Below, piece after piece: positions 1 through 64,000 of a stretch of DNA of 64,000 bases. Below the pieces are notes generated by a model. It did no database searches, was not told the DNA's origin, and saw only the letters and a list, made by a program, of their open reading frames with translations. Source of the stretch: Streptomyces alboniger (GTDB lineage: Bacteria > Actinomycetota > Actinomycetes > Streptomycetales > Streptomycetaceae); assembly GCF_008704395.1 (NCBI RefSeq), contig NZ_CP023695.1, positions 434,001-498,000 of the forward strand, written 5' to 3'. Position 1 is the stretch's first letter. Each line of letters starts with the position of its first letter. The position numbers and the translations under genes were made by a program.

Positions 1-2
1 GC

Positions 3-1217
3 GAGTACCCGGCGCTGCGGGCCCTGGCGGTGGACGCGCTGCCGTATCACGAGGCGGGCGGTTCGGCCGCGCAGGAGCTGGGCGCTTCCCTCGCTACGGG
101 CGTCGCCTACCTGCGGGAACTCACCGCGGCCGGGCTGACGGTCGAAGAGGCGTGCGCGCAACTGGAGTTCCGCTACGCCGCGACCGCCGACCAGTTCCTC
201 ACCATCGCCAAACTTCGTGCGGCGCGGCGCCTTTGGGCGCGCGTGGCCGAGGTGTGCGGGGCGGCCGGTGCGGGCGCGCAGCGGCAGCACGCCGTGACGT
301 CGCCGGTGATGATGACCCGCCGCGACCCGTGGGTGAACATGCTGCGTACGACGGTGGCCTGCCTCGGCGCGGGCGTCGGTGGCGCGGATGCCGTCACCGT
401 GCTGCCGTTCGACCACTCCCTGGGCCTGCCGGACGCGTTCGCGCGCCGTATCGCCCGCAACACCTCCACGATCCTGATCGAGGAATCCCACCTGGCCCGC
501 GTGATCGACCCGGCGGGCGGGTCCTGGTACGTGGAGCGGCTCACCGACGAACTCGCCCACGCGGGCTGGGAGTTCTTCCAGGAGATCGAGCGCGCCGGCG
601 GCCAGGCGACGGCTCTGCGCTCCGGGATGGTCGGCGAGCGTCTCGCCGCCACCTGGGCCGAGCGCAGCGCGAAGCTCGCCCGGCGCCGCGAACCGATCAC
701 CGGGGTCAGCGAGTTCCCCCACCTGGCGGAGCGTCCCGTCGAGCGCGAGGCCGCACCGGCCACGCCGGCCGGTGGGTTGCCCCGGGTGCGTCGCGACGAG
801 GCGTACGAAGCGCTGCGCGCCCGCTCGGACGCCCACCTCAAGGCGGCCGGCGCGCGCCCCAAGGTGTTCCTCGCCGCGCTCGGACCCGCCGCCGCGCACA
901 CCGCTCGGGCCGGCTTCGTCGCAAACCTGTTCCAGGCGGGCGGCATCGAGACCGTGCACGAACCGGCGACCGTGGACGCGGCGACGGCCGCCGACGCCTT
1001 CAAGGCGAGCGGCGCTCCGGTGGCGTGCCTGTGTTCCAGCGACACCCTCTACGCCGAGCAGGCCGAGGCAGTCGCCCGGGTGCTCAAGGAGGCGGGCGCC
1101 GACCATGTGTTCCTCGCCGGTCGCGGCGAGTACGACGGCGTCGACTCGTACGTCTTCGCCGGTTGCGACGCCGTGACCGTGCTCTCCTCCACCCTCGACC
1201 GTATGGGAGTGGCGTAA
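3..1217 (+). CDS. mutA: Methylmalonyl-CoA mutase small subunit, 3' part (5' end outside window)
   Basis: The frame is open from the left edge, so only the C-terminal 404 residues are present of a protein that is usually about 600 residues. MutA is the non-catalytic partner of MutB in the heterodimer that interconverts (R)-methylmalonyl-CoA and succinyl-CoA. The visible part starts inside the TIM-barrel domain ([31 protein letters not shown]) and ends in a flavodoxin-like cobalamin-binding-type domain. That domain lacks the DxHxxG cobalt-ligand motif, as expected for the small subunit. Its TAA stop overlaps the mutB start by one base (TAATG), indicating translational coupling. The identity is secure; only the N-terminus is unknown. 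Confidence 0.95.
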
Positions 1218-3418
1218 TGCGCATCCCCGATTTCTCCTCCGTCGACCTGGGTTCCGGCGCGGGTGCGGAGGGCTCGTACGAGCAGTGGCGCACCGCGGTG
1301 AAGGAGGCCACGGGCAAGTCCGAGAGCGACCTGCTGTGGGAGACGCCCGAGGGCATCGCGGTCAAGCCGCTGTACACGGGCGCCGACCTGGAGGGCCTGG
1401 ACTTCCTGGACACCTACCCCGGCGTCGCCCCGTACCTGCGCGGCCCCTACCCGACGATGTACGTGAACCAGCCCTGGACGATCCGGCAGTACGCGGGATT
1501 CTCCACCGCCGAGGAGTCCAACGCCTTCTACCGGCGCAATCTCGCGGCAGGCCAGAAGGGTCTCTCGGTCGCCTTCGACCTGCCCACGCACCGCGGGTAC
1601 GACAGCGATCACCCGCGCGTCACCGGTGACGTCGGCATGGCGGGCGTCGCCATCGACTCCATCTACGACATGCGTCAGCTCTTCGACGGCATCCCGCTGG
1701 ACAAGATGACGGTGTCGATGACGATGAACGGCGCCGTGCTTCCCGTACTGGCGCTGTACATCGTGGCGGCCGAGGAACAGGGCGTGCCGCCCGAGAAGCT
1801 GGCCGGGACCATTCAGAACGACATTCTCAAAGAGTTCATGGTCCGCAACACCTATATCTATCCGCCGAAGCCCTCGATGCGGATCATCTCCGACATCTTC
1901 GCGTACACGTCGCAGAAGATGCCGCGCTACAACTCCATCTCGATCTCCGGCTATCACATCCAGGAGGCGGGTGCGACGGCCGACTTGGAGCTGGCGTACA
2001 CGCTGGCCGACGGGGTCGAGTATCTGCGCGCCGGGCAGGAGGCGGGCCTGGACGTCGACGCGTTCGCGCCCCGGCTCTCGTTCTTCTGGGCGATCGGCAT
2101 GAACTTCTTCATGGAGGTCGCCAAGCTCCGCGCGGCGCGCCTGCTGTGGGCGAAGCTGGTCAAGCAGTTCGACCCGAAGAACGCCAAGTCGCTGTCCCTG
2201 CGCACCCATTCGCAGACGTCGGGCTGGTCACTGACCGCGCAGGACGTGTTCAACAACGTCACGCGTACGTGCGTCGAGGCGATGGCGGCGACGCAGGGGC
2301 ACACCCAGTCCCTGCACACGAACGCCCTGGACGAGGCGCTCGCCCTGCCGACCGACTTCTCCGCGCGCATCGCCCGCAACACCCAGCTCCTGATCCAGCA
2401 GGAGTCGGGGACGACGCGGACGATCGACCCGTGGGGCGGCAGCGCGTACGTCGAGAAGCTGACGTACGACCTCGCACGCCGCGCCTGGCAGCACATCGAG
2501 GAGGTCGAGGCGGCCGGCGGCATGGCACAGGCCATCGACGCGGGCATCCCGAAGCTGCGCGTGGAGGAGGCCGCCGCGCGCACGCAGGCCCGCATCGACT
2601 CGGGTCGTCAGCCGGTCATCGGCGTCAACAAGTACCGGGTGGAGACCGACGAGCAGATCGAGGTCCTGAAGGTCGACAACTCCTCGGTCCGCACCCAGCA
2701 GATCGCCAAGCTGCGCCGCCTGCGCGAGGAGCGTGACGACACGGCCTGCCAGGACGCGCTGCGCGCGCTCACCGCGGCGGCCGAGCGCGGCTCGGGCCCG
2801 GGTCTGGAGGGCAATCTGCTCGCGCTCGCGGGCGACGCGGCACGGGCGAAGGCCACGGTCGGTGAGATCTCCGACGCGTTGGAGAGCGTGTACGGGCGGC
2901 ACGCGGGCCAGATCCGTACGATCTCCGGTGTGTACCGCACCGAAGCAGGCCAGTCCCCGTCCGTCGAGCGCACACGCACGCTGGTGGACGCCTTCGACGA
3001 GGCCGAGGGGCGCCGTCCGCGCATCCTGGTCGCCAAGATGGGCCAGGACGGGCACGACCGCGGCCAGAAGGTCATCGCCAGCGCCTTCGCCGACCTCGGC
3101 TTCGACGTGGACGTCGGCCCGCTCTTCCAGACTCCTTCGGAGGTCGCCCGCCAGGCCGTCGAGGCCGACGTGCACATCGTGGGCGTCTCCTCGCTGGCCG
3201 CCGGGCACCTGACCCTCGTACCGGCGCTGCGTGAGGAACTGGCCGCGGAGGGCCGCGAGGACATCATGATCGTCGTGGGTGGGGTGATTCCCCCGCAGGA
3301 CGTCGAGGCGCTGCACGACGCGGGTGCCACGGCCGTGTTCCCGCCGGGCACGGTGATCCCGGACGCGGCGTACGACCTGGTGACCCGACTGGCGGCCGAT
3401 CTCGGCCACGACCTGTGA
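1217..3418 (+). CDS. mutB: Methylmalonyl-CoA mutase large (catalytic) subunit
   Basis: This 733-residue adenosylcobalamin-dependent mutase subunit has the normal family length. The N-terminal barrel carries substrate-binding stretches such as [20 protein letters not shown] and [12 protein letters not shown]. The C-terminal B12 domain carries D611-G-H-D-R-G616, the cobalt-ligating DxHxxG motif, following KMGQ. The ATG at 1217 overlaps the mutA stop, and [11 protein letters not shown] is a normal MutB N-terminus. The same frame is open further upstream inside mutA, but that extension is a shadow. MutB links propionyl-CoA, valine and odd-chain fatty acid catabolism to the TCA cycle, and run in reverse it supplies methylmalonyl-CoA for polyketides. 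meaB follows after 18 bases, so mutA-mutB-meaB is an operon. No epimerase or propionyl-CoA carboxylase gene is visible here. Confidence 0.97.
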
Positions 3419-3436
3419 GCCGGTGAGCGCCGACTC

Positions 3437-4444
3437 ATGCCTGTGACGATCGACATCGACACATATGTGAAGGGCGTCCTCGACGGGAAGCGCGCGTATG
3501 TCGCGCGCGCCATCACCCTCGTCGAGTCCACGCGCCCCCAGCACCGCGCGCTCGCGCAGCAGTTGCTGACCGAGCTGCTTCCGCACAGCGGGCGGGCGCG
3601 GCGGGTCGGCATCAGCGGTGTGCCGGGCGTGGGCAAGTCCACGTTCATCGACGCGCTCGGCACGATGCTCACCTCGCTCGGCCACCGGGTCGCCGTCCTC
3701 GCCGTCGACCCTTCGTCGACGCGCACGGGCGGCTCCATCCTGGGTGACAAGACCCGGATGGAGCGGCTTTCACTGGATCCCGCAGCGTTCGTACGCCCGT
3801 CCCCCTCCGCCGGGACGCTCGGCGGGGTCGCCAAGGCGACACGGGAGTCGATCGTGGTGATGGAGGCGGCGGGTTACGACGTGGTGCTGGTGGAGACCGT
3901 GGGCGTCGGCCAGTCCGAGACGACGGTCGCGAACATGGTCGACACGTTCCTCCTGCTGACCCTCGCCCGCACGGGCGACCAGCTTCAGGGCATCAAGAAG
4001 GGCGTCCTGGAGCTGGCGGACGTCATCGCCGTGAACAAGGCGGACGGACCGCACGAGCGGGACGCCCGCTCGGCCGCGCGCGAACTGGCGGGTGCGCTGC
4101 GCCTGATGCACCCCGCCGACGCCGCGTGGACGCCTCCGGTGCTCACGTGCAGCGCTCGGGAGTCGAGCGGCCTCGACACGCTCTGGGAGCGGATCGAACA
4201 GCACCGGGCGCTGCTCGACTCGACGGGCGGGCTCGCGGCCAAGCGCCGCGATCAGCAGGTCGACTGGACGTGGGCGATGGTGCGGGACGAACTGCTCGGC
4301 AGGCTCCTCGGCCACGCGGACGTGCAGCGCGTCGCCCCTGAGCTGGAGCAACGCGTACGGGAGGGGACGTTGACGGCCACCTCGGCGGCCGAGCGGATCC
4401 TGGCCGTGTTCCAGGCCAGCGGCCCGCACGCGCCTCCGGGCTGA
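3437..4444 (+). CDS. meaB: Methylmalonyl-CoA mutase-associated GTPase MeaB (ArgK family)
   Basis: This 335-residue G3E-class P-loop GTPase loads adenosylcobalamin onto methylmalonyl-CoA mutase and protects or reactivates it. Visible motifs are the Walker A GVPGVGKST near residue 60, the Mg-binding switch region (LAVDPSSTRTGGSILGDKTR), ETVGVGQSE as the G3-type region, and NKADG as the base-specificity NKxD motif. The 18-base gap after mutB and the same strand fix its role by context. The family was formerly named ArgK (arginine transport ATPase), which is misleading here. Length and motifs are complete. Confidence 0.95.
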   Translation: MPVTIDIDTYVKGVLDGKRAYVARAITLVESTRPQHRALAQQLLTELLPHSGRARRVGISGVPGVGKSTFIDALGTMLTSLGHRVAVLAVDPSSTRTGGSILGDKTRMERLSLDPAAFVRPSPSAGTLGGVAKATRESIVVMEAAGYDVVLVETVGVGQSETTVANMVDTFLLLTLARTGDQLQGIKKGVLELADVIAVNKADGPHERDARSAARELAGALRLMHPADAAWTPPVLTCSARESSGLDTLWERIEQHRALLDSTGGLAAKRRDQQVDWTWAMVRDELLGRLLGHADVQRVAPELEQRVREGTLTATSAAERILAVFQASGPHAPPG

Positions 4445-4522
4445 CCCGGAGGTCGCGGTCTCTGCCTTGGAGGTTACGGTCATTCCCGCACCGCGCCTCA
4501 AGTGAACGGAGCCACCCGCAGC

Positions 4523-5602
4523 ATGAACGCCTCCCCCGACGACGCGCCCGTCCTGCTCCGCCGCGAGGGCGGTGCGGGGCACATCGTCCTGAACCGGCCG
4601 CGCGCCATCAACGCCCTCAACCACGCCATGGTCCGGTTGATGGACGAGGCCCTGAGCGCCTGGCAGGCCGACGAGTCGGTGGCGACGGTCGTCCTCACCG
4701 GGGCCGGGGAGCGCGGGCTGTGCGCGGGCGGCGACATCCGCTCCATCCACGACGACGTCAGGGCGGGCGGCGGCGGCGCGTCGGCGGCGTTCTGGCACGA
4801 CGAGTACCGCCTCAACGCCCGCATCGCCCGCTTCCCCAAGCCGTACGTCGCCGTCATGGACGGCATCGTGATGGGCGGCGGCGTGGGCGTGTCGGCGCAC
4901 GGCAGCGTGCGGGTGGTCACCGAACGCTCGCGGGTCGCGATGCCCGAGACCGGCATCGGCTTCGTGCCCGACGTGGGCGGCACCTACCTCCTCACGCGCG
5001 CCCCGGGCGAACTCGGCACCCACCTCGCGCTGACCGGCACGGCGGTGGGCGCGGGCGACGCGCTGCTGTGCGGCCTCGCCGACCATTACGTGCCCTCGGA
5101 GCGGCTGGAGGAGTTCACGGCGGCCCTCGCCGACAGCGAGGCGTCCGACGCCGTACGGCGGTGCGCCGCCGCGGTCCCGGCGGGTGAACTCGCCGCGCAC
5201 CGCGAGTGGATCGACCACTGCTACGCCGCCGACACCGTCGAGGAGATCGTCGACCGGCTGCACGCCTGCGGTGACCGGCACGCGAAGCAGACGGCCGAGA
5301 CGATCCTCACGAAGTCCCCGACCTCCCTCAAGGTCACGCTCGCCGCGCTGCGCCGGGCGCGTGAACTGCCGTCCCTGGAGGCCGTTCTCGACCAGGAGTA
5401 CCGCGTGTCCTGTGCCGCCCTCGGCTCGCCCGACCTGCCCGAGGGCATCAGAGCGCAGGTCGTCGACAAGGACCGCAGGCCGCGCTGGTCGCCCGCCGCG
5501 CTGGAGCTGGTGACGGAGGCGGACGTGGCCCGCTTCTTCGAGGGCGTCGGCCCAAAGGCGCCGCACCTCAGGTGCAGGTCCGGCACGGATGGGCTCGGCT
5601 GA
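4523..5602 (+). CDS. 3-hydroxyisobutyryl-CoA hydrolase-like / enoyl-CoA hydratase family protein
   Basis: A crotonase-fold protein of about 359 residues. The N-terminal half has the oxyanion-hole signatures (GERGLCAGGDIRSIHDD; GIVMGGGVGVSAHG) and the MPETGIGFVPDVGGTYLL segment. The long C-terminal region (HAKQTAETILTKSPTSLKVTL) is typical of the ECH_2 or HIBYL-CoA hydrolase branch rather than simple enoyl-CoA hydratases. That branch releases 3-hydroxyisobutyrate from its CoA ester in valine breakdown, which fits a neighbourhood making and using methylmalonyl-CoA. I chose the ATG at 4523 (CGGAG 11 bases upstream); a GTG at 4502 would add 7 residues. It starts about 80 bases after meaB, so co-transcription is possible but not shown. 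Substrate is inferred from family. Confidence 0.75.
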   Translation: MNASPDDAPVLLRREGGAGHIVLNRPRAINALNHAMVRLMDEALSAWQADESVATVVLTGAGERGLCAGGDIRSIHDDVRAGGGGASAAFWHDEYRLNARIARFPKPYVAVMDGIVMGGGVGVSAHGSVRVVTERSRVAMPETGIGFVPDVGGTYLLTRAPGELGTHLALTGTAVGAGDALLCGLADHYVPSERLEEFTAALADSEASDAVRRCAAAVPAGELAAHREWIDHCYAADTVEEIVDRLHACGDRHAKQTAETILTKSPTSLKVTLAALRRARELPSLEAVLDQEYRVSCAALGSPDLPEGIRAQVVDKDRRPRWSPAALELVTEADVARFFEGVGPKAPHLRCRSGTDGLG

Positions 5603-5749
5603 GCCCACGGCCGCGGTATCTCCTCCGCGTCGCCCGGGCCTCCGGTGCCCGGGGTGGCGTCCATGACGCGCGCGAACAGGCTTGCCAGGCTGAACCGCCG
5701 AGTGGCAGGTGCACATCGAGCTTCCGTCGGCGTGATCTACGCTTGCCGG

Positions 5750-6218
5750 ATGCCCGCCACCGTGCTCCTCGTCGACGACGAGCCCTTCGTCCGCGAGCTG
5801 CGGCCCAGCGTGATCGCCATGGACGTCCGCATGCCGCTGCTCGACGGCATCGAGGCCACCCTCGCGGTGCCGCGCACGGTGCAGGACCCGCCGAAGATCC
5901 TCGTCGTGACGGCCTTCGGGAACGACGAGTACGTGTACGAGGCGCTGCGCGCGGGCGCCGACGGCTTCTTGCTGATGCGGGCCGGACCCGCGGAGATCGT
6001 GCACGCCGTGCGGCAGCCGGCGGGCGGGTACGGCGAGGAGCGGGGCAACACGCGGAGCGCGGGCCGCGCTCGACCGGGCGGCGCTCACCGAGCGGGAGGT
6101 CGTCGGCACGGGGACCGTCACGTCACATGTCGGCGGCATCCTCGCCGTGCTGGGTGCGCGCGACCGGACACAGGGGATCGTCGTCGCGTACGCATCCGGT
6201 TTCGTCTCGCCGCGATGA
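5750..6218 (+). pseudogene. Decayed NarL/LuxR-type response regulator
   Basis: The start MPATVLLVDDEPFVREL is a perfect receiver-domain N-terminus. It then jumps directly to RPSVIAMDVRMPLLDGIEAT, skipping about 25-30 residues (alpha1 to alpha2) found in all intact receivers. The receiver continues to the ALRAGADGFLL region. Downstream, the LuxR-type HTH survives only in another frame: from about 6069 one reads LTEREVV, then GTVTSHVGGILAVLGARDR and a stop at 6216-6218. The recognition-helix region between EREV and GTV is also deleted. At least two in-frame or out-of-frame deletions plus a frameshift make function very unlikely. No histidine kinase gene is adjacent. Confidence 0.8.
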
Positions 6219-6315
6219 CGGCCGTACGCAGGGCGAATGCGGGCCCGGCACTCGCCGCCGCCCCGTCCTACGAGTACGATCCGGCCATCATGCGCACACG
6301 CTGGGAGGACGGACG

Positions 6316-7473
6316 TTGGGGCAGCTGACCGGCGGGGACCCCTCTCTGTTGCGGCGGATCAACTCCGCGGTGGTGCTGCACGCGCTGCGCGCCACGGACT
6401 TGGCGACGCTCACGGAGATCGCCCGGGTGACCGGGCTCTCGCGGCCCACCGTGGAGGGGGTCGTGGAGGGGCTCATCGAGGCCGGGCTCGTGGTGGAGTC
6501 CGCGCCCGAGGACAGCGGCGCCCGGCGCCAGGGGCGGCCCGCGCGGAAGTTCCGCTTCCGGGCGGAGGCGGGTCATCTGCTGGGTCTGGAGGTCGGGCCG
6601 CACCGCGTGGCCGCCGTCCTGTCGGATCTGGACGGCACGATCCTCGGGACGGCGTCGAAGGACGTCTGCGAGGACGCCCCGGCGGACGAGCGGCTCGAAC
6701 GCCTGCGCACCACGGTCGCCGATCTGCTGCGCCGCGCGGGGATTGCCCGCAGCTCGCTGCGCGCGGTCGGGGTGGGCAGCCCCGGCATCCTGGAGGCGGA
6801 CGGCACGGTGCGGCTGAGCACGGCGCTGCCCGAGTGGACGGGGCTCCAGCTCGGTGAGCGGCTGCGCCGCTCCTTCAAGTGCCCGGTGCTCGTGGAGAAC
6901 GACGCGAACGCGGCGGCCGTGGCCGAGCACTGGAAGGGCGCGGCGACCGACACCGACGACGTGGTCTTCGTCCTCGCGGGGCTGAGCCCGGGGGCCGGGT
7001 CGCTGATCGGCGGCCGGCTGCACCGCGGCTACGGCGGCGCGGCGGGCGAGATCGGGGCGCTGCACCTGCTGGGCCGTGAGGTCACTCCGGAGACGCTGCT
7101 GTCCACCACGGGCGAGCCGCTGCACCCCTTGGACGAGCAGGCCGTCGCCGAGGTCTTCGCGCACGCGCGGGAGGGCGACGAGCGGGCCCGGGCGGCGGTG
7201 AACCGTTTCATCCAGCGCCTCGTGCACGATGTGGCGGCTTTGGTGCTCGCCCTCGATCCCGAACTGGTCGTCGTGGGCGGCTGGGCGGCGGGCCTGGACG
7301 GCGTGCTGGAGCCGCTGCACCGGGAGTTGGCGCGCTACTGCCTGCGGCCGCCCCGTGTCGCGCTGTCGGTGCTCGGCGAGGCGGCGGTGGCGACAGGGGC
7401 GCTGCGGCTGGCGCTCGACCACGTCGACGAGCAGCTGTTCGCCGTGGAGGGCACCGTCACCGCCCGGCGGTGA
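6316..7473 (+). CDS. ROK family transcriptional regulator
   Basis: A protein of about 385 residues with an N-terminal winged helix-turn-helix (LTEIARVTGLSRPTVEGVVEGLIEAGLV, about residues 28-55) and a C-terminal ROK sugar-kinase-like domain (GVGSPGIL; VENDANAAAVAEHWKG; GYGGAAGEIG). The zinc-binding CxCGxxGCxE signature of ROK kinases is absent after GEIGALHLLG. It is therefore probably a sugar-responsive repressor rather than a kinase. I chose the TTG at 6316 because GGAGGAC lies 5-6 bases upstream and the protein then starts just ahead of the HTH; no ATG or GTG fits as well. It converges on the GntR gene and is not clearly in an operon. The ligand is unknown. Confidence 0.85.
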   Translation: MGQLTGGDPSLLRRINSAVVLHALRATDLATLTEIARVTGLSRPTVEGVVEGLIEAGLVVESAPEDSGARRQGRPARKFRFRAEAGHLLGLEVGPHRVAAVLSDLDGTILGTASKDVCEDAPADERLERLRTTVADLLRRAGIARSSLRAVGVGSPGILEADGTVRLSTALPEWTGLQLGERLRRSFKCPVLVENDANAAAVAEHWKGAATDTDDVVFVLAGLSPGAGSLIGGRLHRGYGGAAGEIGALHLLGREVTPETLLSTTGEPLHPLDEQAVAEVFAHAREGDERARAAVNRFIQRLVHDVAALVLALDPELVVVGGWAAGLDGVLEPLHRELARYCLRPPRVALSVLGEAAVATGALRLALDHVDEQLFAVEGTVTARR

Positions 7474-7496
7474 GGCTCTGAGGCCAGCCGGCCACG

Positions 7497-7520
7497 CGCG
7501 GCGCGGTGCGGTGCGCCGCG
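7497..7520. terminator. Hairpin between convergent ROK and GntR genes
   Basis: CGCGGCGC (7497-7504) and GCGCCGCG (7513-7520) form a perfect 8-bp stem with an 8-base loop in the 58-base gap between two convergent genes. There is no U-tract, as is common in streptomycete terminators. The position suggests a bidirectional terminator. Confidence 0.5.
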
Positions 7521-7532
7521 GGGCAGCCGGTG

Positions 7533-8291
7533 TCAGGCCTGGCGCTGCGGACCGTGGTGGATCTCCACGCCGCCGGAGTCGCCGAAGGTGAGCCGGCAGG
7601 TGTCCGCGCGGTAGGTCGCCACGGAGACCGCGGCCGTGCGGCCCTCGGCGAGGAAGCGGGTCGTCACGACGAGGACGGGGGCTCCCGGCAGGCGGTCGAG
7701 CGCCTTGGCGTCGTCCGCGCGGGCCGAGCCCAGCTCGACGGCCCTGTCCTGCCCTTCGAGGCCGTGCCGCGCCAGCTCGCGCAGGACCACGCGCGCGCGG
7801 GCGGCGCCGGAGGGGGCGTCCATGCCGGTCAGTTCGGCGACGGACGACATCGGGACGTACAGCAGTTCGGCGGCGACGGGCTGGCCCTGCGAGACGCGGG
7901 TGCGGCGCACGATGTGCACCTGCTCGTCGGGGTGGGTCTCCAGCATCCGGGCGACACCCGCGGGCGGGGTCCCCGGAGCGCAGTCCGCGGGCTGCCAGGC
8001 GTCACCGGCCGCGCCCGGCCAGGCACCCTGCGCGGACCCCACGGGGACACCCATGCGCGGCGGCGCCACGGTCGTACCCACGCCGCGGCGGCGCTGGAGC
8101 CGGCCTTCCAGCTCAAGCTGTTCGAGCGCCTGACGGAGGGTGGCGCGGGCGACGCCGAAGCGGGCGGCCAGCTCACGCTCGTTGGGCAGGATCTCCCCCA
8201 CGGCGAACTCGGAGTCGAGCGCCTCACTGAGCACGGTCTTCAGGTGCCAGTACTTCGGCTCCGGCACCGTTTCGAGCTGCGTGGTCCCCAC
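7533..8291 (-). CDS. GntR/HutC-family transcriptional regulator (UTRA domain)
   Basis: A protein of about 252 residues. The N-terminal winged helix (FAVGEILPNERELAARFGVARATLRQALEQLELEGRL) is a classic GntR DNA-binding domain, and RRRGVGTTVA forms its wing. The C-terminal half (residues about 85-250) is the UTRA ligand domain seen in HutC/DasR-type regulators. These usually sense sugar phosphates, amino-sugar phosphates or histidine intermediates. The GTG at 8291 gives MGTTQLETVPEPKYWHLK, the length expected for DasR-like proteins, with GGAGG about 5 bases upstream. An in-frame ATG at 8447 would add 52 low-complexity residues and is less likely. No metabolic target gene adjoins it, so the regulon cannot be read from context. 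Confidence 0.85.
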   Translation of the reverse strand: MGTTQLETVPEPKYWHLKTVLSEALDSEFAVGEILPNERELAARFGVARATLRQALEQLELEGRLQRRRGVGTTVAPPRMGVPVGSAQGAWPGAAGDAWQPADCAPGTPPAGVARMLETHPDEQVHIVRRTRVSQGQPVAAELLYVPMSSVAELTGMDAPSGAARARVVLRELARHGLEGQDRAVELGSARADDAKALDRLPGAPVLVVTTRFLAEGRTAAVSVATYRADTCRLTFGDSGGVEIHHGPQRQA

Positions 8292-8511
8292 CCTGTCCTC
8301 CGCAATCGCCGTCACCGGCGGCTTTTTAGCGCCCTTGTTTATTAAAGGTTCCTGCACTATCCCTGCGACCATAGGCCTGGACCCACCCTTGGTCAAGACC
8401 AATCCTCGATCCGTTACAGCCCGCACAGGAGTGACGCCACAGAGCATTCACGCGGTGTTCGCACGCGGCCAAGCAGGCGTAATCGGCCACGCGCGCGTGC
8501 AGGGGCGCCGG

Positions 8512-8565
8512 AATTCCGCAGAAAGAAACCCCCACCGAGCGGTGGGGGTTTCTTTCTGCGGAATT
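8512..8565. terminator. Perfect 25-bp stem, 4-nt loop terminator
   Basis: The arms at 8512-8536 and 8541-8565 are perfectly complementary over 25 bp around the loop GAGC. The centre is ACCCCCACC/GGTGGGGGT, flanked by AAAGAAA/TTTCTTT, so either strand ends in a T-rich run. It lies just downstream of the leftward sigma gene (stop at 8597) and upstream of the GntR gene, so it probably terminates sigma-factor transcripts. The roughly 220 bases from 8292 to 8511 show no other gene. Confidence 0.85.
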
Positions 8566-8596
8566 GTGTGGTTTAAGCCGTCTTTTCGTCGCTGCT

Positions 8597-9487
8597 CTAC
8601 CGAGCGAGCGTCACGAGCTTGTCCGGATTACGGATGATGTAGATGCTCTGGATGCGACCGTCGGCGACGTCCACCTGGAACACGCTGTCGGGTTTGCCGT
8701 CGACCAGGAAGAGCAGGGACTCGGCGCCGTTGAGTTCGACGAAGCGGAATTCCAGCTCGGCCCCCGGGGCGATGCCCTTGCCCGCGATGCCGTGCAGGAA
8801 GCGGCCCACCTTGTCGGCGCTCTCGAGGACGCGCACAGGGGCCTTGGCCTTGCCGCCGCTGTCGCCGACCAGGCGGACGTCCGGCGCTAGCAGCGACATC
8901 AGGCCGTCGAGGTCGCCCTCCGCCGCCGCGGCCAGGAACCGCTCGGTCAGATCGCGGCGCTCGGCCGGGTCCACCTCGTAGCGGGGGCGGCCCGCCTCGA
9001 CGTGCTTGCGAGCCCGCCCGGCGAGCTGGCGCACCGCGGCCTCCGTGCGGTCCAGCGTGAGCGCGATCTCGGCGAACGGGAACCCGAACGCCTCCCGCAG
9101 CACGAAGACGGCGCGCTCCAGGGGCGAGAGGGACTCCAGGACGACGAGGACCGCCAGGGAGACGGACTCCGCGAGCACGGCCCGCTCGGCCGTGTCGGGG
9201 ACGGTCGGGCCGAACTCGGTGGCGTAGGGCTCGGGGAGCCACGGCCCCACGTACGCCTCGCGCCGGGACTGCACGTGGCGGAGGCGGTCGATGGCGAGGC
9301 GTGTGGTGACGCGCACCAAGTAGGCGCGCGGTTCGCGCACTTGGTCGTGGTCGGCGGCGGACCAGCGGAGCCAGGCTTCCTGGACGACGTCCTCCGCGTC
9401 GGCCACCCGGCCGAGCATGCGGTAGGCGACACCCATCAGGACGGGGCGGTGCTGTTCGAAGAGGTCGGTCACGCTGTCGGTAGCCAC
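8597..9487 (-). CDS. ECF sigma factor, ECF41/SigJ-like, with C-terminal SnoaL-like domain
   Basis: A 296-residue protein. Sigma region 2 reads VTDLFEQHRPVLMGVAYRMLGRVADAEDVVQEAWLRW in segments, and region 4 contains LSPLERAVFVLREAFGFPFAEIALTLDRTEAAVRQLAGRARKH. About 100 extra C-terminal residues form a SnoaL/NTF2-like domain with DKVGRF and a terminal NPDKL. These are the hallmarks of ECF41-type sigma factors, whose own C-terminal extension modulates activity in place of a separate anti-sigma factor. The GTG at 9487 fits family length, although its purine-rich stretch sits very close; a GTG five codons upstream (9502) is an alternative. Typical neighbours of this group (carboxymuconolactone decarboxylase, oxidoreductase) are not seen here. 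Confidence 0.87.
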   Translation of the reverse strand: MATDSVTDLFEQHRPVLMGVAYRMLGRVADAEDVVQEAWLRWSAADHDQVREPRAYLVRVTTRLAIDRLRHVQSRREAYVGPWLPEPYATEFGPTVPDTAERAVLAESVSLAVLVVLESLSPLERAVFVLREAFGFPFAEIALTLDRTEAAVRQLAGRARKHVEAGRPRYEVDPAERRDLTERFLAAAAEGDLDGLMSLLAPDVRLVGDSGGKAKAPVRVLESADKVGRFLHGIAGKGIAPGAELEFRFVELNGAESLLFLVDGKPDSVFQVDVADGRIQSIYIIRNPDKLVTLAR

Positions 9488-9569
9488 CCCTCCATCCCAG
9501 CTCACGGGGCATCCGCTGTCCAGAAGAAAACGGTGCGGCGCTCGGCACACCGTCGCCCGCCGCGAGCAG

Positions 9570-10499
9570 TCACGGCCGCAACTGGAGACCCTGGCCGCCG
9601 TCATCGTCGACACCTACCGCAGACGGGCGCCGGCGCAGGACACCGGAGCCCACGGCCACTCCGACCCCGACAAGGGCGCTGCCGACGGCCTGGGCCGCGC
9701 CGTACGTGCCCGTGCCGACCAGGGGCGCGGTGCACGCCGCGGCGACCGGGATGAGGCCCGAGAAGAGCGTGGCCCGCTCGGCGCCGATGCGCTGGAGCCC
9801 CGTGTACCAGAGCACGAAGCCGACGACGGTGACGACGACCGCCTGCCACAGCAAAGCGGCGCCCTCGGTCCGGTCCGGCCACCGCACGAACTCGCTTCCG
9901 TCGAGGACGACACCGAGGGCGGCCGACTCGACGGCGGCGAGCGCGCACACCGTCGCCGCGAGCAGCCTGGGGCCGAGCGGACGCACCACGGGAACCGCGA
10001 GCACCGCGAACCCGACCTCCCCGGCGAGCGCGCCGACCGAGAAGAGGAGCCCCAGGCCGTCGGTGCGCCCCCACCCCTGGACGACGAAGGCGCCGACGGC
10101 GACGAAGAGCGCCCCCTGGATGACGGTGCGTTGAGGGGTACGACGTTCCAGGAGCGGTACCAGGAGGGCGACGATCACCGGGGCGCATCCTACGAAGACA
10201 CCCGGTACGGCAGGTTCCGCCGACCGTTCCGCGGCCAGGATGGCCATGTTGAATCCGACCATCCCCACAGCCGCCAGGAGCGCGAGGCGGCCCCACGCCC
10301 GCCGTGGCAGGCGTCGCAGGGCGGCGGTCCCGCCCTTTCCCGGCAAGGGCAGCAGGAGCAGGAAGGCCAGTCCGTAGCGGACGAACTGGCCCCCGGTGTA
10401 CGGATAGTCGCCCAGCAGGCTGTTCGCGGTGAAGGAGCCGCCGACGAGGAGGCATGCGAGGGCCGCGAGCAGCGCCCCGCGTGTGGAGTTCGCGTTCAT
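9570..10499 (-). CDS. EamA/DMT-family transporter
   Basis: A 309-residue integral membrane protein with about ten hydrophobic segments arranged as two EamA repeats (first half from LLAALACLLVGGSF, second from LGLLFSVGALAGEVGFAVLAV). The family exports or imports small metabolites, often amino acids or vitamins. It is transcribed away from a MocR-type regulator, with 99 bases between them. MocR proteins commonly control a divergent transporter or pyridoxal-metabolism gene, so this is the obvious target. The substrate cannot be told from sequence. Confidence 0.85.
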   Translation of the reverse strand: MNANSTRGALLAALACLLVGGSFTANSLLGDYPYTGGQFVRYGLAFLLLLPLPGKGGTAALRRLPRRAWGRLALLAAVGMVGFNMAILAAERSAEPAVPGVFVGCAPVIVALLVPLLERRTPQRTVIQGALFVAVGAFVVQGWGRTDGLGLLFSVGALAGEVGFAVLAVPVVRPLGPRLLAATVCALAAVESAALGVVLDGSEFVRWPDRTEGAALLWQAVVVTVVGFVLWYTGLQRIGAERATLFSGLIPVAAACTAPLVGTGTYGAAQAVGSALVGVGVAVGSGVLRRRPSAVGVDDDGGQGLQLRP

Positions 10500-10534
10500 G
10501 CCCCGACGCTAGGAAGGCGGGCGGCCCGCATTAA

Positions 10535-10569
10535 GGTCCACTTCCACAGCTGGTTCGGGGACCACTTCC
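10535..10569. promoter_or_regulatory. Candidate MocR operator: two direct repeats
   Basis: GGTCCACTTCC at 10535-10545 and GGACCACTTCC at 10559-10569 are direct repeats (10 of 11 bases identical) spaced 24 bases start to start in the divergent EamA-MocR intergenic region. Direct repeats at near two-turn spacing are typical for dimeric MocR/GabR/PdxR regulators. The reverse complement GGAAGTGGTCC resembles the AAGTGG-type PdxR motif as I recall it. Confidence 0.55.
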
Positions 10570-10598
10570 CCGCTCCCCTCTCCAGCGAGGTGAATCCT

Positions 10599-12072
10599 GT
10601 GGGACAGGGTCCGGTGGACGGCCCAGATGGCAACACGGCCTGGGAGTTGCTGCTCCCGGCGGTCTCCGCTCCCGCGCGCAGCCGTGGCCGCAGCCTGCGC
10701 TCGGCCCTGCGGGAGGCCGTCAGATCAGGGCGGCTCGCACCGGGCACGCGGCTCCCGTCCAGCCGTGAACTCGCCGCCGACCTCGGCGTCTCGCGCGGCC
10801 TGATCACCGAGGCGTACGAACAGTTGACGGCCGAGGGCTATCTGCGCAGCGACCGGGGGGGCGGGGACCTGGGTGGGCGCGGCGGCGCGGGCCGCGGCGC
10901 CCCCGGTGCGCGATCGGGCACCCCGGCCCGGACACGCGCGCGTGGACTTCCTCCCCGGCGTGCCCGACCTCTCGCTGTTCCCCCGCACGGCCTGGGCCGC
11001 CGCCCACCGCCAAGTACTCGCCGAACTGCCGCACCACATGCTGGGCTACCCCGATCCCCGCGGGCTGCCCCAACTGCGTACGGTCCTCGCGGACCTGCTG
11101 GTGCGGCGCCGGGGCGTGGTCGCGGACCCCGAGCGCGTCATCGTGTGCTCCGGAGTGGCGCAGGCCATGACGCTGCTGGCGCTGGCGCTCCGCGCGCGTG
11201 GGCGGACGACGGCCGGTGTCGAGTCCCCCGGGAGCCCCGAGCACGAGACGCTGCTCGCCGCAGCGGGCATCACCTCGGTGGGCGTCCCCGTGGACGACGA
11301 GGGCGTGGACTTGCGGGCACTGCGGGAACGGGACGTACGCGCGGTCGTCACCACGCCCGCCCACCAGTTCCCCTCGGGGATCGGCTACTCCGCGGCGCGG
11401 CGTGCCGAACTCCTGGACTGGGCGCGGTCGGTGGACGGTCTCGTCATCGAGGACGACTACGACGGGGACTTCCGCTACGACCGTGCCCCCGTGGGGGCCT
11501 TGCAGGGCCTCGACCCCGAACACGTCGCCTACACCGGCTCGGTGAGCAAGTCACTCGCCCCGGGCCTGCGCCTGGGCTGGCTCCTGGTGCCGGACGGCCT
11601 CGCCGAGGAGGTCGTCGAGCGCAAGCGCGTGATGGACCTGGGCAATCCGGCGCTGGACCAGGCGCTCCTGGCCCGCTTCGTCGAACGGGGCGACTACGAC
11701 CGGCAGCTGCGCCGCTGCCAGCGCGCCTACCGGGACCGCAGGGACGCTCTTGTCGCGGCGCTGCGTGAGCATCTGCCGGGCGTGCGCGTGACGGGGATCG
11801 CGGCGGGCCTGCACGTCATCGCCCGGCTGCCCGGCAGCCGATGGGGGCCGCAGGACGTCTTCCTGGAGCGGGCCGCGGCGGCCGGGGTCGCGCTCCGCCC
11901 GCTCAGTGACTACGGGCCACCGGCCGGGCCCGGTGTGAGCCTCGTCCTCGGGTACGCGCACCTGACACCCGCCCGGATCACCGAGGGCGTCCGGCTGCTG
12001 GCCGACGCCGTCCGAGGGTCGCGAGGGATTCAGGCGTTGGACCACGCGCGCGTGCAGAGCACCAGACCGTAG
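10599..12072 (+). pseudogene. MocR-type regulator (GntR HTH + aminotransferase fold), frameshifted
   Basis: The N-terminal part (frame from GTG 10599, GAGG 8 bases upstream) has a GntR winged helix: LREAVRSGRLAPGTRLPSSR then ELAADLGVSRGLITEAYEQL. After LRSDRGGG the frame is lost. The next frame continues with TWVGAAARA and a full class I aminotransferase fold, including EDDYDGDFRYDR and the PLP lysine in YTGSVSKSLAPGLRLGW. MocR proteins normally read GxGTWV at this point, so one extra G in the G-rich run 10855-10866 explains the break exactly. All other motifs are intact to the stop. It is therefore either a very recent mutation or a sequencing error. Its 3' end overlaps the convergent VOC gene by 43 bases. 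Presumed role: PLP-sensing regulator of the divergent EamA gene. Confidence 0.85.
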
Positions 12073-12440
12073 CCGTCGGGGTCCTCGACCGTGACGCCCC
12101 ACTCGTTCCAGTAGGGGTTGGGCGACTGGACCCGCTTGCCACCGTGCTCCTCGAGGCGTGCCAGCAGTTCCTCGGGGACCTCGCCGTCGACGTAGACGAC
12201 GAGCAGGTCCTCCTCGGTGGGGCGCGGCTGGACCGGAGCCGCGGCCTCGTGGACGAGTTCGAGGTGCCAGGACGCGTCCGGCCAGCCGACCATGAGCAGT
12301 TCGTGCTCCCCGGGAGCGTCGCCGCCCTCCGCCCGGTAGACCACCTTCAGTCCGAGTCCGTCGACCCAGAAGCGCTCCGCGACCGCCAGGTCGCGGGAGG
12401 GACGGGCGATACGGATGTGGCTCTGACCGTTGACAGGCAC
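12030..12440 (-). CDS. VOC/glyoxalase superfamily protein
   Basis: A 136-residue single-domain protein with two beta-alpha-beta-beta-beta modules: HIRIARPSRDLAVAERFWVDGLGLKVVYR and, later, GVTVEDPDGYGLVLC. This is the standard glyoxalase/bleomycin-resistance/dioxygenase fold, in which His and Glu residues usually bind a metal. Candidate ligands are the His near the N-terminus, the HLELVHE segment and the final beta strand. The start is a GTG at 12440. Function cannot be narrowed beyond superfamily (isomerase, dioxygenase or drug-binding protein). It is convergent with and overlaps the MocR gene end. Confidence 0.8.
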   Translation of the reverse strand: MPVNGQSHIRIARPSRDLAVAERFWVDGLGLKVVYRAEGGDAPGEHELLMVGWPDASWHLELVHEAAAPVQPRPTEEDLLVVYVDGEVPEELLARLEEHGGKRVQSPNPYWNEWGVTVEDPDGYGLVLCTRAWSNA

Positions 12441-12634
12441 GGGAGTCCCCCTTCTGTGCGGCTCGCCCGGTTGCTTGCCGCGGTCCTGAGCCTAGGCAGA
12501 GGATGATCACGCGGCCATCGGCCGTCCGTCCTGGTACAAACGGCCCCGGGCATCCGTCCACAGACCTGCGACCATCGGCCGAGGCTGGTCAGGCACCCGC
12601 ACACTGGTCGCACCCGTCAACTGGAGGCGCAGTC

Positions 12635-14215
12635 ATGTCACAACGTCAGCCGAGTCCCGCCCCCCGCCGCCGCAGCGTGCTGCGCGGATCGCTCGCCGTA
12701 CCGGCGGCGCTCGCCGTGCCCGCGCTGGCGGGGGCGGCGCCCTCGTTCGCGCTGTCGGGACGTCCGAGAGCCCGGTGGGGCGTCCAGGCGGGGGACGTGA
12801 CCGCGCACGCGGGGCTCGTCTGGGTGCGGTCCGACCGTCCGGCCCGGATGATCGTGGAGACCTCGGCCACGGAGTCGTTCCGCAACGCACGCCGCTGGCA
12901 GGGGCCGTTGCTCGGTCCGGGCACGGACTTCACGGGCACGACCAGGCTGCGCGGACTGCCCGCGGGGGAGCAGATCCACTACCGGGTGCTGCTGGCCGAC
13001 CCCGACGACCCGCGGCGCACCGGAGAGCCGGTCACCGGCACGTTCCGTACGACGCCGAAGGGCCGCAAGGAGGGGGTGCGCTTCCTGTGGTCGGGGGACA
13101 TCGCCGGGCAGGGCTGGGGCATCAACCCCGATCGCGGCGGCTTCCGTGTGTTCGAGGAGATGCGCCGCCGCGACCCCGACTTCTTCCTGTGCAGCGGTGA
13201 CACCATCTACGCCGACGGGCCGATCCTGCCGAGCGTCACCCTCCCCGACGGCTCGGTGTGGCGGAACGTCACGACGGAGGAGAAGTCCAAGGTCGCCGAG
13301 TCCCTGGCCGAGTTCCGCGGCGCGTTCCGCTACAACCTGCTCGACGAGAACGTACGGCGGTTCAACGCCCAGGTGCCGTCGATCGTCCAGTGGGACGACC
13401 ACGAGGTGCGCAACAACTGGTACCCGGGGCAGATCCTGGACGACGCCCGCTACACCGAGAAGAACGTCGACGTGCTGGCGGGGCGCTCCTTGCGGGCGTT
13501 CAGCGAGTACTACCCCCTCTCGACGCTGCCGCCGGGCGACGAGGACGGGCGGGTGTACCGGGTCCTGCGGCACGGCCCGCTCCTGGATGTGTTCGTCCTG
13601 GACATGCGCTCATACCGGAACGCCAACTCCCCCAACAGACAGACCGAGGACGCCACCGGCATCCTCGGCGCCCGTCAGCTGGCCTGGCTGAAGCGGGAGC
13701 TGTCGCGCTCGCGGGCGGTGTGGAAGGTGATCGCGTCGGACATGCCGCTGGGTCTCGTCGTACCCGACGGCAGGGTGAACTTCGAGGCCGTGGCGCAGGG
13801 CGACCCCGGTGCCCCGCTGGGCCGCGAGCTCCAGATCGCCGACCTCCTGCGGCACATCAAGCACCGCAGGATCACGGGCACGCTGTGGCTCACGGCCGAC
13901 GTGCACTACACCTCGGCGCAGCACTACGACCCGTCGCGTGCCGCGTTCAAGGACTTCGCGCCGTTCTGGGAGTTCGTGTCCGGGCCACTGGCCGCGGGAG
14001 GCTTCCCGGCGACGAAGCTCGACGGGACGTTCGGCCCCGAGCAGAAGTTCATCAAGGCCCCGGCCCGCGCGAACACCTCCCCGGCCGAGACCCCGCAGTA
14101 CTTCGGCGAGGTCGACATCGACGGGGACAGCGGCGACCTCACCGTGCGCCTGCGGCAGGAGGGCGGCGGCGTGCTGTTCACGCGCGTCCTGCGGCCCGGC
14201 CGGGTGGGGCAGTAG
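12635..14215 (+). CDS. phoD: Alkaline phosphatase D (PhoD-like), Tat-exported
   Basis: A 526-residue phosphodiesterase/phosphatase. The N-terminus has a twin-arginine signal (RRRSVLRG then a hydrophobic Ala/Val/Pro stretch ending near AGAAPSFA). An N-terminal Ig-like PhoD_N domain (VRSDRPARMIVETS) precedes the calcineurin-like metallophosphatase domain. Metal-binding motifs are visible: SGDTIYADGP, WDDHEVRNNW and TADVHYTSAQHYDP. The enzyme would release phosphate from phosphodiesters or monoesters outside the cell. GGAGG lies about 8 bases before the ATG at 12635. PhoD genes in streptomycetes are commonly PhoP-regulated, but I saw no clear PHO box by eye in the 194-base upstream gap. It appears monocistronic. 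Confidence 0.9.
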   Translation: MSQRQPSPAPRRRSVLRGSLAVPAALAVPALAGAAPSFALSGRPRARWGVQAGDVTAHAGLVWVRSDRPARMIVETSATESFRNARRWQGPLLGPGTDFTGTTRLRGLPAGEQIHYRVLLADPDDPRRTGEPVTGTFRTTPKGRKEGVRFLWSGDIAGQGWGINPDRGGFRVFEEMRRRDPDFFLCSGDTIYADGPILPSVTLPDGSVWRNVTTEEKSKVAESLAEFRGAFRYNLLDENVRRFNAQVPSIVQWDDHEVRNNWYPGQILDDARYTEKNVDVLAGRSLRAFSEYYPLSTLPPGDEDGRVYRVLRHGPLLDVFVLDMRSYRNANSPNRQTEDATGILGARQLAWLKRELSRSRAVWKVIASDMPLGLVVPDGRVNFEAVAQGDPGAPLGRELQIADLLRHIKHRRITGTLWLTADVHYTSAQHYDPSRAAFKDFAPFWEFVSGPLAAGGFPATKLDGTFGPEQKFIKAPARANTSPAETPQYFGEVDIDGDSGDLTVRLRQEGGGVLFTRVLRPGRVGQ

Positions 14216-14332
14216 CCGGGCGGGCCGGGCCGAGAGTGGGCACGAAAGGGTGCGAAGAGGGCAGATGGCCTCTTAACCCATCAGTCACAAGGCGTTCGTG
14301 ATCAGGCAACACCGGTCCCGCAGAGTGTCCGT

Positions 14333-15799
14333 ATGAGAGCTGAGATGTCTGACGTGACACGGACCAAGCACGGTCGCCCCGTTCACCACTGGCGGCGCGA
14401 CGTGGTCGAGCTGGCCGCCCTGTTCACCGCCGTCGCGGTGGCGGACACCGTGGCGAACTCGATCGGGCACGGCCCCGACGGGCCCGCCCTGCTCGTGATC
14501 TCGGCCGTGGTGCTGCTCGCCACGGCCGGGTTCCACATCTGGTGGGCGCGGCGCCACAACCACGCCCCGCCGAGTCCGCACGATACCGGCGCCCGGCCGC
14601 CCGCCGTCGCGGAACAGGCCGGGCCCACCACCTCCGCGACCCCGGCCGAGTCCTCCCCCGGCCCGTCCGGGGCGACGACGCTGTGGCGGATGCGTACGAC
14701 CGTACGAGACGAGCCGGGTTCGCTGGCCGCGCTGTGCGTGGCGCTCGCCGGTCGGCGGGTGGACATCCTGAGCCTCCAGGCGCACCCGCTGGCCGAGGGC
14801 ACGGTCGACGAGTTCCTGCTGCGCACCCCCGAGGCGCTGGATGCCGCGGAGATCACCCGGTCGATCTCGCAGGCGGGCGGCACCGGGACCTGGATCGAAC
14901 GCGCCGACGCCCATGACCTTGTGGACGCCCCCACCCGCATCCTGGGCCTGGCCACCCGCACCGCCCTGGACGCGGCGGAGCTGCCGCTGGCGCTGCGGCA
15001 GCTCCTGGGCCGCTGCACCATCCGGTCACTGCCCGCCGGGACGCGGGCGGTCAGGCGCGGGGGCGGGGGCGGGACGGCGCCCGAGGAGACGGTCCCGGGC
15101 GACGGCGTACTCGAAGGGACGGTGCTGCGGCTCAAGGGTCCGGAGGGTGAAGTGATCAGCGTGGAGCGGCCGTATCTGCCGTTCACACCCACGGAGTTCG
15201 CTCGCGCGCGTGCGCTGGTGGAACTCGACACGCGGCTCGGCCCGCGCATTCCGCGCGGCCAGGACGTGCTGACGCTGCCCGAGGGCAACTCCATCACCCT
15301 GCGCCGGGCCGACACGGCCGACGTCGGGGCCGCCAAGGCCATGCACGACCGCTGCTCGCGGCGCACGCTGAGCATGCGCTACCACGGCCCGGTGCGGGAC
15401 GCCGACCGCTACCTCTGCCACCTGCTCAGCCCGAGGTTCGGCCGCACCCTCGCGGTGCAGACCGCCTCCGGCCGGATCGTCGGCATCGGCCATCTGCTCT
15501 GGGACGGCGACGAGACCGAGATCGCACTGCTCGTCGAGGACGACTGGCAGCGGCGCGGCATCGGCGGCCAACTCCTCCGTCGCCTCGTGTCATTGGCGGT
15601 CGAGGCGGGTTGCGAGAGCGTGTACGCGGTCACGCAGGCGTCCAACACGGGCATGGTCGCCGCGATGCGCGGGCTCGGCCTGCCGCTCGACTACCAGATC
15701 GAGGAGGGCACGCTGGTGATCACGGCCCGCCTCGACGCGACGCCCGGCGGTTCGCAGCTGCCGCCTAGTGAGGATCGCCCCGCACGAAACCTCCGCTGA
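14333..15799 (+). CDS. Membrane-anchored ACT-domain / GNAT acetyltransferase fusion
   Basis: A 488-residue protein with an unusual build. Two hydrophobic helices (about residues 25-43 and 51-71) come first, then a Pro/Ala-rich linker. An ACT-like regulatory domain starts near residue 115 (LWRMRTTVRDEPGSLAALC; GRRVDILSLQAHPL). A middle region follows, then a C-terminal GNAT domain (ITLRRADTADV; EIALLVEDDWQRRGIGGQLLRRLVSLA) with the acetyl-CoA pyrophosphate-binding QRRGIG. ACT domains usually sense amino acids, so amino-acid-controlled acetylation at the membrane is a reasonable inference. An ATG at 14345 is an alternative start with similar support. The acceptor substrate is unknown. Confidence 0.75.
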   Translation: MRAEMSDVTRTKHGRPVHHWRRDVVELAALFTAVAVADTVANSIGHGPDGPALLVISAVVLLATAGFHIWWARRHNHAPPSPHDTGARPPAVAEQAGPTTSATPAESSPGPSGATTLWRMRTTVRDEPGSLAALCVALAGRRVDILSLQAHPLAEGTVDEFLLRTPEALDAAEITRSISQAGGTGTWIERADAHDLVDAPTRILGLATRTALDAAELPLALRQLLGRCTIRSLPAGTRAVRRGGGGGTAPEETVPGDGVLEGTVLRLKGPEGEVISVERPYLPFTPTEFARARALVELDTRLGPRIPRGQDVLTLPEGNSITLRRADTADVGAAKAMHDRCSRRTLSMRYHGPVRDADRYLCHLLSPRFGRTLAVQTASGRIVGIGHLLWDGDETEIALLVEDDWQRRGIGGQLLRRLVSLAVEAGCESVYAVTQASNTGMVAAMRGLGLPLDYQIEEGTLVITARLDATPGGSQLPPSEDRPARNLR

Positions 15800-15841
15800 A
15801 TCATGGTGACGCGCACCCTCCCCTCGTACGAGGATGTCCGC

Positions 15842-17557
15842 ATGTCAGCCATGAAGAACCCGCATCCGAACACCGGCCCCCTGCCTCGCGAGGTCGCCGA
15901 CTCCTACGTCGACGAACTCATCGCCCTGGACCCCATCATCGGCACCTATCTCGGTGTGCGGGAGAGCAGCGGCAAGCTGCCCGACACCTCGCCCGCGGGC
16001 CGGGACGCCGTCGCCCGGCTGGCGCGGACGACCCTGGTCCGGCTCGACGAGGCCGAAGCCCGGCCGGGCGCCGACAGCGAGATCGAGCGCCGTTGCGGAC
16101 GGCTGCTGCGGGAGCGGCTCACCGCCGAACTCGCCTTGCACGACACGGGTGAAGAGCTGCGCTGGGTCGGCAATCTGCACACGGTTCCGCACGCGGTGCG
16201 CGAGATCTTCACCGTGACGCCCATGGAGACCGAGGAGGACTGGGCGGCGATCGCCGAACGGCTGCGAGCCGTGCCGACCGCGTTCGAGGGCTATCGCGCC
16301 TCGCTCGAACTCGGTCTCGACCGCAAGCTGTTCGGCGCGCCGCGCCCCACGGCCACGTTCATCGAGCAGCTCACCGAGTGGGCGGGCGAGGAGCCCGGGG
16401 CAGACGGCCGTGGCTGGTTCGAGGAGTTCGCCTCCGCAGGTCCGGAGGCGCTCCGCGCCGAGCTTGACACCGCGGCGCGCGCCGCCACGGCCTCCGTCGT
16501 GGCGCTGCGCGACTGGATGCGGGAGGTGTACGCACCCTCGATCGAGGGCTCCCCCGACACCGTGGGCCGCGAGCGCTACGGGGTCCTGGCCCGCTACTTC
16601 AACGGCGCCGACCTGGATCTCGACGAGGCCTACGCGTACGGCTGGTCGGAGTTCCACCGGCTGCTCGCGGAGATGCGGACCGAGGCCGAGAAGATCCTGC
16701 CGGGCGCGGCCACGCCGTGGGTGGCGCTCGCCCACCTCGACGAGCACGGGACCCGCATCGAGGGCGTGGAGGAGGTGCGGGCCTGGCTCCAGGAACTGAT
16801 GAACGAGGCGATCGAGGCGCTGGACGGCACGCACTTCGAACTCGCCGCGCGGGTACGGAAGGTGGAGTCGCACATCGCCCCGCCGGGCGGCGCCGCCGCC
16901 CCTTACTACACGGCCCCGTCCGAGGACTTCTCACGCCCCGGCCGCACCTGGCTGCCGACCATGGGTGACACCAGCTTCCCCGTCTACGACCTCGTCTCCA
17001 CCTGGTACCACGAGGGCGTGCCCGGCCATCACCTCCAGCTGGCGCAGTGGGCGCACGTCGCGGAGAACCTCTCCCGCTATCAGGCGACCGTCGGCATCGT
17101 CAGCGCCAACGCCGAGGGCTGGGCGCTGTACGCGGAGCGGCTCATGGACGAGCTGGGGTTCCTCACGGACCCCGAGCGCAGGCTCGGCTATCTGGACGCC
17201 CAGATGATGCGCGCGCTGCGGGTGATCGTCGACATCGGCATGCACCTGGAGCTGGAGATCCCGGCGGACTCCCCCTTCCACCCGGGTGAGCGCTGGACGC
17301 CGGACCTGGCGCAGGAGTTCTACGACGCGCATTGCAGCCGTCCGACGGACTACGTCGCGAGCGAGCTGACGCGTTACCTCACGATTCCCGGCCAGGCGAT
17401 CGGCTACAAGCTGGGTGAGCGTGCCTGGCTCCTCGGCCGTGAGAACGCGCGCCGCCGCCACGGCGACGCGTTCGACGCCAAGGCGTGGCACATGGCGGCG
17501 CTTTCCCAGGGCTCGCTCGGTCTGGACGACCTGGTGGACGAACTGTCCGCGCTGTGA
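15842..17557 (+). CDS. DUF885 family predicted zinc metallopeptidase
   Basis: A protein of about 571 residues and largely helical. The C-terminal part carries WYHEGVPGHHLQL, the HExxPGHH motif characteristic of DUF885 proteins and related to the zinc site of M1/M3-like peptidases. A downstream Glu (NAEGWALYAERLMDELG) is positioned as the likely third ligand. GAGGA sits 7 bases before the ATG at 15842; an in-frame ATG at 15803 would add 13 residues without a good ribosome site. No signal peptide is evident, so it should be cytoplasmic. The substrate is unknown. It is convergent with the SDR gene across a hairpin. Confidence 0.8.
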   Translation: MSAMKNPHPNTGPLPREVADSYVDELIALDPIIGTYLGVRESSGKLPDTSPAGRDAVARLARTTLVRLDEAEARPGADSEIERRCGRLLRERLTAELALHDTGEELRWVGNLHTVPHAVREIFTVTPMETEEDWAAIAERLRAVPTAFEGYRASLELGLDRKLFGAPRPTATFIEQLTEWAGEEPGADGRGWFEEFASAGPEALRAELDTAARAATASVVALRDWMREVYAPSIEGSPDTVGRERYGVLARYFNGADLDLDEAYAYGWSEFHRLLAEMRTEAEKILPGAATPWVALAHLDEHGTRIEGVEEVRAWLQELMNEAIEALDGTHFELAARVRKVESHIAPPGGAAAPYYTAPSEDFSRPGRTWLPTMGDTSFPVYDLVSTWYHEGVPGHHLQLAQWAHVAENLSRYQATVGIVSANAEGWALYAERLMDELGFLTDPERRLGYLDAQMMRALRVIVDIGMHLELEIPADSPFHPGERWTPDLAQEFYDAHCSRPTDYVASELTRYLTIPGQAIGYKLGERAWLLGRENARRRHGDAFDAKAWHMAALSQGSLGLDDLVDELSAL

Positions 17558-17563
17558 CGGGGA

Positions 17564-17608
17564 GGGGCGGCGGGCGGGCGCCTACGGGCGTACCCGCGCC
17601 GCCGCCCC
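17564..17608. terminator. Hairpin between convergent DUF885 and SDR genes
   Basis: GGGGCGGCGG (17564-17573) pairs with CCGCCGCCCC (17599-17608). The 10-bp GC stem lies in the 61-base gap of two convergent genes, and both stops are within 12 bases of an arm. It is consistent with a shared terminator lacking a T-tract. Confidence 0.6.
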
Positions 17609-17618
17609 CAAAGGCTGG

Positions 17619-18464
17619 TCAGCGGCGGAAGCCGCCCTCGGAGTCGATGACCTGGCCGGTGATCCAGGCCGCCTCGTCGGTGGCGAGCCAGGCGATGAGC
17701 CGGGCCGGGTCGTCGGGCATCCCCCAGCGGCCGGCCGGAAAGCGGGCCTCGACCTGCGCGTAGGCCTCGCCTGTGAGGTAATCGGTGTCCACGGGGCCCG
17801 GGTTGACGCAGTTCACGGTGATGGCGAGGTCGGCGAGGCCGGTGGCGAGCGAACGGGTCGCCGAGGCCAGCGCGCCCTTCTGCAGACCGTACGCGATCTC
17901 GTCCGGCATGCCGCCCGCGATGTCCTGCCCGGAGGTCATCAGCACGACGCGCCCGCCGGGGGTCCGGGGCGCCGACCGGGCGCGCAGCCGGGCGTACGCC
18001 TGGACGAGCAGGATCACGGAGCGGGTGTCGACCGCCCAGTGCGCGTCGAGCATGGCGGCGTCGACGGCGTCGAGGGGACCGTCGCCACCGCTCAGCGCGT
18101 GGTTGGCGACGAGGATGTCGAGCCGTCCGCCGAGCGCGTCGGCCGCCGTGCCGATCAGCTCGGCCGGCGCGGAGGGCTCCGCCAGGTCGCCGGGTCCCGC
18201 GCACACCGTCGCGTCCGGGTCGCCGAGCGCCTCACGCACGCCCTCGACGACGTCGTCCGGCCGGTCCGCGCCCCAGGGCATGGCGTCATCGTGGGGCACG
18301 TGGTGGTGCAGATACACCCCGGCTCCATAGGCGGCGAGCCGACGCGCCACCGCGTACCCGATGCCGGCGCGTCGGCTGGCCCCGGTGACGAGAGCGGTAC
18401 GGCCGCGCAACGGAAGGGGATCGCGGCGGAGTTGGGCGGGCGAGGGAGGCGGCAGGTGCGGCAT
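17619..18464 (-). CDS. Short-chain dehydrogenase/reductase (SDR)
   Basis: A 281-residue Rossmann-fold oxidoreductase. The cofactor motif TGASRRAGIG starts near residue 27, followed by LVANHAL (NNAG-like position with NHA). The catalytic Ser lies in MTSGQ and Tyr-Lys in YGLQK. VNPGPVDTDYL and WITGQVIDSEGGF near the C-terminus are typical of classical SDRs that act on hydroxy/keto substrates. The basic Arg residues in the glycine-rich loop suggest NADP(H). The N-terminal extension of about 20 residues is Pro-rich. It stands alone, so the substrate is not evident from neighbours. Confidence 0.88.
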   Translation of the reverse strand: MPHLPPPSPAQLRRDPLPLRGRTALVTGASRRAGIGYAVARRLAAYGAGVYLHHHVPHDDAMPWGADRPDDVVEGVREALGDPDATVCAGPGDLAEPSAPAELIGTAADALGGRLDILVANHALSGGDGPLDAVDAAMLDAHWAVDTRSVILLVQAYARLRARSAPRTPGGRVVLMTSGQDIAGGMPDEIAYGLQKGALASATRSLATGLADLAITVNCVNPGPVDTDYLTGEAYAQVEARFPAGRWGMPDDPARLIAWLATDEAAWITGQVIDSEGGFRR

Positions 18465-18550
18465 GACTCCTCATGATGGGCGCCGAGGCTGTGCTGCGCA
18501 CGGCATTTCAACGGGGCTGAGTGCTCACCACGGCGTCGGTGCCCGTGCCA

Positions 18551-19078
18551 TCAGCAGCCGCAGTCGTCCCCGCCGACGGGAGCCGTGAGCGCGTCCGGGG
18601 TGCGCCGCTCCGGGCCCTCCCAGGTCTCGAACGCGAAGCCCTCCCGCACCCAGTACTCGAAGCCGCCCAGCATCTCCTTGACCTGGAAGCCCAGTTGGGC
18701 GAGGGCGAGGGCCGCGCGGGTCGCGCCGTTGCAACCGGGCCCCCAGCAGTAGGTCACCACCGGCACCGACTTGTCGAGGAGCGCCTCGGCCTGTTCCAGG
18801 ATGAGCACGGTGGGTAGGTGGAGCGCACCCGGGACGTGGCCCTGGTCCCAGGACGCGGTGGAACGGGTGTCGATCACGACGAAGCCGGGGGCGCCGTCGG
18901 CGGCCAGCGCGGACGCCACGTCCGAGACATCGGCGTGGAAAGCGAGGCTCGCCCCGAAATAGGCGGCGGCCGCGGCCGGGGAGGCCGGCGGGACCCGCAG
19001 GACCGAATTCGTGGCGTCGGCGGTCGAGCCGGACGATACGGAGGTAGGGGCGCTGACCTGCGCTTTCGCGTTGTTCAT
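18551..19078 (-). CDS. Rhodanese-like domain protein
   Basis: A 175-residue single rhodanese domain. GFVVIDTRSTASWDQGHVPGALHLP is the conserved entry motif, and the active-site loop VVTYCWGPGCNGATRAA contains the catalytic Cys (YCWGPGCNG). The protein ends in a Cys-rich GGDDCGC tail, which could relay sulfur or bind a metal. Rhodaneses transfer sulfane sulfur or sense oxidants. The ATG at 19078 was chosen because the conserved domain starts soon after; an upstream ATG would add 32 residues overlapping the divergent promoter. It is divergent from an Lrp-type regulator, 94 bases apart, and is probably controlled by it. Confidence 0.87.
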   Translation of the reverse strand: MNNAKAQVSAPTSVSSGSTADATNSVLRVPPASPAAAAAYFGASLAFHADVSDVASALAADGAPGFVVIDTRSTASWDQGHVPGALHLPTVLILEQAEALLDKSVPVVTYCWGPGCNGATRAALALAQLGFQVKEMLGGFEYWVREGFAFETWEGPERRTPDALTAPVGGDDCGC

Positions 19079-19120
19079 GACAGAAAATCTATGCCTGCTG
19101 ACCGGAAGCCTGAAGCAGCG

Positions 19121-19152
19121 ATCCCCGGCATCCCTCTTGATCGGCCGGGGAT
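19121..19152. promoter_or_regulatory. Inverted repeat in rhodanese-Lrp divergent promoter
   Basis: ATCCCCGGC (19121-19129) and GCCGGGGAT (19144-19152) form a perfect 9-bp inverted repeat with a 14-base spacer, centred 20-50 bases upstream of the lrp-type start. Placement in a divergent promoter suggests an autoregulatory Lrp operator. Confidence 0.45.
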
Positions 19153-19172
19153 TTCCCTGTTTCCTCTCGGGC

Positions 19173-19619
19173 ATGACCGGTTATTCCACGGACGCCACCG
19201 ACTGGCGCATCCTCGACGTCCTCCAGCGCGAGGGCCGAGCCAGCTACGCCGAGCTGGCGCGCGCCGTCTCGATGTCCCCGAGCGCCGTCACCGAGCGCGT
19301 GCGGCGCCTGGAGGAAGCGGGGGTCATCCAGGGCTACGCGGCCGTGGTCGACCCGGAGCGGCTCGGTCTTCCCATCCTCGCGTTCGTCCGGCTGCGCTAT
19401 CCGACCGGGAACTACAAGCCGTTCCACGACCTGGTGGAGGCGACCCCGGAGATCCTGGAGGCGCACCACGTCACCGGCGACGACTGTTTCGTCATCAAGG
19501 TCGCCGCGCGTTCGATGAACCACCTGGAGGAGGTCTCGGGGCGGATCGGCGCGCTGGGGTCGGTGACGACGAGCGTCGTCTACTCCTCTCCCCTGACGAG
19601 GCGCCCGCTGGGGCGCTGA
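19173..19619 (+). CDS. Lrp/AsnC family transcriptional regulator
   Basis: A 148-residue regulator of normal family length. The N-terminal HTH runs through DWRILDVLQREGRASYAELARAVSMSPSAVTERVRRLEEAGVI in segments, and the C-terminal RAM (ACT-like) ligand domain is seen at PILAFVRLRY and HHVTGDDCFVIKVAA. Such proteins form octamers and respond to amino acids, often with autoregulation. The ATG at 19173 fits the family N-terminus. The divergent rhodanese gene suggests a sulfur amino acid such as cysteine as effector, which is inference only. Its 3' end overlaps the broken small zinc-ribbon gene on the other strand by about 40 bases. Confidence 0.9.
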   Translation: MTGYSTDATDWRILDVLQREGRASYAELARAVSMSPSAVTERVRRLEEAGVIQGYAAVVDPERLGLPILAFVRLRYPTGNYKPFHDLVEATPEILEAHHVTGDDCFVIKVAARSMNHLEEVSGRIGALGSVTTSVVYSSPLTRRPLGR

Positions 19620-19815
19620 GCTCCGCACCGGGCCGACGAGTGCTTGCGTCTGGGGTCCAACCGAAAGTCGGCGCAGTCGCGGTTCCGGCACGCGCCCGGG
19701 GGCCCCATACAGGAACGAAGACGCCGAGGGACTTGCGGCGGTGGACGGCGACCGGCACGGGATGCTTACAGGCCGGACACAGGTACGCTTCGGAGTTACG
19801 CATCCTTTTGACCAT
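19580..19815 (-). pseudogene. Small zinc-ribbon-like protein gene with internal frameshift
   Basis: From the ATG at 19815 one reads MVKRMRNSEAYLCPACKHPV and then HRRKSLGVFVPVWGPRA, which has a good CPAC knuckle. The frame then drifts into low-complexity sequence. In the neighbouring frame, beginning at TGCCGG near 19690, the sequence continues CRNRDCADFRLDPRRKHSS to a TAG at 19580-19582. Joined, the two halves give a compact four-cysteine protein of about 75 residues (CPAC ... CRNRDC), which looks like a zinc ribbon. The join requires a 2-base insertion (or 1-base loss) in the GGGCGCGTGCC stretch. It could be a real frameshift or a sequencing error. Function is unknown. Confidence 0.5.
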
Positions 19816-19878
19816 TTATTTACGATATGCCCGTTTCGACCTCCTGGAAAGTGCCCCTCCCGGCCCGCGCGGCGGGGG

Positions 19879-20892
19879 TCAAGCGTCCCGGTCCGGCGGC
19901 ACGGCGGGGGGCTCCGGATCGGTCCGTTCCGCGACGTCCGCCGGGGCGGGTCTTCTGAGGCTGAGCACCACGGAACCCGTCAGCACGACGACGATGACCG
20001 CGAGGCTGATCGGTGAGGGGATCTCCGGGATGCCCGGACTGATCAGCTTGTGGGATGCCTGGAGGATGAGCTTGACGCCGATGAAGGCGAGAATGATCGC
20101 CAGGCCCTTGCTCAGGTAGTGGAAGCGGTCCAGGAGGCCGGCGAGCATGAAGTAGAGGGCCCGTAGGCCGAGGATCGCGAACGCGTTGCTGGTGTAGACG
20201 ATGAAAGCATCATCGCTGACCGCGAGCACGGCGGGGACGCTGTCGACGGCGAAGATCAGGTCGGCGGCCTCGATCGCCGCGACCACCGCGAGCAGCGGAG
20301 TCGCCATCCTCCTGCCGGCCTCCTTGACGAAGAACTTCGCCCCGGCGTACTCGTCCCGTACGGGGATGAGTTTGCGGAGCATCCGCACGGCGAAGCTCTT
20401 GCCCGGGTCGAAGCTCTCGTCTTCGTCCTTGAGGAGTTTGTAGGTGCTGTAGAAGAGCACGGCCGCGAAGACGAAGAGCACCGCGGTGAAACGGCTGACC
20501 ACGGCCACGCCGAGGGAGAGGAAGATCCCCCGGAAGACGAGCGCTCCGATGACACCGAAGAACAGCACGCGGTGCTGGTACGCGCGGGGCACCTTGAAGT
20601 AGGCGAAGATCACGGCGAAGACGAAGAGGTTGTCGACCGAGAGGCTCTTCTCCAGCAGCCACGCCGTCGTGTACTCGGTGCCGGCGGTCGAGCCGAGGAC
20701 GAGGAATACGACAGCGCCGAAGATCAGGGCGAGGCTCACCCACAGGCCGCTCCAGGCGGCGGCTTCCTTGAAACCGATGACATGCGCGGTGCGGTGGGCC
20801 AGCAGATCCACCACCAACGACACGACCACCGTCGCGGCGAACGCCGCCCACAGCCAGAGCGGGACCTCAAGCACGCCGAGCACCCCGACCAT
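19879..20892 (-). CDS. TerC family integral membrane protein
   Basis: A protein of about 337 residues with eight or nine hydrophobic segments. The family signatures EKSLSVDNLFVFAVIFAYF and VAAIEAADLIFAVDSVPAVLAV are present; their acidic residues lie inside the membrane and bind metal. TerC/Alx-type proteins export Mn2+ (or help metalate secreted proteins) and are linked with tellurite resistance. The start is uncertain: ATG 20892 (MVGVLGVLEVPLWLW) begins at the first helix, but the frame is open upstream through a Ser/Ala/Gly repeat. I did not recognise a yybP-ykoY Mn riboswitch upstream. The terB and terD genes at 42.7 and 44.7 kb are not linked to it. Confidence 0.85.
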   Translation of the reverse strand: MVGVLGVLEVPLWLWAAFAATVVVSLVVDLLAHRTAHVIGFKEAAAWSGLWVSLALIFGAVVFLVLGSTAGTEYTTAWLLEKSLSVDNLFVFAVIFAYFKVPRAYQHRVLFFGVIGALVFRGIFLSLGVAVVSRFTAVLFVFAAVLFYSTYKLLKDEDESFDPGKSFAVRMLRKLIPVRDEYAGAKFFVKEAGRRMATPLLAVVAAIEAADLIFAVDSVPAVLAVSDDAFIVYTSNAFAILGLRALYFMLAGLLDRFHYLSKGLAIILAFIGVKLILQASHKLISPGIPEIPSPISLAVIVVVLTGSVVLSLRRPAPADVAERTDPEPPAVPPDRDA

Positions 20893-20915
20893 GGCCCGCG
20901 CGACGTACGCGGACT

Positions 20916-20951
20916 CCGATGCCGACCCCGATGCCGACCCCGATGCCGACT
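20916..20951. repeat. Three tandem 12-bp repeats upstream of terC-type gene
   Basis: CCGATGCCGACC occurs at 20916-20927 and 20928-20939, and again with one terminal mismatch at 20940-20951. On the coding strand it lies immediately upstream of the chosen TerC start. If translated from an upstream start it would encode a repeating Gly-Ser-Ala-Ser peptide. Copy number could vary by slippage. Confidence 0.8.
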
Positions 20952-21045
20952 CCCATAAGGGAAGTGTCCGGCATTTCGCCCCCGGCGGCATGTGGAGCGG
21001 CGCATCAATTTCGTACAGGACTGCACGGCGACGTCGTAGCACTAT

Positions 21046-21083
21046 GTGATCAATAATCACGGGGTGCCGGTCACCATGACCGG
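21046..21083. promoter_or_regulatory. Two small palindromes upstream of terC-type gene and broken EamA gene
   Basis: GTGATCAATAATCAC (21046-21060; 5-bp arms) and CCGGTCACCATGACCGG (21067-21083; perfect 7-bp arms, 3-base centre) lie side by side between the leftward TerC gene and the rightward EamA remnant. Both have the size of dimeric repressor sites. They may once have served the AraC/EamA locus or may control terC. Confidence 0.4.
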
Positions 21084-21124
21084 AGTGAAGAGTCAACGCC
21101 GCATGAAACAACGGGGTCTTCGCG

Positions 21125-21784
21125 GTGACACGGTCGCTCCCGGGCACCACGCTGCTGCTCGGGGCTTCGGTCGCCCTCTACCAGGGGTGCTACTTCAGCG
21201 GGATAAGTCGGCTCGGTGTCTCCATGGGCTCGATCGTCACGGTGGCCACGGTGCCTGTTGCCACCGGCATCGTCGCCTATCTGCTCCGCAAGGAGAAGCC
21301 CGTCGGCCGCTGGTACGTGGCGACCGCCCTGGCCATCGCCGGCCTGCTCGCGTCGAGCGGTGCGGTGGGAGAGACCAGAGCCGACCTGCTGGGGTTCATG
21401 TGCCTGACCGCCGGAAGCAGCGTGTCTCCGTACACGGTGCTCAGCCGCCAACTGCTCGACGCGGGCGCTCCGGTCACCGAAGTCACGACGATAGCCGTCG
21501 CCTTGTCCGGTGTGCTGCTCCTGCTCAACGCCAGAGGACTGCAGACGGTGTCGGCGACCGCCGTGGCCACGCTCAACCTCGCGGAACCTCTGGCCGCTGT
21601 GATCCTGGCTTTCGTCGTGTTGCACGAACGGCCCTCGGCGGCGCAGGTGGCCGGGGCCGCGGCGATCTTCGTGGGGCTGCTCCTGCTGAGCCGGCAGCCG
21701 CGGCGTGAGACTGCTGACGACAACTGCGGCGACCGTGTACTGGAGGAAGTGGCGTCAGGTGCTCCCGCACGACCAAGGGGCTGA
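21125..21784 (+). pseudogene. Truncated EamA/DMT transporter remnant
   Basis: From the GTG at 21125 the frame is open for 219 residues and resembles the middle of an EamA protein (SVALYQGCYFSGISRLGVSM; YVATALAIAGLLAS). Intact members have about 300 residues and ten helices. Here the first two helices (about 60-70 residues) are missing. In addition VTTIAVALSGVLLLL joins directly to NARGLQTVSATAVATLNLAEP, losing about 35-50 residues that normally span helices 7-8. The C-terminal ARGL...LAEP region and last helix are intact. Two large deletions make transport unlikely. It lies next to a broken AraC gene, a common pairing with EamA exporters. Confidence 0.7.
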
Positions 21785-21807
21785 AGACCCTGGCTAGCCT
21801 GGGACGT

Positions 21808-22514
21808 ATGTCCCCGACCTTTGCATCGACCAAGCCGGAGGGCGGGCAGCGCCGTGTGGACCGGCGGTCCTCTGGCGCCCGCCCGTGACAGGTATCGAGG
21901 TGCTGCACGCGTCGTTCCGCCGGCACCGGTATGCCCGTCATGCCCACGAGGGCATGACGCTCGCCCTGGTCGACTCGGGAGCCGCCACCTTAGAGTGCGC
22001 CGGCAACTAGCACGTGGTGCCCGCCGGGAGCGCGTTCATGATCAGGCCGGGCGAGCCCCACACCGGAAGTTCGGCCGGTCCCGAGGGCTACCGGTACCGC
22101 GTGCTGTACATCGATCTTGGCGTCGTGGGGGATCTGCTCGGCTCGCCGACCGCAGCATCCCGCTTACCGGGCAGCGAGAGATTTCAGAGCACGTGGCTGG
22201 TGCGTCTGCGGGCCCATGTCAGTGAGGACACCTCGCTCAAGAAACTCGCCCAGGTCTGCGAGATCAGCGTGCATCACCTCGTACGCTCCTTCTCCGCCTC
22301 GATGGGCATGCCGCCGCACGCCTACCAGACGCAGTTGAGGGTCTGGCGGGCGCGGACGCTGCTGTTCAGCGGAGTGCAGCCTGCCGAGGTGGCCCTCCGG
22401 ACCGGTTTCTACGACGAGGCGCACTTCACTCGCGTCTCCAAACGCACACGGGCCCTCGGGCAGTTCCTGTCCGGCGACCTCGGCCCATCAGGAGTTCGCG
22501 AGAGGCGCGGCTGA
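21808..22514 (+). pseudogene. AraC-family regulator, nonsense-mutated and deleted
   Basis: Continuous AraC-like sequence in one frame runs from VLWRPPVTGIEVLHASFRR (about 21865) through GAATLECAGN to an in-frame TAG at 22008-22010. It resumes immediately with HVVPAGSAFMIRPGEPHTG, the conserved cupin strand of AraC sensor domains. About 70 residues between the cupin and the HTH are missing. The C-terminal double HTH is recognisable (SLKKLAQVCEISVHHLVRSF; LRTGFYDEAHFTRVSKR) but lacks the FGVTP-like end of helix 6 and runs past the normal terminus. An ATG at 21808 starts a short peptide in another frame, suggesting a further shift. It is a multiply disabled gene. Confidence 0.8.
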
Positions 22515-22677
22515 CGGCGAGCGGATGGTCTGGGCCACGCATGTTTTCAACACGAATAGTTTGCTCATGCTCTCCCTCGGGTTTCTGCCGGGGGCACGGG
22601 CCTGTCAGAGGTGTGTGTGTCTCCCCCAACGCCGTGCGGCTCTGTGCGGCTCTGTGCTGGCAAGCGTGTTGAAGGGG

Positions 22678-23283
22678 TCACACCTCCTTCTCGTGTCCAT
22701 GACGTCGAAGGGCCCGGGAGTACGTGCCGCACAGCCACGCCATGGACTCGCGGAACGACAGGTCGCCGGTGTCGTGACCGAAGACCTGGGTGGTGAAGCC
22801 GATGCGTTCCACGGCCCGGTGTGCCTCCGCGGCCCGCTCCGGCGGGTAGATCTCGGCGGGGTCCCCGACGGCGATGTGCTGCATGGGGACCCGATCGCCT
22901 TCCAGGAGGCGCGTGCCCACGTGCACGATGGCGCCGATGGCGACGAGCACTCCGTCGTCCAGGTGCGCTCCGTTGAACACGCTGCTGTGCGTGGCGATCA
23001 TGCACTCGCCCCCGATGCGAGCACCGGTGATGTGTGTGCCGGGCCCGATCATCGTCCGCTCCCCGATGACCGCGGGATGGGATCCGGCGCCGCGCACGAC
23101 CGCGTTCTCCATGACGATGCTCTCGGCACCGATCTCGACGGATGCGGATTCCGCGGTGATGACGGCACCGTCGAGGACCACGGCACCGGGGCCGATGGTG
23201 ACGGCGCCGGAGACGACTGCGGTGGGTGCTACCCGGGCTTCGGGGTGGACCGTGGGGCTATGGCCACGGAGCTGCCGTAACAT
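22678..23283 (-). CDS. Hexapeptide-repeat (gamma carbonic anhydrase-like) protein
   Basis: A 201-residue left-handed beta-helix protein. Hexapeptide repeats are evident: PEARVAPTAVVSGAVTIGPG, VVLDGAVITAES, VVRGAG, TMIGPGTHITG, ARIGGECMIATHSSVFNGAH and VLVAIGAIVHVGT. The family trimerises, and some members bind zinc between subunits through three His; candidate His residues are in THITG, ATHSSV and GAH. The C-terminal roughly 50 residues are helical. AAGGAAG lies 6 bases before the ATG at 23283. It is the only intact gene in a decayed stretch. Carbonic anhydrase, acyltransferase and chaperone roles are all possible; catalysis is not established. Confidence 0.8.
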   Translation of the reverse strand: MLRQLRGHSPTVHPEARVAPTAVVSGAVTIGPGAVVLDGAVITAESASVEIGAESIVMENAVVRGAGSHPAVIGERTMIGPGTHITGARIGGECMIATHSSVFNGAHLDDGVLVAIGAIVHVGTRLLEGDRVPMQHIAVGDPAEIYPPERAAEAHRAVERIGFTTQVFGHDTGDLSFRESMAWLCGTYSRALRRHGHEKEV

Positions 23284-23356
23284 GACTACTTCCTTTGCTC
23301 TCCGTGCTGCTTGCGCTGTGGACCGTCCCGGCGTGGACCGTCCCCGTGTGAACGCG

Positions 23357-24183
23357 TCAGGCTACGGGAATGGAGTGCGGGAAGCGGAAGACGTTGTCGG
23401 GGTCGAACCGTGCCTTCACCTGAGTGAGACGCTCGAAGTTGGCTCCGTGGTAGGCACGTTGCCACTCCGGAGTCTCCGGATCGGGGAAGTTCGGGTAGAC
23501 GGTGCCGCCTCCCAGGGGTGAACCGACCCCCAGGACCGGGTCACCCAGGTGTGCGCCGCGTGCTTGTCGTGACCGGAAGCCTCCCCGTCGACGAGTACGG
23601 CGTGCTTGAGCGAGTACGGCTGGTCACGGTGGACCAGCCGTTCGACCGCCTCGGCGGGAAGCGGACGGCTGAAGAACTCGGACTTGGTGAAGCGGTGCCC
23701 CTGCCCGCTCGACCGGCCCCTGCGGGGTCGGGACGACCTCGTTGGCGGCGCTGAGCAGCCCGGCCTGGAAGTCGGCCGTCTCGCGGTACGACAGTTCCTT
23801 GCACGAGGTGCTGCGCGGCACGGCGCCGACCCGTTCCACCAACTGCTCAAGGAGGCGCAGATCCGCCGCCGAGCGTGGTGCCGCCGATGCCGACGCTGGG
23901 GCAGGAGCCGGACGGGGCCGTCACGCCGTGCTCCTGCAAGGCCCGCGAGAGCGCGCCGATACGCGCGTCCCGGCTCCGACTCTCGCCGTTTCGCCGTCGA
24001 CGCGCACGTCGTCCGTCGGCGTCACATCGACGATCACGCCGTCCGTGGACGAATTCCCGGCGAAGCAGTGGCCACCGCTGCGTATGGCTTGCGGACCCAC
24101 TCGTACTGCTCATCGCCCGGGACCACCAACTGACCGTCGAGACTCGGGCTCAGGAGTTTCCAATTGACCTCTATGCCGAACAC
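23357..24183 (-). pseudogene. Berberine-bridge-type FAD oxidoreductase remnant
   Basis: Fragments of one oxidoreductase lie in order on the minus strand but in different frames. From GTG 24183 come KLLSPSLDGQLVVPGDEQY and VRKPYAAVATASPG (N-terminus). Then come VIVDVTPTDDVRVDGETARV and GALSRALQEHGVTAPSGSC followed by PSVGIGGTTLGGG (FAD-binding p-cresol methylhydroxylase fold). Next is QAGLLSAANEVVPTPQGPV. The BBE-domain C-terminus reads GGGTVYPNFPDPETPEWQRA and FERLTQVKARFDPDNVFRFP with its stop at 23357-23359. An intact enzyme would be about 450-480 residues, but this span could code for only about 275. The FAD-attachment His region (GGGHSxxG) is lost. Several deletions and shifts disable it. 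Confidence 0.75.
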
Positions 24184-24403
24184 CCCCGTGTGGACGTACG
24201 CACGCCTCAGACCGTGTTCCCAGCATGACTGCCAGGTCCACCGCACTGCGGACGACGTACATTCGTGCGAGATGCCGGGGTGGGTCAATTGGCCGAACCC
24301 CAACGGTAGTTGGGCATGATCAGTTCGGTGGCAGGGGCCCGGATCACCGGAAGCCCGCCATAACCGAGCGGGTCGATGCAGCGGTCGAACAGGGCTCATG
24401 CTG

Positions 24404-25261
24404 TCAGTCGGTGGCCAGTCCGCTGCGGAGCTTGGCGACGATCCTGCTGATGAGGCGGGAGACGTGCATCTGCGAGCAGCCCAGGATCTCGCCGATCTGC
24501 GCCTGGGACTTCTCCTCGACGAAGCGCAGGTGGATGACCTGGCGGTCGCGGTCGTCCAGCTCGGCGATGAGGGGGGCCAGGGCGTGGAAGTTGTCCACCA
24601 GCTCGAAGCGGTCCTCCTCCACTCCGACGAAGTCGGCCAGGGCCGTGTCGGATTCATCGTCCTTTCCGCCGATGGCGGCGTCCAACGAGACAGAGGCATA
24701 GCCGTTGGACGCCCGCTGCGCTTCGGAGACCTCGGCCGGCGTCAGCTGCATCAGCTCGGCGAGTTCCGCCGTCGAGGGCCAGCGGCCCAGCCGCGTGCGC
24801 AGCTCCTCGGTCGCCTTCGACAGTTCGATGCGGGCTTCCTGTAGACGGCGCGGCACGTGGACGGCCCAGCTGGTGTCGCGGAAGAACCGTTTGATCTCAC
24901 CGGTGATGTAAGGCACGGCGAACGAGGTGAACTCCACCTCGCGGCTCAGCTCGAACCGGTCGATCGCCTTGATCAGCCCGATCGTGCCGACCTGGACGAT
25001 GTCCTCCATCTCCTGCGCACCACGGTGCTTGAAACGCGAGGCCGCGTACTGCACCAGGGACAGATTCATCTCGATCAGGCAGTTGCGCACGTACTGGTAC
25101 TCGTGCGTGCCCTCCTCCAGCTCGCCCAGCCGGTCGAAGAACCGCTTGGAGATCGCCCGAGCGTCCTTGGGCGCGACCGATGCCGGATCCACGTACGCAC
25201 GCTCATCAGCCTTCTCCGCAGCGCGCGCCTGCACCTGCTCTTCGAATGCCACCGTGATCAT
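24404..25261 (-). CDS. RNA polymerase sigma factor, SigB/SigF/SigG (sigma-B) family
   Basis: A 285-residue group 3 sigma factor. Region 2 reads LVQYAASRFKHRGAQEMEDIVQVGTIGLIKAIDRFE in pieces, followed by FTSFAVPYITGEIKRFFRDT. Region 3 is WAVHVPRRLQEARIELSKA. Region 4 is LDDRDRQVIHLRFVEEKSQAQIGEILGCSQMHVSRLISRI. Streptomycete members govern stress and differentiation and are held by RsbW-like anti-sigma kinases. The ATG at 25261 gives MITVAFEEQV, the expected length, with GAGGGA upstream. An RsbW-like kinase gene lies 114 bases upstream on the same strand, so the pair is probably functionally linked. The exact paralogue (SigB, SigF, SigK, SigN etc.) cannot be assigned by eye. Confidence 0.92.
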   Translation of the reverse strand: MITVAFEEQVQARAAEKADERAYVDPASVAPKDARAISKRFFDRLGELEEGTHEYQYVRNCLIEMNLSLVQYAASRFKHRGAQEMEDIVQVGTIGLIKAIDRFELSREVEFTSFAVPYITGEIKRFFRDTSWAVHVPRRLQEARIELSKATEELRTRLGRWPSTAELAELMQLTPAEVSEAQRASNGYASVSLDAAIGGKDDESDTALADFVGVEEDRFELVDNFHALAPLIAELDDRDRQVIHLRFVEEKSQAQIGEILGCSQMHVSRLISRIVAKLRSGLATD

Positions 25262-25375
25262 GCGTCGTCCCGTTCCCTCTCGGATTGCTGCGTGCCGCCC
25301 TCTGCGGGCATCGTCTGCCCTGCTTCCCACACCTCACACATAAAAAGTCGTCCGAATGCCGAACTTTCGGCGCAA

Positions 25376-25813
25376 TCACCAAGGGAGGAAGGCGTGCACG
25401 GTCTTGCCCTCCTCTTCCGGCACGGTGATGGTCTGCTCGGCGAGGGCGTTGATCAGGTGCCACCCAATGCCGCCGCACCCCGTGAGATCGGCGAAACGGG
25501 GCTTCGGCGCCGTGGGGTTGGTATCGGTCAGGGCGATCTCGACGGTGTCGGCCACTGCGCACAGGCGGAGGCTGAACGGTCCGGGTGCGTAGGTGAAGGC
25601 GTTGGAGGCCAGCTCGGTGACCGCCAGCAGCACATCGTCGTGCGCCTCCGGTGAGGACTGCGGCTTCACACACGCCAGACCACGAAGGAAGACGGCCGCG
25701 CACTCGCGCGCCTCCGTCACGTCGCTCAGTTCACCCTCGAAATTCCAGGTCTGTTCGACGGCCAAGATGTTCAGGCCGGCTTCGCCTTGCAGGTGCTTGC
25801 GTTCGGCGTCCAT
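25376..25813 (-). CDS. RsbW-like ATP-binding protein (HATPase_c_2)
   Basis: A 145-residue GHKL ATPase domain protein. The N-box is VTELASNAFTYAPG, the G1-type Asp is in ALTDTNP, and the glycine-rich lid is GCGGIGWHLINALAE. Such proteins act as serine kinases and anti-sigma factors for sigma-B-type factors, binding sigma or phosphorylating an STAS antagonist. The gene is on the same strand as and 114 bases upstream of the sigma gene, which supports an anti-sigma role. The ATG at 25813 has GGGAG about 6 bases upstream. No STAS antagonist gene adjoins. Streptomycetes carry dozens of orphan paralogues, so partnership is inferred. Confidence 0.82.
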   Translation of the reverse strand: MDAERKHLQGEAGLNILAVEQTWNFEGELSDVTEARECAAVFLRGLACVKPQSSPEAHDDVLLAVTELASNAFTYAPGPFSLRLCAVADTVEIALTDTNPTAPKPRFADLTGCGGIGWHLINALAEQTITVPEEEGKTVHAFLPW

Positions 25814-25907
25814 GGCACTCTCCCTTTCGCTCTCGGATCTCCGGAGGGCTGCCATGCGGGTTTCCCGACCTCTGAGCGATCATGTCCGTCGTAGTTGTCC
25901 AGCTGTC

Positions 25908-25941
25908 GGGACCAAAGTCCCTCGCGAGGGTCTTTGGTCCC
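25908..25941. promoter_or_regulatory. 34-bp near-perfect palindrome in divergent intergenic region
   Basis: The left half GGGACCAAAGTCCCTCG (25908-25924) pairs with the right half at 25925-25941 in 16 of 17 positions; the only mismatch is T25918 with T25931. It lies between the leftward RsbW-like gene (start 25813) and the rightward secreted-protein gene (start 26080). A terminator there would serve no visible gene, so a large operator or a terminator of an unseen transcript is possible. The remaining 266 bases of the gap hold no other obvious feature. Confidence 0.7.
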
Positions 25942-26079
25942 ATTTCTTATGTAGATCCGATAAACACCGTTCATGTCGGCTGCGGCATATGACACAGTCC
26001 TTCAAGATCATCTCGGCGCGGGAGCTTCCACCCGGCTTCGCGCGCCGACGCATAGGAAACGTCGTACCGGAAGGGCATC

Positions 26080-27033
26080 ATGAATCACCGTCAGCGCACC
26101 GCGACCGGCCTGGTCGCCGCAGCGACCGCCACCTCGCTCGTCATCGCGATCGCCCCGACGGCCTCTGCCGACACTCTGGACCAGCGCAGCCAGAAAGCAG
26201 CCGCAGGTATCGAGCGGATCACTGGCACGCAGGACTTGGCCGCCTCCTCCGCCGCACAGGGCGCAGCCGCGCGGAGCGTCACGAAGACCGAGAGCGGCGC
26301 TGTGACCGTGCAAGCCCCCGAAGACGCCACCGGAAACGTGAGAACCACGGCTCCTGACGGCACGGTATTCGGGCTCGGCCTGTCGCAGACGAAGAGCGTC
26401 GAGGGCGTCCGGGCGGGCTCCGGGACCATCGTCTATCCCGACGCCGCCGACTCCACCGACCTCGCCGTCCAGCCCACCACCGAGGGCGGTGCCCGTACGC
26501 TCGTCACGCTCAAGGACAAGAACGCTCCCACCGAGCAGCGTTTTGACCTCCAACTGCCGGCCGGGGCGCACCTGGCCGCCAACGACAGCGGCGGCTACGA
26601 CATCTTCCAGGACAGCGGCGAGGGCTCCACCGTGCTCAAGGGCACCATCTCGGCACCCTGGGCCAAGGACGCCAACGGCAAGGACGTCGCCACCAGCTAC
26701 AAGCTGGAAGGCGGCACCCTGGTGCAGCGCATTGACACCAACGGCACCACAGCCTTCCCCGTGGTCGCCGACCCCCACTACACCTGGGGCATCGTCAGCG
26801 GAACGGTCTACTTCAACAAGAGTGAGACCCGGAAGATCGCTCTTGGAGGCGGACTCGCCGCCACCATCATCGCGTCGATACCCGCCGGGTTCACCACCGC
26901 CGCCGGAATCACCGTTGCCGCGATCACCACGATGGCCAACATCGCTCAGTCCCACAAGAAGTGCCTGAAGATCAAGAGCTACGGAAAGCCCGGCGAATAC
27001 TCGGGCAAGCAGGGCGACGGCTACTGCCGCTGA
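26080..27033 (+). CDS. Secreted protein of unknown function with Gly/Ala-rich hydrophobic C-terminal segment
   Basis: This 317-residue protein is not assigned to a named family. A Sec signal peptide is clear: basic NHRQR, a hydrophobic core, and likely cleavage after PTASA (residue about 30). The middle is hydrophilic and Thr/Ser/Asp-rich. VVADPHYTWGIVSGTVYFNK and SETRKIALGGG mark a C-terminal module that I recall from many streptomycete secreted proteins. It continues with a strongly hydrophobic Ala/Gly/Ile stretch (about residues 265-292), then KKCLKIKSYG and GDGYCR, whose two Cys could form a disulfide. Two small genes follow on the same strand (gaps of 27 and 108 bases), the first a membrane protein. 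An antimicrobial or toxin-like role is conceivable but unproven. Confidence 0.7.
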   Translation: MNHRQRTATGLVAAATATSLVIAIAPTASADTLDQRSQKAAAGIERITGTQDLAASSAAQGAAARSVTKTESGAVTVQAPEDATGNVRTTAPDGTVFGLGLSQTKSVEGVRAGSGTIVYPDAADSTDLAVQPTTEGGARTLVTLKDKNAPTEQRFDLQLPAGAHLAANDSGGYDIFQDSGEGSTVLKGTISAPWAKDANGKDVATSYKLEGGTLVQRIDTNGTTAFPVVADPHYTWGIVSGTVYFNKSETRKIALGGGLAATIIASIPAGFTTAAGITVAAITTMANIAQSHKKCLKIKSYGKPGEYSGKQGDGYCR

Positions 27034-27060
27034 CATTCCTGCGGAGAAAGGTGCATCTCG

Positions 27061-27351
27061 ATGACGTTCCTCTGGCTCGCGCTCATCGCCGTCTTCGTCC
27101 TCGTCGAGATCTGGCTGACGAAGCGGTCCCATCGACGGTCCGCATGGCGCACTCTCAACGGTGACCGCGTCGCCCTGGCCGTCGGCGTGGCATGGTGCGC
27201 CGTCGCTGTCGCCGACTCGTGGGCCGATGACACCGACCCCGTCGGCGGCCTGCTCTTCGGAGGACTGACAGGCGCCGTCGTCGCCTGCGTCGTCGCCACG
27301 GCGCGACGCAAGAGCGCATACCTACGAGGCAAGAAGAACGCCTCCTACTGA
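27061..27351 (+). CDS. Small integral membrane protein, unknown function
   Basis: A 96-residue protein with an N-terminal helix (TFLWLALIAVFVLVEIWL), a basic loop (KRSHRRSAWR), a second helix (VALAVGVAWCAVAVADSW), a third (GGLLFGGLTGAVVACVVATA) and a basic tail. GGAGAAAGG lies about 9 bases before the ATG. It starts 27 bases after the secreted-protein gene, so they are very probably one transcript. If the upstream protein is membrane-active, this could be its immunity or transport partner; that is inference only. I recognise no named family. Confidence 0.65.
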   Translation: MTFLWLALIAVFVLVEIWLTKRSHRRSAWRTLNGDRVALAVGVAWCAVAVADSWADDTDPVGGLLFGGLTGAVVACVVATARRKSAYLRGKKNASY

Positions 27352-27459
27352 GGAGTTCACCCACCGTCGGGCCGGGCCTCCTGGCCCGCCTGACCCGTGG
27401 GGTGATCCGCCCCCGTAGGCTCGTCTCGACCACAAGACAAGGGCAAGGGTGTTCATTCG

Positions 27460-27684
27460 ATGGCGAAGCCGGTACGAGCAGCACTGGGGGAAACCTGGCT
27501 CTCCTGCCAGGTATGCAAGGGAGACATGTTCCGGGAACGGAGTGTCTTGCTCAACAGCACCGGTATGGAGTTCATGAAGCTCGCGTGGGCCGACGAGAGC
27601 GCCACCGGCCTGATCTGCTGGACGTGCGGCTACGTGCACCTGTTCGTGAACAAGAACATCAAGCTCTACCGGGCTGACAAGTAA
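27460..27684 (+). CDS. Small zinc-ribbon-like protein
   Basis: A 74-residue protein with two cysteine knuckles: WLSCQVCKGDMFRERSVLL near residue 17 and GLICWTCGYVHLFVNKN near residue 54. The CxxC...CxxC spacing and beta-rich sequence between them are typical of a zinc ribbon. Similar small proteins are scattered in streptomycete genomes without assigned function. It follows the small membrane protein by 108 bases on the same strand. The start ATG at 27460 lacks a strong ribosome site. Confidence 0.65.
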   Translation: MAKPVRAALGETWLSCQVCKGDMFRERSVLLNSTGMEFMKLAWADESATGLICWTCGYVHLFVNKNIKLYRADK

Positions 27685-27879
27685 GGGGCCCTCCGCGCCA
27701 TTCCAGATCACCGCACCCAACCAGAACGGGAACCAAGAGACCCGCTCCGGCAGGACGGGGGCGGCGACCAGCCAGACGACCGGCAGGACCAGGACAGCGA
27801 AAAGCAGGCAGCAGGCCGGCCCCCTACTGCCGGAAGTGTGCGACTTCGCAGGCGTATCGCGAAGGTAGGCGGCGCTCAC
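27685..27879 (-). other. Possible remnant of a small membrane-protein gene
   Basis: On the minus strand from a GTG at 27879 the sequence reads SAAYLRDTPAKSHT, then PACCLLFAVLVLPVVWLVA and RVSWFPFWLGAVIWNG. This is a plausible membrane helix with a natural-looking flank. No stop follows until well inside the opposite-strand zinc-ribbon gene, so the intact reading frame cannot be real as it stands. It may be a truncated gene whose 3' end was replaced, or chance. Confidence 0.3.
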
Positions 27880-27916
27880 ACATCGCGCATGAGTAGTCGT
27901 ACTCAGTTCTTGGCCC

Positions 27917-30900
27917 TCAGATCCCACCTCGCTGCCGTACGGATGATCCGGCGCGCCCCTTCACCACCTCCAGCTGCGCGTGCACCCGTCGTCGCAGGTC
28001 AGCGACGTGGCTGACGATACCGACGCTGCGGTCCCGCTCGCGCAGGGAGTCCAGGACGTCCAGGACCTCGTCCAGGGTCTGGTCGTCCAGGCTGCCGAAG
28101 CCCTCGTCGATGAAGAGCGTGTCGAGGCGTACGCCGCCCGCCTCGTCTGTGACCACGTCCGCGAGGCCGAGCGCCAGGGCGAGCGAGGCGAAGAACGTCT
28201 CGCCGCCCGAGAGGGTCGCCGTGTCCCGCTCGCGGCCGGTCCACGCGTCGACCACGTGCAGGCCAAGGCCGGAACGGCCGCGTCCCGTACGGTCGTCGGA
28301 GTGCACGAGGGTGTACCGCCCGGACGACATCCGTCGCAGCCGGACCGTCGCGGCGGCCGCCACCTGTTCGAGGCGGGCGGCCAGTACGTACGACTCCAGG
28401 CGCATCCTGCGTTCGTTGTCCGCCGAGGTGCCCGCGGCGAGGCCGGCCATCCGAGCCACCCGGTCGTACGCGGCGCGCAGCGGGGCCAGTCTGCGCGTCC
28501 CCTCGATGGTGCGGGCGGAGAGCCGGTCGAGTTCGGCGCACCGCCGGGCCGCGGCGTCGCGCGCGGACGCGGCGGCCCGAAGGCGCCGCCCCGCGGTCTC
28601 GGCCTCCGCCCGCGCCGCCGGCAGGTCGGCGGGTGGCCGCTGCGCGGCGGCGGCCGTGTCCGGTTCGGCGAGGACGGCGCGCACCGCGGCCTCCTCGTTC
28701 CGCCAGGCGTCGATGCGGTGCTGGAGTTCGCGGTGCCTGGCGTCGTCGAGCAGGGCCTCGGCTGCGGCCACCGGCGTGTCGAACCCGGCGCGGAAAGCCG
28801 CGTCGGCGAGTCGCGCGTCCGCCGCCTTGAGGCGTTCGGCCGTCTCGTCCGCGGCGCGGGCGGCGTCCGCGGCCTCGGTGAGCAGGGCCGTCTGCCGCTC
28901 CAGCTGGGCGGCGCGGGCCGCGACGCTGCCGGCGGTCCCACGCGCGTGGGCCAACTCCGCCTCCAGGGACTCCTGTTCGCGCCCGAGGGCCTCGCGCAGG
29001 GTGGCCCTCGATGCCGCGCGGCGTTCGGCCTCCTGCTGCTCGGCGACCCTGCGGTCGTACTCCCGCTCGGCCCGCGCGAGGGCCTCGCGGGCGGCGTGCA
29101 GCCCGGAGGCACGGTCGCGTGCTTCGGCGTGGGACCGGCGCAACTCCTCTACCGCCGCGGAGAGTTCATCGACGGTCGGGTCGGTGCCCCCGGGCTGGTC
29201 CGCCCCCGTGCCACTGCCTCGTGCGGCCGCTGTCGCCGCCGCCAGCGAGGCCTGTACGTCGCTCAGTTCGCGCTCGGCGGCCGTGCGGGACTCCAGGGCC
29301 GCGCGGTGGGCGGCGAGCGCTTCCTCCTCCGCGCCGCGGTCCACGTGCCCGGCGGTCTTGCGGGTGGGGTCGGGGTGTTCCGTCGCCCCGCACACCGCGC
29401 ACGGTTCGCCGTCCGTCAGGTGCGCGGCGAGTTCGGCCGCGATGCCGGTGAGGCGCTGTTCCTTGAGGGCGAGCCAGTGTTCGTGCGTACTGGTGGCGCG
29501 CTCGCGGGCGGTCAGGGCCCGGTCCTGTACCGCCGCCGCGTCCTGGACGAGCCTGTCGCGGCGGCGGGCCGCGTCCAGCCGGGTCCGGGCCGGTTCGAGG
29601 CGCCCCGCGAGCCGCTCGGCGTGGGTCGCGGCCTCCTGGGCGGATTCGATGCGCTCCTGGAGGGCGGCCCGCGTGGTGTCCCAGCTCTCCAGCCAGCCCG
29701 CCGCGTCTCGCGAGATCTCGTCGTCGGCGCGCTCCTGCCGGCCCAGGGCGGCGCGCTCGGCGGTGATATCGGCGAGCCGCTGCTCGGCGCGCCGGGCCGA
29801 TCCCAGGCCGCCCAGCTCCTCGGCGGCCTTGCGCGCGGCGGCGGCGAGACCGGACGCCCCCGCGGACTCGAAGGTCTCGGGGAGGCTGCCACGCGCGCGT
29901 GCCTCCTCCTGCGCGGCCCTGCGGTGCTCCGACTCGGCGGCGTCACGCAGCCCGAGTGCGGGGGCGACCTTCTCGGCCTTGCGCGCCCGCTCCAGGCGCT
30001 GCTCGCACTCCCGCCGCTCCTCCTCGCGCGCGTGGAGCCGCGCGGCGCGCTCCTGTGCCTCGGCGAACCGGCTCTGGAGCCGGTCGAGTTCGCGTACGTC
30101 ACCGAGTCGGCGCTCCGCGGCGGCCTGCGCTGACTCGGCCGCGGTGAGCGCGCAGTGCGCGATGTCGAGGCGTTCGCGGGCTCCCTCGCGGGCGACGGCG
30201 GCCCAGGTGAGGACCTCGGTGGCGAGGCCCGGGTCGCCGGGCGCGAGATCGGGAAGAGGCAGTTCGGCGTCCCGGCCGTCGTCCGCCGCGGCCTGCTGCA
30301 TGCGGTGGGCGTCGGCGAGGAGCGCCGCGTCGCCGTCCTTGACCTCGGCCTCTGTGGTGCGCCGCTGCTCGGCGAGGCGCTGTTCGACGGCGGCGAACCT
30401 ACGGGTGTCGAAGAGGCGCCCGAGCAGCTTGCCGCGCGCCTCCGCGTCCGCGCGCAGGAAGCGCGCGAAGTCGCCCTGGGGCAGCAGTACGACCTGGCAG
30501 AACTGCTCCTTGCTCATGCCGAGCAGTTGGCTGATTTCCTCGCCGATCTCCTGGTGGGAGCGGCTCAGGTCCTTCCAGCCGCCTTCCGGAGTGCTCTCGC
30601 GGAGCCAGCTCTGCGCCTTCTCCGTGGTCGTGCCCGTGCCGCGCTTCTTGGGGCGTGCCCAGGGCGGCTGGCGGGTGATCTCCAAACGGCGCCCGGCGAC
30701 GGTCAGTTCGAGGCTCACCTCGGTGCGCGTGCCCTGCGGTGCGTGGTCGCTGCGGAGCGTCATGCCCTGCCCGCTGCCCTGGCGTGCGCCGGGCACCGAT
30801 CCGTACAGGGCGTAGCAGACGGCGTCAAGGACGGAGGTCTTGCCCGCGCCGGTCGGGCCGTGCAGCAGGAAGATCCCGGCGGCGGAGAGGTCGTCGAAGT

Positions 30901-30961
30901 CGATGTCCTGGGTGGTGCCGAAGGGCCCGAAGGCGGTGATCCGGAGCCGGTGGAGTCTCAT
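27917..30961 (-). CDS. sbcC: Exonuclease SbcC (Rad50-like SMC ATPase)
   Basis: A 1014-residue ATPase subunit of the SbcCD nuclease, which opens hairpins and trims blocked DNA ends. Walker A GPTGAGKT is at residues 35-42. Long Ala/Glu/Arg-rich coiled coils flank the zinc hook GEPCAVCGATEHPDP in the middle. The C-terminal ABC signature is TLSGGETFFASLALALG, and Walker B with the D-loop is LDTLFIDEGFGSLDD. The ATG at 30961 overlaps the sbcD stop by 4 bases (ATGA). All parts needed for function are present. The coding frame is open upstream inside sbcD, but that is a shadow. Confidence 0.96.
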   Translation of the reverse strand: MRLHRLRITAFGPFGTTQDIDFDDLSAAGIFLLHGPTGAGKTSVLDAVCYALYGSVPGARQGSGQGMTLRSDHAPQGTRTEVSLELTVAGRRLEITRQPPWARPKKRGTGTTTEKAQSWLRESTPEGGWKDLSRSHQEIGEEISQLLGMSKEQFCQVVLLPQGDFARFLRADAEARGKLLGRLFDTRRFAAVEQRLAEQRRTTEAEVKDGDAALLADAHRMQQAAADDGRDAELPLPDLAPGDPGLATEVLTWAAVAREGARERLDIAHCALTAAESAQAAAERRLGDVRELDRLQSRFAEAQERAARLHAREEERRECEQRLERARKAEKVAPALGLRDAAESEHRRAAQEEARARGSLPETFESAGASGLAAAARKAAEELGGLGSARRAEQRLADITAERAALGRQERADDEISRDAAGWLESWDTTRAALQERIESAQEAATHAERLAGRLEPARTRLDAARRRDRLVQDAAAVQDRALTARERATSTHEHWLALKEQRLTGIAAELAAHLTDGEPCAVCGATEHPDPTRKTAGHVDRGAEEEALAAHRAALESRTAAERELSDVQASLAAATAAARGSGTGADQPGGTDPTVDELSAAVEELRRSHAEARDRASGLHAAREALARAEREYDRRVAEQQEAERRAASRATLREALGREQESLEAELAHARGTAGSVAARAAQLERQTALLTEAADAARAADETAERLKAADARLADAAFRAGFDTPVAAAEALLDDARHRELQHRIDAWRNEEAAVRAVLAEPDTAAAAQRPPADLPAARAEAETAGRRLRAAASARDAAARRCAELDRLSARTIEGTRRLAPLRAAYDRVARMAGLAAGTSADNERRMRLESYVLAARLEQVAAAATVRLRRMSSGRYTLVHSDDRTGRGRSGLGLHVVDAWTGRERDTATLSGGETFFASLALALGLADVVTDEAGGVRLDTLFIDEGFGSLDDQTLDEVLDVLDSLRERDRSVGIVSHVADLRRRVHAQLEVVKGRAGSSVRQRGGI

Positions 30962-32121
30962 CGGGCGACCTCGTGCAGGGTGTCGTCGACGCGGACGGCG
31001 TCGAGGGCGGAGCGCAGCACCGCCTGCTCGTGCGCGTCGGGTCCGGCACCGCGCACATGGGTCACGAAGTCCTCGGCGACCTGCTGGTCGCTGCGGCCCT
31101 GGAGGCGCTGGGCGTACGAGACGTCCGGGTCCTCCGGTGCCCGGACCGGGTCGAAGACGAGGCTGAGCGTGTGCGGGAAGCGCTCGCAGAGGCGGGCCAT
31201 GGGGTCGTCGGGGCGGACCGCGTCGGTGAGGGTGGCCTCGACCCACGCCTCCTCGTGGCGGGCGAGGCCGGGGTCGTCGAGGAGTTCGTCGAGGGTGCCG
31301 CGGATGCGGGCGAGCGCGCGCGGTACCGGGCAGTCGACGCGGTCGGCCTCGATCTGGCCCTCCGGACCGAGGTCGACGAGCCACATGCTCTTGCGGTGGT
31401 CGGCTTCGGAGAAGGAGTACGGCAGCGGGGAGCCGGAGTAGCGCACGCGCGCGGCGAGCGTCTGGCTGCCGTGCAGGTGACCGAGCGCGGCGTAGTCGAC
31501 GCCCTCGAAGACCGCGGCGGGGACCGCGGCGACCCCGCCGACGGTGATGTCCCGCTCGCTGTCACTGATCTGTCCGCCGCTGACGAAGGCGTGGGCGAGG
31601 ACGACGGAACGGGTGCCGCGCGCGCGGGTGGCGAGGTCGGCACGCACCCGGTCCATGGCGGCCCCGATGACCGCCTCGTGGCCCGCCTTGGCCACCGCGA
31701 ACTCCTCCTTGACCAGAGCGGGTTCGAGGTAGGGCAGGCCGTAGAACGCCACGTCCCCGTGGTCGTCGGCGAGGATGACGGGCTCCGCGCAGGCGGCGGG
31801 GTCGGTGCGCAGGTGGATGCCCGCGCGGCCGATGAGGCCCGCGCCGACGCCGAGGCGGCGCGCCGAGTCGTGGTTCCCGGAGATCATCACCGTCGGCACG
31901 CCGAGGTCCGCGAGCCGGTGCAGCGCGTCGTCGAAGAGCTCGACCGCGGCGAGCGGCGGCACCGCCCTGTCGTACACGTCCCCGGCCACCAGGACGGCGT
32001 CGACCTCGCGCTCGCGCGCGGTCGCCACCAGGTGAGCGATGAACGCGGCCTGGGCGTCCAGCATGTTCACGCGGTGGAACGAGCGGCCCAGATGCCAGTC
32101 GGACGTGTGCAGCAGCCTCAT
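30958..32121 (-). CDS. sbcD: Exonuclease SbcD (Mre11-like nuclease)
   Basis: A 387-residue metallophosphoesterase-type nuclease subunit. The N-terminal phosphoesterase motifs are all seen: HTSDWHLGRSFHR (motif I), VAGDVYDR (II), ISGNHDSARRLG (III), VVLAHAFVSGG (IV) and GHLHGSQ (V). The C-terminal region binds SbcC. The ATG at 32121 starts the standard MRLLHTSDWHLG. Translationally coupled to sbcC through an ATGA overlap, it forms the usual sbcDC operon. Confidence 0.96.
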   Translation of the reverse strand: MRLLHTSDWHLGRSFHRVNMLDAQAAFIAHLVATAREREVDAVLVAGDVYDRAVPPLAAVELFDDALHRLADLGVPTVMISGNHDSARRLGVGAGLIGRAGIHLRTDPAACAEPVILADDHGDVAFYGLPYLEPALVKEEFAVAKAGHEAVIGAAMDRVRADLATRARGTRSVVLAHAFVSGGQISDSERDITVGGVAAVPAAVFEGVDYAALGHLHGSQTLAARVRYSGSPLPYSFSEADHRKSMWLVDLGPEGQIEADRVDCPVPRALARIRGTLDELLDDPGLARHEEAWVEATLTDAVRPDDPMARLCERFPHTLSLVFDPVRAPEDPDVSYAQRLQGRSDQQVAEDFVTHVRGAGPDAHEQAVLRSALDAVRVDDTLHEVAR

Positions 32122-32215
32122 GATCCCCGAGACTAACGGGCGGGTCGGACATCACGGGCGGCTACTTCCGTAACCGCCGCCGCCCTGGGCCCCGGCCGCG
32201 CGAGGGGGCCGCGCG

Positions 32216-32842
32216 TCAGGCGTCGCCGTACGCCTCTCCCCCGAGCTCCAACACCGCGCTGCCTGCGGTGGCGTCGGCCAGCCAGCCCCGGAAGGCGTCC
32301 ACGTCGGCGTCCGGGAGGCCGATCTCAATGGTGACCGCGTCGCCGTAACGAACGTCACGCACCGCACGGCCGGCCGCCCGAAGATCGTTCTGGACCTTGC
32401 CCGCGCGCTGGTGGTCGACGGTGACGGTGGCGACGCGGAAGCGGCGGCGGGTGACGGTGCCGAGAGCGTCGAGTGCCTCGCCGACCGCGCCTCCGTACGC
32501 ACGGATGAGTCCGCCCGCGCCGAGCTTGACGCCTCCGTAGTAGCGGGTCACGACCGCGGCGACGTACCGCATGTCGCGGCGGGTGAGCATCTGGAGCATC
32601 GGGACGCCCGCGGTGCCGCCGGGCTCGCCGTCGTCACCGGCCTTCTGGATCGCCGCGTCGGCCCCGATGACGTACGCGAAGCAGTTGTGGCTGGCCGTCG
32701 GGTGCTCCTTGCGGATGCGCGCGACGAAGTCCTGGGCCTCCCGCTCGGTGGCCGCGGGTGCCAGGGCGCACAGGAAGCGCGAGCGGTTGACCTCGGTCTC
32801 GTGCACGCCCTCGCGGGCCACTGTGCGGTATTCGTCCTGCAT
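32216..32842 (-). CDS. YigZ/IMPACT family protein
   Basis: A 208-residue protein of normal length. The N-terminal UPF0029 (Impact) domain has ASHNCFAYVIG, DDGEPGGTAGVPMLQML and VVTRYYGGVKLGAGGLIRAYGG, the family hallmarks. The C-terminal DUF1949 ferredoxin-like domain follows (about residues 140-205). The IMPACT homologue in eukaryotes regulates the Gcn2 kinase. Bacterial members may interact with ribosomes or nucleic acid, but the role is unsettled. It is transcribed leftward upstream of sbcD with a 94-base gap, so linkage to that operon is uncertain. Confidence 0.9.
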   Translation of the reverse strand: MQDEYRTVAREGVHETEVNRSRFLCALAPAATEREAQDFVARIRKEHPTASHNCFAYVIGADAAIQKAGDDGEPGGTAGVPMLQMLTRRDMRYVAAVVTRYYGGVKLGAGGLIRAYGGAVGEALDALGTVTRRRFRVATVTVDHQRAGKVQNDLRAAGRAVRDVRYGDAVTIEIGLPDADVDAFRGWLADATAGSAVLELGGEAYGDA

Positions 32843-32951
32843 CTGACCAGCGTAGGCGCTGCGTGGGGGCCGTCCGCAGCCGGGAGCGGCGCCGGGTGGC
32901 GCAGGTCACTGTCCACGCGCGCGTGCCGTGCGCCGGGTACGGTGATCCCTC

Positions 32952-33680
32952 GTGACGTCACCCTCGATACCCGTGCCCGAAGTGCCGGAAGCCTCCGGCC
33001 CCTTGGCCTCCCTGCTGGCCGCCGCGCCGGTCACCGTCGTCGAGACCCATCACGACCCGGCCGACGCCGTGCTCTTCCCGGCGGAGGAGGCGGTGGTGGC
33101 GAACGCGGTGGCCAAGCGGCGCGACGAGTTCACCACCGTGCGGCACTGCGCCCGCGCCGCGCTGGGCCGCATCGGCGTACCGCCCGCCCCGATCCTGCCG
33201 GGCCAGCGGGGCGCGCCCCGCTGGCCGGCCGGCGTCGTCGGGAGCATGACGCACTGCGACGGGTACCGCGCGGCGGTCGTGGCGCGTGCCGGTGAGGTGA
33301 CCTCGCTCGGCATCGACGCGGAGCCCGCCGCGCCGCTGCGCGACCCGGACGTCCTGAAGATGATCGCCGACGAGACGGAACGGGCGGCGCTCGCCGCACT
33401 CGGCGCCCGGTACCCGGACACGCCCTGGGACCGCCTGCTGTTCAGCGCCAAGGAGTCCGTCTACAAGACGTGGTTCCCGCTCACCGGACGCTGGCTCGGC
33501 TTCGAGGAGGCCCGGGTGGAGCTCGACCCGGACGGGACGTTCACCGCGCGGCTGCTCGTAGAGGGGCCCGTGGTGCAGGGCGTCGAACTGAAGGTGTTCT
33601 CGGGTCGGTGGATCGTGCGCGCGGGGGTAGCCGCCACGGCCATCGTCCTGCCGGTCACCGCGCCCGCGGCCCACGCGTAG
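32952..33680 (+). CDS. 4'-phosphopantetheinyl transferase, Sfp/EntD type
   Basis: A 242-residue enzyme that activates carrier proteins of polyketide and nonribosomal peptide synthases by adding phosphopantetheine from CoA. Motifs: PRWPAGVVGSMTHCDGYRAA (the SxTHC motif), SLGIDAE (Mg-binding GxDxE) and LLFSAKESVYKTWFPLTG (the FSxKESxxK motif). This is the EntD-like branch. The start is GTG at 32952. It stands alone and is not linked to a PKS/NRPS cluster here, so it probably serves clusters elsewhere. The lasso pathway nearby does not need it. Its end overlaps the convergent amidohydrolase gene by 26 bases. Confidence 0.92.
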   Translation: MTSPSIPVPEVPEASGPLASLLAAAPVTVVETHHDPADAVLFPAEEAVVANAVAKRRDEFTTVRHCARAALGRIGVPPAPILPGQRGAPRWPAGVVGSMTHCDGYRAAVVARAGEVTSLGIDAEPAAPLRDPDVLKMIADETERAALAALGARYPDTPWDRLLFSAKESVYKTWFPLTGRWLGFEEARVELDPDGTFTARLLVEGPVVQGVELKVFSGRWIVRAGVAATAIVLPVTAPAAHA

Positions 33681-35289
33681 CCGCCGCCCGGTACGTGGGG
33701 CGGCCTCCCAGCCAGGTGCCCAGCACGCGCGCGTGGCGGATCGCCATGGGGTCGACGGTGCGCGGGTCGGCGGAGAGCAGGACCAGGTCGGCGGGGGCGC
33801 CCGGCGAAAGGTGCAGCCGGTCGTCCGCACCCGCCTGGTGGGCGACCCCGGTGGTGGCCGCCGTAAGTGCCTGCTCGACGGTGAGCCGCTGGTGGGGGAT
33901 CCAGCCCTCTTCCGGCTCCCCCGTGAACGTGCGCCTGGTGACGGCCACTTGGATCCCTTCCAGCGGTACGTGTGAGCTGACGGGCCAGTCGCTGCCGAAG
34001 GACAGGCGGACGCCGTCCCGCGCCAGCTCGCCCATGGGGTACTGGAGGGCCGCCCGGTGCGCGCCGATCCGCGGGAGGGACAGCTCAGTCTGGAGCGGGT
34101 CGGGCTGCGCCCAGAGGGGTTCGAAGTTGGCGACGACGCCGAGGGGTGCGAACCGGGGCAGGTCGGCGGGGTCGACCACCTGTACGTGGGTGATCACCGG
34201 GCGCCGGTCCCATGCGGGGTTGGCGTCGATCGCGGACTCGATCGCGTCGAGCGAGGCGCGTACGCCCGCGTCGCCGATCGCGTGGATGTGCGTCCGGAAG
34301 CCCACGGCGTCGAAGGCCCGCACCGCGTCGGCGAGCGCTCGGGGCTCCCACACGGGCATGCCGCAGCTGTGGGGCGCGTCCAGGTAGGGGGCGAGCATGG
34401 CGGCGGTGCCGCCCTCGATGACGCCGTCGCTGAAGAACTTCACCGTCCGCGCGGTCAGCAGCTCGCCGCCCTCCGCGGCCACCCGCGCGCGTGTCTCGGC
34501 GAACGGCTTGAGCTGCGCGCGCCAGCGGTCGGGGTCCGCGCGCTGGGCGAGGTCGACGCGGAAGGCCAGGGCGTCACGCCGGGCGGCGGCGAGATAGGCG
34601 TCCGCCATCTCCGGTTCGACCCAGGCGTCCTGGACCCAGGTGATGCCCGCGCGCGCGTACGCGTGCCCGGCGCGGCGCACCGCCTCGACGAGGTCGTCCG
34701 TCGCGCGCGAGGGGACCTGGTCGAGCACGAGGTCGCAGGCGTGCCATTCGCGCAGCGTCCCCAGAGGGGCGCCGTCGGGTCGGCGCACGATCCGGCCGAG
34801 GCGCGGCTCCGGGCTCCTCTCGCTCACCCCGGCCCTGCGCAGCGCCTCGGTGTTGCACCAGACGGTGTGGTAGTCGTGGGCGCGCAGCACGACGGGCCGG
34901 TCGGGTACCGCCGCGTCCAGCCAGCGGGCGTCGAACTCCCCGTCGGGCGCGAGCGCGGGGTCGTAGGAGGCGCCGACGATCCACTCGACCTCCGGGTGCT
35001 CCTCGGCCCATCGCCCGACTTCGGAGACGACCGCTTCGACGGAGGCGAGTTCCTTGATCTGTGGTCCGAAGCTCTCCAGACCGCCGAGGAGCGGGTGGGC
35101 GTGCCCGTCCCCGAAGGCGGCCATCAGCAGCCCGTCCCCGACGTCGACGACCTCGTCTGCGGTGGCGGCGAGCGCGCGGGCCTCGTCGCCGAGCGCGAGG
35201 ACCCTGCCGTCGCGCACGGCGAGCGCCGTGGCGTCGTGGTCGGGGTGGCTCCCGGTGCGGGTGGGGCCGAGGAAGACCAGCGTCGTCAC
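33655..35289 (-). CDS. Amidohydrolase, YtcJ-like
   Basis: A 544-residue metal-dependent hydrolase. MAAFGDGHAHPLLGG carries the HxH metal pair. KFFSDGVIEGGTAAM, THIHAIGDAGVR and SFGSDWPVSSHVPL carry further expected ligands and the catalytic Asp. C-terminal LHLSPGAPADLVLLSADP closes the composite beta domain. YtcJ-like proteins hydrolyse cyclic amides or N-acyl amines, but specificities vary. The GTG at 35289 has AAGGAG 5 bases upstream. It follows a permease gene by 65 bases on the same strand, suggesting uptake and hydrolysis of one substrate under the divergent TetR. The frame extends upstream through the permease gene as an in-phase shadow, with the stop destroyed by the permease frameshift. 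Confidence 0.88.
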   Translation of the reverse strand: MTTLVFLGPTRTGSHPDHDATALAVRDGRVLALGDEARALAATADEVVDVGDGLLMAAFGDGHAHPLLGGLESFGPQIKELASVEAVVSEVGRWAEEHPEVEWIVGASYDPALAPDGEFDARWLDAAVPDRPVVLRAHDYHTVWCNTEALRRAGVSERSPEPRLGRIVRRPDGAPLGTLREWHACDLVLDQVPSRATDDLVEAVRRAGHAYARAGITWVQDAWVEPEMADAYLAAARRDALAFRVDLAQRADPDRWRAQLKPFAETRARVAAEGGELLTARTVKFFSDGVIEGGTAAMLAPYLDAPHSCGMPVWEPRALADAVRAFDAVGFRTHIHAIGDAGVRASLDAIESAIDANPAWDRRPVITHVQVVDPADLPRFAPLGVVANFEPLWAQPDPLQTELSLPRIGAHRAALQYPMGELARDGVRLSFGSDWPVSSHVPLEGIQVAVTRRTFTGEPEEGWIPHQRLTVEQALTAATTGVAHQAGADDRLHLSPGAPADLVLLSADPRTVDPMAIRHARVLGTWLGGRPTYRAAATRGPRAR

Positions 35290-35354
35290 GTCTTCTCCTT
35301 GCTCGCGTTCGCTTGGGTCGGGTGGACCGGGGTGGGCCGGGGTGGGCCGGGGGT

Positions 35355-36816
35355 TCAGACGTGCTCGCCGTCCACCGTCGTCAGCCGCTCGTACGCGACC
35401 GGATCGCGCGCCTTGATACGGAGGGCGAGCACGGCGCCGATGACGAACAGCACCGGCAGCGGGAGGACCAAGGCCGCGTTCACGCCTGCGGAGGCGCCGG
35501 TGAGCAGGTCGAGGTGGGCGCAGACGAGGACGATCATGACGGCGAGGCCCGCGCAGGCGAGCAGCGGGGCGACGACCACCCGCCAAGCCGGCAGGGCGCG
35601 CCGGTCGCGGCGGAAGAACCCGTACACGGAGAGGGCGGCGAGGGCCTGCATGAGCATCACGCCGAGGATGCCGGAGCCGCTGCTCCACAGGAACGGCGTA
35701 CGGATCGGCCCCGCTGATCATAGTCACGACGATCGCGGTAAGCGCCAGGGCCGACTGCGTGACGACCGCTGTGGCCGGGGCCCGTGTCCTCGCGGAGACG
35801 GTGCCGAGGCGGTCCGGGAGGAGACCCTCCCTGCCGAGTGCGTAGAAGTAGCGGGCGGCTCCGTTGTGGAAGGCGAGCGTGGCGGCGAAGGCGCTGGTGA
35901 TGATCAGCACGTGCATGGAGTCGGCGGCCCAGGCTCCGCTGAAGCGTTCGGTGGCGGTGAACACCATGTCGGCGCCGCCCTTGCCGTCCGCGACCGCCTG
36001 GGCGCGATCGCTGCCGTACGCGTTGATGATCATCCAGACGCTGAAGGTGTAGAAGAGCGCGAGGAACGCCACGGCGATGTAGGTGGCGCGCGGCACGGTC
36101 CGCTCCGGTCGCCGCGCCTCCTCGGCGTAGATCGCGGTCGCCTCGAAGCCGACGAAGGCGCCGATGGCGAGGACGAACATGCCGCCGGCCCCGGACTCGC
36201 CGAGATGGGCGGGCGACAGCGCCCCGAGGTCGAGGCCGCGCGGACCGCCGCCGTGCGCGAGAACGCCCGCTTCGAAGACGAGCAGCACCAGCACTTCGAG
36301 GACCAGGGCGGCGCCGAGGACCTTGGCACTGAGGGTGACCTTGAGATAGCCGAGCACGCCGATGGCGCCCAGCCCGGCCAACGCCCAGATCCACCAGGGC
36401 ACATGGACCCCGGTGAGGTCCTCGAAGCCCGATTCCGTGAACCATCCGAAGGCGGCGAGCAGGCCCACCTCGATCGCGTTGTACGAGAAGAGCGCGACGT
36501 ACGCGGATCCGGCTCCCGCCGGGCGGCCGAGCCCCCTGCCGATGTACGCGTAGAAAGCGCCGGCGTTGCGCACGTACCGGCTCATGGCCGTGAACCCGGC
36601 GGCGAAGACGATCAGCAGCAGCCCCGAGAGGAGATAGCCGAGCGGCGCCGCGGGTCCCGCCATACCGATGGCCAGCGGGGCCACGCCCGCCATGACCGTC
36701 AGCGGGGCCGCGGCCGCCACGACGAAGAAGACCAGATCGCCGGTGCCGACCGCCCCGTCGCTCAATCCTTGGGGGGTGGCGGCGGGTGGCGGTACAGGGG
36801 AAGGGGGTGCGGTCAC
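35355..36816 (-). pseudogene. APC-family amino acid permease, frameshifted near 3' end
   Basis: From GTG 36816 (GGGAG 7 bases upstream) a normal APC transporter is encoded: GLSDGAVGTGDLVFFVVAAA (helix 1), SRYVRNAGAFYAYIGRGLG (family signature), and helices through ALALTAIVVTMISGADPYA. At about 35691-35700 the frame is lost. The next frame resumes LWSSGSGILGVMLMQALAAL, then YGFFRRDRRALPAWRVVVAP and two or more helices to the stop at 35355. Joined, the protein would be about 486 residues, the usual length. One extra base in CCGTTCCTG accounts for the break. It may be a new mutation or a sequencing error. The permease would lose its last three helices. It was probably an uptake partner of the downstream amidohydrolase. 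Confidence 0.82.
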
Positions 36817-36868
36817 GCGCGTGCTCCCGGAGGTCGAAAACGCCGACGGGGGTGGAATCGCCGAGAAA

Positions 36869-36883
36869 ACTAAACCCTTTAGT
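36869..36883. promoter_or_regulatory. Candidate TetR operator ACTAAACCCTTTAGT
   Basis: A perfect inverted repeat (ACTAAA/TTTAGT, 3-base centre CCC) lies between the leftward permease start (36816) and the rightward TetR start (36961). Its AT-rich arms stand out in GC-rich sequence, and the size fits a TetR dimer site controlling both directions. Confidence 0.65.
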
Positions 36884-36960
36884 CCGAGCTGGCAGGACCG
36901 TACTCTGCGCAGGAAGTGCCTGGGAAGAGGGCACGGGAGTAGAGGGCATGGGCGGAGGGC

Positions 36961-37650
36961 ATGGGAAGAGGCCGCGAAGGGGCGGGCAGGGGCCGCCCGA
37001 GCAGACCGGTGCTGAGCGCCGGCCTGATCGCGCGTGAGGCGCTTGCCATGATCGACACCGAGGGCGCAGACGCGTTCAGCCTGCCGCGGCTCGCCGGCCG
37101 GCTCGGTGTGAAGGCCGCCTCGCTGTACAACCACTTGGACGGCCGCGCCGCCGTCATCGAGAGCGTGCGACGCCTGGTCGTCGAGGAGATCGACGTCTCC
37201 GTGTTCGCCGTGCTGCCCTGGCCCGACGCTCTGGCCGCGTGGGCGCGTTCGTACCGCGACGCGTTCGCGCGCCACCCGCACGCCATCGATCTCCTCGTCA
37301 CGACGACGATCGGTTCCCCGGCGATGCTCGCGATGTACGAGTCGGTGGTGGAGGCGCTGGCCCGCGGCGGCTGGCCGCCCGGGCGCCTGGTGACGGTCCT
37401 GACGAGCGTGGAGTCCTTCGTGCTCGGCTCCGCGCTCGACCTCGTCGCGCCCCCGCCGATGATCGACCCCTCGGGCCGCGCGCCGCGGGTGCCGGCCCTC
37501 GCCGCCGCGCTGCACGCCGCGCCCGAGCACGACAAGGCGGCGCGCGCGGAGCAGGCGTTCGCCTCCGGCCTCCAGGCGTTGGTGCGCGGGCTCGTGGCGC
37601 AGCTCGCGGAAGTTCGCACCTCCGATGCGGCGGGCCGGCAGCCCGGGTGA
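36961..37650 (+). CDS. TetR family transcriptional regulator
   Basis: A 229-residue regulator. The N-terminal HTH spans LIAREALAMIDTEGADAFSL and PRLAGRLGVKAASLYNHLDG, with the YNHLDGR turn typical of TetR (YxHxxxK/R). The C-terminal ligand domain is TetR_C-like. It is divergent from the APC permease-amidohydrolase pair with a perfect 15-bp palindrome between them, so it presumably represses them until the transported substrate binds. GGAGG lies only 2-3 bases before the ATG at 36961. An upstream ATG at 36949 or downstream alternatives are possible, but the HTH position is unaffected. Confidence 0.87.
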   Translation: MGRGREGAGRGRPSRPVLSAGLIAREALAMIDTEGADAFSLPRLAGRLGVKAASLYNHLDGRAAVIESVRRLVVEEIDVSVFAVLPWPDALAAWARSYRDAFARHPHAIDLLVTTTIGSPAMLAMYESVVEALARGGWPPGRLVTVLTSVESFVLGSALDLVAPPPMIDPSGRAPRVPALAAALHAAPEHDKAARAEQAFASGLQALVRGLVAQLAEVRTSDAAGRQPG

Positions 37651-38062
37651 CGAAGCAGACAGACCGGTGGCGAAAAAAGATGGAGCGCGGGGCGCCGTCG
37701 AGTGCGCCCCGTCGGCTCCCCCTCTGCCATGAGTCGAGCCGCCCTGCGCCACACCCCTCGCCGGACGACGGTTGACGCCCAGGTCGAAACGTTTCTTGAC
37801 TTTGTTCGCACGCGAGCCGTCGATTTGAAAAGCTTTCGGCCAAACCCACAAGTAGCCATGCGCATACACCACCGCATATACGTTTTCCCTATTGTCATAC
37901 TTTCTTTTGTGGTCTTGCCATGCCTTCCGGTTGTGCACCTATCTGGTTGCTGCGACCACGTCCTCACCCGGGGTTCCCGATGAGCCCCGGACCGGTTCGG
38001 CGGAGCCCTCGTGCGCCGTCGACCAGGGAAGTGGCCGTCCATCCTCTACCTGAGGAGAAGTC
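37651..38062 (+). promoter_or_regulatory. AT-rich leader/promoter region of the lasso cluster
   Basis: These 412 bases hold no convincing gene. From about 37790 to 37950 base composition drops sharply in GC, with runs such as GATTTGAAAAGCTTTC and TTTCTTTTGT, unlike the surroundings. Promoter-like hexamers are present (TTGACT at 37796-37801; TTGCCA at 37915-37920 with CTATCT at 37939-37944), but I cannot tell which is used. TGAGGAGAAG just before 38063 is a strong ribosome-binding site for the precursor. The low GC may reflect regulation or recent acquisition. Confidence 0.45.
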
Positions 38063-38173
38063 ATGAAGAAGGCCTACGAAGCGCCGGCGCTCATCCGACT
38101 CGGGACGTTCCGGAAGAAGACCGGGCTGCTGGCGCGGAACGGAAACGACCGACTCATTTTCAGCAAGAACTGA
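38063..38173 (+). CDS. Lasso peptide precursor, citrulassin family
   Basis: A 36-codon gene with GAGGAG 6-7 bases before its ATG. The leader is 21 residues and has the RRE-recognition pattern YxxPxL (Tyr5, Pro8, Leu10; YEAPALIRLG). Thr20 is at the -2 position, the invariant lasso leader residue, so cleavage is expected after Gly21. The core is LLARNGNDRLIFSKN (15 residues). Leu1 would be joined to the side chain of Asp8 to form an 8-residue macrolactam ring, leaving the tail RLIFSKN threaded. As I recall, citrulassin A is LLGLAGNDRLVLSKN, so GNDRL and SKN are shared and positions 3-5, 11 and 12 differ. Calculated neutral monoisotopic mass of the lactam is 1711.95 Da. Arg9 is the residue converted to citrulline in citrulassin A. 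Confidence 0.95.
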   Translation: MKKAYEAPALIRLGTFRKKTGLLARNGNDRLIFSKN

Positions 38174-38199
38174 CGACCGGAGGTTTCTGACCGAACGTC

Positions 38200-40038
38200 A
38201 TGACTGAACTGCACGAGAGTGCGGGGACGGGCCCCGGCGACGCGCACTTCACGGTCTTCAACGACCGTGCGGACGCGGCCGCCGTGGCCCGCTCCTTCGC
38301 CCACCCAGGAACACGTGTCCTCAACCATTCCTCGGGCCGGCCGTGGCTGGTCGGCCAGTGGGCCGACGAAGAGATCGTCACGGCGCGCGTCGGCCGCACC
38401 GCCCTGGCCGTCATCGGCTGCTGCCCCGTCACCGCCGCCGAACTGGAGGCCCGGGCAGGGCGGTTGCGCGATCTGGCGGAGCTGGACGTGTGGGCCCGCT
38501 CCCTGCCCGGCAGCTTCCACCTCGTCGCCGCCCTGGACCAGCGACTCAGGATGCAGGGCACCGCGTCCGGGCTCCGGCTGGTCTTCCACGCCATCGTGGA
38601 CGGTGTGCCCGTGGCCGCCACCCGCGCCGATGTCCTCGCCGCCGCCCTGGGCCACGACCCCGACGAAGAACAGCTCGCGATCCGGCTGTTGTGGCCGGCC
38701 CCCTATCCCCTTTTCGAGACCTCCCTCTGGTACGGCGTCACCGCGGTGCCACCACAGGACGCGCTGATCGTCGGCGCGGACGGGCGGACCGTGCACCACT
38801 CACGGTGGTGGACCCCGCCGGAGCCGGTCCGCACCCTCGCCGACGGGGCGCCGCTGGTCCGCGAGGCCCTCGCCACAGCCATCGACGCCCGCACGCGCCA
38901 AGGCGGCGTGGTCAGCTGCGACCTGTCCGGCGGCCTGGACTCCACCTCCATCTGCTTCCTCGCGGACCGGTCCCCCGCCAAGGTGGTGGCCAGCACCTGG
39001 CCGGGACGCGACCCGGCCGACACCGACCTGCACTGGGCCGAGCAGGCGGTGAAACACCTGCCGGACGTCGAGCACGTGGTGTGGGACGCTCACGCCTCAC
39101 CGCTGGTCTACGACGATCTGCTGAACATCGACGACCTGCTGGACGAACCGACCATCGGCGTCATGGACCGCTCAAGGGTGCTGAGCCATCTGCCGGACAT
39201 GGCCCGGCGGGGCAGCCGAGTGCACATGACGGGCATCGGCGGCGATCACGTGGCCTGGTGCTCGGAGGCGTACTACCACCGACTGTCGCGCACCCGCCCG
39301 CTGTTCGCGCTGCGGCAACTGCGTGGCTTCCGGGCCCTGTGGCAGTGGCCGCTCGGTACGACGGCCCGTGCCCTGGCCGATTCCCGGCCATACGGCAGGT
39401 GTCTCGCCGACGCCGTCGGACACCTGCGCGACCCGCTCCCGGCATCGGCCACCACCAGTCTCGGCTGGGGCATGCCCCCACGTCTCTTCGAGTGGGTCAC
39501 GCCCGACGCCACACGCATGGTCGAGCGGGCGCTGCGGGAGGCCGCTTCGACGGTCGTGCCCCTGCACCCCGACCGTGGCATGCACGCCGATCTGGAACAG
39601 ATCCGCTCGTGCACGCGCATCATCCGCCAGTGGGACCGCATGGCGGCCCGCGTCGGTGTCCCGATGGCCTCGCCGTTCCTCGACGACCGCGTCATCGAGG
39701 CGTGCCTCGCGATCCGGCCCGAGGAACGCGTCACGCCCTGGGCGTACAAGCCCGTGCTCACCGCCGCGATGCACGGCATCGTGCCCGAGGCGTGTCTGCG
39801 GCGCACCACCAAGGCCGCGGCCGCCATGGACGCCGCCGACGGACTGCGCAGGCACCGCGCCGACCTGCTGGCCCTGTGGGAGGACTCCAGGCTGGAACAG
39901 CTCGGCCTGGTCGACGGTGAGGCGCTGCGCCGCCTCGCGCAGCGGCCCTCCGCGCCCGGGCTGCGCGACGGCATCCTCTACTCGACCATCGCCGCCGAGG
40001 TATGGCTTCGCGGCCTCTCCCCCGCCCCTACCCGATAG
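38200..40038 (+). CDS. Lasso cyclase, asparagine synthetase-like (protein C)
   Basis: A 612-residue ATP-dependent macrolactam synthetase. It adenylates the Asp8 side chain of the cleaved core and lets the Leu1 amine attack. The N-terminal third is a degenerate glutaminase-like domain. The ATP-pyrophosphatase P-loop is CDLSGGLDSTSICFL, with Ser243-Gly-Gly-Leu-Asp-Ser. TGIGGDHVAW and later RVGVPMASPFLDDRVIEACL are further asparagine-synthase motifs. The ATG at 38200 is 26 bases after the precursor stop; an in-frame stop sits 12 bases upstream, so it is the only sensible start, although its GGAGG is 16 bases away. First enzyme gene of the cluster A-C-E-B-D. Confidence 0.95.
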   Translation: MTELHESAGTGPGDAHFTVFNDRADAAAVARSFAHPGTRVLNHSSGRPWLVGQWADEEIVTARVGRTALAVIGCCPVTAAELEARAGRLRDLAELDVWARSLPGSFHLVAALDQRLRMQGTASGLRLVFHAIVDGVPVAATRADVLAAALGHDPDEEQLAIRLLWPAPYPLFETSLWYGVTAVPPQDALIVGADGRTVHHSRWWTPPEPVRTLADGAPLVREALATAIDARTRQGGVVSCDLSGGLDSTSICFLADRSPAKVVASTWPGRDPADTDLHWAEQAVKHLPDVEHVVWDAHASPLVYDDLLNIDDLLDEPTIGVMDRSRVLSHLPDMARRGSRVHMTGIGGDHVAWCSEAYYHRLSRTRPLFALRQLRGFRALWQWPLGTTARALADSRPYGRCLADAVGHLRDPLPASATTSLGWGMPPRLFEWVTPDATRMVERALREAASTVVPLHPDRGMHADLEQIRSCTRIIRQWDRMAARVGVPMASPFLDDRVIEACLAIRPEERVTPWAYKPVLTAAMHGIVPEACLRRTTKAAAAMDAADGLRRHRADLLALWEDSRLEQLGLVDGEALRRLAQRPSAPGLRDGILYSTIAAEVWLRGLSPAPTR

Positions 40039-40069
40039 GCCCGCCACCGAAGAAAGGCAGTCACCCACC

Positions 40070-40324
40070 ATGGCACTGCGGTTCGGCCCCGATGTCTCCA
40101 CCACGGAGACCGACTACGGCACGGTTCTGCTGGACCAGCGCAGCGGAAACTACTGGGAACTCAATCCCACCGGGACCCTCGTCGTGAAGACCCTCCTCGA
40201 CGGCGGCGAGGAGGCGGCGGCCGTCGACGCGCTCGTCACGGAGTTCGACATCGACCGGCCCCGCGCGGAGCAGGACGTCACGGCTCTCGTACGGGAACTG
40301 CGGGAGTCGGGGCTGGCCTCATGA
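40070..40324 (+). CDS. Lasso RiPP recognition element protein (PqqD-like, B1/E protein)
   Basis: An 84-residue stand-alone RRE. PqqD-like features are visible: DYGTVLLDQRSGNYWELNPTG (beta hairpin with the YxLNxTG-type turn) followed by helices VVKTLLDGGEEAAAVDAL and AEQDVTALVRELRESGL. It binds the precursor leader through the YxxPxL motif and presents it to the peptidase. AGAAAGG lies upstream of the ATG at 40070. Its stop overlaps the peptidase start by 4 bases (ATGA). Confidence 0.93.
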   Translation: MALRFGPDVSTTETDYGTVLLDQRSGNYWELNPTGTLVVKTLLDGGEEAAAVDALVTEFDIDRPRAEQDVTALVRELRESGLAS

Positions 40325-40773
40325 CGACACCGAGCGCCCTGGAACGGCCCTCGAACGTTCCCTTCACCCGGCGTCTGGCCGCCCGGCTCGTCCTGCTGCC
40401 CGCCGTCGTGCTCTCCTCGCTGTCGCCGCGCCGGATCCGCGCCGTCCTCGATGTCGTACGCCGCGGAGCCGCCCCGGCCACCGCCGCGCAGGCGAGAAAC
40501 GCCCGGGACGCTATGTGCGCGACCAGCCTCCTCTGCGCCGGCCCGCAAGGCTGCCTGCCCCGCTCGCTGGGCGCCGCCCTGTTGTGCCGGCTGACGGGCA
40601 GTTGGCCCACGTGGTGCACGGGGGCGAGCGTGGTGCCTCCCTTCAACGCGCACGCGTGGATCGAGGCGGAGGGCCGGCCCATCGGCGAGGACGCGCCCGA
40701 CGACTACTTCGCACGGCTGCTCACGGTGGAGCCCCGGACCGCGAACCGCCCGCCCCGCCAGCCCCGCCCATGA
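40321..40773 (+). CDS. Lasso leader peptidase (transglutaminase-like, B2/B protein)
   Basis: A 150-residue cysteine protease of the lasso B family that removes the leader after Thr-Gly. The catalytic Cys is probably Cys78 in QGCLPRSLGAALLCRL, and His is His111 in FNAHAWIEAEGRPIGE, the conserved HAWxE motif. The N-terminal 60 residues are helical and basic, as in other split B2 proteins that dock the RRE partner. Coupled by 4-base ATGA overlaps to both the RRE gene upstream and the transporter downstream. Confidence 0.93.
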   Translation: MTTPSALERPSNVPFTRRLAARLVLLPAVVLSSLSPRRIRAVLDVVRRGAAPATAAQARNARDAMCATSLLCAGPQGCLPRSLGAALLCRLTGSWPTWCTGASVVPPFNAHAWIEAEGRPIGEDAPDDYFARLLTVEPRTANRPPRQPRP

Positions 40774-42599
40774 CGGACTCCCGGACGCAGGAGCCGGACC
40801 GGTCACCACAGGAGTCGGACCGCTCGACCCGGGCGGCGGTCGCCACCATGTACCGGCTCACCACAGGACACCGGCCCTCCATCCTCGTGGCCACCGCGCT
40901 GACCCTCGTCGGCTCCGTGCTCGGGCTCGCCCAGCCCCTCGTCGCCAAGGAGATCGTGGACGCGGGCGACCGAGGACAGTCGTTCTGGCCCCTGCTGATC
41001 CTCCTGGCCGTGCTGTTCATCAGCGAAGCCGCCACCGGCGCGACCGGCCGCTTCGTCCTGGAACGCATGGGCGAAAGAGTCGTACGGCAACTCCGCCACG
41101 GCCTCGTCGCACGACTGCTGCGGCTGGAGATGCGGGAGTACGACCGCCATCGCACCGGCGACCTGATCTCCCGCGTGACCACCGACACCACCCTGCTCAG
41201 GGAAGTGGTCTCCCAAGCCCTGGTCGACCTCGTCACGGGAGCCCTCGTCGCAGCCGGAGCGATCGCCTTGATGATGTGGATCGACCCGCTGCTGCTCGTC
41301 CTGGTCGCCCTGACCGTGGCCACCGCCGCCGCCGTCGTGGCCTCCCTGCTGAAGGGCATCCGTGCCGCCTCCGAGCACATGCAGACTTCCGTCGGCGCGA
41401 TCGCCGCCGACCTCGAGCGCGCGCTCGGAGCCCTGCCCATGGTCCGCGTCCACCGTGCCGAGGACCGCGAGGCACGGCGCGTCGGCGAACGGATCGACTC
41501 CGCCCACGACGCGGGGGTCCGGACCGCGAAGCTCGCGTCCGTGATGAGCCCGGCGGTCGAGCTGGCCGTCCAGGGTTCCTTCCTGCTCGTCCTGGTCATC
41601 GGCGGCCTGCGGGTCACCGGCCACGCCAACTCCCTCGGCGACCTCGTGGCCTTCCTGCTGTACGCCTCCTACCTCGTCCTGCCCCTGTCGTCGGTCTTCA
41701 ACGCGGTCGGCCTGATCCAGCGTGGCATGGGTGCCTACCAGCGCATCGAACAAGCCCTGGACCTGCCCGTGGAGCCCACGCACCCCGGCCACCCGCAGGT
41801 GCGGGCGCGTACGTGCGAGGCGCCCCCGCAAGCCCCTTCGCACGAGGAGCCCGCCCTCGCCCTGCGGGACCTCACCTTCGGCTACGAACCCGGTCGGCCG
41901 GTGCTGAGCGGCGTCACCTTCCCTGTCCCCCACCGGAGCCAGACGGCCCTGGTCGGCCGGTCGGGTGCCGGGAAGAGCACAGTCTTCGCTCTGGTGGCCA
42001 GGTTCTACGAACCGGACTCCGGAGTGCTCCTTTTCGACGGGCGGCCCGCCACCGAACTGACCCGCGCGGAATGCCGCGAACGGATCGCCGTGGTCGATCA
42101 GAACACCCACGTCGTCCACGGCACCCTGCGCGACAACATCACCTACGCCGCGCCCGACGCCAGCGACGCCGAGGTGCGGCGCGTCATCGAACTCGCGCAA
42201 CTCGACGATGTCGTACGGCGGTTGCCGGGCGGTCTGGCCGGTCTGCTCGGCGACCGCGGCAACACCCTCTCGGGGGGCGAGCGCCAGCGAGTCGCCCTGG
42301 CCCGCGCCCTGCTCGCCCGCCCCGGACTGCTCCTGCTCGACGAGCCGACCTCCCACCTCGACGCGATCAACGAGACCGCCCTCACCACGGTGATGAAGGA
42401 CGTCGCGCGTGAATGCGCCCTGCTGGTGATCGCGCACCGGCTCTCCACCGTGCAGCACGCCGACCAGATCGTCGTCCTTGACGACGGTCGCGCCACCGCT
42501 CGCGGAGGTCACGAGGAACTGCTCGCCGGCAGCTCGCTGTACCGCGAACTGGCGGCGGGGCAGATGCTCCCCGGCCGCCGGCCAAGGGTGAACCCGTAG
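40770..42599 (+). CDS. ABC transporter, fused permease-ATPase (lasso D protein)
   Basis: A 609-residue half-transporter with an N-terminal six-helix exporter domain (first helix near ATALTLVGSVLGLAQPLVA) and a C-terminal nucleotide-binding domain. Walker A is GRSGAGKST, the Q-loop VVDQNTHVVHG, the signature TLSGGERQRVALARAL, Walker B LLLLDEPTSHLD, and the H-loop VIAHRLS. It should form a homodimer that exports the mature lasso peptide and gives self-resistance. The ATG at 40770 overlaps the peptidase stop. It is the last gene of the cluster; the next gene (terB) has its own operator. Confidence 0.94.
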   Translation: MTDSRTQEPDRSPQESDRSTRAAVATMYRLTTGHRPSILVATALTLVGSVLGLAQPLVAKEIVDAGDRGQSFWPLLILLAVLFISEAATGATGRFVLERMGERVVRQLRHGLVARLLRLEMREYDRHRTGDLISRVTTDTTLLREVVSQALVDLVTGALVAAGAIALMMWIDPLLLVLVALTVATAAAVVASLLKGIRAASEHMQTSVGAIAADLERALGALPMVRVHRAEDREARRVGERIDSAHDAGVRTAKLASVMSPAVELAVQGSFLLVLVIGGLRVTGHANSLGDLVAFLLYASYLVLPLSSVFNAVGLIQRGMGAYQRIEQALDLPVEPTHPGHPQVRARTCEAPPQAPSHEEPALALRDLTFGYEPGRPVLSGVTFPVPHRSQTALVGRSGAGKSTVFALVARFYEPDSGVLLFDGRPATELTRAECRERIAVVDQNTHVVHGTLRDNITYAAPDASDAEVRRVIELAQLDDVVRRLPGGLAGLLGDRGNTLSGGERQRVALARALLARPGLLLLDEPTSHLDAINETALTTVMKDVARECALLVIAHRLSTVQHADQIVVLDDGRATARGGHEELLAGSSLYRELAAGQMLPGRRPRVNP

Positions 42600-42621
42600 C
42601 CCGGGCCTGTCACTGCCCTGG

Positions 42622-42659
42622 TGTAGTTTCTACAGCAGTGTAGTTTCTACACTGCTGTA
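42622..42659. promoter_or_regulatory. BlaI-type operator cluster upstream of terB
   Basis: TGTAGTTTCTACA occurs twice (42622-42634 and 42639-42651). This creates the interlocked dyads TACAGCAGTGTA (42631-42642) and TACACTGCTGTA (42648-42659). The 20-mer TACAGCAGTGTAGTTTCTAC (42631-42650) matches the blaI/terD box at 44619 at every position except the spacer bases. BlaI/CopY-type repressors bind TACA-TGTA dyads, so the adjacent blaI product is the likely binder. Confidence 0.7.
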
Positions 42660-42694
42660 GAAACTGATTCATCGATACGTTTATGGAGTTCTCC

Positions 42695-43150
42695 ATGGCC
42701 CTGTGGGACCGCGTCAAGGAATCCGCATCGACGATGCAGACCCAGCTGATGGCGAAGAAGAACGACCTCAAGAGCGGCGCTTTCCGCGACGCGAGCATGG
42801 CCATGTGTGCCTTGGTCGCGGCCGCCGACGGCACCGTGGACCCGTCCGAGCGCCACCGCGTGGCCCAGCTCATCGGCTCGAACGAGGTGTTGCAGAACTT
42901 CCCGGCGGACGACCTGCGCCGCCGCTTCGACGCCTATGTCGACAAGCTGACCGCCGACTTCGCCTTCGGCAAGGTGAGCGTCCTCCAGGAGGTCGCCAAG
43001 GCGAAGAAGAAGCCCGCGGAGGCCCGCGCGGTCATCCAGATAGGCATCGTCATCGGCGGCGCCGACGGCGACTTCGACAAGGACGAGCAGGCCGTGGTGC
43101 GCGAAGCGTGCTTCGCGCTCGAACTGCCCCCGCACGAGTTCGACCTCTAG
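42695..43150 (+). CDS. TerB family (tellurite resistance/stress) protein
   Basis: A 151-residue helical protein matching the usual TerB length. MALWDRVKESASTMQTQLMAKKNDLKSG begins it (in pieces), followed by MCALVAAADGTVDPSERHRV and GGADGDFDKDEQAVVREACF. The last two are paired acidic, EF-hand-like metal-binding segments. TerB takes part in membrane-associated stress complexes with TerC/TerD. GGAG lies 6 bases before the ATG at 42695; an ATG at 42683 is less likely. A cluster of BlaI-type dyads sits 36-73 bases upstream. It converges on the M56 gene with a 20-base gap. Confidence 0.9.
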   Translation: MALWDRVKESASTMQTQLMAKKNDLKSGAFRDASMAMCALVAAADGTVDPSERHRVAQLIGSNEVLQNFPADDLRRRFDAYVDKLTADFAFGKVSVLQEVAKAKKKPAEARAVIQIGIVIGGADGDFDKDEQAVVREACFALELPPHEFDL

Positions 43151-43170
43151 GAGCCACTTCGCGGAACCGT

Positions 43171-44103
43171 TCAGAGCGGCGTGGCCGCGCGCAGGATGAG
43201 GACCATCGTGACCGCGGAGTTCGCCGAGGACATCGCGGACACGACGGTGCCGAACGCCGCGCACCACAGGGCGAGTCCCACCGCGGTGAACAGGGAGGGG
43301 CGCGTGCGGGCCGCGGGCGGCGGGGCGAGCAGCGCGGCGACGCGACGCGGCACGGGGCCCGGCGCGGCGAACCCCGCGAGGGCCGGCGCGGGCGCGCCCC
43401 GCGAGACGAGGGCGGCCTTGCCGATCGCGCGGGCGACGGTCCGCCGGTCCCGCACGGCCCGCGCCGCCTCCTCGTCGGCCCACCGTTCCGCGGTGAAGGC
43501 CACCGAGGTGCGCAGCGGCCGCAGGAACGGATTGGCGCGGGCCGCCAACCGCGTGACCAGCAGGTGCCGGTGGTGGCGCGCGGCCAGATGGGCCCGCTCG
43601 TGCGCGAACAGCGCGCGCCGCTCCGGGGCCGCGAGCCGGGCCAGCATGCCGGTGGTGACCACGACACGGCCGCCGCGGCGGGAGGGCAGGGCATAGGCGT
43701 ACGACACGTCGTCGGGCAGCACGGCGACGGACGTGCCGGGCAGGCCCTCGAGGGCGCGGTGGCCCCGGCGCCGTACGCGCTCGTGCCGCCACAGGGTGCG
43801 CGCGCACGCGGCGCACACGGCGAGCAGCGCGGGAATGGCAGCCTTCCCCGCGATCTCGTCGTAGGGCACAGCGGCCCGCACCTCGGGATCGGACCAGCCG
43901 TCGGGCAGGGGGTTGCCCGGCAGTTGAGCGGTGCCGACGACCATGAGCAGCGCCAGGCAGAGCGTGCTGCACAGGGCCATCACCCCGGCGACGGCGGTGA
44001 GCACGCGCGTGGCGGTACGCGGATGGAGATGCTGTTCGGCGAGGCGGGCGACCGGCCAGGCGGTCAGCGGCAGCACGAGCGGCAGGAAGACGAAGACGCC
44101 CAT
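43171..44103 (-). CDS. M56 family membrane metallopeptidase (BlaR1-like)
   Basis: A 310-residue membrane protein. Helices at the N-terminus (VFLPLVLPLTAWPVARL; VLTAVAGVMALCSTLCLALL), a third near PALLAVCAACA and one at the C-terminus surround a cytosolic zinc protease domain with LFAHERAHLAARHH (HExxH). ERWADEEAA probably supplies the third ligand. M56 proteins cleave or trigger removal of a partner BlaI repressor. It lacks a penicillin-binding sensor domain, so the signal is not a beta-lactam bound there. The gene follows blaI by 23 bases on the same strand. Confidence 0.88.
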   Translation of the reverse strand: MGVFVFLPLVLPLTAWPVARLAEQHLHPRTATRVLTAVAGVMALCSTLCLALLMVVGTAQLPGNPLPDGWSDPEVRAAVPYDEIAGKAAIPALLAVCAACARTLWRHERVRRRGHRALEGLPGTSVAVLPDDVSYAYALPSRRGGRVVVTTGMLARLAAPERRALFAHERAHLAARHHRHLLVTRLAARANPFLRPLRTSVAFTAERWADEEAARAVRDRRTVARAIGKAALVSRGAPAPALAGFAAPGPVPRRVAALLAPPPAARTRPSLFTAVGLALWCAAFGTVVSAMSSANSAVTMVLILRAATPL

Positions 44104-44126
44104 CAGGCGGGAGCTCCCATCAGGTG

Positions 44127-44534
44127 TCAGTCGTCCGTCTCGGCGCCCGCCCGCCCGAGCAGCTCCCGCAGGAGCTGCTCGTCGTCGGCCGTGAGCGTCG
44201 TGACGAAGCTGGCGAGGACCGCCTCCCGGTCGCTCTCGCCGTCGAGCACCTTGCGCATGCGGAACGCGGCGAGCCCCGCCTCGTCCGAGGCCGGCGTCCA
44301 CGCGAAGGACCGGCCCGCGCGCTCCCGGGTCACCACGTTCTTCGCGAGGAGGCGGGTCAGGATCGTCATCACGGTCGTGTAGGCGAGGTCACCGCCGATC
44401 CGCTCCTGCACCCAGGCGGCGCTGACCGGGCCGCGGGCGGCGTGCAGCGCGGCGAGCACCTGCTGCTCCAGCTCGCCCTGCGCGCGGCGGCGCAGCCTCG
44501 GCGGGCGCTCCTCGCGCTTGTCGTGATGCTCCAT
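44127..44534 (-). CDS. BlaI/MecI/CopY family repressor
   Basis: A 135-residue winged-helix repressor. The N-terminal HTH covers LEQQVLAALHAARGPVSAAWVQERI and YTTVMTILTRLLAKNVVTRE, with the wing GRSFAWTPA. A helical dimerisation tail follows, ending in LLRELLGRAG. The ATG at 44534 has GGGAG 7 bases upstream; an in-frame upstream start (44606) would add 24 residues and is not typical. It forms an operon with the M56 protease. A TACA-TGTA box lies 85-104 bases upstream, between it and terD, and a matching box precedes terB, so it probably represses blaI-M56, terD and terB together. Confidence 0.9.
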   Translation of the reverse strand: MEHHDKREERPPRLRRRAQGELEQQVLAALHAARGPVSAAWVQERIGGDLAYTTVMTILTRLLAKNVVTRERAGRSFAWTPASDEAGLAAFRMRKVLDGESDREAVLASFVTTLTADDEQLLRELLGRAGAETDD

Positions 44535-44618
44535 GCCGGGGCTCCCTCCAGCCTCTTCGCGCTCCTCGGCGGCCGGGAGCGCCATATCGTAACGGGCCCG
44601 GACCACCCCGCCAGCTTC

Positions 44619-44638
44619 TACATTCCTGTAGATTCTAC
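44619..44638. promoter_or_regulatory. BlaI-type operator between blaI and terD
   Basis: TACATTCCTGTAGATTCTAC shares TACA-N4-TGTAG-N-TTCTAC with 42631-42650; all five differences fall in the N positions. It sits in the 150-base divergent region between blaI (start 44534) and terD (start 44685), the expected site for autoregulation plus terD control. Confidence 0.72.
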
Positions 44639-44684
44639 GGGAGCCATCACCCGGAACGCGTAACTCGGACCTCAGGAGGACATC

Positions 44685-45260
44685 GTGGGAGTTTCCCTGG
44701 CCAAGGGCGGCAACGTCTCACTCAGCAAGGAGGCCCCGGGCCTGACCGCCGTACTGGTCGGTCTGGGCTGGGACGTGCGTACCACGACGGGCACGGACTA
44801 CGACCTGGACGCCAGCGCGCTGCTCTGCGACGACTCCGGCAAGGTCGTCTCGGACCAGCACTTCATCTTCTACAACAACCTGACGAGTCCGGACGGTTCG
44901 GTCGAGCACACCGGTGACAACCTCACCGGTGAGGGCGAGGGCGACGACGAGGCCGTGAAGGTGAACCTCGCCCAGGTGCCCGCCCAGATCACGAAGATCG
45001 TCTTCCCGGTGTCGATCCACGACGCCGAGAACCGCGGCCAGAGCTTCGGCCAGGTCCGCAACGCCTTCATCCGCGTGGTGAACCAGGCGGACGGCGTCGA
45101 GATCGCGCGCTACGACCTCTCCGAGGACGCGTCGACGGAGACCGCCATGGTCTTCGGCGAGCTGTACCGCCATGGCGCCGAGTGGAAATTCCGCGCGGTC
45201 GGCCAGGGTTATGCCAGTGGACTGCGGGGCATCGCGACGGACTTCGGCGTGAACGTCTGA
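44685..45260 (+). CDS. TerD family calcium-binding stress protein
   Basis: A 191-residue TerD-domain protein with the canonical [20 protein letters not shown] start, [11 protein letters not shown], and acidic Ca-binding loops [13 protein letters not shown] and [16 protein letters not shown], ending DFGVNV. TerD-like proteins bind Ca2+ and are linked to tellurite resistance, phage defence and development in streptomycetes. The GTG start at 44685 follows AGGAGGA by about 8 bases. A BlaI-type box lies 46-66 bases upstream. Confidence 0.93.
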
Positions 45261-45308
45261 CCCGCGGTCCCTGACGGCATCCGGCCGCGAACCCCGAGGA
45301 GGCAGGTC

Positions 45309-45716
45309 ATGTACGACGACCAGGAGACGGTGCGCAAGATCCTGACGGAGCTGGGCGACACCTGGGCGGTCGTGGGCCTGTCCGGCAACCGCGACCGGCC
45401 GGCGTACGGCGTCGCGGCCGTCCTGCAAGGCTTCGGCAAGCGCGTCGTGCCGATCCATCCCAAGGCTGAGACGGTCCACGGCGAGCAGGGGTATCCCTCC
45501 CTGTCCGCCGTGCCGTTCGCGGTCGACGTGGTCGATGTGTTCGTCAACAGCGGCCTGGCGGGCCAGGTCGCCGACGAGGCGGTCGCGGCCGGCGCGCGGG
45601 CCGTGTGGTTCCAGCTCGGCGTCATCGACGAGGCGGCGTACGAACGGACGCGCGCGGCGGGCCTGGACATGGTCATGGACCGCTGCCCGGCCATCGAGAT
45701 TCCACGGCTGGGCTGA
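45309..45716 (+). CDS. CoA-binding domain protein (YccU-like)
   Basis: A 135-residue Rossmann-like CoA-binding domain. WAVVGLSGNRDRPAYGVAAV is the glycine-rich nucleotide-binding start, VVPIHPKAETVHGEQGY follows, and MDRCPAIE with a conserved Cys near the end resembles the C-terminal site seen in YccU/succinyl-CoA ligase alpha homologues. These small proteins bind CoA or acyl-CoA but have no proven reaction. GAGGAGG precedes the ATG at 45309. It follows terD by 48 bases, so it could be co-transcribed. Confidence 0.88.
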   Translation: MYDDQETVRKILTELGDTWAVVGLSGNRDRPAYGVAAVLQGFGKRVVPIHPKAETVHGEQGYPSLSAVPFAVDVVDVFVNSGLAGQVADEAVAAGARAVWFQLGVIDEAAYERTRAAGLDMVMDRCPAIEIPRLG

Positions 45717-45736
45717 GGTCGGGGCGGCCGCGCCCT

Positions 45737-46798
45737 TCAGAACCGCTTCGAGGGCCAGTCGAGCAGGCGCGCGCCGATCACCGCGGTCTGGAGGGTGTAA
45801 CGGTGCACGGGGTCCGAGGGGTTGGCGCCGGTGAGCTTGTGGATGCGTTCCAGCCGGTAGGTCAGGGCGCGCACGCTCAGCGCGAGGCGGCGGGCGGCCT
45901 CCGCCGCCACACACCCCGAGTCGAAGTACGCGGCGAGCGTGTCGATGAGCGGCTGCGCTCCGCCGCGGGCCCGCTCCAGCGGGCCGAGCGTGTTGAGCAC
46001 GAGGTCGGCCATGGCCTGGCGGTCGCGGGTCAGGACGGGGTAGACGAGCAGGTCGGCCGCGTGCAGCACGGGGTCGTCAAGCTCCAGGCGTTCCGCGAGG
46101 TCCAGGGCGTTGAGCGCTTCCTCGTACGACTGGACGACGCCGCCGGGGCCGGGCTGCGGGCGGCCGATGGCGACGCGGCCGCCGTCGGTGGCGGCGTGGG
46201 CACGCTTGGCGAAGAAGGCCAGGACCTCTCCCTGGTCGCCCGGGGCGATGCACACCAGGCGGCCGTCCTTGGTGGTGAGCAGGATGCTCCGGTCGCCGAA
46301 CCGGCCGATCAGGGCCCGCTCGACCTCGCGGGGGACCGCGTGCCCCTCCTCGTATCCGTTCGGGCCCTCGGCGACGGCGACGGCGTGTTCGTAGGACAGG
46401 CGCAGCCCGAAGCGTTCCGCGCGTTCGGCGAGCAGGCCGAGGTCGCTGCGTCCGTAGAGCAGATCGTCGATGAACTCGCGCCGGGCCGCCTCCTCCTGGC
46501 GGACGGCCAGGCGCTGGGCGCGTTCGTAGCCCTCGGCGAAGGCGTCCATGGCCTGTTCGGCGGCGGCCAGTGCGCTGTCGACGCAGAGCGCCCGCTCGGC
46601 GGGCCAGTGGGCGCGGGTCGCCGCGAGGTGCGCGCCGACCAGGGCCCTGAGGCCGAGGCCGGCGTCGGCGGCCCGCTCCCCCAGCACGCGCCGCGACGCG
46701 AGTTCGTCGCGGGTGAGCCGCCGCCCCGTCGAGGAGGCGGCGGCGAGGATGTGGGCGTAGCCGTCGAGATACTCCTGCGGTATGTCCTGCCCCGCCAT
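45737..46798 (-). CDS. PucR/CdaR-type transcriptional regulator
   Basis: A 353-residue regulator. The N-terminal two-thirds resembles RsbRD/CdaR-type sensing regions (AEQAMDAFAEGYERAQRLAV; LLTTKDGRLVCIAPGD). The C-terminus has the PucR helix-turn-helix: LIDTLAAYFDSGCVAAEAAR followed by RLALSVRALTYRLERIHKLTG. PucR-type proteins control purine, amino-acid and other catabolic genes, usually as activators. The ATG at 46798 begins MAGQDIPQEYL; the frame stays open far upstream, but that is shadow. It is divergent from the deazaflavin-dependent protein gene (126-base gap), its most likely neighbour target. Confidence 0.85.
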   Translation of the reverse strand: MAGQDIPQEYLDGYAHILAAASSTGRRLTRDELASRRVLGERAADAGLGLRALVGAHLAATRAHWPAERALCVDSALAAAEQAMDAFAEGYERAQRLAVRQEEAARREFIDDLLYGRSDLGLLAERAERFGLRLSYEHAVAVAEGPNGYEEGHAVPREVERALIGRFGDRSILLTTKDGRLVCIAPGDQGEVLAFFAKRAHAATDGGRVAIGRPQPGPGGVVQSYEEALNALDLAERLELDDPVLHAADLLVYPVLTRDRQAMADLVLNTLGPLERARGGAQPLIDTLAAYFDSGCVAAEAARRLALSVRALTYRLERIHKLTGANPSDPVHRYTLQTAVIGARLLDWPSKRF

Positions 46799-46924
46799 GC
46801 CGCCCCTGCCGCCTCGATGAACCTTGATACCGATGGACCGTTGATGCCTTTCTAACGCATGGCGGGTTTGGGCGACCCGGGCGGGGGCGGGAACAATCGG
46901 TCGGCACGCGTCGTTGTACAGGTC

Positions 46925-47365
46925 ATGCCTCTGACTGGAGAGTACGAGCCCGGTACGTGGGATTGGTCGAGCAAGCAGGTCGATCTCTACGAGAGTTCCG
47001 GCGGCACGGACGGCACGACCCTGCGGGGCAAGCCCGTCATCGTGCTGACGTCGGTCGGCGCCAAGAGCGGGAAGCTCCGCAAGAACCCCCTGATGCGCGT
47101 CGAGCACGAAGGGGAGTACGCGGTGGTGGCGTCCAAGGGCGGCGACCCCGCGCACCCGTCCTGGTACCACAACCTCGTCGCCCAGCCGCATGTCGAGCTT
47201 CAGGACGGCCCGGTGAAGAAGGACTACCGTGCGCGGGTCGCCACCGGTGAGGAGCGGCGCGTCTGGTGGGAGCGGGCAGTCGCGGTATGGCCCGACTACG
47301 ACGACTACCAGAAGAAGACGACCCGCGAGATCCCCCTCTTCGTCCTGACGCCCATCGAGTCCTGA
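46925..47365 (+). CDS. Deazaflavin (F420)-dependent nitroreductase-like protein (DDN family)
   Basis: A 146-residue split-beta-barrel protein. [20 protein letters not shown] is the family start, [20 protein letters not shown] is the conserved cofactor-adjacent loop, and a hydrophobic C-terminal strand ([10 protein letters not shown]) closes the barrel. Members use F420H2 to reduce quinones or nitro compounds and protect against oxidative stress. The ATG at 46925 is preferred because the conserved domain begins there; an upstream ATG would add 22 residues. Confidence 0.87.
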
Positions 47366-47429
47366 GCGCCCGTAGGAGGCGTTTGTCGAGTCCTGAGCGC
47401 CCGCAGGAGGCCTCCTGCCGCAGGTCGCG

Positions 47430-48041
47430 TCAGGTCTCCTGTTCGCGGCGGCGGGCCCGGAAGGCCCGCAGGTTCGCCGCGTTCCCGCATGTCTTGACGT
47501 CGTGCCAGACGCCGCTGTTGTTGCGGGAGCGGTCGTAGAACGCGACCCGGCAGAGCGGGTTGCGGCAGGTCTTGAGGCGGCGCGCCGTGTCCGCGCGCTG
47601 CCCGTCGTACGCCGCCGCGAGGGCCAGTGCGACGAGGTGGCCCCAGCCGGTGCCGCACGGTTCCAGGCGTACGACACCGTCCTCACCGAGCCGCAGCGCC
47701 GCCTCACCGGAGTACGCCACGCCCGGCCCGAGCGCCCCGGCCCCCTCACCGCGCCCCTGCCCCTGCCTACGCCGCGCGACGAGCTTCCCCAGCGTCTCGC
47801 GGAACGTACGCAGTTCGCGCAGCCCCTTGGCGTCGAGGGTGATGTGCGGCGCGGGCAGTCCGGTCGCCGCCGCCCACTCGGAGGCGGCCTCGTGCGCCCA
47901 CGTCCGCGCCTCGGCGAGGCCGTCGAGCAGGTCGGGGTGCGGGGGCGTACCGGCGGCGACGGTGTTGAGCAGGTCCTGGACGAGTCCGAGGCCGCCGGGC
48001 GCGGGCTCCAGGCGGTACCGCGCGGTCGCGGGCCAGGTCAT
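47430..48041 (-). CDS. CGNR zinc finger / ABATE-domain protein
   Basis: A 203-residue protein. The N-terminal ABATE domain (GLVQDLLNTVAAG; LLDGLAEARTW) is followed by the C-terminal CGNR zinc finger: LKTCRNPLCRVAFYDRSRNN then WHDVKTCGNAANLRAFRAR. These contain all four Cys, and the CGN signature. CGNR proteins are thought to be DNA- or RNA-binding regulators under stress. The ATG at 48041 is the first good start. The genes on either side are unrelated. Confidence 0.9.
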   Translation of the reverse strand: MTWPATARYRLEPAPGGLGLVQDLLNTVAAGTPPHPDLLDGLAEARTWAHEAASEWAAATGLPAPHITLDAKGLRELRTFRETLGKLVARRRQGQGRGEGAGALGPGVAYSGEAALRLGEDGVVRLEPCGTGWGHLVALALAAAYDGQRADTARRLKTCRNPLCRVAFYDRSRNNSGVWHDVKTCGNAANLRAFRARRREQET

Positions 48042-48104
48042 GGGATCACTCTCCGGGGTTCGAAAGGGCCGACCCACTCTTTCACGGGGGGTCCCGCGCC
48101 CCTC

Positions 48105-49238
48105 TCACACCAGGGCGTCGAGGCGTGAGGCGTCGTACGGCACTGCCTCGGCCAACCGACCGGTAAGCGCCTTGGCGGGCCACTCGGGGTCGGCGACCAG
48201 CGCGCGGGCGACGGCGACGACGTCGAACTCGTCGCGCTCCAGCCGGTCCAGGAGCGGATCGATACCGGTGACGCCGGACCGCTGGGTGCGCCCGGGCGCC
48301 CCGGCGAACTGCTGGTCGAGACCGACGGAGCCCACGGTGACCGACGGCTTGCCGGTGAGCTTCTTCGCCCAGCCCGCGAGGTTCAGGTCGCTGCCGTCGA
48401 ACTCGGGCAGCCAGTAGCGCCTCGTCGAGGCGTGGAAGGCGTCCACGCCCGCCGCCGCGAGGGGCGCGAGCAGGTGCTCCAGTTCGGCGGGGTTCTCGGC
48501 GACGCGGGCGTCGTAGTGGTCGGTCTTCCACTGCGAGAGGCGGAGGACGACCGGGAAGCCGGGTGAGACGGCCGCGCGTACGGCGGCGACGATCTCGGCG
48601 GCGAACCGGGCACGGGAGGCGTGGTCCCCGCCGTAGGCGTCGCCGCGGGTGTTGGTGCCGTGCCACAGGAAGGCGTCGATCAGATAGCCGTGGGCGCCGT
48701 GCAGTTCGACGCCGTCGAAGCCGATGCGCTCGGCGGTGGCGGCGGCCTCCGCGAAGGCCTCGACGACCGCGTCGATGTCGTCGAGCGTCATGGCCCTGCC
48801 GTGCGGGCGCCCGTCGAGGCCGATCCCCGAGGGACCCTCGGCGGGGACGCCGAGCGGCGGGACGGTGTCGGTGCGGACCACGCCCGTATGCCACAGCTGG
48901 GGCATGATGCGGCCGCCCGCCTCGTGCACCCGCTCGGCCACCCGCGCCCAGCCGGCCAGGGCCCTCTCGCCGTGGAAGTGCGGCACCCGGTCGTACGCCG
49001 CAGCCGCGTCCCGCCCTATGTAGGTGCCCTCCGTGACGATCAGGCCGGCGCCTCCCGCCGCCCGCCGCGCGTAGTACGCGGCGACGTCCTCGTCCGGCAC
49101 GCCGCCCGGCGAGAAGCGTCGGGTCACCGCGGCCATCGCGATGCGGTTGGGCAGCGTCAGATCGCCGATGGTGAAGGGCCGCCCCAGAAGGCGTGCGGCA
49201 CGGGACCGGTGACCGTGGGCTCTGTTCGGACGGGTCAT
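48105..49238 (-). CDS. NADH:flavin oxidoreductase, old yellow enzyme family
   Basis: A 377-residue FMN-dependent TIM barrel. LPNRIAMAAVTRRFSPGGVP begins the barrel, MPQLWHTGVV is the beta-3 flavin-contact strand, and FDGVELHGAHGYLIDAFLWH carries the His-Gly-Ala-His motif and catalytic region. Members reduce the C=C bond of activated alkenes such as enones. It lacks the Fe-S/NADH C-terminal domains of the large subclass. A thioredoxin- or TetR-type partner is not adjacent. It is divergent from the MoxR/CoxE pair. Confidence 0.9.
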   Translation of the reverse strand: MTRPNRAHGHRSRAARLLGRPFTIGDLTLPNRIAMAAVTRRFSPGGVPDEDVAAYYARRAAGGAGLIVTEGTYIGRDAAAAYDRVPHFHGERALAGWARVAERVHEAGGRIMPQLWHTGVVRTDTVPPLGVPAEGPSGIGLDGRPHGRAMTLDDIDAVVEAFAEAAATAERIGFDGVELHGAHGYLIDAFLWHGTNTRGDAYGGDHASRARFAAEIVAAVRAAVSPGFPVVLRLSQWKTDHYDARVAENPAELEHLLAPLAAAGVDAFHASTRRYWLPEFDGSDLNLAGWAKKLTGKPSVTVGSVGLDQQFAGAPGRTQRSGVTGIDPLLDRLERDEFDVVAVARALVADPEWPAKALTGRLAEAVPYDASRLDALV

Positions 49239-49413
49239 GACAGGCTCCTCTGCTCTTGAGCACGAGATCTAGGAAATAAGCGTAACCCCTTTACCTCTGT
49301 CGTTCGCGAGAGGTCGGCGGCTTTTCCCGGACAGGCGCGGGCCCGGACGTGACGTGTGCCGCAAACCGCCTCCGCGTGTTGTGGGCGGCGGCCGGAACTG
49401 ATCAGGTACCTCC

Positions 49414-50283
49414 ATGACGACCGGGTACTTCACATCCGTCGACGATGTCGCGGCCCGCTTGGCCGAGACCGGGTATCTGGCCTCGCCCGCGGTCGCCACC
49501 ACCGTCTTCCTGGCCGACCGGCTCGGCAAGCCGCTGCTGGTGGAGGGCCCCGCAGGTGTCGGAAAGACGGAGCTGGCGAAGGCCGTGGCCCAGGTCGCGG
49601 GCGCACGCCTCGTCCGGCTCCAGTGCTACGAGGGCGTCGACGAGTCCCGCGCGCTCTACGAGTGGAACCACGCCAAGCAGTTGCTCCGCATCACCGCCGG
49701 GCGCGACGAGTCGTGGGACGAGACGCGCACGGACATCTTCAGCGAGGAGTTCCTGCTCTCGCGCCCGCTGCTCACAGCGATCCGCGGCGGTGATCCGAAG
49801 GTGCTCCTGATCGACGAGACGGACAAGGCGGACGTCGAGGTGGAGGGCCTGCTCCTCGAAGTCCTCAGCGACTTCCAGGTCACGGTCCCGGAGCTGGGCA
49901 CGATCAGCGCGGAGCGCCGCCCGTTCGTGGTCCTCACCTCCAACGCGAGCCGGGAACTGTCCGAGGCGCTGCGCCGCCGCTGCCTCTTCCTCCATATCGG
50001 CTTCCCCGAGGAGGAGTTGGAGCGCCGCATCGTCCGGATGAAGGTGCCGGGCCTGGACGAGGCGCTCGCCGAGTCGGTGGTGCGGGTGGTGGGCGCGTTG
50101 CGCGCCATGGACCTGCGGAAGGCACCCTCGGTCGCCGAGACCGTCGACTGGGCGCGCACCCTGCTCGCGCTCGGCGCCGACACCCTGGACGAGACGGTCG
50201 TACGCGACAGCCTCGGCGTCCTCCTCAAGCACCAGGACGATGTGCTGAAGGCGGTCGCCAAGCTGGATCTGGACGCCGTGTGA
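49414..50283 (+). CDS. MoxR-type AAA ATPase (CoxD-like)
   Basis: A 289-residue AAA+ ATPase. Walker A is VEGPAGVGKTELAKAVA, Walker B is VLLIDETDKAD with ETDK, and sensor 1 is VVLTSNASRELSEALRRR. MoxR proteins act with von Willebrand factor A partners as chaperones that insert cofactors, and CoxD does so for the Mo-Cu site of CO dehydrogenase. The GTGA overlap with the VWA gene shows tight coupling. A molybdenum hydroxylase operon lies at 60-64 kb but is too distant for co-transcription. Confidence 0.92.
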   Translation: MTTGYFTSVDDVAARLAETGYLASPAVATTVFLADRLGKPLLVEGPAGVGKTELAKAVAQVAGARLVRLQCYEGVDESRALYEWNHAKQLLRITAGRDESWDETRTDIFSEEFLLSRPLLTAIRGGDPKVLLIDETDKADVEVEGLLLEVLSDFQVTVPELGTISAERRPFVVLTSNASRELSEALRRRCLFLHIGFPEEELERRIVRMKVPGLDEALAESVVRVVGALRAMDLRKAPSVAETVDWARTLLALGADTLDETVVRDSLGVLLKHQDDVLKAVAKLDLDAV

Positions 50284-51722
50284 CGGCGCTTCCGGGCCCC
50301 CGGGCGGTTGGCGCCGAGGGGATCACCGGCAGGCTCGCCGGGCTCGTCAAGGCGCTGCGCTCCCACGGCCTGCGCATCGGCCCCGGTGAGACCGTCGACG
50401 CGGCGGCCGCCCTGGAGGCGCTCGGTCTCACCGACCGCGAACGCGTCAGGGAGGGACTGGCCGCCGCGCTGCTCCACCAGGAGAGCCAGCGGGCGGTCTT
50501 CGACCCCGTCTTCGATCTCTACTTTCCGTTGGGCATGGGCGGGCCGGTGGACAGGAGCGCGTCGGCGGACAGGAGTACGTCAGCGGACAGGAGCGCCGTC
50601 GAGGCCGACCGGGAGGCACTGCGCGAGCGGTTGGTCGCCGCGCTCGCGGCCGACGACCGGGCGCTGCTCGGGCAGTTGGCGCGTGAAGCGGTGGACGGCT
50701 TCGGCCGGTACGGCTCGGGGCAGGGCTCGGACGGCTGGTCCTCCCACCAGACGCTCAGCAGGCTGCGGCCCGAGACGCTTCTGGCGCGTGTCCTCGCCGC
50801 TCTCCGCGCGGGCTCCACCGGCGAGGGCCCGGGAGCCGCCGCGTTCACGGACCGCCTGGAGCCCGATGAGATCCGGCGCCGCATCGAGGGGTTCCGCGAG
50901 CTGGTGCGGGCCGAGGCGCGCCGGCGGGTCGCCCAGCGGCGCGGCACGGAGGAGGTCGCCCGCCGGGCCGTCGCGACCACCGCCGACCGGGTCGACTTCC
51001 TGGTCGCGGGCCGCGCCCAGCTGGACGAACTCCGCAGGGCCGTTCATCCCCTGGCCCGCAAGCTCGCGACCCGGCTGGCCGCGCGCCGCAGGCGCGCCGC
51101 GCACGGCACCATCGACCTGCGGCGCACGCTGCGCGGCTCGCTGTCGACCGGTGGCGTGCCGATGCGGCCCGTGCTGCGTCGCCGCCGTCCCGCGCGGCTC
51201 GAACTGGTACTGCTGTGCGATGTGTCCGGCTCGGTCGCGGGCTTCGCGAACTTCACGATGCTGCTGGTGCAGGCGCTGCACGACCAGTTCAGCAAGGTGC
51301 GCGTGTTCGCTTTCGTCAACCGTGTCGACGAGGTGACCGGGCTGCTCGCGCACGGCTCCGCGGATCCGGCGGGCCTCGGCGCCCGCATCCTGGGCGAGGC
51401 GGCCGTGACGGACTGGCACGGCAGCAGTGACTACGGCACGTCCCTTGGCGAGTTCGCCGAGCGCCACCTCGACGCGGTCGGCCCGCGCACCGTGGTCCTC
51501 GTCCTCGGGGACGCCCGTACGAACATGAGCGACCCCAATCTCCCGGCGCTGCGACAGATCGCCGGGCGGGCCCGTCGCGTGCACTGGCTCAATCCCGAGC
51601 GGCGCGCGCAGTGGTCGACCGGCGACTCGGCGGCGTACGCGTACGCGGAACTGGTCGAGATGCACGAGTGCCGCAACGCCCGGCAGCTCGGCGAGCTGAT
51701 CGCGCGGCTGCTGCCGGTGTGA
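50280..51722 (+). CDS. VWA domain protein, CoxE-like
   Basis: A 480-residue partner of the MoxR ATPase. The N-terminal half is Arg/Ala-rich and helical. The C-terminal VWA domain contains the MIDAS motif DVSGSVAGF (DxSxS), a second loop at HGSSDYGTSLGEF and VLVLGDARTNMSD as the Asp loop. A short run of imperfect repeats (near residues 88-104, SADRSTSADRS) interrupts the N-terminal part. The GTG at 50280 overlaps the upstream stop. The pair probably remodels a metalloenzyme; the client is not adjacent. Confidence 0.9.
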   Translation: MTALPGPRAVGAEGITGRLAGLVKALRSHGLRIGPGETVDAAAALEALGLTDRERVREGLAAALLHQESQRAVFDPVFDLYFPLGMGGPVDRSASADRSTSADRSAVEADREALRERLVAALAADDRALLGQLAREAVDGFGRYGSGQGSDGWSSHQTLSRLRPETLLARVLAALRAGSTGEGPGAAAFTDRLEPDEIRRRIEGFRELVRAEARRRVAQRRGTEEVARRAVATTADRVDFLVAGRAQLDELRRAVHPLARKLATRLAARRRRAAHGTIDLRRTLRGSLSTGGVPMRPVLRRRRPARLELVLLCDVSGSVAGFANFTMLLVQALHDQFSKVRVFAFVNRVDEVTGLLAHGSADPAGLGARILGEAAVTDWHGSSDYGTSLGEFAERHLDAVGPRTVVLVLGDARTNMSDPNLPALRQIAGRARRVHWLNPERRAQWSTGDSAAYAYAELVEMHECRNARQLGELIARLLPV

Positions 51723-51768
51723 CGCGAGGCGATGTCCGCCCGCCGTCGGTCAGGACTGGCCCGCCAGT

Positions 51769-52434
51769 TCATCCGCTCGACAGGTCATCGCCCGTCAGTT
51801 CATCGGCCACGGACTTGTCCAGGGCGGCGCGGACGAGCGCCGCCGACAGGGCCGCCGGGTCCGCGTTCTCGGCGAGGCGCAGCAGTTCCTCCTCGTCGTC
51901 GGGCAGGCCGAGCCGGTGCGCGCCTTGCAGCGCCTTGTCGCCCAGGCGGGGTGCCACCTCCGGCCACACCCGCTGCACCTCGCGCAGAAAGATGTCCGCG
52001 CCCGTCGGGCCGAGGCCGGGCACCGTCTGGAGCAGGCGGCGCAGTGCGGCGTCGTTGTCCGCCGCGTCCCGCAGGCGGCGCAGGTCGCCCCCGTACTCCC
52101 GCAGAATCAGCTCGGCGCCGTCCCCCAGGCGGGTGGAGGTGCTCTCGTCGTAGCGGCGGTATCCGCCGCGGCCCAGCGCGTCGACCCGCTGCTGCCACGT
52201 CGCCCCGGCCATACGCCTCGGGTCGCGCAGACCGGCGTCGAACAGTTCTCTGGCGGCACCCACGGCCGCGGCGCTGCGAATGCGGGCGCTCAGCAGTACG
52301 GACAGGACGAGCAGCTGGTACAGCGGCTGCGGTGTGTCCCGCAGCCGGATGCCCGCCTCCTCGGCGTAGGTACGGCCGTGGGCGTCGAGCAGGGCCCGCA
52401 GGACGGCACGGTGGCGGCCGCGTCGGTCGGCCAT
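51769..52434 (-). CDS. HhH-GPD family protein, endonuclease III-like, probable non-lyase
   Basis: A 221-residue helical protein. LYQLLVLSVLLSARIRSAAA resembles the endonuclease III start region, and TVPGLGPTGADIFLREV aligns with the helix-hairpin-helix LPGVGRKTANVVL. At the position of the catalytic Lys there is Thr, and the downstream Asp of VDTHV is not recognisable. The C-terminal 4Fe-4S cysteine cluster is also absent. It therefore probably binds DNA without normal glycosylase/lyase chemistry. The gene is convergent with coxE-like (46-base gap) and divergent from the ATP-grasp gene. Confidence 0.75.
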   Translation of the reverse strand: MADRRGRHRAVLRALLDAHGRTYAEEAGIRLRDTPQPLYQLLVLSVLLSARIRSAAAVGAARELFDAGLRDPRRMAGATWQQRVDALGRGGYRRYDESTSTRLGDGAELILREYGGDLRRLRDAADNDAALRRLLQTVPGLGPTGADIFLREVQRVWPEVAPRLGDKALQGAHRLGLPDDEEELLRLAENADPAALSAALVRAALDKSVADELTGDDLSSG

Positions 52435-52591
52435 GGTTCTCCTCCCGGGTCGGATCCTCTCCCCGACCTCATGACTCCCCGCCCCTCATGGCCGAAAACG
52501 TGTGCGTGTCCGACCTGCGGGTACACAGCCGCCCTGACGTCGGAAGAAGAGATCCGGACGAGAACCACCGGACAAGAACGAGGGAGCATCT

Positions 52592-53905
52592 GTGGCTGCA
52601 CGCCAAAAGAACGTATTCGTGATCGGCCTGGACGAGGCCAATCTGCCCACACTTCACGCCATCCCGCACGCGCAGGACTATCGCTTCCATCCGCTGCTCA
52701 CGGTCGACGAGCTCCAGGGCGGCGAGGTCTCCGTGCCGGACCTGCTCGCGAAGGCGCGGGAGGTCCTCGACGGGTTCGACGGCGAGATCGACGCGATCGT
52801 GAGCTACTGGGACTTCCCCGGGAGCACGCTCGTGCCGATGCTGGGCGCCCAGTACGGCACCCGCAGCACCAGCCTGGAGTCGGTCGTCAAGTGCGAGCAC
52901 AAGTACTGGAGCCGCCTTGAGCAGCAGAAGGTGGTCGACGAGCACCCCCGTTTCGGCCGCGTCGATCTGGAGGCCGAATCCCCGCGGCCCCCCGAAGGCG
53001 TGCGCTTCCCGATGTGGCTCAAGCCCGCCCTGTCGTACTCCTCGAAGCTGGCCTACAGCGTGGAGGACCAGGACGAGTTCGACGAGGCCGTGGCGAGGAT
53101 CAAGGAGGGGATCGGTACGGTCGGGCGCCCCTTCGAGCACATCCTCGACCAGATCGAGCTGCCCGCGGAGATGGACGGGATCGGCGCCCAGGTCTGTCTC
53201 GCCGAGGAAGCGCTGTCGGGGATCCAGGTCGCGGTCGAGGGATACGTCCACCGGGGCGAGGTGACCGTCTACGGCGTCCTCGACTCCATCAACTACCCGG
53301 ACTCCTCGTGCTTCCTGCGCCACCAGTACCCCTCCACCCTGCCGGAACCGGTCGTGCGGCGGCTGCACGACGTCTCCGTGCGCGTGATGCGGCAGATAGG
53401 CATGGACAACGCGACCTTCAGCATCGAGTACTTCTACGATCCCGGTACCGACGAGCTGAACCTGCTGGAGATCAACCCTCGGCACTCGCAGTCGCACGCG
53501 GAGCTGTTCGAGTACGTCGACGGCGTACCGAACCACCACTGCATGGTCAGCCTCGCCTTCGACGAGGATCCGGCGATCCCCCACCGCGAAGGCACCTGCG
53601 CGACGGCCGCCAAGTGGTACTACCGGTGGTTCGCCGACGGCGTGGTGCACAACGTGCCCACGCGTGAGGACATCGACCGCATCGAGCGCGAGATCGGGAA
53701 CGTGCGGATCGAGGTCAACGTCGAGGAGGGGCAGCGGCTGTCCGACTCCGGTCACCAGGACAGTTACAGCTTCGAGCTGGCCCACATCTACACCGGGGGC
53801 GACAGCGAGGAGGACCTGCGCCGCAAGTACGACCGGTGCGTGGCCGCGCTGGGGCTCACCTTCGACGGCACGGAGCCCGGCGGCCGCGACCAGACCAACG
53901 ACTAG
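52592..53905 (+). CDS. ATP-grasp family ligase
   Basis: A 437-residue ATP-grasp protein. The N-terminal domain resembles a Rossmann-like fold (FVIGLDEANLPTLHAI). The central and C-terminal parts bind ATP, and MDNATFSIEYFYDPGTDELN then LLEINPRHSQSHAELFEYVD contain the Glu and Asn metal ligands (ExNPR). Such enzymes join a carboxylate to an amine, thiol or other carboxylate through acyl phosphate. The GTG at 52592 has GGGAG 6 bases upstream. A CocE-type hydrolase follows after 114 bases on the same strand, hinting at linked making and breaking of amide bonds. No peptide precursor gene was seen nearby. Confidence 0.8.
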   Translation: MAARQKNVFVIGLDEANLPTLHAIPHAQDYRFHPLLTVDELQGGEVSVPDLLAKAREVLDGFDGEIDAIVSYWDFPGSTLVPMLGAQYGTRSTSLESVVKCEHKYWSRLEQQKVVDEHPRFGRVDLEAESPRPPEGVRFPMWLKPALSYSSKLAYSVEDQDEFDEAVARIKEGIGTVGRPFEHILDQIELPAEMDGIGAQVCLAEEALSGIQVAVEGYVHRGEVTVYGVLDSINYPDSSCFLRHQYPSTLPEPVVRRLHDVSVRVMRQIGMDNATFSIEYFYDPGTDELNLLEINPRHSQSHAELFEYVDGVPNHHCMVSLAFDEDPAIPHREGTCATAAKWYYRWFADGVVHNVPTREDIDRIEREIGNVRIEVNVEEGQRLSDSGHQDSYSFELAHIYTGGDSEEDLRRKYDRCVAALGLTFDGTEPGGRDQTND

Positions 53906-53958
53906 CCATACCAACGCTGGCCATACGACCGACTGGCCGTACCAGCGACTGGCACGAG
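53898..53958. repeat. Imperfect tandem repeats after the ATP-grasp gene
   Basis: Four degenerate units of 14-17 bases related to CGACTGGCCATACCA run from the stop codon of the ATP-grasp gene into the intergenic region (CGACTAGCCATACCA, CGCTGGCCATACG, CGACTGGCCGTACCA, CGACTGGCACGAG). They include the TAG stop itself. Confidence 0.65.
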
Positions 53959-54019
53959 CCGACACACTGAGATCCGCCTGTCCCGGCGGAGGAACCGACC
54001 GAGAGGATGGCACGGCCCC

Positions 54020-56074
54020 ATGCGTTACGTGGGCAATCTCCCGTACGCGACCAAAGAGGAAGAACACGTCGTCGTACCGATGTCCGACGGCACCCGGCTC
54101 TCGGCGCGGATCTGGCGCCCGACGTCCTCGGACGACGCGCCCGTACCGGCCGTCCTGGAGTACATCCCGTACCGCAAGCGCGATCTGAGTTCCGTGCGCG
54201 ACTCGATCCACCATCCCTACATCGCGGGGCACGGCTACGCGTGCGTGCGCGTGGACGTGCGCGGCACGGGCGAGTCCGAGGGCGTCCTGCGGGACGAGTA
54301 CCTGGAGCAGGAGCAGACCGACGCCGAGGAAGTGCTCGCCTGGCTGGCCGAGCAGCCCTGGTGCGACGGCACGACCGGCATGATGGGCATCTCCTGGGGT
54401 GCGTTCGCCGCCCTTCAGGTGGCCGCTCGGCAGCCGCCGAGCCTGAAGGCCATCGTCATCTCCTCGTTCACGGACGACCGGTACGCCGACGACATGCACT
54501 ACATGGGCGGCGCGATGCTGTCGGACAACCTCGCCGAGGCCGGCACCATGTTCGCCTACGCCACCTGTCCGCCCGACCCGGCCGTCGTCGGCGAGCGCTG
54601 GCGCGAGATGTGGCACGAGCGGATGGACCAGGCGCGGCCCTGGGTCCTGGAGTGGCTGCGCCACCAGCGCCGCGACGACTACTGGAAGCACGCCTCGGTC
54701 TGCGAGAACTACGAGGACGTCCGCTGCCCCGTCCTCGCCTCCAGCGGCTGGGCGGACGGCTACTCCAACGCCGTGACGCGGCTGCTCGGCCGTCTGGAGG
54801 TGCCGCGCAAGGGTCTGATCGGCCCCTGGTCGCACAAGTATCCGCACCTGGGTGAGCCCGGCCCCGCCATCGGCTATCTCCAGGAGGTGGTGCGCTGGTG
54901 GGACCACTGGCTCAAGGGCGAGGACAACGGCGTCATGGACGGCCCGATGCTGCGGGCCTGGATGCAGGACAGCGTGCCGCCGTCGACCTCCTATGAGGAG
55001 CGGCCGGGCCGCTGGGTCGGCGAGCCGGAGTGGCCTTCGCCGCACATCGAGGAGGTCTCGCACCCCCTGATGCGTCACCGCATCGCCTGGCAGGGTGACC
55101 CGGTGCAGGGTGAGCCGGTGGCGGAACAGGACGCCGCCGGTGAGGCCATGACCGTGCAGTCCCCGCTGTCGGTCGGCCAGTTCGCGGGGAAGTGGGCCTC
55201 CTACAACGCCCCGCCCGACCTGCCCTACGACCAGCGCGAGGAGGACGGTGGCTCCCTGGTCTTCGACTCCCCCGAGCTGACCGAGCCGGTCGAGATCCTC
55301 GGTTCCCCCTGCGTCGACCTGGACCTGTCGGTCAGCGAACCGGTGGCCACGGTCGCCGCCCGCATCTCCGACGTCGCCCCGGACGGGCGGGCCACCCGGG
55401 TGACGTACGGCGTACTCAACCTGACCCGCAGGGACGGCACCGGTGAGCCCGAACCGCTGGAGCCGGGGCGCCGCTACCGCGCGACCCTCCAGCTCAACGG
55501 CGTGGCCCAGTCCTTCCCGCCCGGCCACCGCATCCGGCTCTCGCTGTCCACGTCGTACTGGCCGCTCGCCTGGCCCCCGCCCCGGCCCGTCCTGCTCAGC
55601 GTGTACGAGGGCTCCAGCGCGCTGCGGCTGCCGGTGCGGCCGGTCGCCGAGCCGGACAACGCGCCGCAGCGCCCCTTCGACGAGCCCGAGGGCGCGGAAC
55701 CGCTGGCCACCACCCGGCTCTCGCCGCCGGACCAGCGCTGGGAGGTCAGGCGTGACCTGGTCGGCTACAACTCCGCGCTGGAGATCGTCAAGGACCGCGG
55801 CACCGTCCGGTTCGAGGAGATCGGGCTCGACGTCGGCTGCCGCGCCTTCGAGCGGTACACCTCCACGGGTGACGACTTCACGTCGGTGGCCGGCGAGTCG
55901 GAGTGGACGATGCGGTTCGCGCGCGACGACTGGGAGGTGAGTGTGCGCACCCGCACGGTGCTGCGGTGCGACGAGGAGAACTTCCTCGTCGACGCGACCC
56001 TCGACGGCTACGAGGGTGAGCGCCGCGTCTTCTCCCGTACGTGGAACGAGACGCTGCCCCGCGACTGGCTGTAG
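54020..56074 (+). CDS. CocE/NonD family hydrolase (X-Pro dipeptidyl-peptidase-like)
   Basis: A 684-residue alpha/beta hydrolase. The catalytic Ser is in MMGISWGAFAALQVAA (GxSxG). DVRGTGESEG precedes it, the Asp is expected near SSGWADGYSNA, and the His in GPWSHKYPHLG. The C-terminal jelly-roll domain (VDLDLSVSEPVATVAARISD; PGHRIRLSLSTS) is typical of the X-Pro/CocE group. These enzymes hydrolyse amides or esters with acyl groups at the N-terminus. No signal peptide is seen, so it is cytoplasmic. It is 114 bases after the ATP-grasp gene. Substrate unknown. Confidence 0.88.
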   Translation: MRYVGNLPYATKEEEHVVVPMSDGTRLSARIWRPTSSDDAPVPAVLEYIPYRKRDLSSVRDSIHHPYIAGHGYACVRVDVRGTGESEGVLRDEYLEQEQTDAEEVLAWLAEQPWCDGTTGMMGISWGAFAALQVAARQPPSLKAIVISSFTDDRYADDMHYMGGAMLSDNLAEAGTMFAYATCPPDPAVVGERWREMWHERMDQARPWVLEWLRHQRRDDYWKHASVCENYEDVRCPVLASSGWADGYSNAVTRLLGRLEVPRKGLIGPWSHKYPHLGEPGPAIGYLQEVVRWWDHWLKGEDNGVMDGPMLRAWMQDSVPPSTSYEERPGRWVGEPEWPSPHIEEVSHPLMRHRIAWQGDPVQGEPVAEQDAAGEAMTVQSPLSVGQFAGKWASYNAPPDLPYDQREEDGGSLVFDSPELTEPVEILGSPCVDLDLSVSEPVATVAARISDVAPDGRATRVTYGVLNLTRRDGTGEPEPLEPGRRYRATLQLNGVAQSFPPGHRIRLSLSTSYWPLAWPPPRPVLLSVYEGSSALRLPVRPVAEPDNAPQRPFDEPEGAEPLATTRLSPPDQRWEVRRDLVGYNSALEIVKDRGTVRFEEIGLDVGCRAFERYTSTGDDFTSVAGESEWTMRFARDDWEVSVRTRTVLRCDEENFLVDATLDGYEGERRVFSRTWNETLPRDWL

Positions 56075-56129
56075 GACCGGCCACCCCAGAAGCACGCTAT
56101 GCCCCTTTTGCGTAGCCTGTGGGCAAGAT

Positions 56130-56153
56130 CCCCACCGGGTTGACCCGGTGGGG
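56130..56153. terminator. 10-bp stem hairpin between CocE-type and FAD-Rieske genes
   Basis: CCCCACCGGG (56130-56139) and CCCGGTGGGG (56144-56153) form a perfect stem around the loop TTGA, 56 bases after the hydrolase stop and 46 before the next start. It is probably a terminator of the hydrolase transcript; no T-run follows. It could instead be a leader hairpin of the oxidoreductase mRNA. Confidence 0.6.
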
Positions 56154-56199
56154 CGGGGGAACCCGCACGACCCACGAACCCCGAGACCAGGGAGCCACC

Positions 56200-57750
56200 A
56201 TGGCCGTCACACCTCGTACCGGGCCACTGCCGGGCCGGCCCGAGTCGTACTGGATGGACACCAGCGACCCGACGTCGTACCCACCCCTGGCACAGGACAT
56301 CGAGGTGGACGTCGCCGTGGTGGGCGGCGGCATCGCGGGGCTCAGCACGGCGTGGGAGGTGGCCCGCACCGGGCGGACGGTCGCCGTCCTGGAAGCCGAC
56401 CGCATCGCCGCGGGCGTGACGGGCTACACCACCGCCAAGCTGTCCTCCCTGCACACCCTCGTGTACGAGCGGCTGCGCCGCACCCGCGGCCCGGAGGCCG
56501 CCCACCTGTACGCGCGGTCCCAGCAGGAGGCGGTGGAGCACGTGGCGGCCGTGTGCGCCGAGATCGGCGCCGACTGCCAACTGGAGCGCGCGCCCGCCTA
56601 CACGTACACCACCCGCGCGGACGGCACCGACGAACTGCGCGCGGAGGCCGACGCGGCCCGCGAGGCCGGTCTGCCCGCGCAGTACACGGAGGTCACCGAT
56701 CTGCCCTTCGCGGTGGCGGGCGCGGTACGCGTCGAGGACCAGGCGCAGTTCCATCCCCGCGCCTATCTGCTGGCGCTCGCCGAGGACCTCCGGACGCGGG
56801 GCGGTGTCATTCACGAGCGAACCCGGGTGACCGGCCTGCGCGAGGGATCCCCGTGCAGGGTGACCGCGGAGTCCGGGCACACGGTCACCGCGAAGGCCGT
56901 CGTCGTCGCCACCCACTACCCCGTCTTCGACCGCGCCCTGCTCTTCGCCAGGCTGTCGGCCAACCGTGAACTCGTCGTCGCCGCACCGCTGGCCCCCGGG
57001 CAGGACCCCGGCGGCATGTACATCACACAAGAGGGGGGCAAGCGCTCGGTGCGCACCGCGCCGTACGGGGACGACGGCGGGCGTCTCCTCATCGTGACGG
57101 GCGAGGGGTTCACCCCCGGCACGGGCGACGCCGCCGCCGGATTCCGGGCACTGGACGCGTGGATGCGGGAGCACTTCGACGTCGCGGAGACGGCCTACCG
57201 GTGGGCTGCCCAGGACAACTCCGTGACCGACGGCGTCCCCATGGTCGGACCCTTCCATCCCGGGGCCCGCCACACCTATGTGGCCACGGGGTTCGGCGGC
57301 TGGGGCATGAGCGGCGGCGTCATGGCCGGGAGCCTGCTCGCCCGGCTGATCGGCGGACAGAAGTCCCCGTGGGCCGACCTGTACGACCCGCGCCGGCTGC
57401 TCAGCACCGTGCGCGAGGCTCCGGCCCTGCTGAGCCAGCAGGCCGAGGTCGCCAAGCACTTCGTCGGGGACCGGCTGCGCACCCACGTCGACTCGGTGGA
57501 CGAGATCCCGGCAGGCTCGGGTGCGGTGGTGCGGATCGAGGGGCGTCGCTGCGCGGTGCACCGCGACGAGAGCGGCGCGCTCCACGCCGTCTCCGCCCGC
57601 TGCACGCACCTGGGGTGCCTGGTCGCCTTCAACGAGGCGGAGACCACGTGGGAATGCCCGTGCCACGGCTCGCGCTTCGGCACCGACGGGGAGGTTCTTC
57701 AGGGGCCGGCGACCTCTCCCCTGGAGCGGCGGGAGTTGCCCGGCTCGTAA
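56200..57750 (+). CDS. FAD-dependent oxidoreductase with C-terminal Rieske domain
   Basis: A 516-residue DAO-type flavoprotein fused to a Rieske iron-sulfur domain. The N-terminal dinucleotide motif is VDVAVVGGGIAGLSTAWEVA followed by VLEADRIAAGVTGYTTAKLS. The C-terminal Rieske signatures are CTHLGC and CPCHGS (CxHxxC...CxxH), about 40-50 residues before the end. The fusion suggests electron passage between a 2Fe-2S centre and FAD, or a redox sensor. GGAG lies 6 bases before the ATG at 56200. The frame is open upstream but the conserved start is here. Substrate unknown. Confidence 0.9.
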   Translation: MAVTPRTGPLPGRPESYWMDTSDPTSYPPLAQDIEVDVAVVGGGIAGLSTAWEVARTGRTVAVLEADRIAAGVTGYTTAKLSSLHTLVYERLRRTRGPEAAHLYARSQQEAVEHVAAVCAEIGADCQLERAPAYTYTTRADGTDELRAEADAAREAGLPAQYTEVTDLPFAVAGAVRVEDQAQFHPRAYLLALAEDLRTRGGVIHERTRVTGLREGSPCRVTAESGHTVTAKAVVVATHYPVFDRALLFARLSANRELVVAAPLAPGQDPGGMYITQEGGKRSVRTAPYGDDGGRLLIVTGEGFTPGTGDAAAGFRALDAWMREHFDVAETAYRWAAQDNSVTDGVPMVGPFHPGARHTYVATGFGGWGMSGGVMAGSLLARLIGGQKSPWADLYDPRRLLSTVREAPALLSQQAEVAKHFVGDRLRTHVDSVDEIPAGSGAVVRIEGRRCAVHRDESGALHAVSARCTHLGCLVAFNEAETTWECPCHGSRFGTDGEVLQGPATSPLERRELPGS

Positions 57751-57889
57751 GTGGGCCGGGGCCGAGGGCGCCGCCCGGCGCATAGCGCGCGCTCGGTCCA
57801 CAACGGCCAACTTCCGCCCTACTGTTCCTCCGCCCCCTCTCGTAACGTCGGCACGGCTTGTTCTGGCCATGCCGAAGAAGAGGGTGCCC

Positions 57890-60109
57890 ATGCGAAGACG
57901 CCTGCTTCATCTGGTCCTCGCCCCGCTCGCGGGCGTAGTCCTCCTGGCAACCGCACCGGCGAGCGCGGCGCCGCCGGGGCCGGGCGACGTGTACCGCCCC
58001 GTCCGCGGGCCCGCCGCACCGGCCGAGTACCGCTATCTGCAGAAGACCGTGCCGGGAGAGCCGATCCCCCGGCACGCCCACGAGAACGCCGCCGCACAGG
58101 CACGCGAACTGCCCACCACCGGCGGACGGTGGAAGACCCTCGGCCCCACCAACATCGGCGGCCGGATCGTGTCGCTGGCCCTCGACCCGAAGCGGGCCGA
58201 CACTCTGTACGCCGCCGCTGCCAGCGGCGGGATCTGGCGCAGCACGGACGCGGGGCGGACGTTCAAGTCCGCCTGGCCCGACGGCTGGACCCAGGCCATG
58301 GGCGCGGTCGCCACCGGCCCGGACGGCGCCCTGTACGCGGGCACCGGCGAGCCCAACCCCGGCGGCGGCAGCATCACGTACGAAGGCACCGGCCTCTACC
58401 GCAGCGTCGACGGCGGCCGGCACTGGCGGCGGATCGGCCTGCGCGACTCCGGCGCCATCAGCGCGATCACGGTCGACCCCCGCAACCCGCGCCGCATCTA
58501 CGTGGCCGCGGCCGGTTCGCTCTACAACGGGGGCGGCGACCGCGGCGTTTACCGCACGGAGAACGGCGGCAAGACCTGGCGGCGGATCCTTTCCGGCGCC
58601 AACGAGTTCACCGGCGCCACCGAGATCGTCGTCCGGGGCAAGCGGCTGTACGCCGTACTGTGGGACCACCGCCGCACGCCCGAGCTGCGCACCTACGGCG
58701 GTGTGGGCTCGGGGATCTTCCGCAGTGACGACGACGGCAGGTCCTGGCGGCGGCTCGGCGGCGGGCTTCCCGAGCGGGGCCCGGACGTGGGGCGCATCGG
58801 CCTCGCCGTCGCGGGCGAGAAGGCGTACGCGATCGTCAACAGGACCGGCGGGCCCTTCGAGGGCTTCTACGCGTCCACCGACGGCGGCGACAGCTGGCGG
58901 CGCACCCCGGCCGACCAGAAGCTGACCGAGTCGCAGTCGACGTTCGGCTGGTGGTTCGGAAAGGTGTGGACCGACCCGAAGGACGCGGACCACGTACAGG
59001 TCGCGGGCGTGCCCCTGATGACCACGAAGGACGGCGGCGCCACCTGGAGCGCCGACGACACCAGCATCCACGTCGACCAGCACGCGATGGTGTGGGACCC
59101 GCGCAGGCCGGGCCGCGTCTACCTCGGCAACGACGGCGGCGTCTACCGCTCCGACGCGAACGGCGACGGCGGCTGGGTCAAGGCCAGGCACGAGCCGTAC
59201 ACCCAGCTCTACAGCGTGGCCATCAGCCCGCAGGACACCGGACGGATATCCGGCGGCTCCCAGGACAACGGTTCGCTGCGCTCCTGGGGCGGGGAGCGCT
59301 TCAACGAGTACCTCGGCGGGGACGGCGAGGAGAACCTGATCAACCCCACCGACATCAACAACGTCTTCGCCTGCTACCAGTACGGCAACTGCTTCCGCTC
59401 CACCGACGGCGGCGACACCCTGACGTACTTCGCGGACAGAACGACGTACAAGCGCCGCAACTGGTTCACGCCCGTCGTCTTCGACCCGAAGGACACGAAG
59501 GTCCTCTACTACGGCTCCGAGGTGGTGAACCGGTCCACCGACGGGGGCGCGACCTGGCGGCCCATCAGCCCCGACCTGTCCGGCGGGCCCGGTCCCGACC
59601 CGCTCTACACCAACTACGGCACGATCACGTCGATCGCGCCGGCGGGTGACGGCCGCACGGTCTACGCGGGCACCGACGACGGCCGGGTCTGGGTGACCGA
59701 GGACCTGGGCGCGCACTGGACGAAGCTGGCCGAGGGCCGCTCCTGGGTGACCCGCGTGGTGGTCGACCCACGCGATCCCGACCGCGTGTACACCACCCAC
59801 TCCGCCTACCGCTCCGGATCCAACAAGGCACATGTGTACGGCAGTTCGGACGGCGGCAGGAGCTGGCAGGACCTCTCGGGCAATCTGCCGGACGCGCCCG
59901 TGAACGACCTCGTCCTCGGGCACGGCGGGCGGCTGCACGTCGGCACCGACCAGGGCGTGTTCACGTCCCGGTCCGGCGGGCCGACGTGGTCGCGGCTCGG
60001 GCAGGGCATGCCCGCGGTCCCGGTCGACGACATCGAGTACGACGCGGGGCACGACCGCCTGGTGGCGGCCACGTTCGGCAGGGGCTTCTACGAGCTGGCC
60101 ACCCGCTGA
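57890..60109 (+). CDS. Secreted BNR/Asp-box repeat protein (sortilin-like beta-propeller)
   Basis: A protein of about 739 residues with a Sec signal peptide (MRRRLLHLVLAPLAGVVLL, cleavage near APASA). The rest is built of beta-propeller repeats with about ten Asp-boxes: STDAGRTF, SVDGGRHW, TENGGKTW, SDDDGRSW, STDGGDSW, TKDGGATW, STDGGATW, SSDGGRSW and others. The fold is found in sialidases, xyloglucanases and VPS10/sortilin domains. The start at 57890 is preferred (AGAGGG upstream), although an ATG at 57869 is in frame. It probably acts on glycans or proteins outside the cell; the substrate is unknown. Its end overlaps convergent xdhC by 22 bases. Confidence 0.85.
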   Translation: MRRRLLHLVLAPLAGVVLLATAPASAAPPGPGDVYRPVRGPAAPAEYRYLQKTVPGEPIPRHAHENAAAQARELPTTGGRWKTLGPTNIGGRIVSLALDPKRADTLYAAAASGGIWRSTDAGRTFKSAWPDGWTQAMGAVATGPDGALYAGTGEPNPGGGSITYEGTGLYRSVDGGRHWRRIGLRDSGAISAITVDPRNPRRIYVAAAGSLYNGGGDRGVYRTENGGKTWRRILSGANEFTGATEIVVRGKRLYAVLWDHRRTPELRTYGGVGSGIFRSDDDGRSWRRLGGGLPERGPDVGRIGLAVAGEKAYAIVNRTGGPFEGFYASTDGGDSWRRTPADQKLTESQSTFGWWFGKVWTDPKDADHVQVAGVPLMTTKDGGATWSADDTSIHVDQHAMVWDPRRPGRVYLGNDGGVYRSDANGDGGWVKARHEPYTQLYSVAISPQDTGRISGGSQDNGSLRSWGGERFNEYLGGDGEENLINPTDINNVFACYQYGNCFRSTDGGDTLTYFADRTTYKRRNWFTPVVFDPKDTKVLYYGSEVVNRSTDGGATWRPISPDLSGGPGPDPLYTNYGTITSIAPAGDGRTVYAGTDDGRVWVTEDLGAHWTKLAEGRSWVTRVVVDPRDPDRVYTTHSAYRSGSNKAHVYGSSDGGRSWQDLSGNLPDAPVNDLVLGHGGRLHVGTDQGVFTSRSGGPTWSRLGQGMPAVPVDDIEYDAGHDRLVAATFGRGFYELATR

Positions 60110-61236
60110 AGGCGGCTCGCGGGCGGCTCGTGGTGAATCGGCGTCCGTGAGCCGGTGAGCGGCAGGCCCGTGCCGCCCTGTCTGACCGCGACGATCTCCG
60201 CCGCGATCGACAGGGCGGTCTCCTCGGGCGTACGAGCGCCGAGGTCGAGGCCGATCGGCGAGTGCAGCCGGGCCAGTTCGTCCTCGGTGACCCCGATGTC
60301 GCGGAGCCTGCGGTCGCGGTCCTCGTAGGTGCGGCGGGACCCCATCGCGCCGACGAACGCGACGGGCAGCCGCAGCGCCGCGGCGAGCAGCGGCACGTCG
60401 AACCTGGCGTCGTGGGTGAGCACGCACAGGGCCGTGCGGCTGTCCGTGGCGGTGCGCTCCAGGTAGCGGTGCGGCCACTCGACCACGATGTCGTCCGCCT
60501 CGGGGAAGCGGACCGGCGTCGCGAAGACCGGGCGGGCGTCGCAGACCGTGACGTGGTAGCCGAGGAACTTCCCGGCGCGGACCAGGGCCGCGGCGAAGTC
60601 GATGGCCCCGAACACGATCATGCGGGGCGGTGGCACGCTCGACTCGACGAGGAACGTCAGGGCGCTCCCGCAGCGCGACCCGCGCTCCGAGACGACGAAC
60701 TCACCGGTGCGGCCCGCCGCCAACAGGGCGCGGCTCTCCCCCGCCGCCGTGCGGTCCAGCTCCGGATGCCCGCCGAGGCTCCCCTCGGTCGTGCCGTCGC
60801 CGTGCACGACGATCGCCTTGCCGAGCAGGTCGGCGGGGCCCGCGGTGATCCGGGCGAGCGCGGCCGGCTCACCGCGGGCGGCGGCCGCGAGGGCGGTGGC
60901 GAGCAGCGCCCTGTCCGGCGCGTCCGCGGCCACCGGGGCGACCAGCACCTCGATGACACCGCCGCAGGTCAGGCCGACCGCGAAGGCGTCCTCGTCGCTG
61001 TACCCGAACCGCTCGACCGTCACCTCGCCCGTGTGGAGGGCCTGGACGCACAGGTCGTACACCGCCCCTTCCACGCAGCCGCCGGAGACCGAGCCGATGG
61101 CCGTGCCCTCACCGTCGACGGCGAGGGCCGCGCCGGGACCGCGCGGTGCGCTGCCGCCGACGTGCACGACGGTGGCGACCGCGAAGTCCCGGCCCTCCTG
61201 GACCCATCGGTTCAGGTCGTCGGCGATGTCAAGCAC
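60088..61236 (-). CDS. XdhC family molybdenum cofactor chaperone (YagQ-like)
   Basis: A 382-residue protein. The N-terminal XdhC/CoxI domain has TVVHVGGSAPRGPGAALAVD and GSVSGGCVEGAVYDL. The C-terminal Rossmann domain begins MIVFGAIDFAAALVRAGKFLGYHV and ends LHSPIGLDLGARTPEETALSIAAEI. XdhC binds molybdopterin cofactor and inserts it into the large subunit of the hydroxylase. The GTG at 61236 overlaps the end of the large-subunit gene by 8 bases, so it is the last gene of the operon. Confidence 0.93.
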   Translation of the reverse strand: MLDIADDLNRWVQEGRDFAVATVVHVGGSAPRGPGAALAVDGEGTAIGSVSGGCVEGAVYDLCVQALHTGEVTVERFGYSDEDAFAVGLTCGGVIEVLVAPVAADAPDRALLATALAAAARGEPAALARITAGPADLLGKAIVVHGDGTTEGSLGGHPELDRTAAGESRALLAAGRTGEFVVSERGSRCGSALTFLVESSVPPPRMIVFGAIDFAAALVRAGKFLGYHVTVCDARPVFATPVRFPEADDIVVEWPHRYLERTATDSRTALCVLTHDARFDVPLLAAALRLPVAFVGAMGSRRTYEDRDRRLRDIGVTEDELARLHSPIGLDLGARTPEETALSIAAEIVAVRQGGTGLPLTGSRTPIHHEPPASRLQRVASS

Positions 61237-63382
61237 TGCCGCCGCCCGTCGCGGTCACCCGGCCCTCGGTCACACCGTCCTCGATGACGCGGTCGGGGCG
61301 GATCGGCAGGTTCCGGTGGCGGACGCCCGTCGCGTGCCAGACGGCGTTGGCGATCGCGGCCGCGGCGCCCACGATGCCGATCTCGCCGATGCCCTTGATC
61401 CCGACCGGGTCGTCGGGGTCCGGGTCGTCCACCCAGTCGGCCTCGATGTGCGGCACGTCGGCGTGCGCGGCGACGTGGTAGCCCGCGAGGTCGGGGCCCA
61501 CCGGCGCGCCCGTGGCCTGGTCCCTGACCGCCTCCTCGTGCAGCGCCATGGAGAGGCCCCAGATCATGCCACCGGTCAGCTGGCTGCGCGCGGTCAGCGG
61601 GTTGATGATCCGGCCCGCGGCGAAGATGCCGAGCATGCGGCGTACGCGTACCTCGCCGGTGGCGACGTCCACGGCGACCTCGGCGAACTGCGCGCCGTAG
61701 GAGTGACGTTCCTTCTGCGCGAGTGTGCCGAGCAGGGCGCCGGTGTCGGCCTTCGCGGTGACGCCCTCGGCGGGGATGTCACCGCCGGGCACCAGCTTCT
61801 CCCGCAGTTCGCGCGCGGCGGCCATGACGGCCCAGCCCCAGGACCGGGTGCCCATCGAACCGCCCGCGATCATCGCGAAGCCGAAGTCGCTGTCGGCGAC
61901 GCGGACCCGGATCCGCTCGGGCGCCACCTCCAGGGCGTCGGCCGCGATCAGCGCGAGCGCGGTCCGCGCGCCGGTGCCGACGTCCGCTGCGGCGATGCGG
62001 ACGGTGAACGTCCCGTCCGCCTCGGCCGTCAGGCCCGCCGTGGCCGGGCCGACGAGCACCGGGAAGGTCGCGGCGGCCATGCCGGTGCCGAGCAGCCAGC
62101 GTCCCTCGCGGCGCACGCGGGGGCGCGGGTCGCGGTCCGCCCAGCCGAACCTGCGGGCCCCCTCCTCGAAACAGGCCACGAGGTTGCGGCTGCTGAACGG
62201 CAGCCCGGAGACGGGTCCGACGTCCGGTTCGTTACGGGCCCGCAGCGCGATGGGGTCCACACCGCACTTCTCGGCCAGTTCGTCGAGCGCGCACTCCAGC
62301 GCGAAGGACCCCGGGGCCTCGCCGGGGGCGCGCATCCACGTCGGCGTCGGCACGTCGAGGCGCACGACGCGGGTGTGGGTGCGGTGCGCGTCGGCGTCGT
62401 ACATCGGGCGCCCGAACCCGGCGCTCGGCTCGACGAATTCATGGACGGTCGAGCTGAGGTTCAGCCCTTGGTGGTCGAGTGCGCGCAACCGCCCGTCGGG
62501 GTCCGCGCCGAGCCGGACGTGCTGCACGGTGGGGCTGCGGTAGCCGACGAGGGAGAACATCTGGCGGCGGGTCAGCACGACCCGGACGGGGCGGTCGAGC
62601 ACGGTCGCCGCCATCGCGGCGAGGACCTGGGGGACCCGCAGCCCCTTGGAGCCGAAGGCCCCGCCGACGTGCTCGGAGCGGACCCGCACCGAGCCGGGGT
62701 CGAGGGAGAACACCTTCGTCAGCTCGTCGGCGATCCAGCTGCTGCCCTGGTTGGAGTCGACGACCTCAAGACGGCCGTTGTCCCAGCGCGCGGTCGCCGC
62801 GTGCGGTTCCAGCGGGCTGTGGTGCTCTTCGGGCGTGGTGTACTCGGCGTCCACGACGTGGGCGCTGGCGGCGAGTTGGGCCTCCAGGTCGCCCTTCTCC
62901 GTGTGCATGCCGTCGGCCTCGGGCGTGTAGCTGCCGGGGTGTCCCGCGGAGAACGCGATGTCGTGCGGCTCCTGGGCGTAGTGGACCACCAGGGTCTCGG
63001 CGGCCTCCCTGGCCTGCTCGGACGTCTCCGCGACGACGAGCGCCACGGGCCAGCCCACGAAGGGCACCCGGTCGTGCTGGAAGACCCCGACGACCGGGTC
63101 GGGGGAGCCCAGGAGCCCCTGGTAGTCCACGTCGATTCGCGGCGCGTTCCCGTGGTGCAGCACGGTCAGGACGCCGGGCATCGCGAGGGCGGGTTCGGCC
63201 TCGACGGAGGTGACGCGGCCGCGGGCGATCGTGGAGAGCACGAGCCAGCCGTGGGCGAGGTCGGTGAAGGGGATCTCGGCGGCGTAGCGCGCGGCGCCGG
63301 TGACCTTGTCACGGCCTTCGACGCGGGTGTGCGCGACGCCGACGGAGCCCGTCACCGCGGTGGGGCCGGTGGTCGTGGTCAT
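61229..63382 (-). CDS. Molybdenum hydroxylase large subunit, YagR/PaoC-like
   Basis: A 717-residue molybdopterin-binding subunit of the xanthine dehydrogenase/aldehyde oxidase family. GVAHTRVEGRDKVTGAARYA is the standard start. EHVGGAFGSKGLR and MRAPGEAPGSFALECALDEL are substrate/MPT-contact segments. GIKGIGEIGIVGAAAAIANAV near the C-terminus carries the catalytic Glu of GxGE. The short length (about 720 rather than 780) fits the YagR/PaoC branch. It overlaps the FAD subunit (ATGA) upstream and XdhC downstream. Likely substrate: aromatic aldehydes or N-heterocycles. Confidence 0.92.
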   Translation of the reverse strand: MTTTTGPTAVTGSVGVAHTRVEGRDKVTGAARYAAEIPFTDLAHGWLVLSTIARGRVTSVEAEPALAMPGVLTVLHHGNAPRIDVDYQGLLGSPDPVVGVFQHDRVPFVGWPVALVVAETSEQAREAAETLVVHYAQEPHDIAFSAGHPGSYTPEADGMHTEKGDLEAQLAASAHVVDAEYTTPEEHHSPLEPHAATARWDNGRLEVVDSNQGSSWIADELTKVFSLDPGSVRVRSEHVGGAFGSKGLRVPQVLAAMAATVLDRPVRVVLTRRQMFSLVGYRSPTVQHVRLGADPDGRLRALDHQGLNLSSTVHEFVEPSAGFGRPMYDADAHRTHTRVVRLDVPTPTWMRAPGEAPGSFALECALDELAEKCGVDPIALRARNEPDVGPVSGLPFSSRNLVACFEEGARRFGWADRDPRPRVRREGRWLLGTGMAAATFPVLVGPATAGLTAEADGTFTVRIAAADVGTGARTALALIAADALEVAPERIRVRVADSDFGFAMIAGGSMGTRSWGWAVMAAARELREKLVPGGDIPAEGVTAKADTGALLGTLAQKERHSYGAQFAEVAVDVATGEVRVRRMLGIFAAGRIINPLTARSQLTGGMIWGLSMALHEEAVRDQATGAPVGPDLAGYHVAAHADVPHIEADWVDDPDPDDPVGIKGIGEIGIVGAAAAIANAVWHATGVRHRNLPIRPDRVIEDGVTEGRVTATGGGSA

Positions 63383-64000
63383 CGGGTGGCCTCCTCGGCG
63401 AGTTCGGTCAGCAGGGCCACGACGAGGTTGCGCGTGAGCGTCACCTTGTACGCGTTGCCGGACAGCGGCTCGGCCGCGGCCAGTTCGGCGTCCGCCGCGG
63501 CGGCGAACGCCTCGGCGGTCGCCGGGCCCCCGGCCAGGGCCCGCTCGGCCGCCCGCGCCCGCCAGGGCCGGGACGCGACCGCCCCGAGGGCGACGCGCAC
63601 CTCGTGCACGACACCGTCCCGGACGTCGAGCGCCCCGGCTATGGAGCCGATGGCGAACGCGTACGAGGCACGCTCGCGCACCTTGCGGTAGCGGGAGTGG
63701 GCCGCGACCGGTGCGGGCGGCAGCGTGATGCCGGTGATGAGCGCGCCGGGCGGCAGCGCGGTCTCCAGATGCGGGGTGTCCCCCACCGGCAGATAGAACT
63801 CGGCGAGCGGCAACTGGCCCGGCCCATCGACCGTTTCGTAGGTGACGACGGCGTCGAAGGCCGCGAGCGCTACCCCCATGTCGGAGGGGTGGATGGCCAC
63901 GCAGTGCGCGGTGGCGCCGAGGATCGCGTGGTTGTGGTGCTCGCCCCGGACGGCGGAGCAACCACTGCCGGGGGTGCGCTTGTTGCACGGTTTGCTCAGG
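63379..64000 (-). CDS. Molybdenum hydroxylase FAD-binding subunit, YagS-like (5' end outside window)
   Basis: The frame is open to the right edge, so the N-terminus lies beyond 64000. The visible 206 residues begin with LSKPCNKRTPGSGC and then GEHHNHAILGATAHCVAIHP. These are the cysteine-rich loop that binds the extra 4Fe-4S cluster in PaoB/YagS-type FAD subunits. The C-terminal CO dehydrogenase flavoprotein domain follows (LETALPPGALITGITLPPAP; YRKVRERASYAFAIGSIAGA). An internal ATG at 63900 is not the real start. The 2Fe-2S subunit gene should lie just upstream, outside the window. Confidence 0.92.
   Translation of the reverse strand, partial: LSKPCNKRTPGSGCSAVRGEHHNHAILGATAHCVAIHPSDMGVALAAFDAVVTYETVDGPGQLPLAEFYLPVGDTPHLETALPPGALITGITLPPAPVAAHSRYRKVRERASYAFAIGSIAGALDVRDGVVHEVRVALGAVASRPWRARAAERALAGGPATAEAFAAAADAELAAAEPLSGNAYKVTLTRNLVVALLTELAEEATR

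Follow-up and report, generated by a model that had tools for sequence, protein, structure and literature searches.

What does the lasso peptide gene set at 38063-42599 of the window (the whole 64,000-nucleotide stretch analysed here, G000:C1:434001-498000) make, and where is its product finished? The window belongs to a Streptomyces alboniger genome consisting of one contig of 7,962,786 bases. Citrulassins, the lasso peptide family to which the core sequence points, carry citrulline at position 9, and the available text of two reviews (PMC9266682, PMC8498205) attributes this residue to a peptidylarginine deiminase (PAD) encoded away from the cluster.

The citrulassin cluster and its core

A preliminary description of this DNA had proposed five lasso genes, and all five were found on the same (+) strand, with matches to lasso-type families. 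The precursor gene A (38063..38173; 36 aa, translation MKKAYEAPALIRLGTFRKKTGLLARNGNDRLIFSKN) scored above cut-off against both PF19397 (51.7 bits) and the lasso leader model NF033521 (25.2 bits), so it is not a chance open reading frame. The asparagine-synthetase-like lasso cyclase C (38200..40038, 612 aa; PF00733, 170 bits) is clearly an Asn_synthase-family protein, and it reached 253.8 bits, below the cut-off of 300, against its nearest NCBIfam model, the macrolactam cyclase NF033561. The remaining genes encode the RRE or PqqD-like leader-binding protein B1 (40070..40324, 84 aa; PF05402, and 119 bits to NF033530 lasso_PqqD_Strm, cut-off 70), the transglutaminase-like leader peptidase B2 (40321..40773, 150 aa; PF13471, 87 bits, and 104.5 bits to NF033537 lasso_biosyn_B2, cut-off 33) and the ABC exporter D (40770..42599, 609 aa; PF00664 and PF00005, both above cut-off). 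The ATGA overlaps described between the last three genes were located at 40321 (B1/B2) and 40770 (B2/D).

Residues 1-21 of the precursor form the leader and residues 22-36 the core, LLARNGNDRLIFSKN. As had been reported, the leader contains YEAPAL, an instance of YxxPxL, and Thr at position -2, which together we take to be the lasso leader motif. With such a leader, and with cyclase, RRE and B2 genes alongside the precursor, the set has the make-up of a class II lasso cluster, and the core has the citrulassin form xxxxxGNDRLxxSKN with Asp8 and the conserved Arg9. The earlier prediction of a citrulassin-type product with a Leu1-Asp8 ring and a 7-residue tail is thus supported by the sequence. 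Overall, the five-gene set is a real, complete and ordinary member of the well-described citrulassin family. Its completeness extends to the five core genes but not to the family-defining tailoring PAD, which is encoded approximately 262 kb away on the minus strand (G000:C1:208,167-210,116). Likewise, the 36-codon length of the precursor had been counted correctly but is nothing special, as it is the norm of the family: for most Streptomyces precursors among 80 related loci (of at least 119), a start codon gives exactly 36 residues.

The related loci were collected by a motif scan for GNDRLxx(S)KN in one genome per species, which returned at least 119 stretches. The 119 matches listed contained 65 different cores and none identical to LLARNGNDRLIFSKN, in a collection that may leave out records of the window's own genome; GNDRL and KN are common to all the matches listed because the search pattern required them. 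A cyclase homologue was located downstream of the precursor and on its strand at 76 of the 80 loci, and three of the other four end within 850 bases. Homologues of B1, B2 and D were present on the precursor's strand at 57, 56 and 50 of the 80 loci, respectively. All of these counts are lower bounds, as many loci end ahead of the later genes. At one locus (L036, Saccharothrix sp. NRRL B-16348), an exporter match directly follows the citrulassin precursor, in the place of the cyclase, and no cyclase match was detected in the examined stretch.

The citrulassin A core given in the preliminary description, LLGLAGNDRLVLSKN, is present in contig L017 of its producer, NRRL B-3066 (S. albulus / noursei). 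The two systems share the leader type, a 36-aa precursor, the GNDRL and SKN elements of the core, the gene order A, C, B1, B2 and a PF03068 PAD elsewhere in the genome. However, the cores differ at positions 3, 4, 5, 11 and 12, exactly as had been noted, and an exporter match was not found within the examined L017 stretch. Citrulassin N from Streptomyces sp. NAX00255, for which the accessible text of PMC12971885 describes Cit9 as established by NMR and MS/MS, agrees in its GNDRLI.SKN frame and in the sizes of the ring (8 residues) and tail (7 residues), but has a different core, LLQSSGNDRLILSKN.

The core had been described as a variant of that of citrulassin A, but it is not a new one. When the literature was searched in full text for this core, a single paper was returned. 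Table 1 of this paper (PMC12971885) lists LLARNGNDRLIFSKN as a prediction for S. alboniger CGMCC 4.1695, the same species under another culture-collection number, and marks its PAD with Y. For S. alboniger, this core has thus already been predicted in print. According to the same portion, 15 PAD-positive strains were fermented, by its table including CGMCC 4.1695, and a prominent ion is named for Streptomyces sp. NAX00255 alone. No product from S. alboniger is reported there, nor have we seen an isolation report of the LLARNGNDRLIFSKN peptide; the cluster may thus be silent in those media. To the printed core, the present analysis adds its locus and exact genome, the identification of the tailoring enzyme by strain status and the claim that this enzyme acts outside the cytoplasm.

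Identity and distribution of the deiminase

A profile search of the S. alboniger genome returned one PF03068 protein and two PF04371 proteins. The former, an animal-type PAD (403 bits to PF03068), shares 60% identity with the PAD of the citrulassin A producer B-3066 (614 aligned positions). Four residues, Asp281, His406, Asp408 and Cys633, which are presumably the catalytic residues as in human PAD4, showed no variation in any of the 28 PADs compared, the alignment being composed of frames of at least 580 aa, with the PADs of L224-L235 outside it. This assignment follows an alignment of human PAD4 with the S. alboniger PAD, in which all four are intact. The PF03068 domain, conserved catalytic residues and a triple-histidine motif are also features of the fungal/actinobacterial PADI clade, as described in the accessible part of PMC8826395, in the main text of which the words lasso, secret- and signal peptide are absent. 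A protein of the BLIP family (PF07467, 43.8 bits) is encoded close to the PAD gene (L223 8480-9229, G000:C1).

The presence of the two deiminase families was compared with what has been published on PAD or citrulline in 12 named strains, which were selected manually from the names attached to the 119 loci listed. Two of the status labels are product-based and come from one of the two reviews: B-3066 makes citrulassin A (positive), and S. katrae B-16271 makes des-citrulassin D (negative). The other ten are BLAST results with the probe WP_064069847.1, as given in the accessible table of PMC12971885, which marks Amycolatopsis xylanica, Lentzea (there Lechevalieria) xinjiangensis and S. aureocirculatus as positive and NRRL S-337, S. 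natalensis, Prauserella shujinwangii, S. cinerochromogenes, S. calvus, Longimycelium tulufanense and Amycolatopsis arida (there Yuhushiella; same CGMCC number) as negative. For five of the 12 (natalensis, xylanica, aureocirculatus, cinerochromogenes and calvus), our genome is from a different deposit of the species than the paper's, with identical cores. PF03068 was present in all four positive strains and in none of the eight negative strains, in agreement with the published status in 12 of 12 cases. PF04371 was found in 3/4 positive and 6/8 negative or des-citrulassin strains, agreed with the status in only 5 of 12 cases and was rejected as the family of the citrulassin PAD. Judging by this strain match, the published probe is presumably itself a PF03068 protein. 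Streptomyces torulosus (L090) also has PF03068; it was kept outside the 12-strain count, as the accessible review text is ambiguous on which of two species carries citrulline.

Because the same genome encodes the tailoring PAD at another site, citrulline is expected at position 9 of the main product, the conserved Arg9 being the predicted site of citrullination. The computed [M+H]+ of this Cit9 product is 1713.9395, which is 0.984 Da above the Arg form; the doubly charged ions are computed at 857.4734 (Cit9) and 856.9814 (Arg9). A hand calculation puts the Arg form's 13C peak about 19 mDa above the monoisotopic Cit9 peak, so that telling them apart takes MS/MS or a resolving power of roughly 90,000 or more. 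The preliminary description had named the unmodified lactam as the product, with a mass of about 1712.96; the mass is confirmed by our recomputed value (1712.9555), while the choice of product probably does not hold, and a search at m/z 1712.96 would detect solely the unmodified form. The same mass script gave 820.9519 (2+) for Cit9 citrulassin N, identical to the calculated value published in the accessible portion of PMC12971885. The second Arg of the core, Arg4, could also be a PAD target; with two citrullines, the [M+H]+ would be 1714.9235.

PF03068 was found in 36 of the 113 searched citrulassin genomes besides the window's (26/76 and 10/37), one of the 26 (G015) having its PAD in pieces only; L012, L048 and L097 lie outside this count, as do L060 and L084, whose genomes were already counted, and L129, which shares its contig with L125. 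Across 392 Streptomyces genomes, 66 had a PF03068 match (63 beyond fragments), 49 had a precursor match (convincing in 45) and 17 had both, with fragment-only genomes (G180, G365, G394) scored as PAD-negative and weak or leader-only precursor matches (G138, G295, G332, G353) as precursor-negative. PADs were more common in genomes with a precursor (17/45, 38%) than in those lacking one (46/347, 13%; odds ratio 4.0, Fisher P = 1.3e-4). The association persisted when the window's genome was left out (P = 3.2e-4) and when only the main PAD clade was considered (14/45 versus 40/347, P = 0.001), all in statistics that ignore phylogeny. Of the 63 PAD carriers, 46 have no precursor, and 28 of the 45 precursor carriers have no PAD. 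The former number indicates that the PAD does not serve lasso biosynthesis exclusively; other substrates or roles are to be expected.

With regard to the PF04371 family, S. alboniger encodes an agmatine-deiminase-like member with a twin-arginine and lipobox signal (L009, G000:C1:2430298-2434275), which has relatives of up to 82% identity in some citrulassin genomes. The genome of Amycolatopsis xylanica (G031, with locus L042) encodes two PF03068 PADs and five PF04371 proteins, of which four lie in a region of approximately 14 kb.

Export signal of the PAD and place of deimination

The S. alboniger PAD starts with MRPHRWRNVTLATGVAGILAATGATAIADSG, which is made up of a basic stretch, then a hydrophobic one and finally small residues. 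Export-type N-termini were scored by a home-made hydrophobicity rule rather than by a trained predictor such as SignalP; the rule calls for a start codon, a net-positive region and then a 12-residue stretch of mean hydropathy of at least 1.9, and the S. alboniger PAD scored 1.97. The rule was applied to 40 full-length PAD frames of citrulassin genomes, retrieved with the S. alboniger PAD as query (E up to 1e-20) and no shorter than 580 aa, a set to which the PAD fragments of G015, G063 and G076 do not belong; 39 of the 40 had such an N-terminus. The single failing frame, L206, is situated at a contig end, so that its start is missing. None of 68 cyclases passed the rule, and 5 of 58 PF04371 frames did, with several more having Tat-like starts just below the threshold. 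The PAD of L204 is lipoprotein-like, and those of L218 and L232 have possible membrane anchors rather than cleaved signals; if they are lipoproteins or anchored proteins, they would still be located outside the cytoplasm. The N-terminal sequence varies between PAD subclades while its architecture is constant, which points to function. Taken together, the export-type N-termini suggest that deimination is probably extracytoplasmic and follows export of the lasso peptide.

The timing of citrulline formation is called unknown in the available text of the reviews PMC9266682 and PMC8498205. Deimination ahead of threading is described in PMC12971885 as a proposal, and the accessible portion of that paper presents no test of the order of the two steps. 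The words secret-, signal peptide and extracellular are absent from the main texts of PMC8498205 and PMC12971885, and PMC9266682 uses extracellular once, in describing how the ABC exporter transports mature lasso peptides. Secretion of the PAD or a signal peptide is unmentioned in these three papers, a comparison that excludes the primary paper (Harris et al. 2020). According to PMC8826395, actinobacterial PADs show partial conservation of the calcium-binding sites, as would befit an enzyme working outside the cell.

In the pathway that we propose, B1 would bind the leader of the precursor, B2 would cleave the precursor after Thr-Gly, C would join Leu1 to Asp8 round the threaded tail and D would export the resulting 15-residue lasso; the secreted PF03068 PAD would then deiminate Arg9 outside the cytoplasm to yield a Cit9 citrulassin. 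From these sequences we infer the lasso topology, Arg9 as the site and the placement of deimination after export, and we consider it very probable that the S. alboniger cluster and PAD cooperate in this manner. An exported PAD would meet the peptide only after its release by the ABC exporter, so the substrate would most likely be the completed lasso peptide, in which Arg9 is the first residue beyond the ring. It also appears likely that citrulassin is finished outside the cytoplasm, the lasso being exported with Arg9 and the citrulline being made by a general secreted, probably calcium-using host PAD. Such a host enzyme, as opposed to a cluster enzyme, would explain why the pad gene is found apart from the cluster.

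Alternatively, the PAD could be cytoplasmic and modify either the precursor or the not yet threaded peptide, with its signal-like N-terminus unused. This would be in line with the order put forward in PMC12971885, as far as its available text goes; however, the basic N-terminus and the hydrophobic stretch behind it are retained in all PAD frames but one despite their varied sequence, and we regard cytoplasmic deimination as unlikely. The product could also be the unmodified Arg9 lactam (des-citrulassin), with the PAD gene unrelated or silent. The many PAD carriers without a precursor, in which the enzyme must have other uses, are consistent with this, as is the lack of linkage between pad and the cluster. 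In contrast, one of the two reviews states that all citrulassin-producing strains except one have pad, that the Arg form is made by strains without it and that an added pad converts a des-citrulassin D producer; the full agreement of PF03068 with strain status likewise argues for modification, which makes an unmodified product improbable. A PF04371 protein, either L009 (Tat-lipoprotein type) or L010 (cytoplasmic type), would be another candidate for deiminating the peptide. The family includes Porphyromonas-type PADs, going by its name and a solved structure so labelled, and L009 has a lipobox-type signal, but the occurrence of PF04371 in most PAD-negative or des-citrulassin strains and its absence from one PAD-positive strain make its involvement barely credible.

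If citrulassins are indeed finished by a secreted PAD, the enzyme of one strain could modify the lasso peptide of a neighbour, and mixing alone could suffice to convert PAD-negative producers. In our view, such extracellular finishing would be unusual for RiPPs. A prediction from the export-type N-termini is that purified des-citrulassin should be converted on exposure to supernatant from cultures of a PAD-positive strain.

Flanking genes

A TetR-type regulator (PF02909, 49.8 bits) is encoded upstream of the cluster at 36961-37650; the 80 related loci, which in some cases have little upstream sequence, contained no match to it. Directly downstream of the cluster is the gene for a TerB-family protein (PF05099, 98.9 bits; 42683-43150). 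There was no match to it at the 80 related loci, many of which end ahead of that point, and this gene is therefore probably not part of the cluster. Between the exporter and the TerB-like gene, a perfect 19-base inverted repeat with a 3-base spacer and tandem GTGTAGTTTCTACA units is located at 42625-42665, which looks like a repressor operator.
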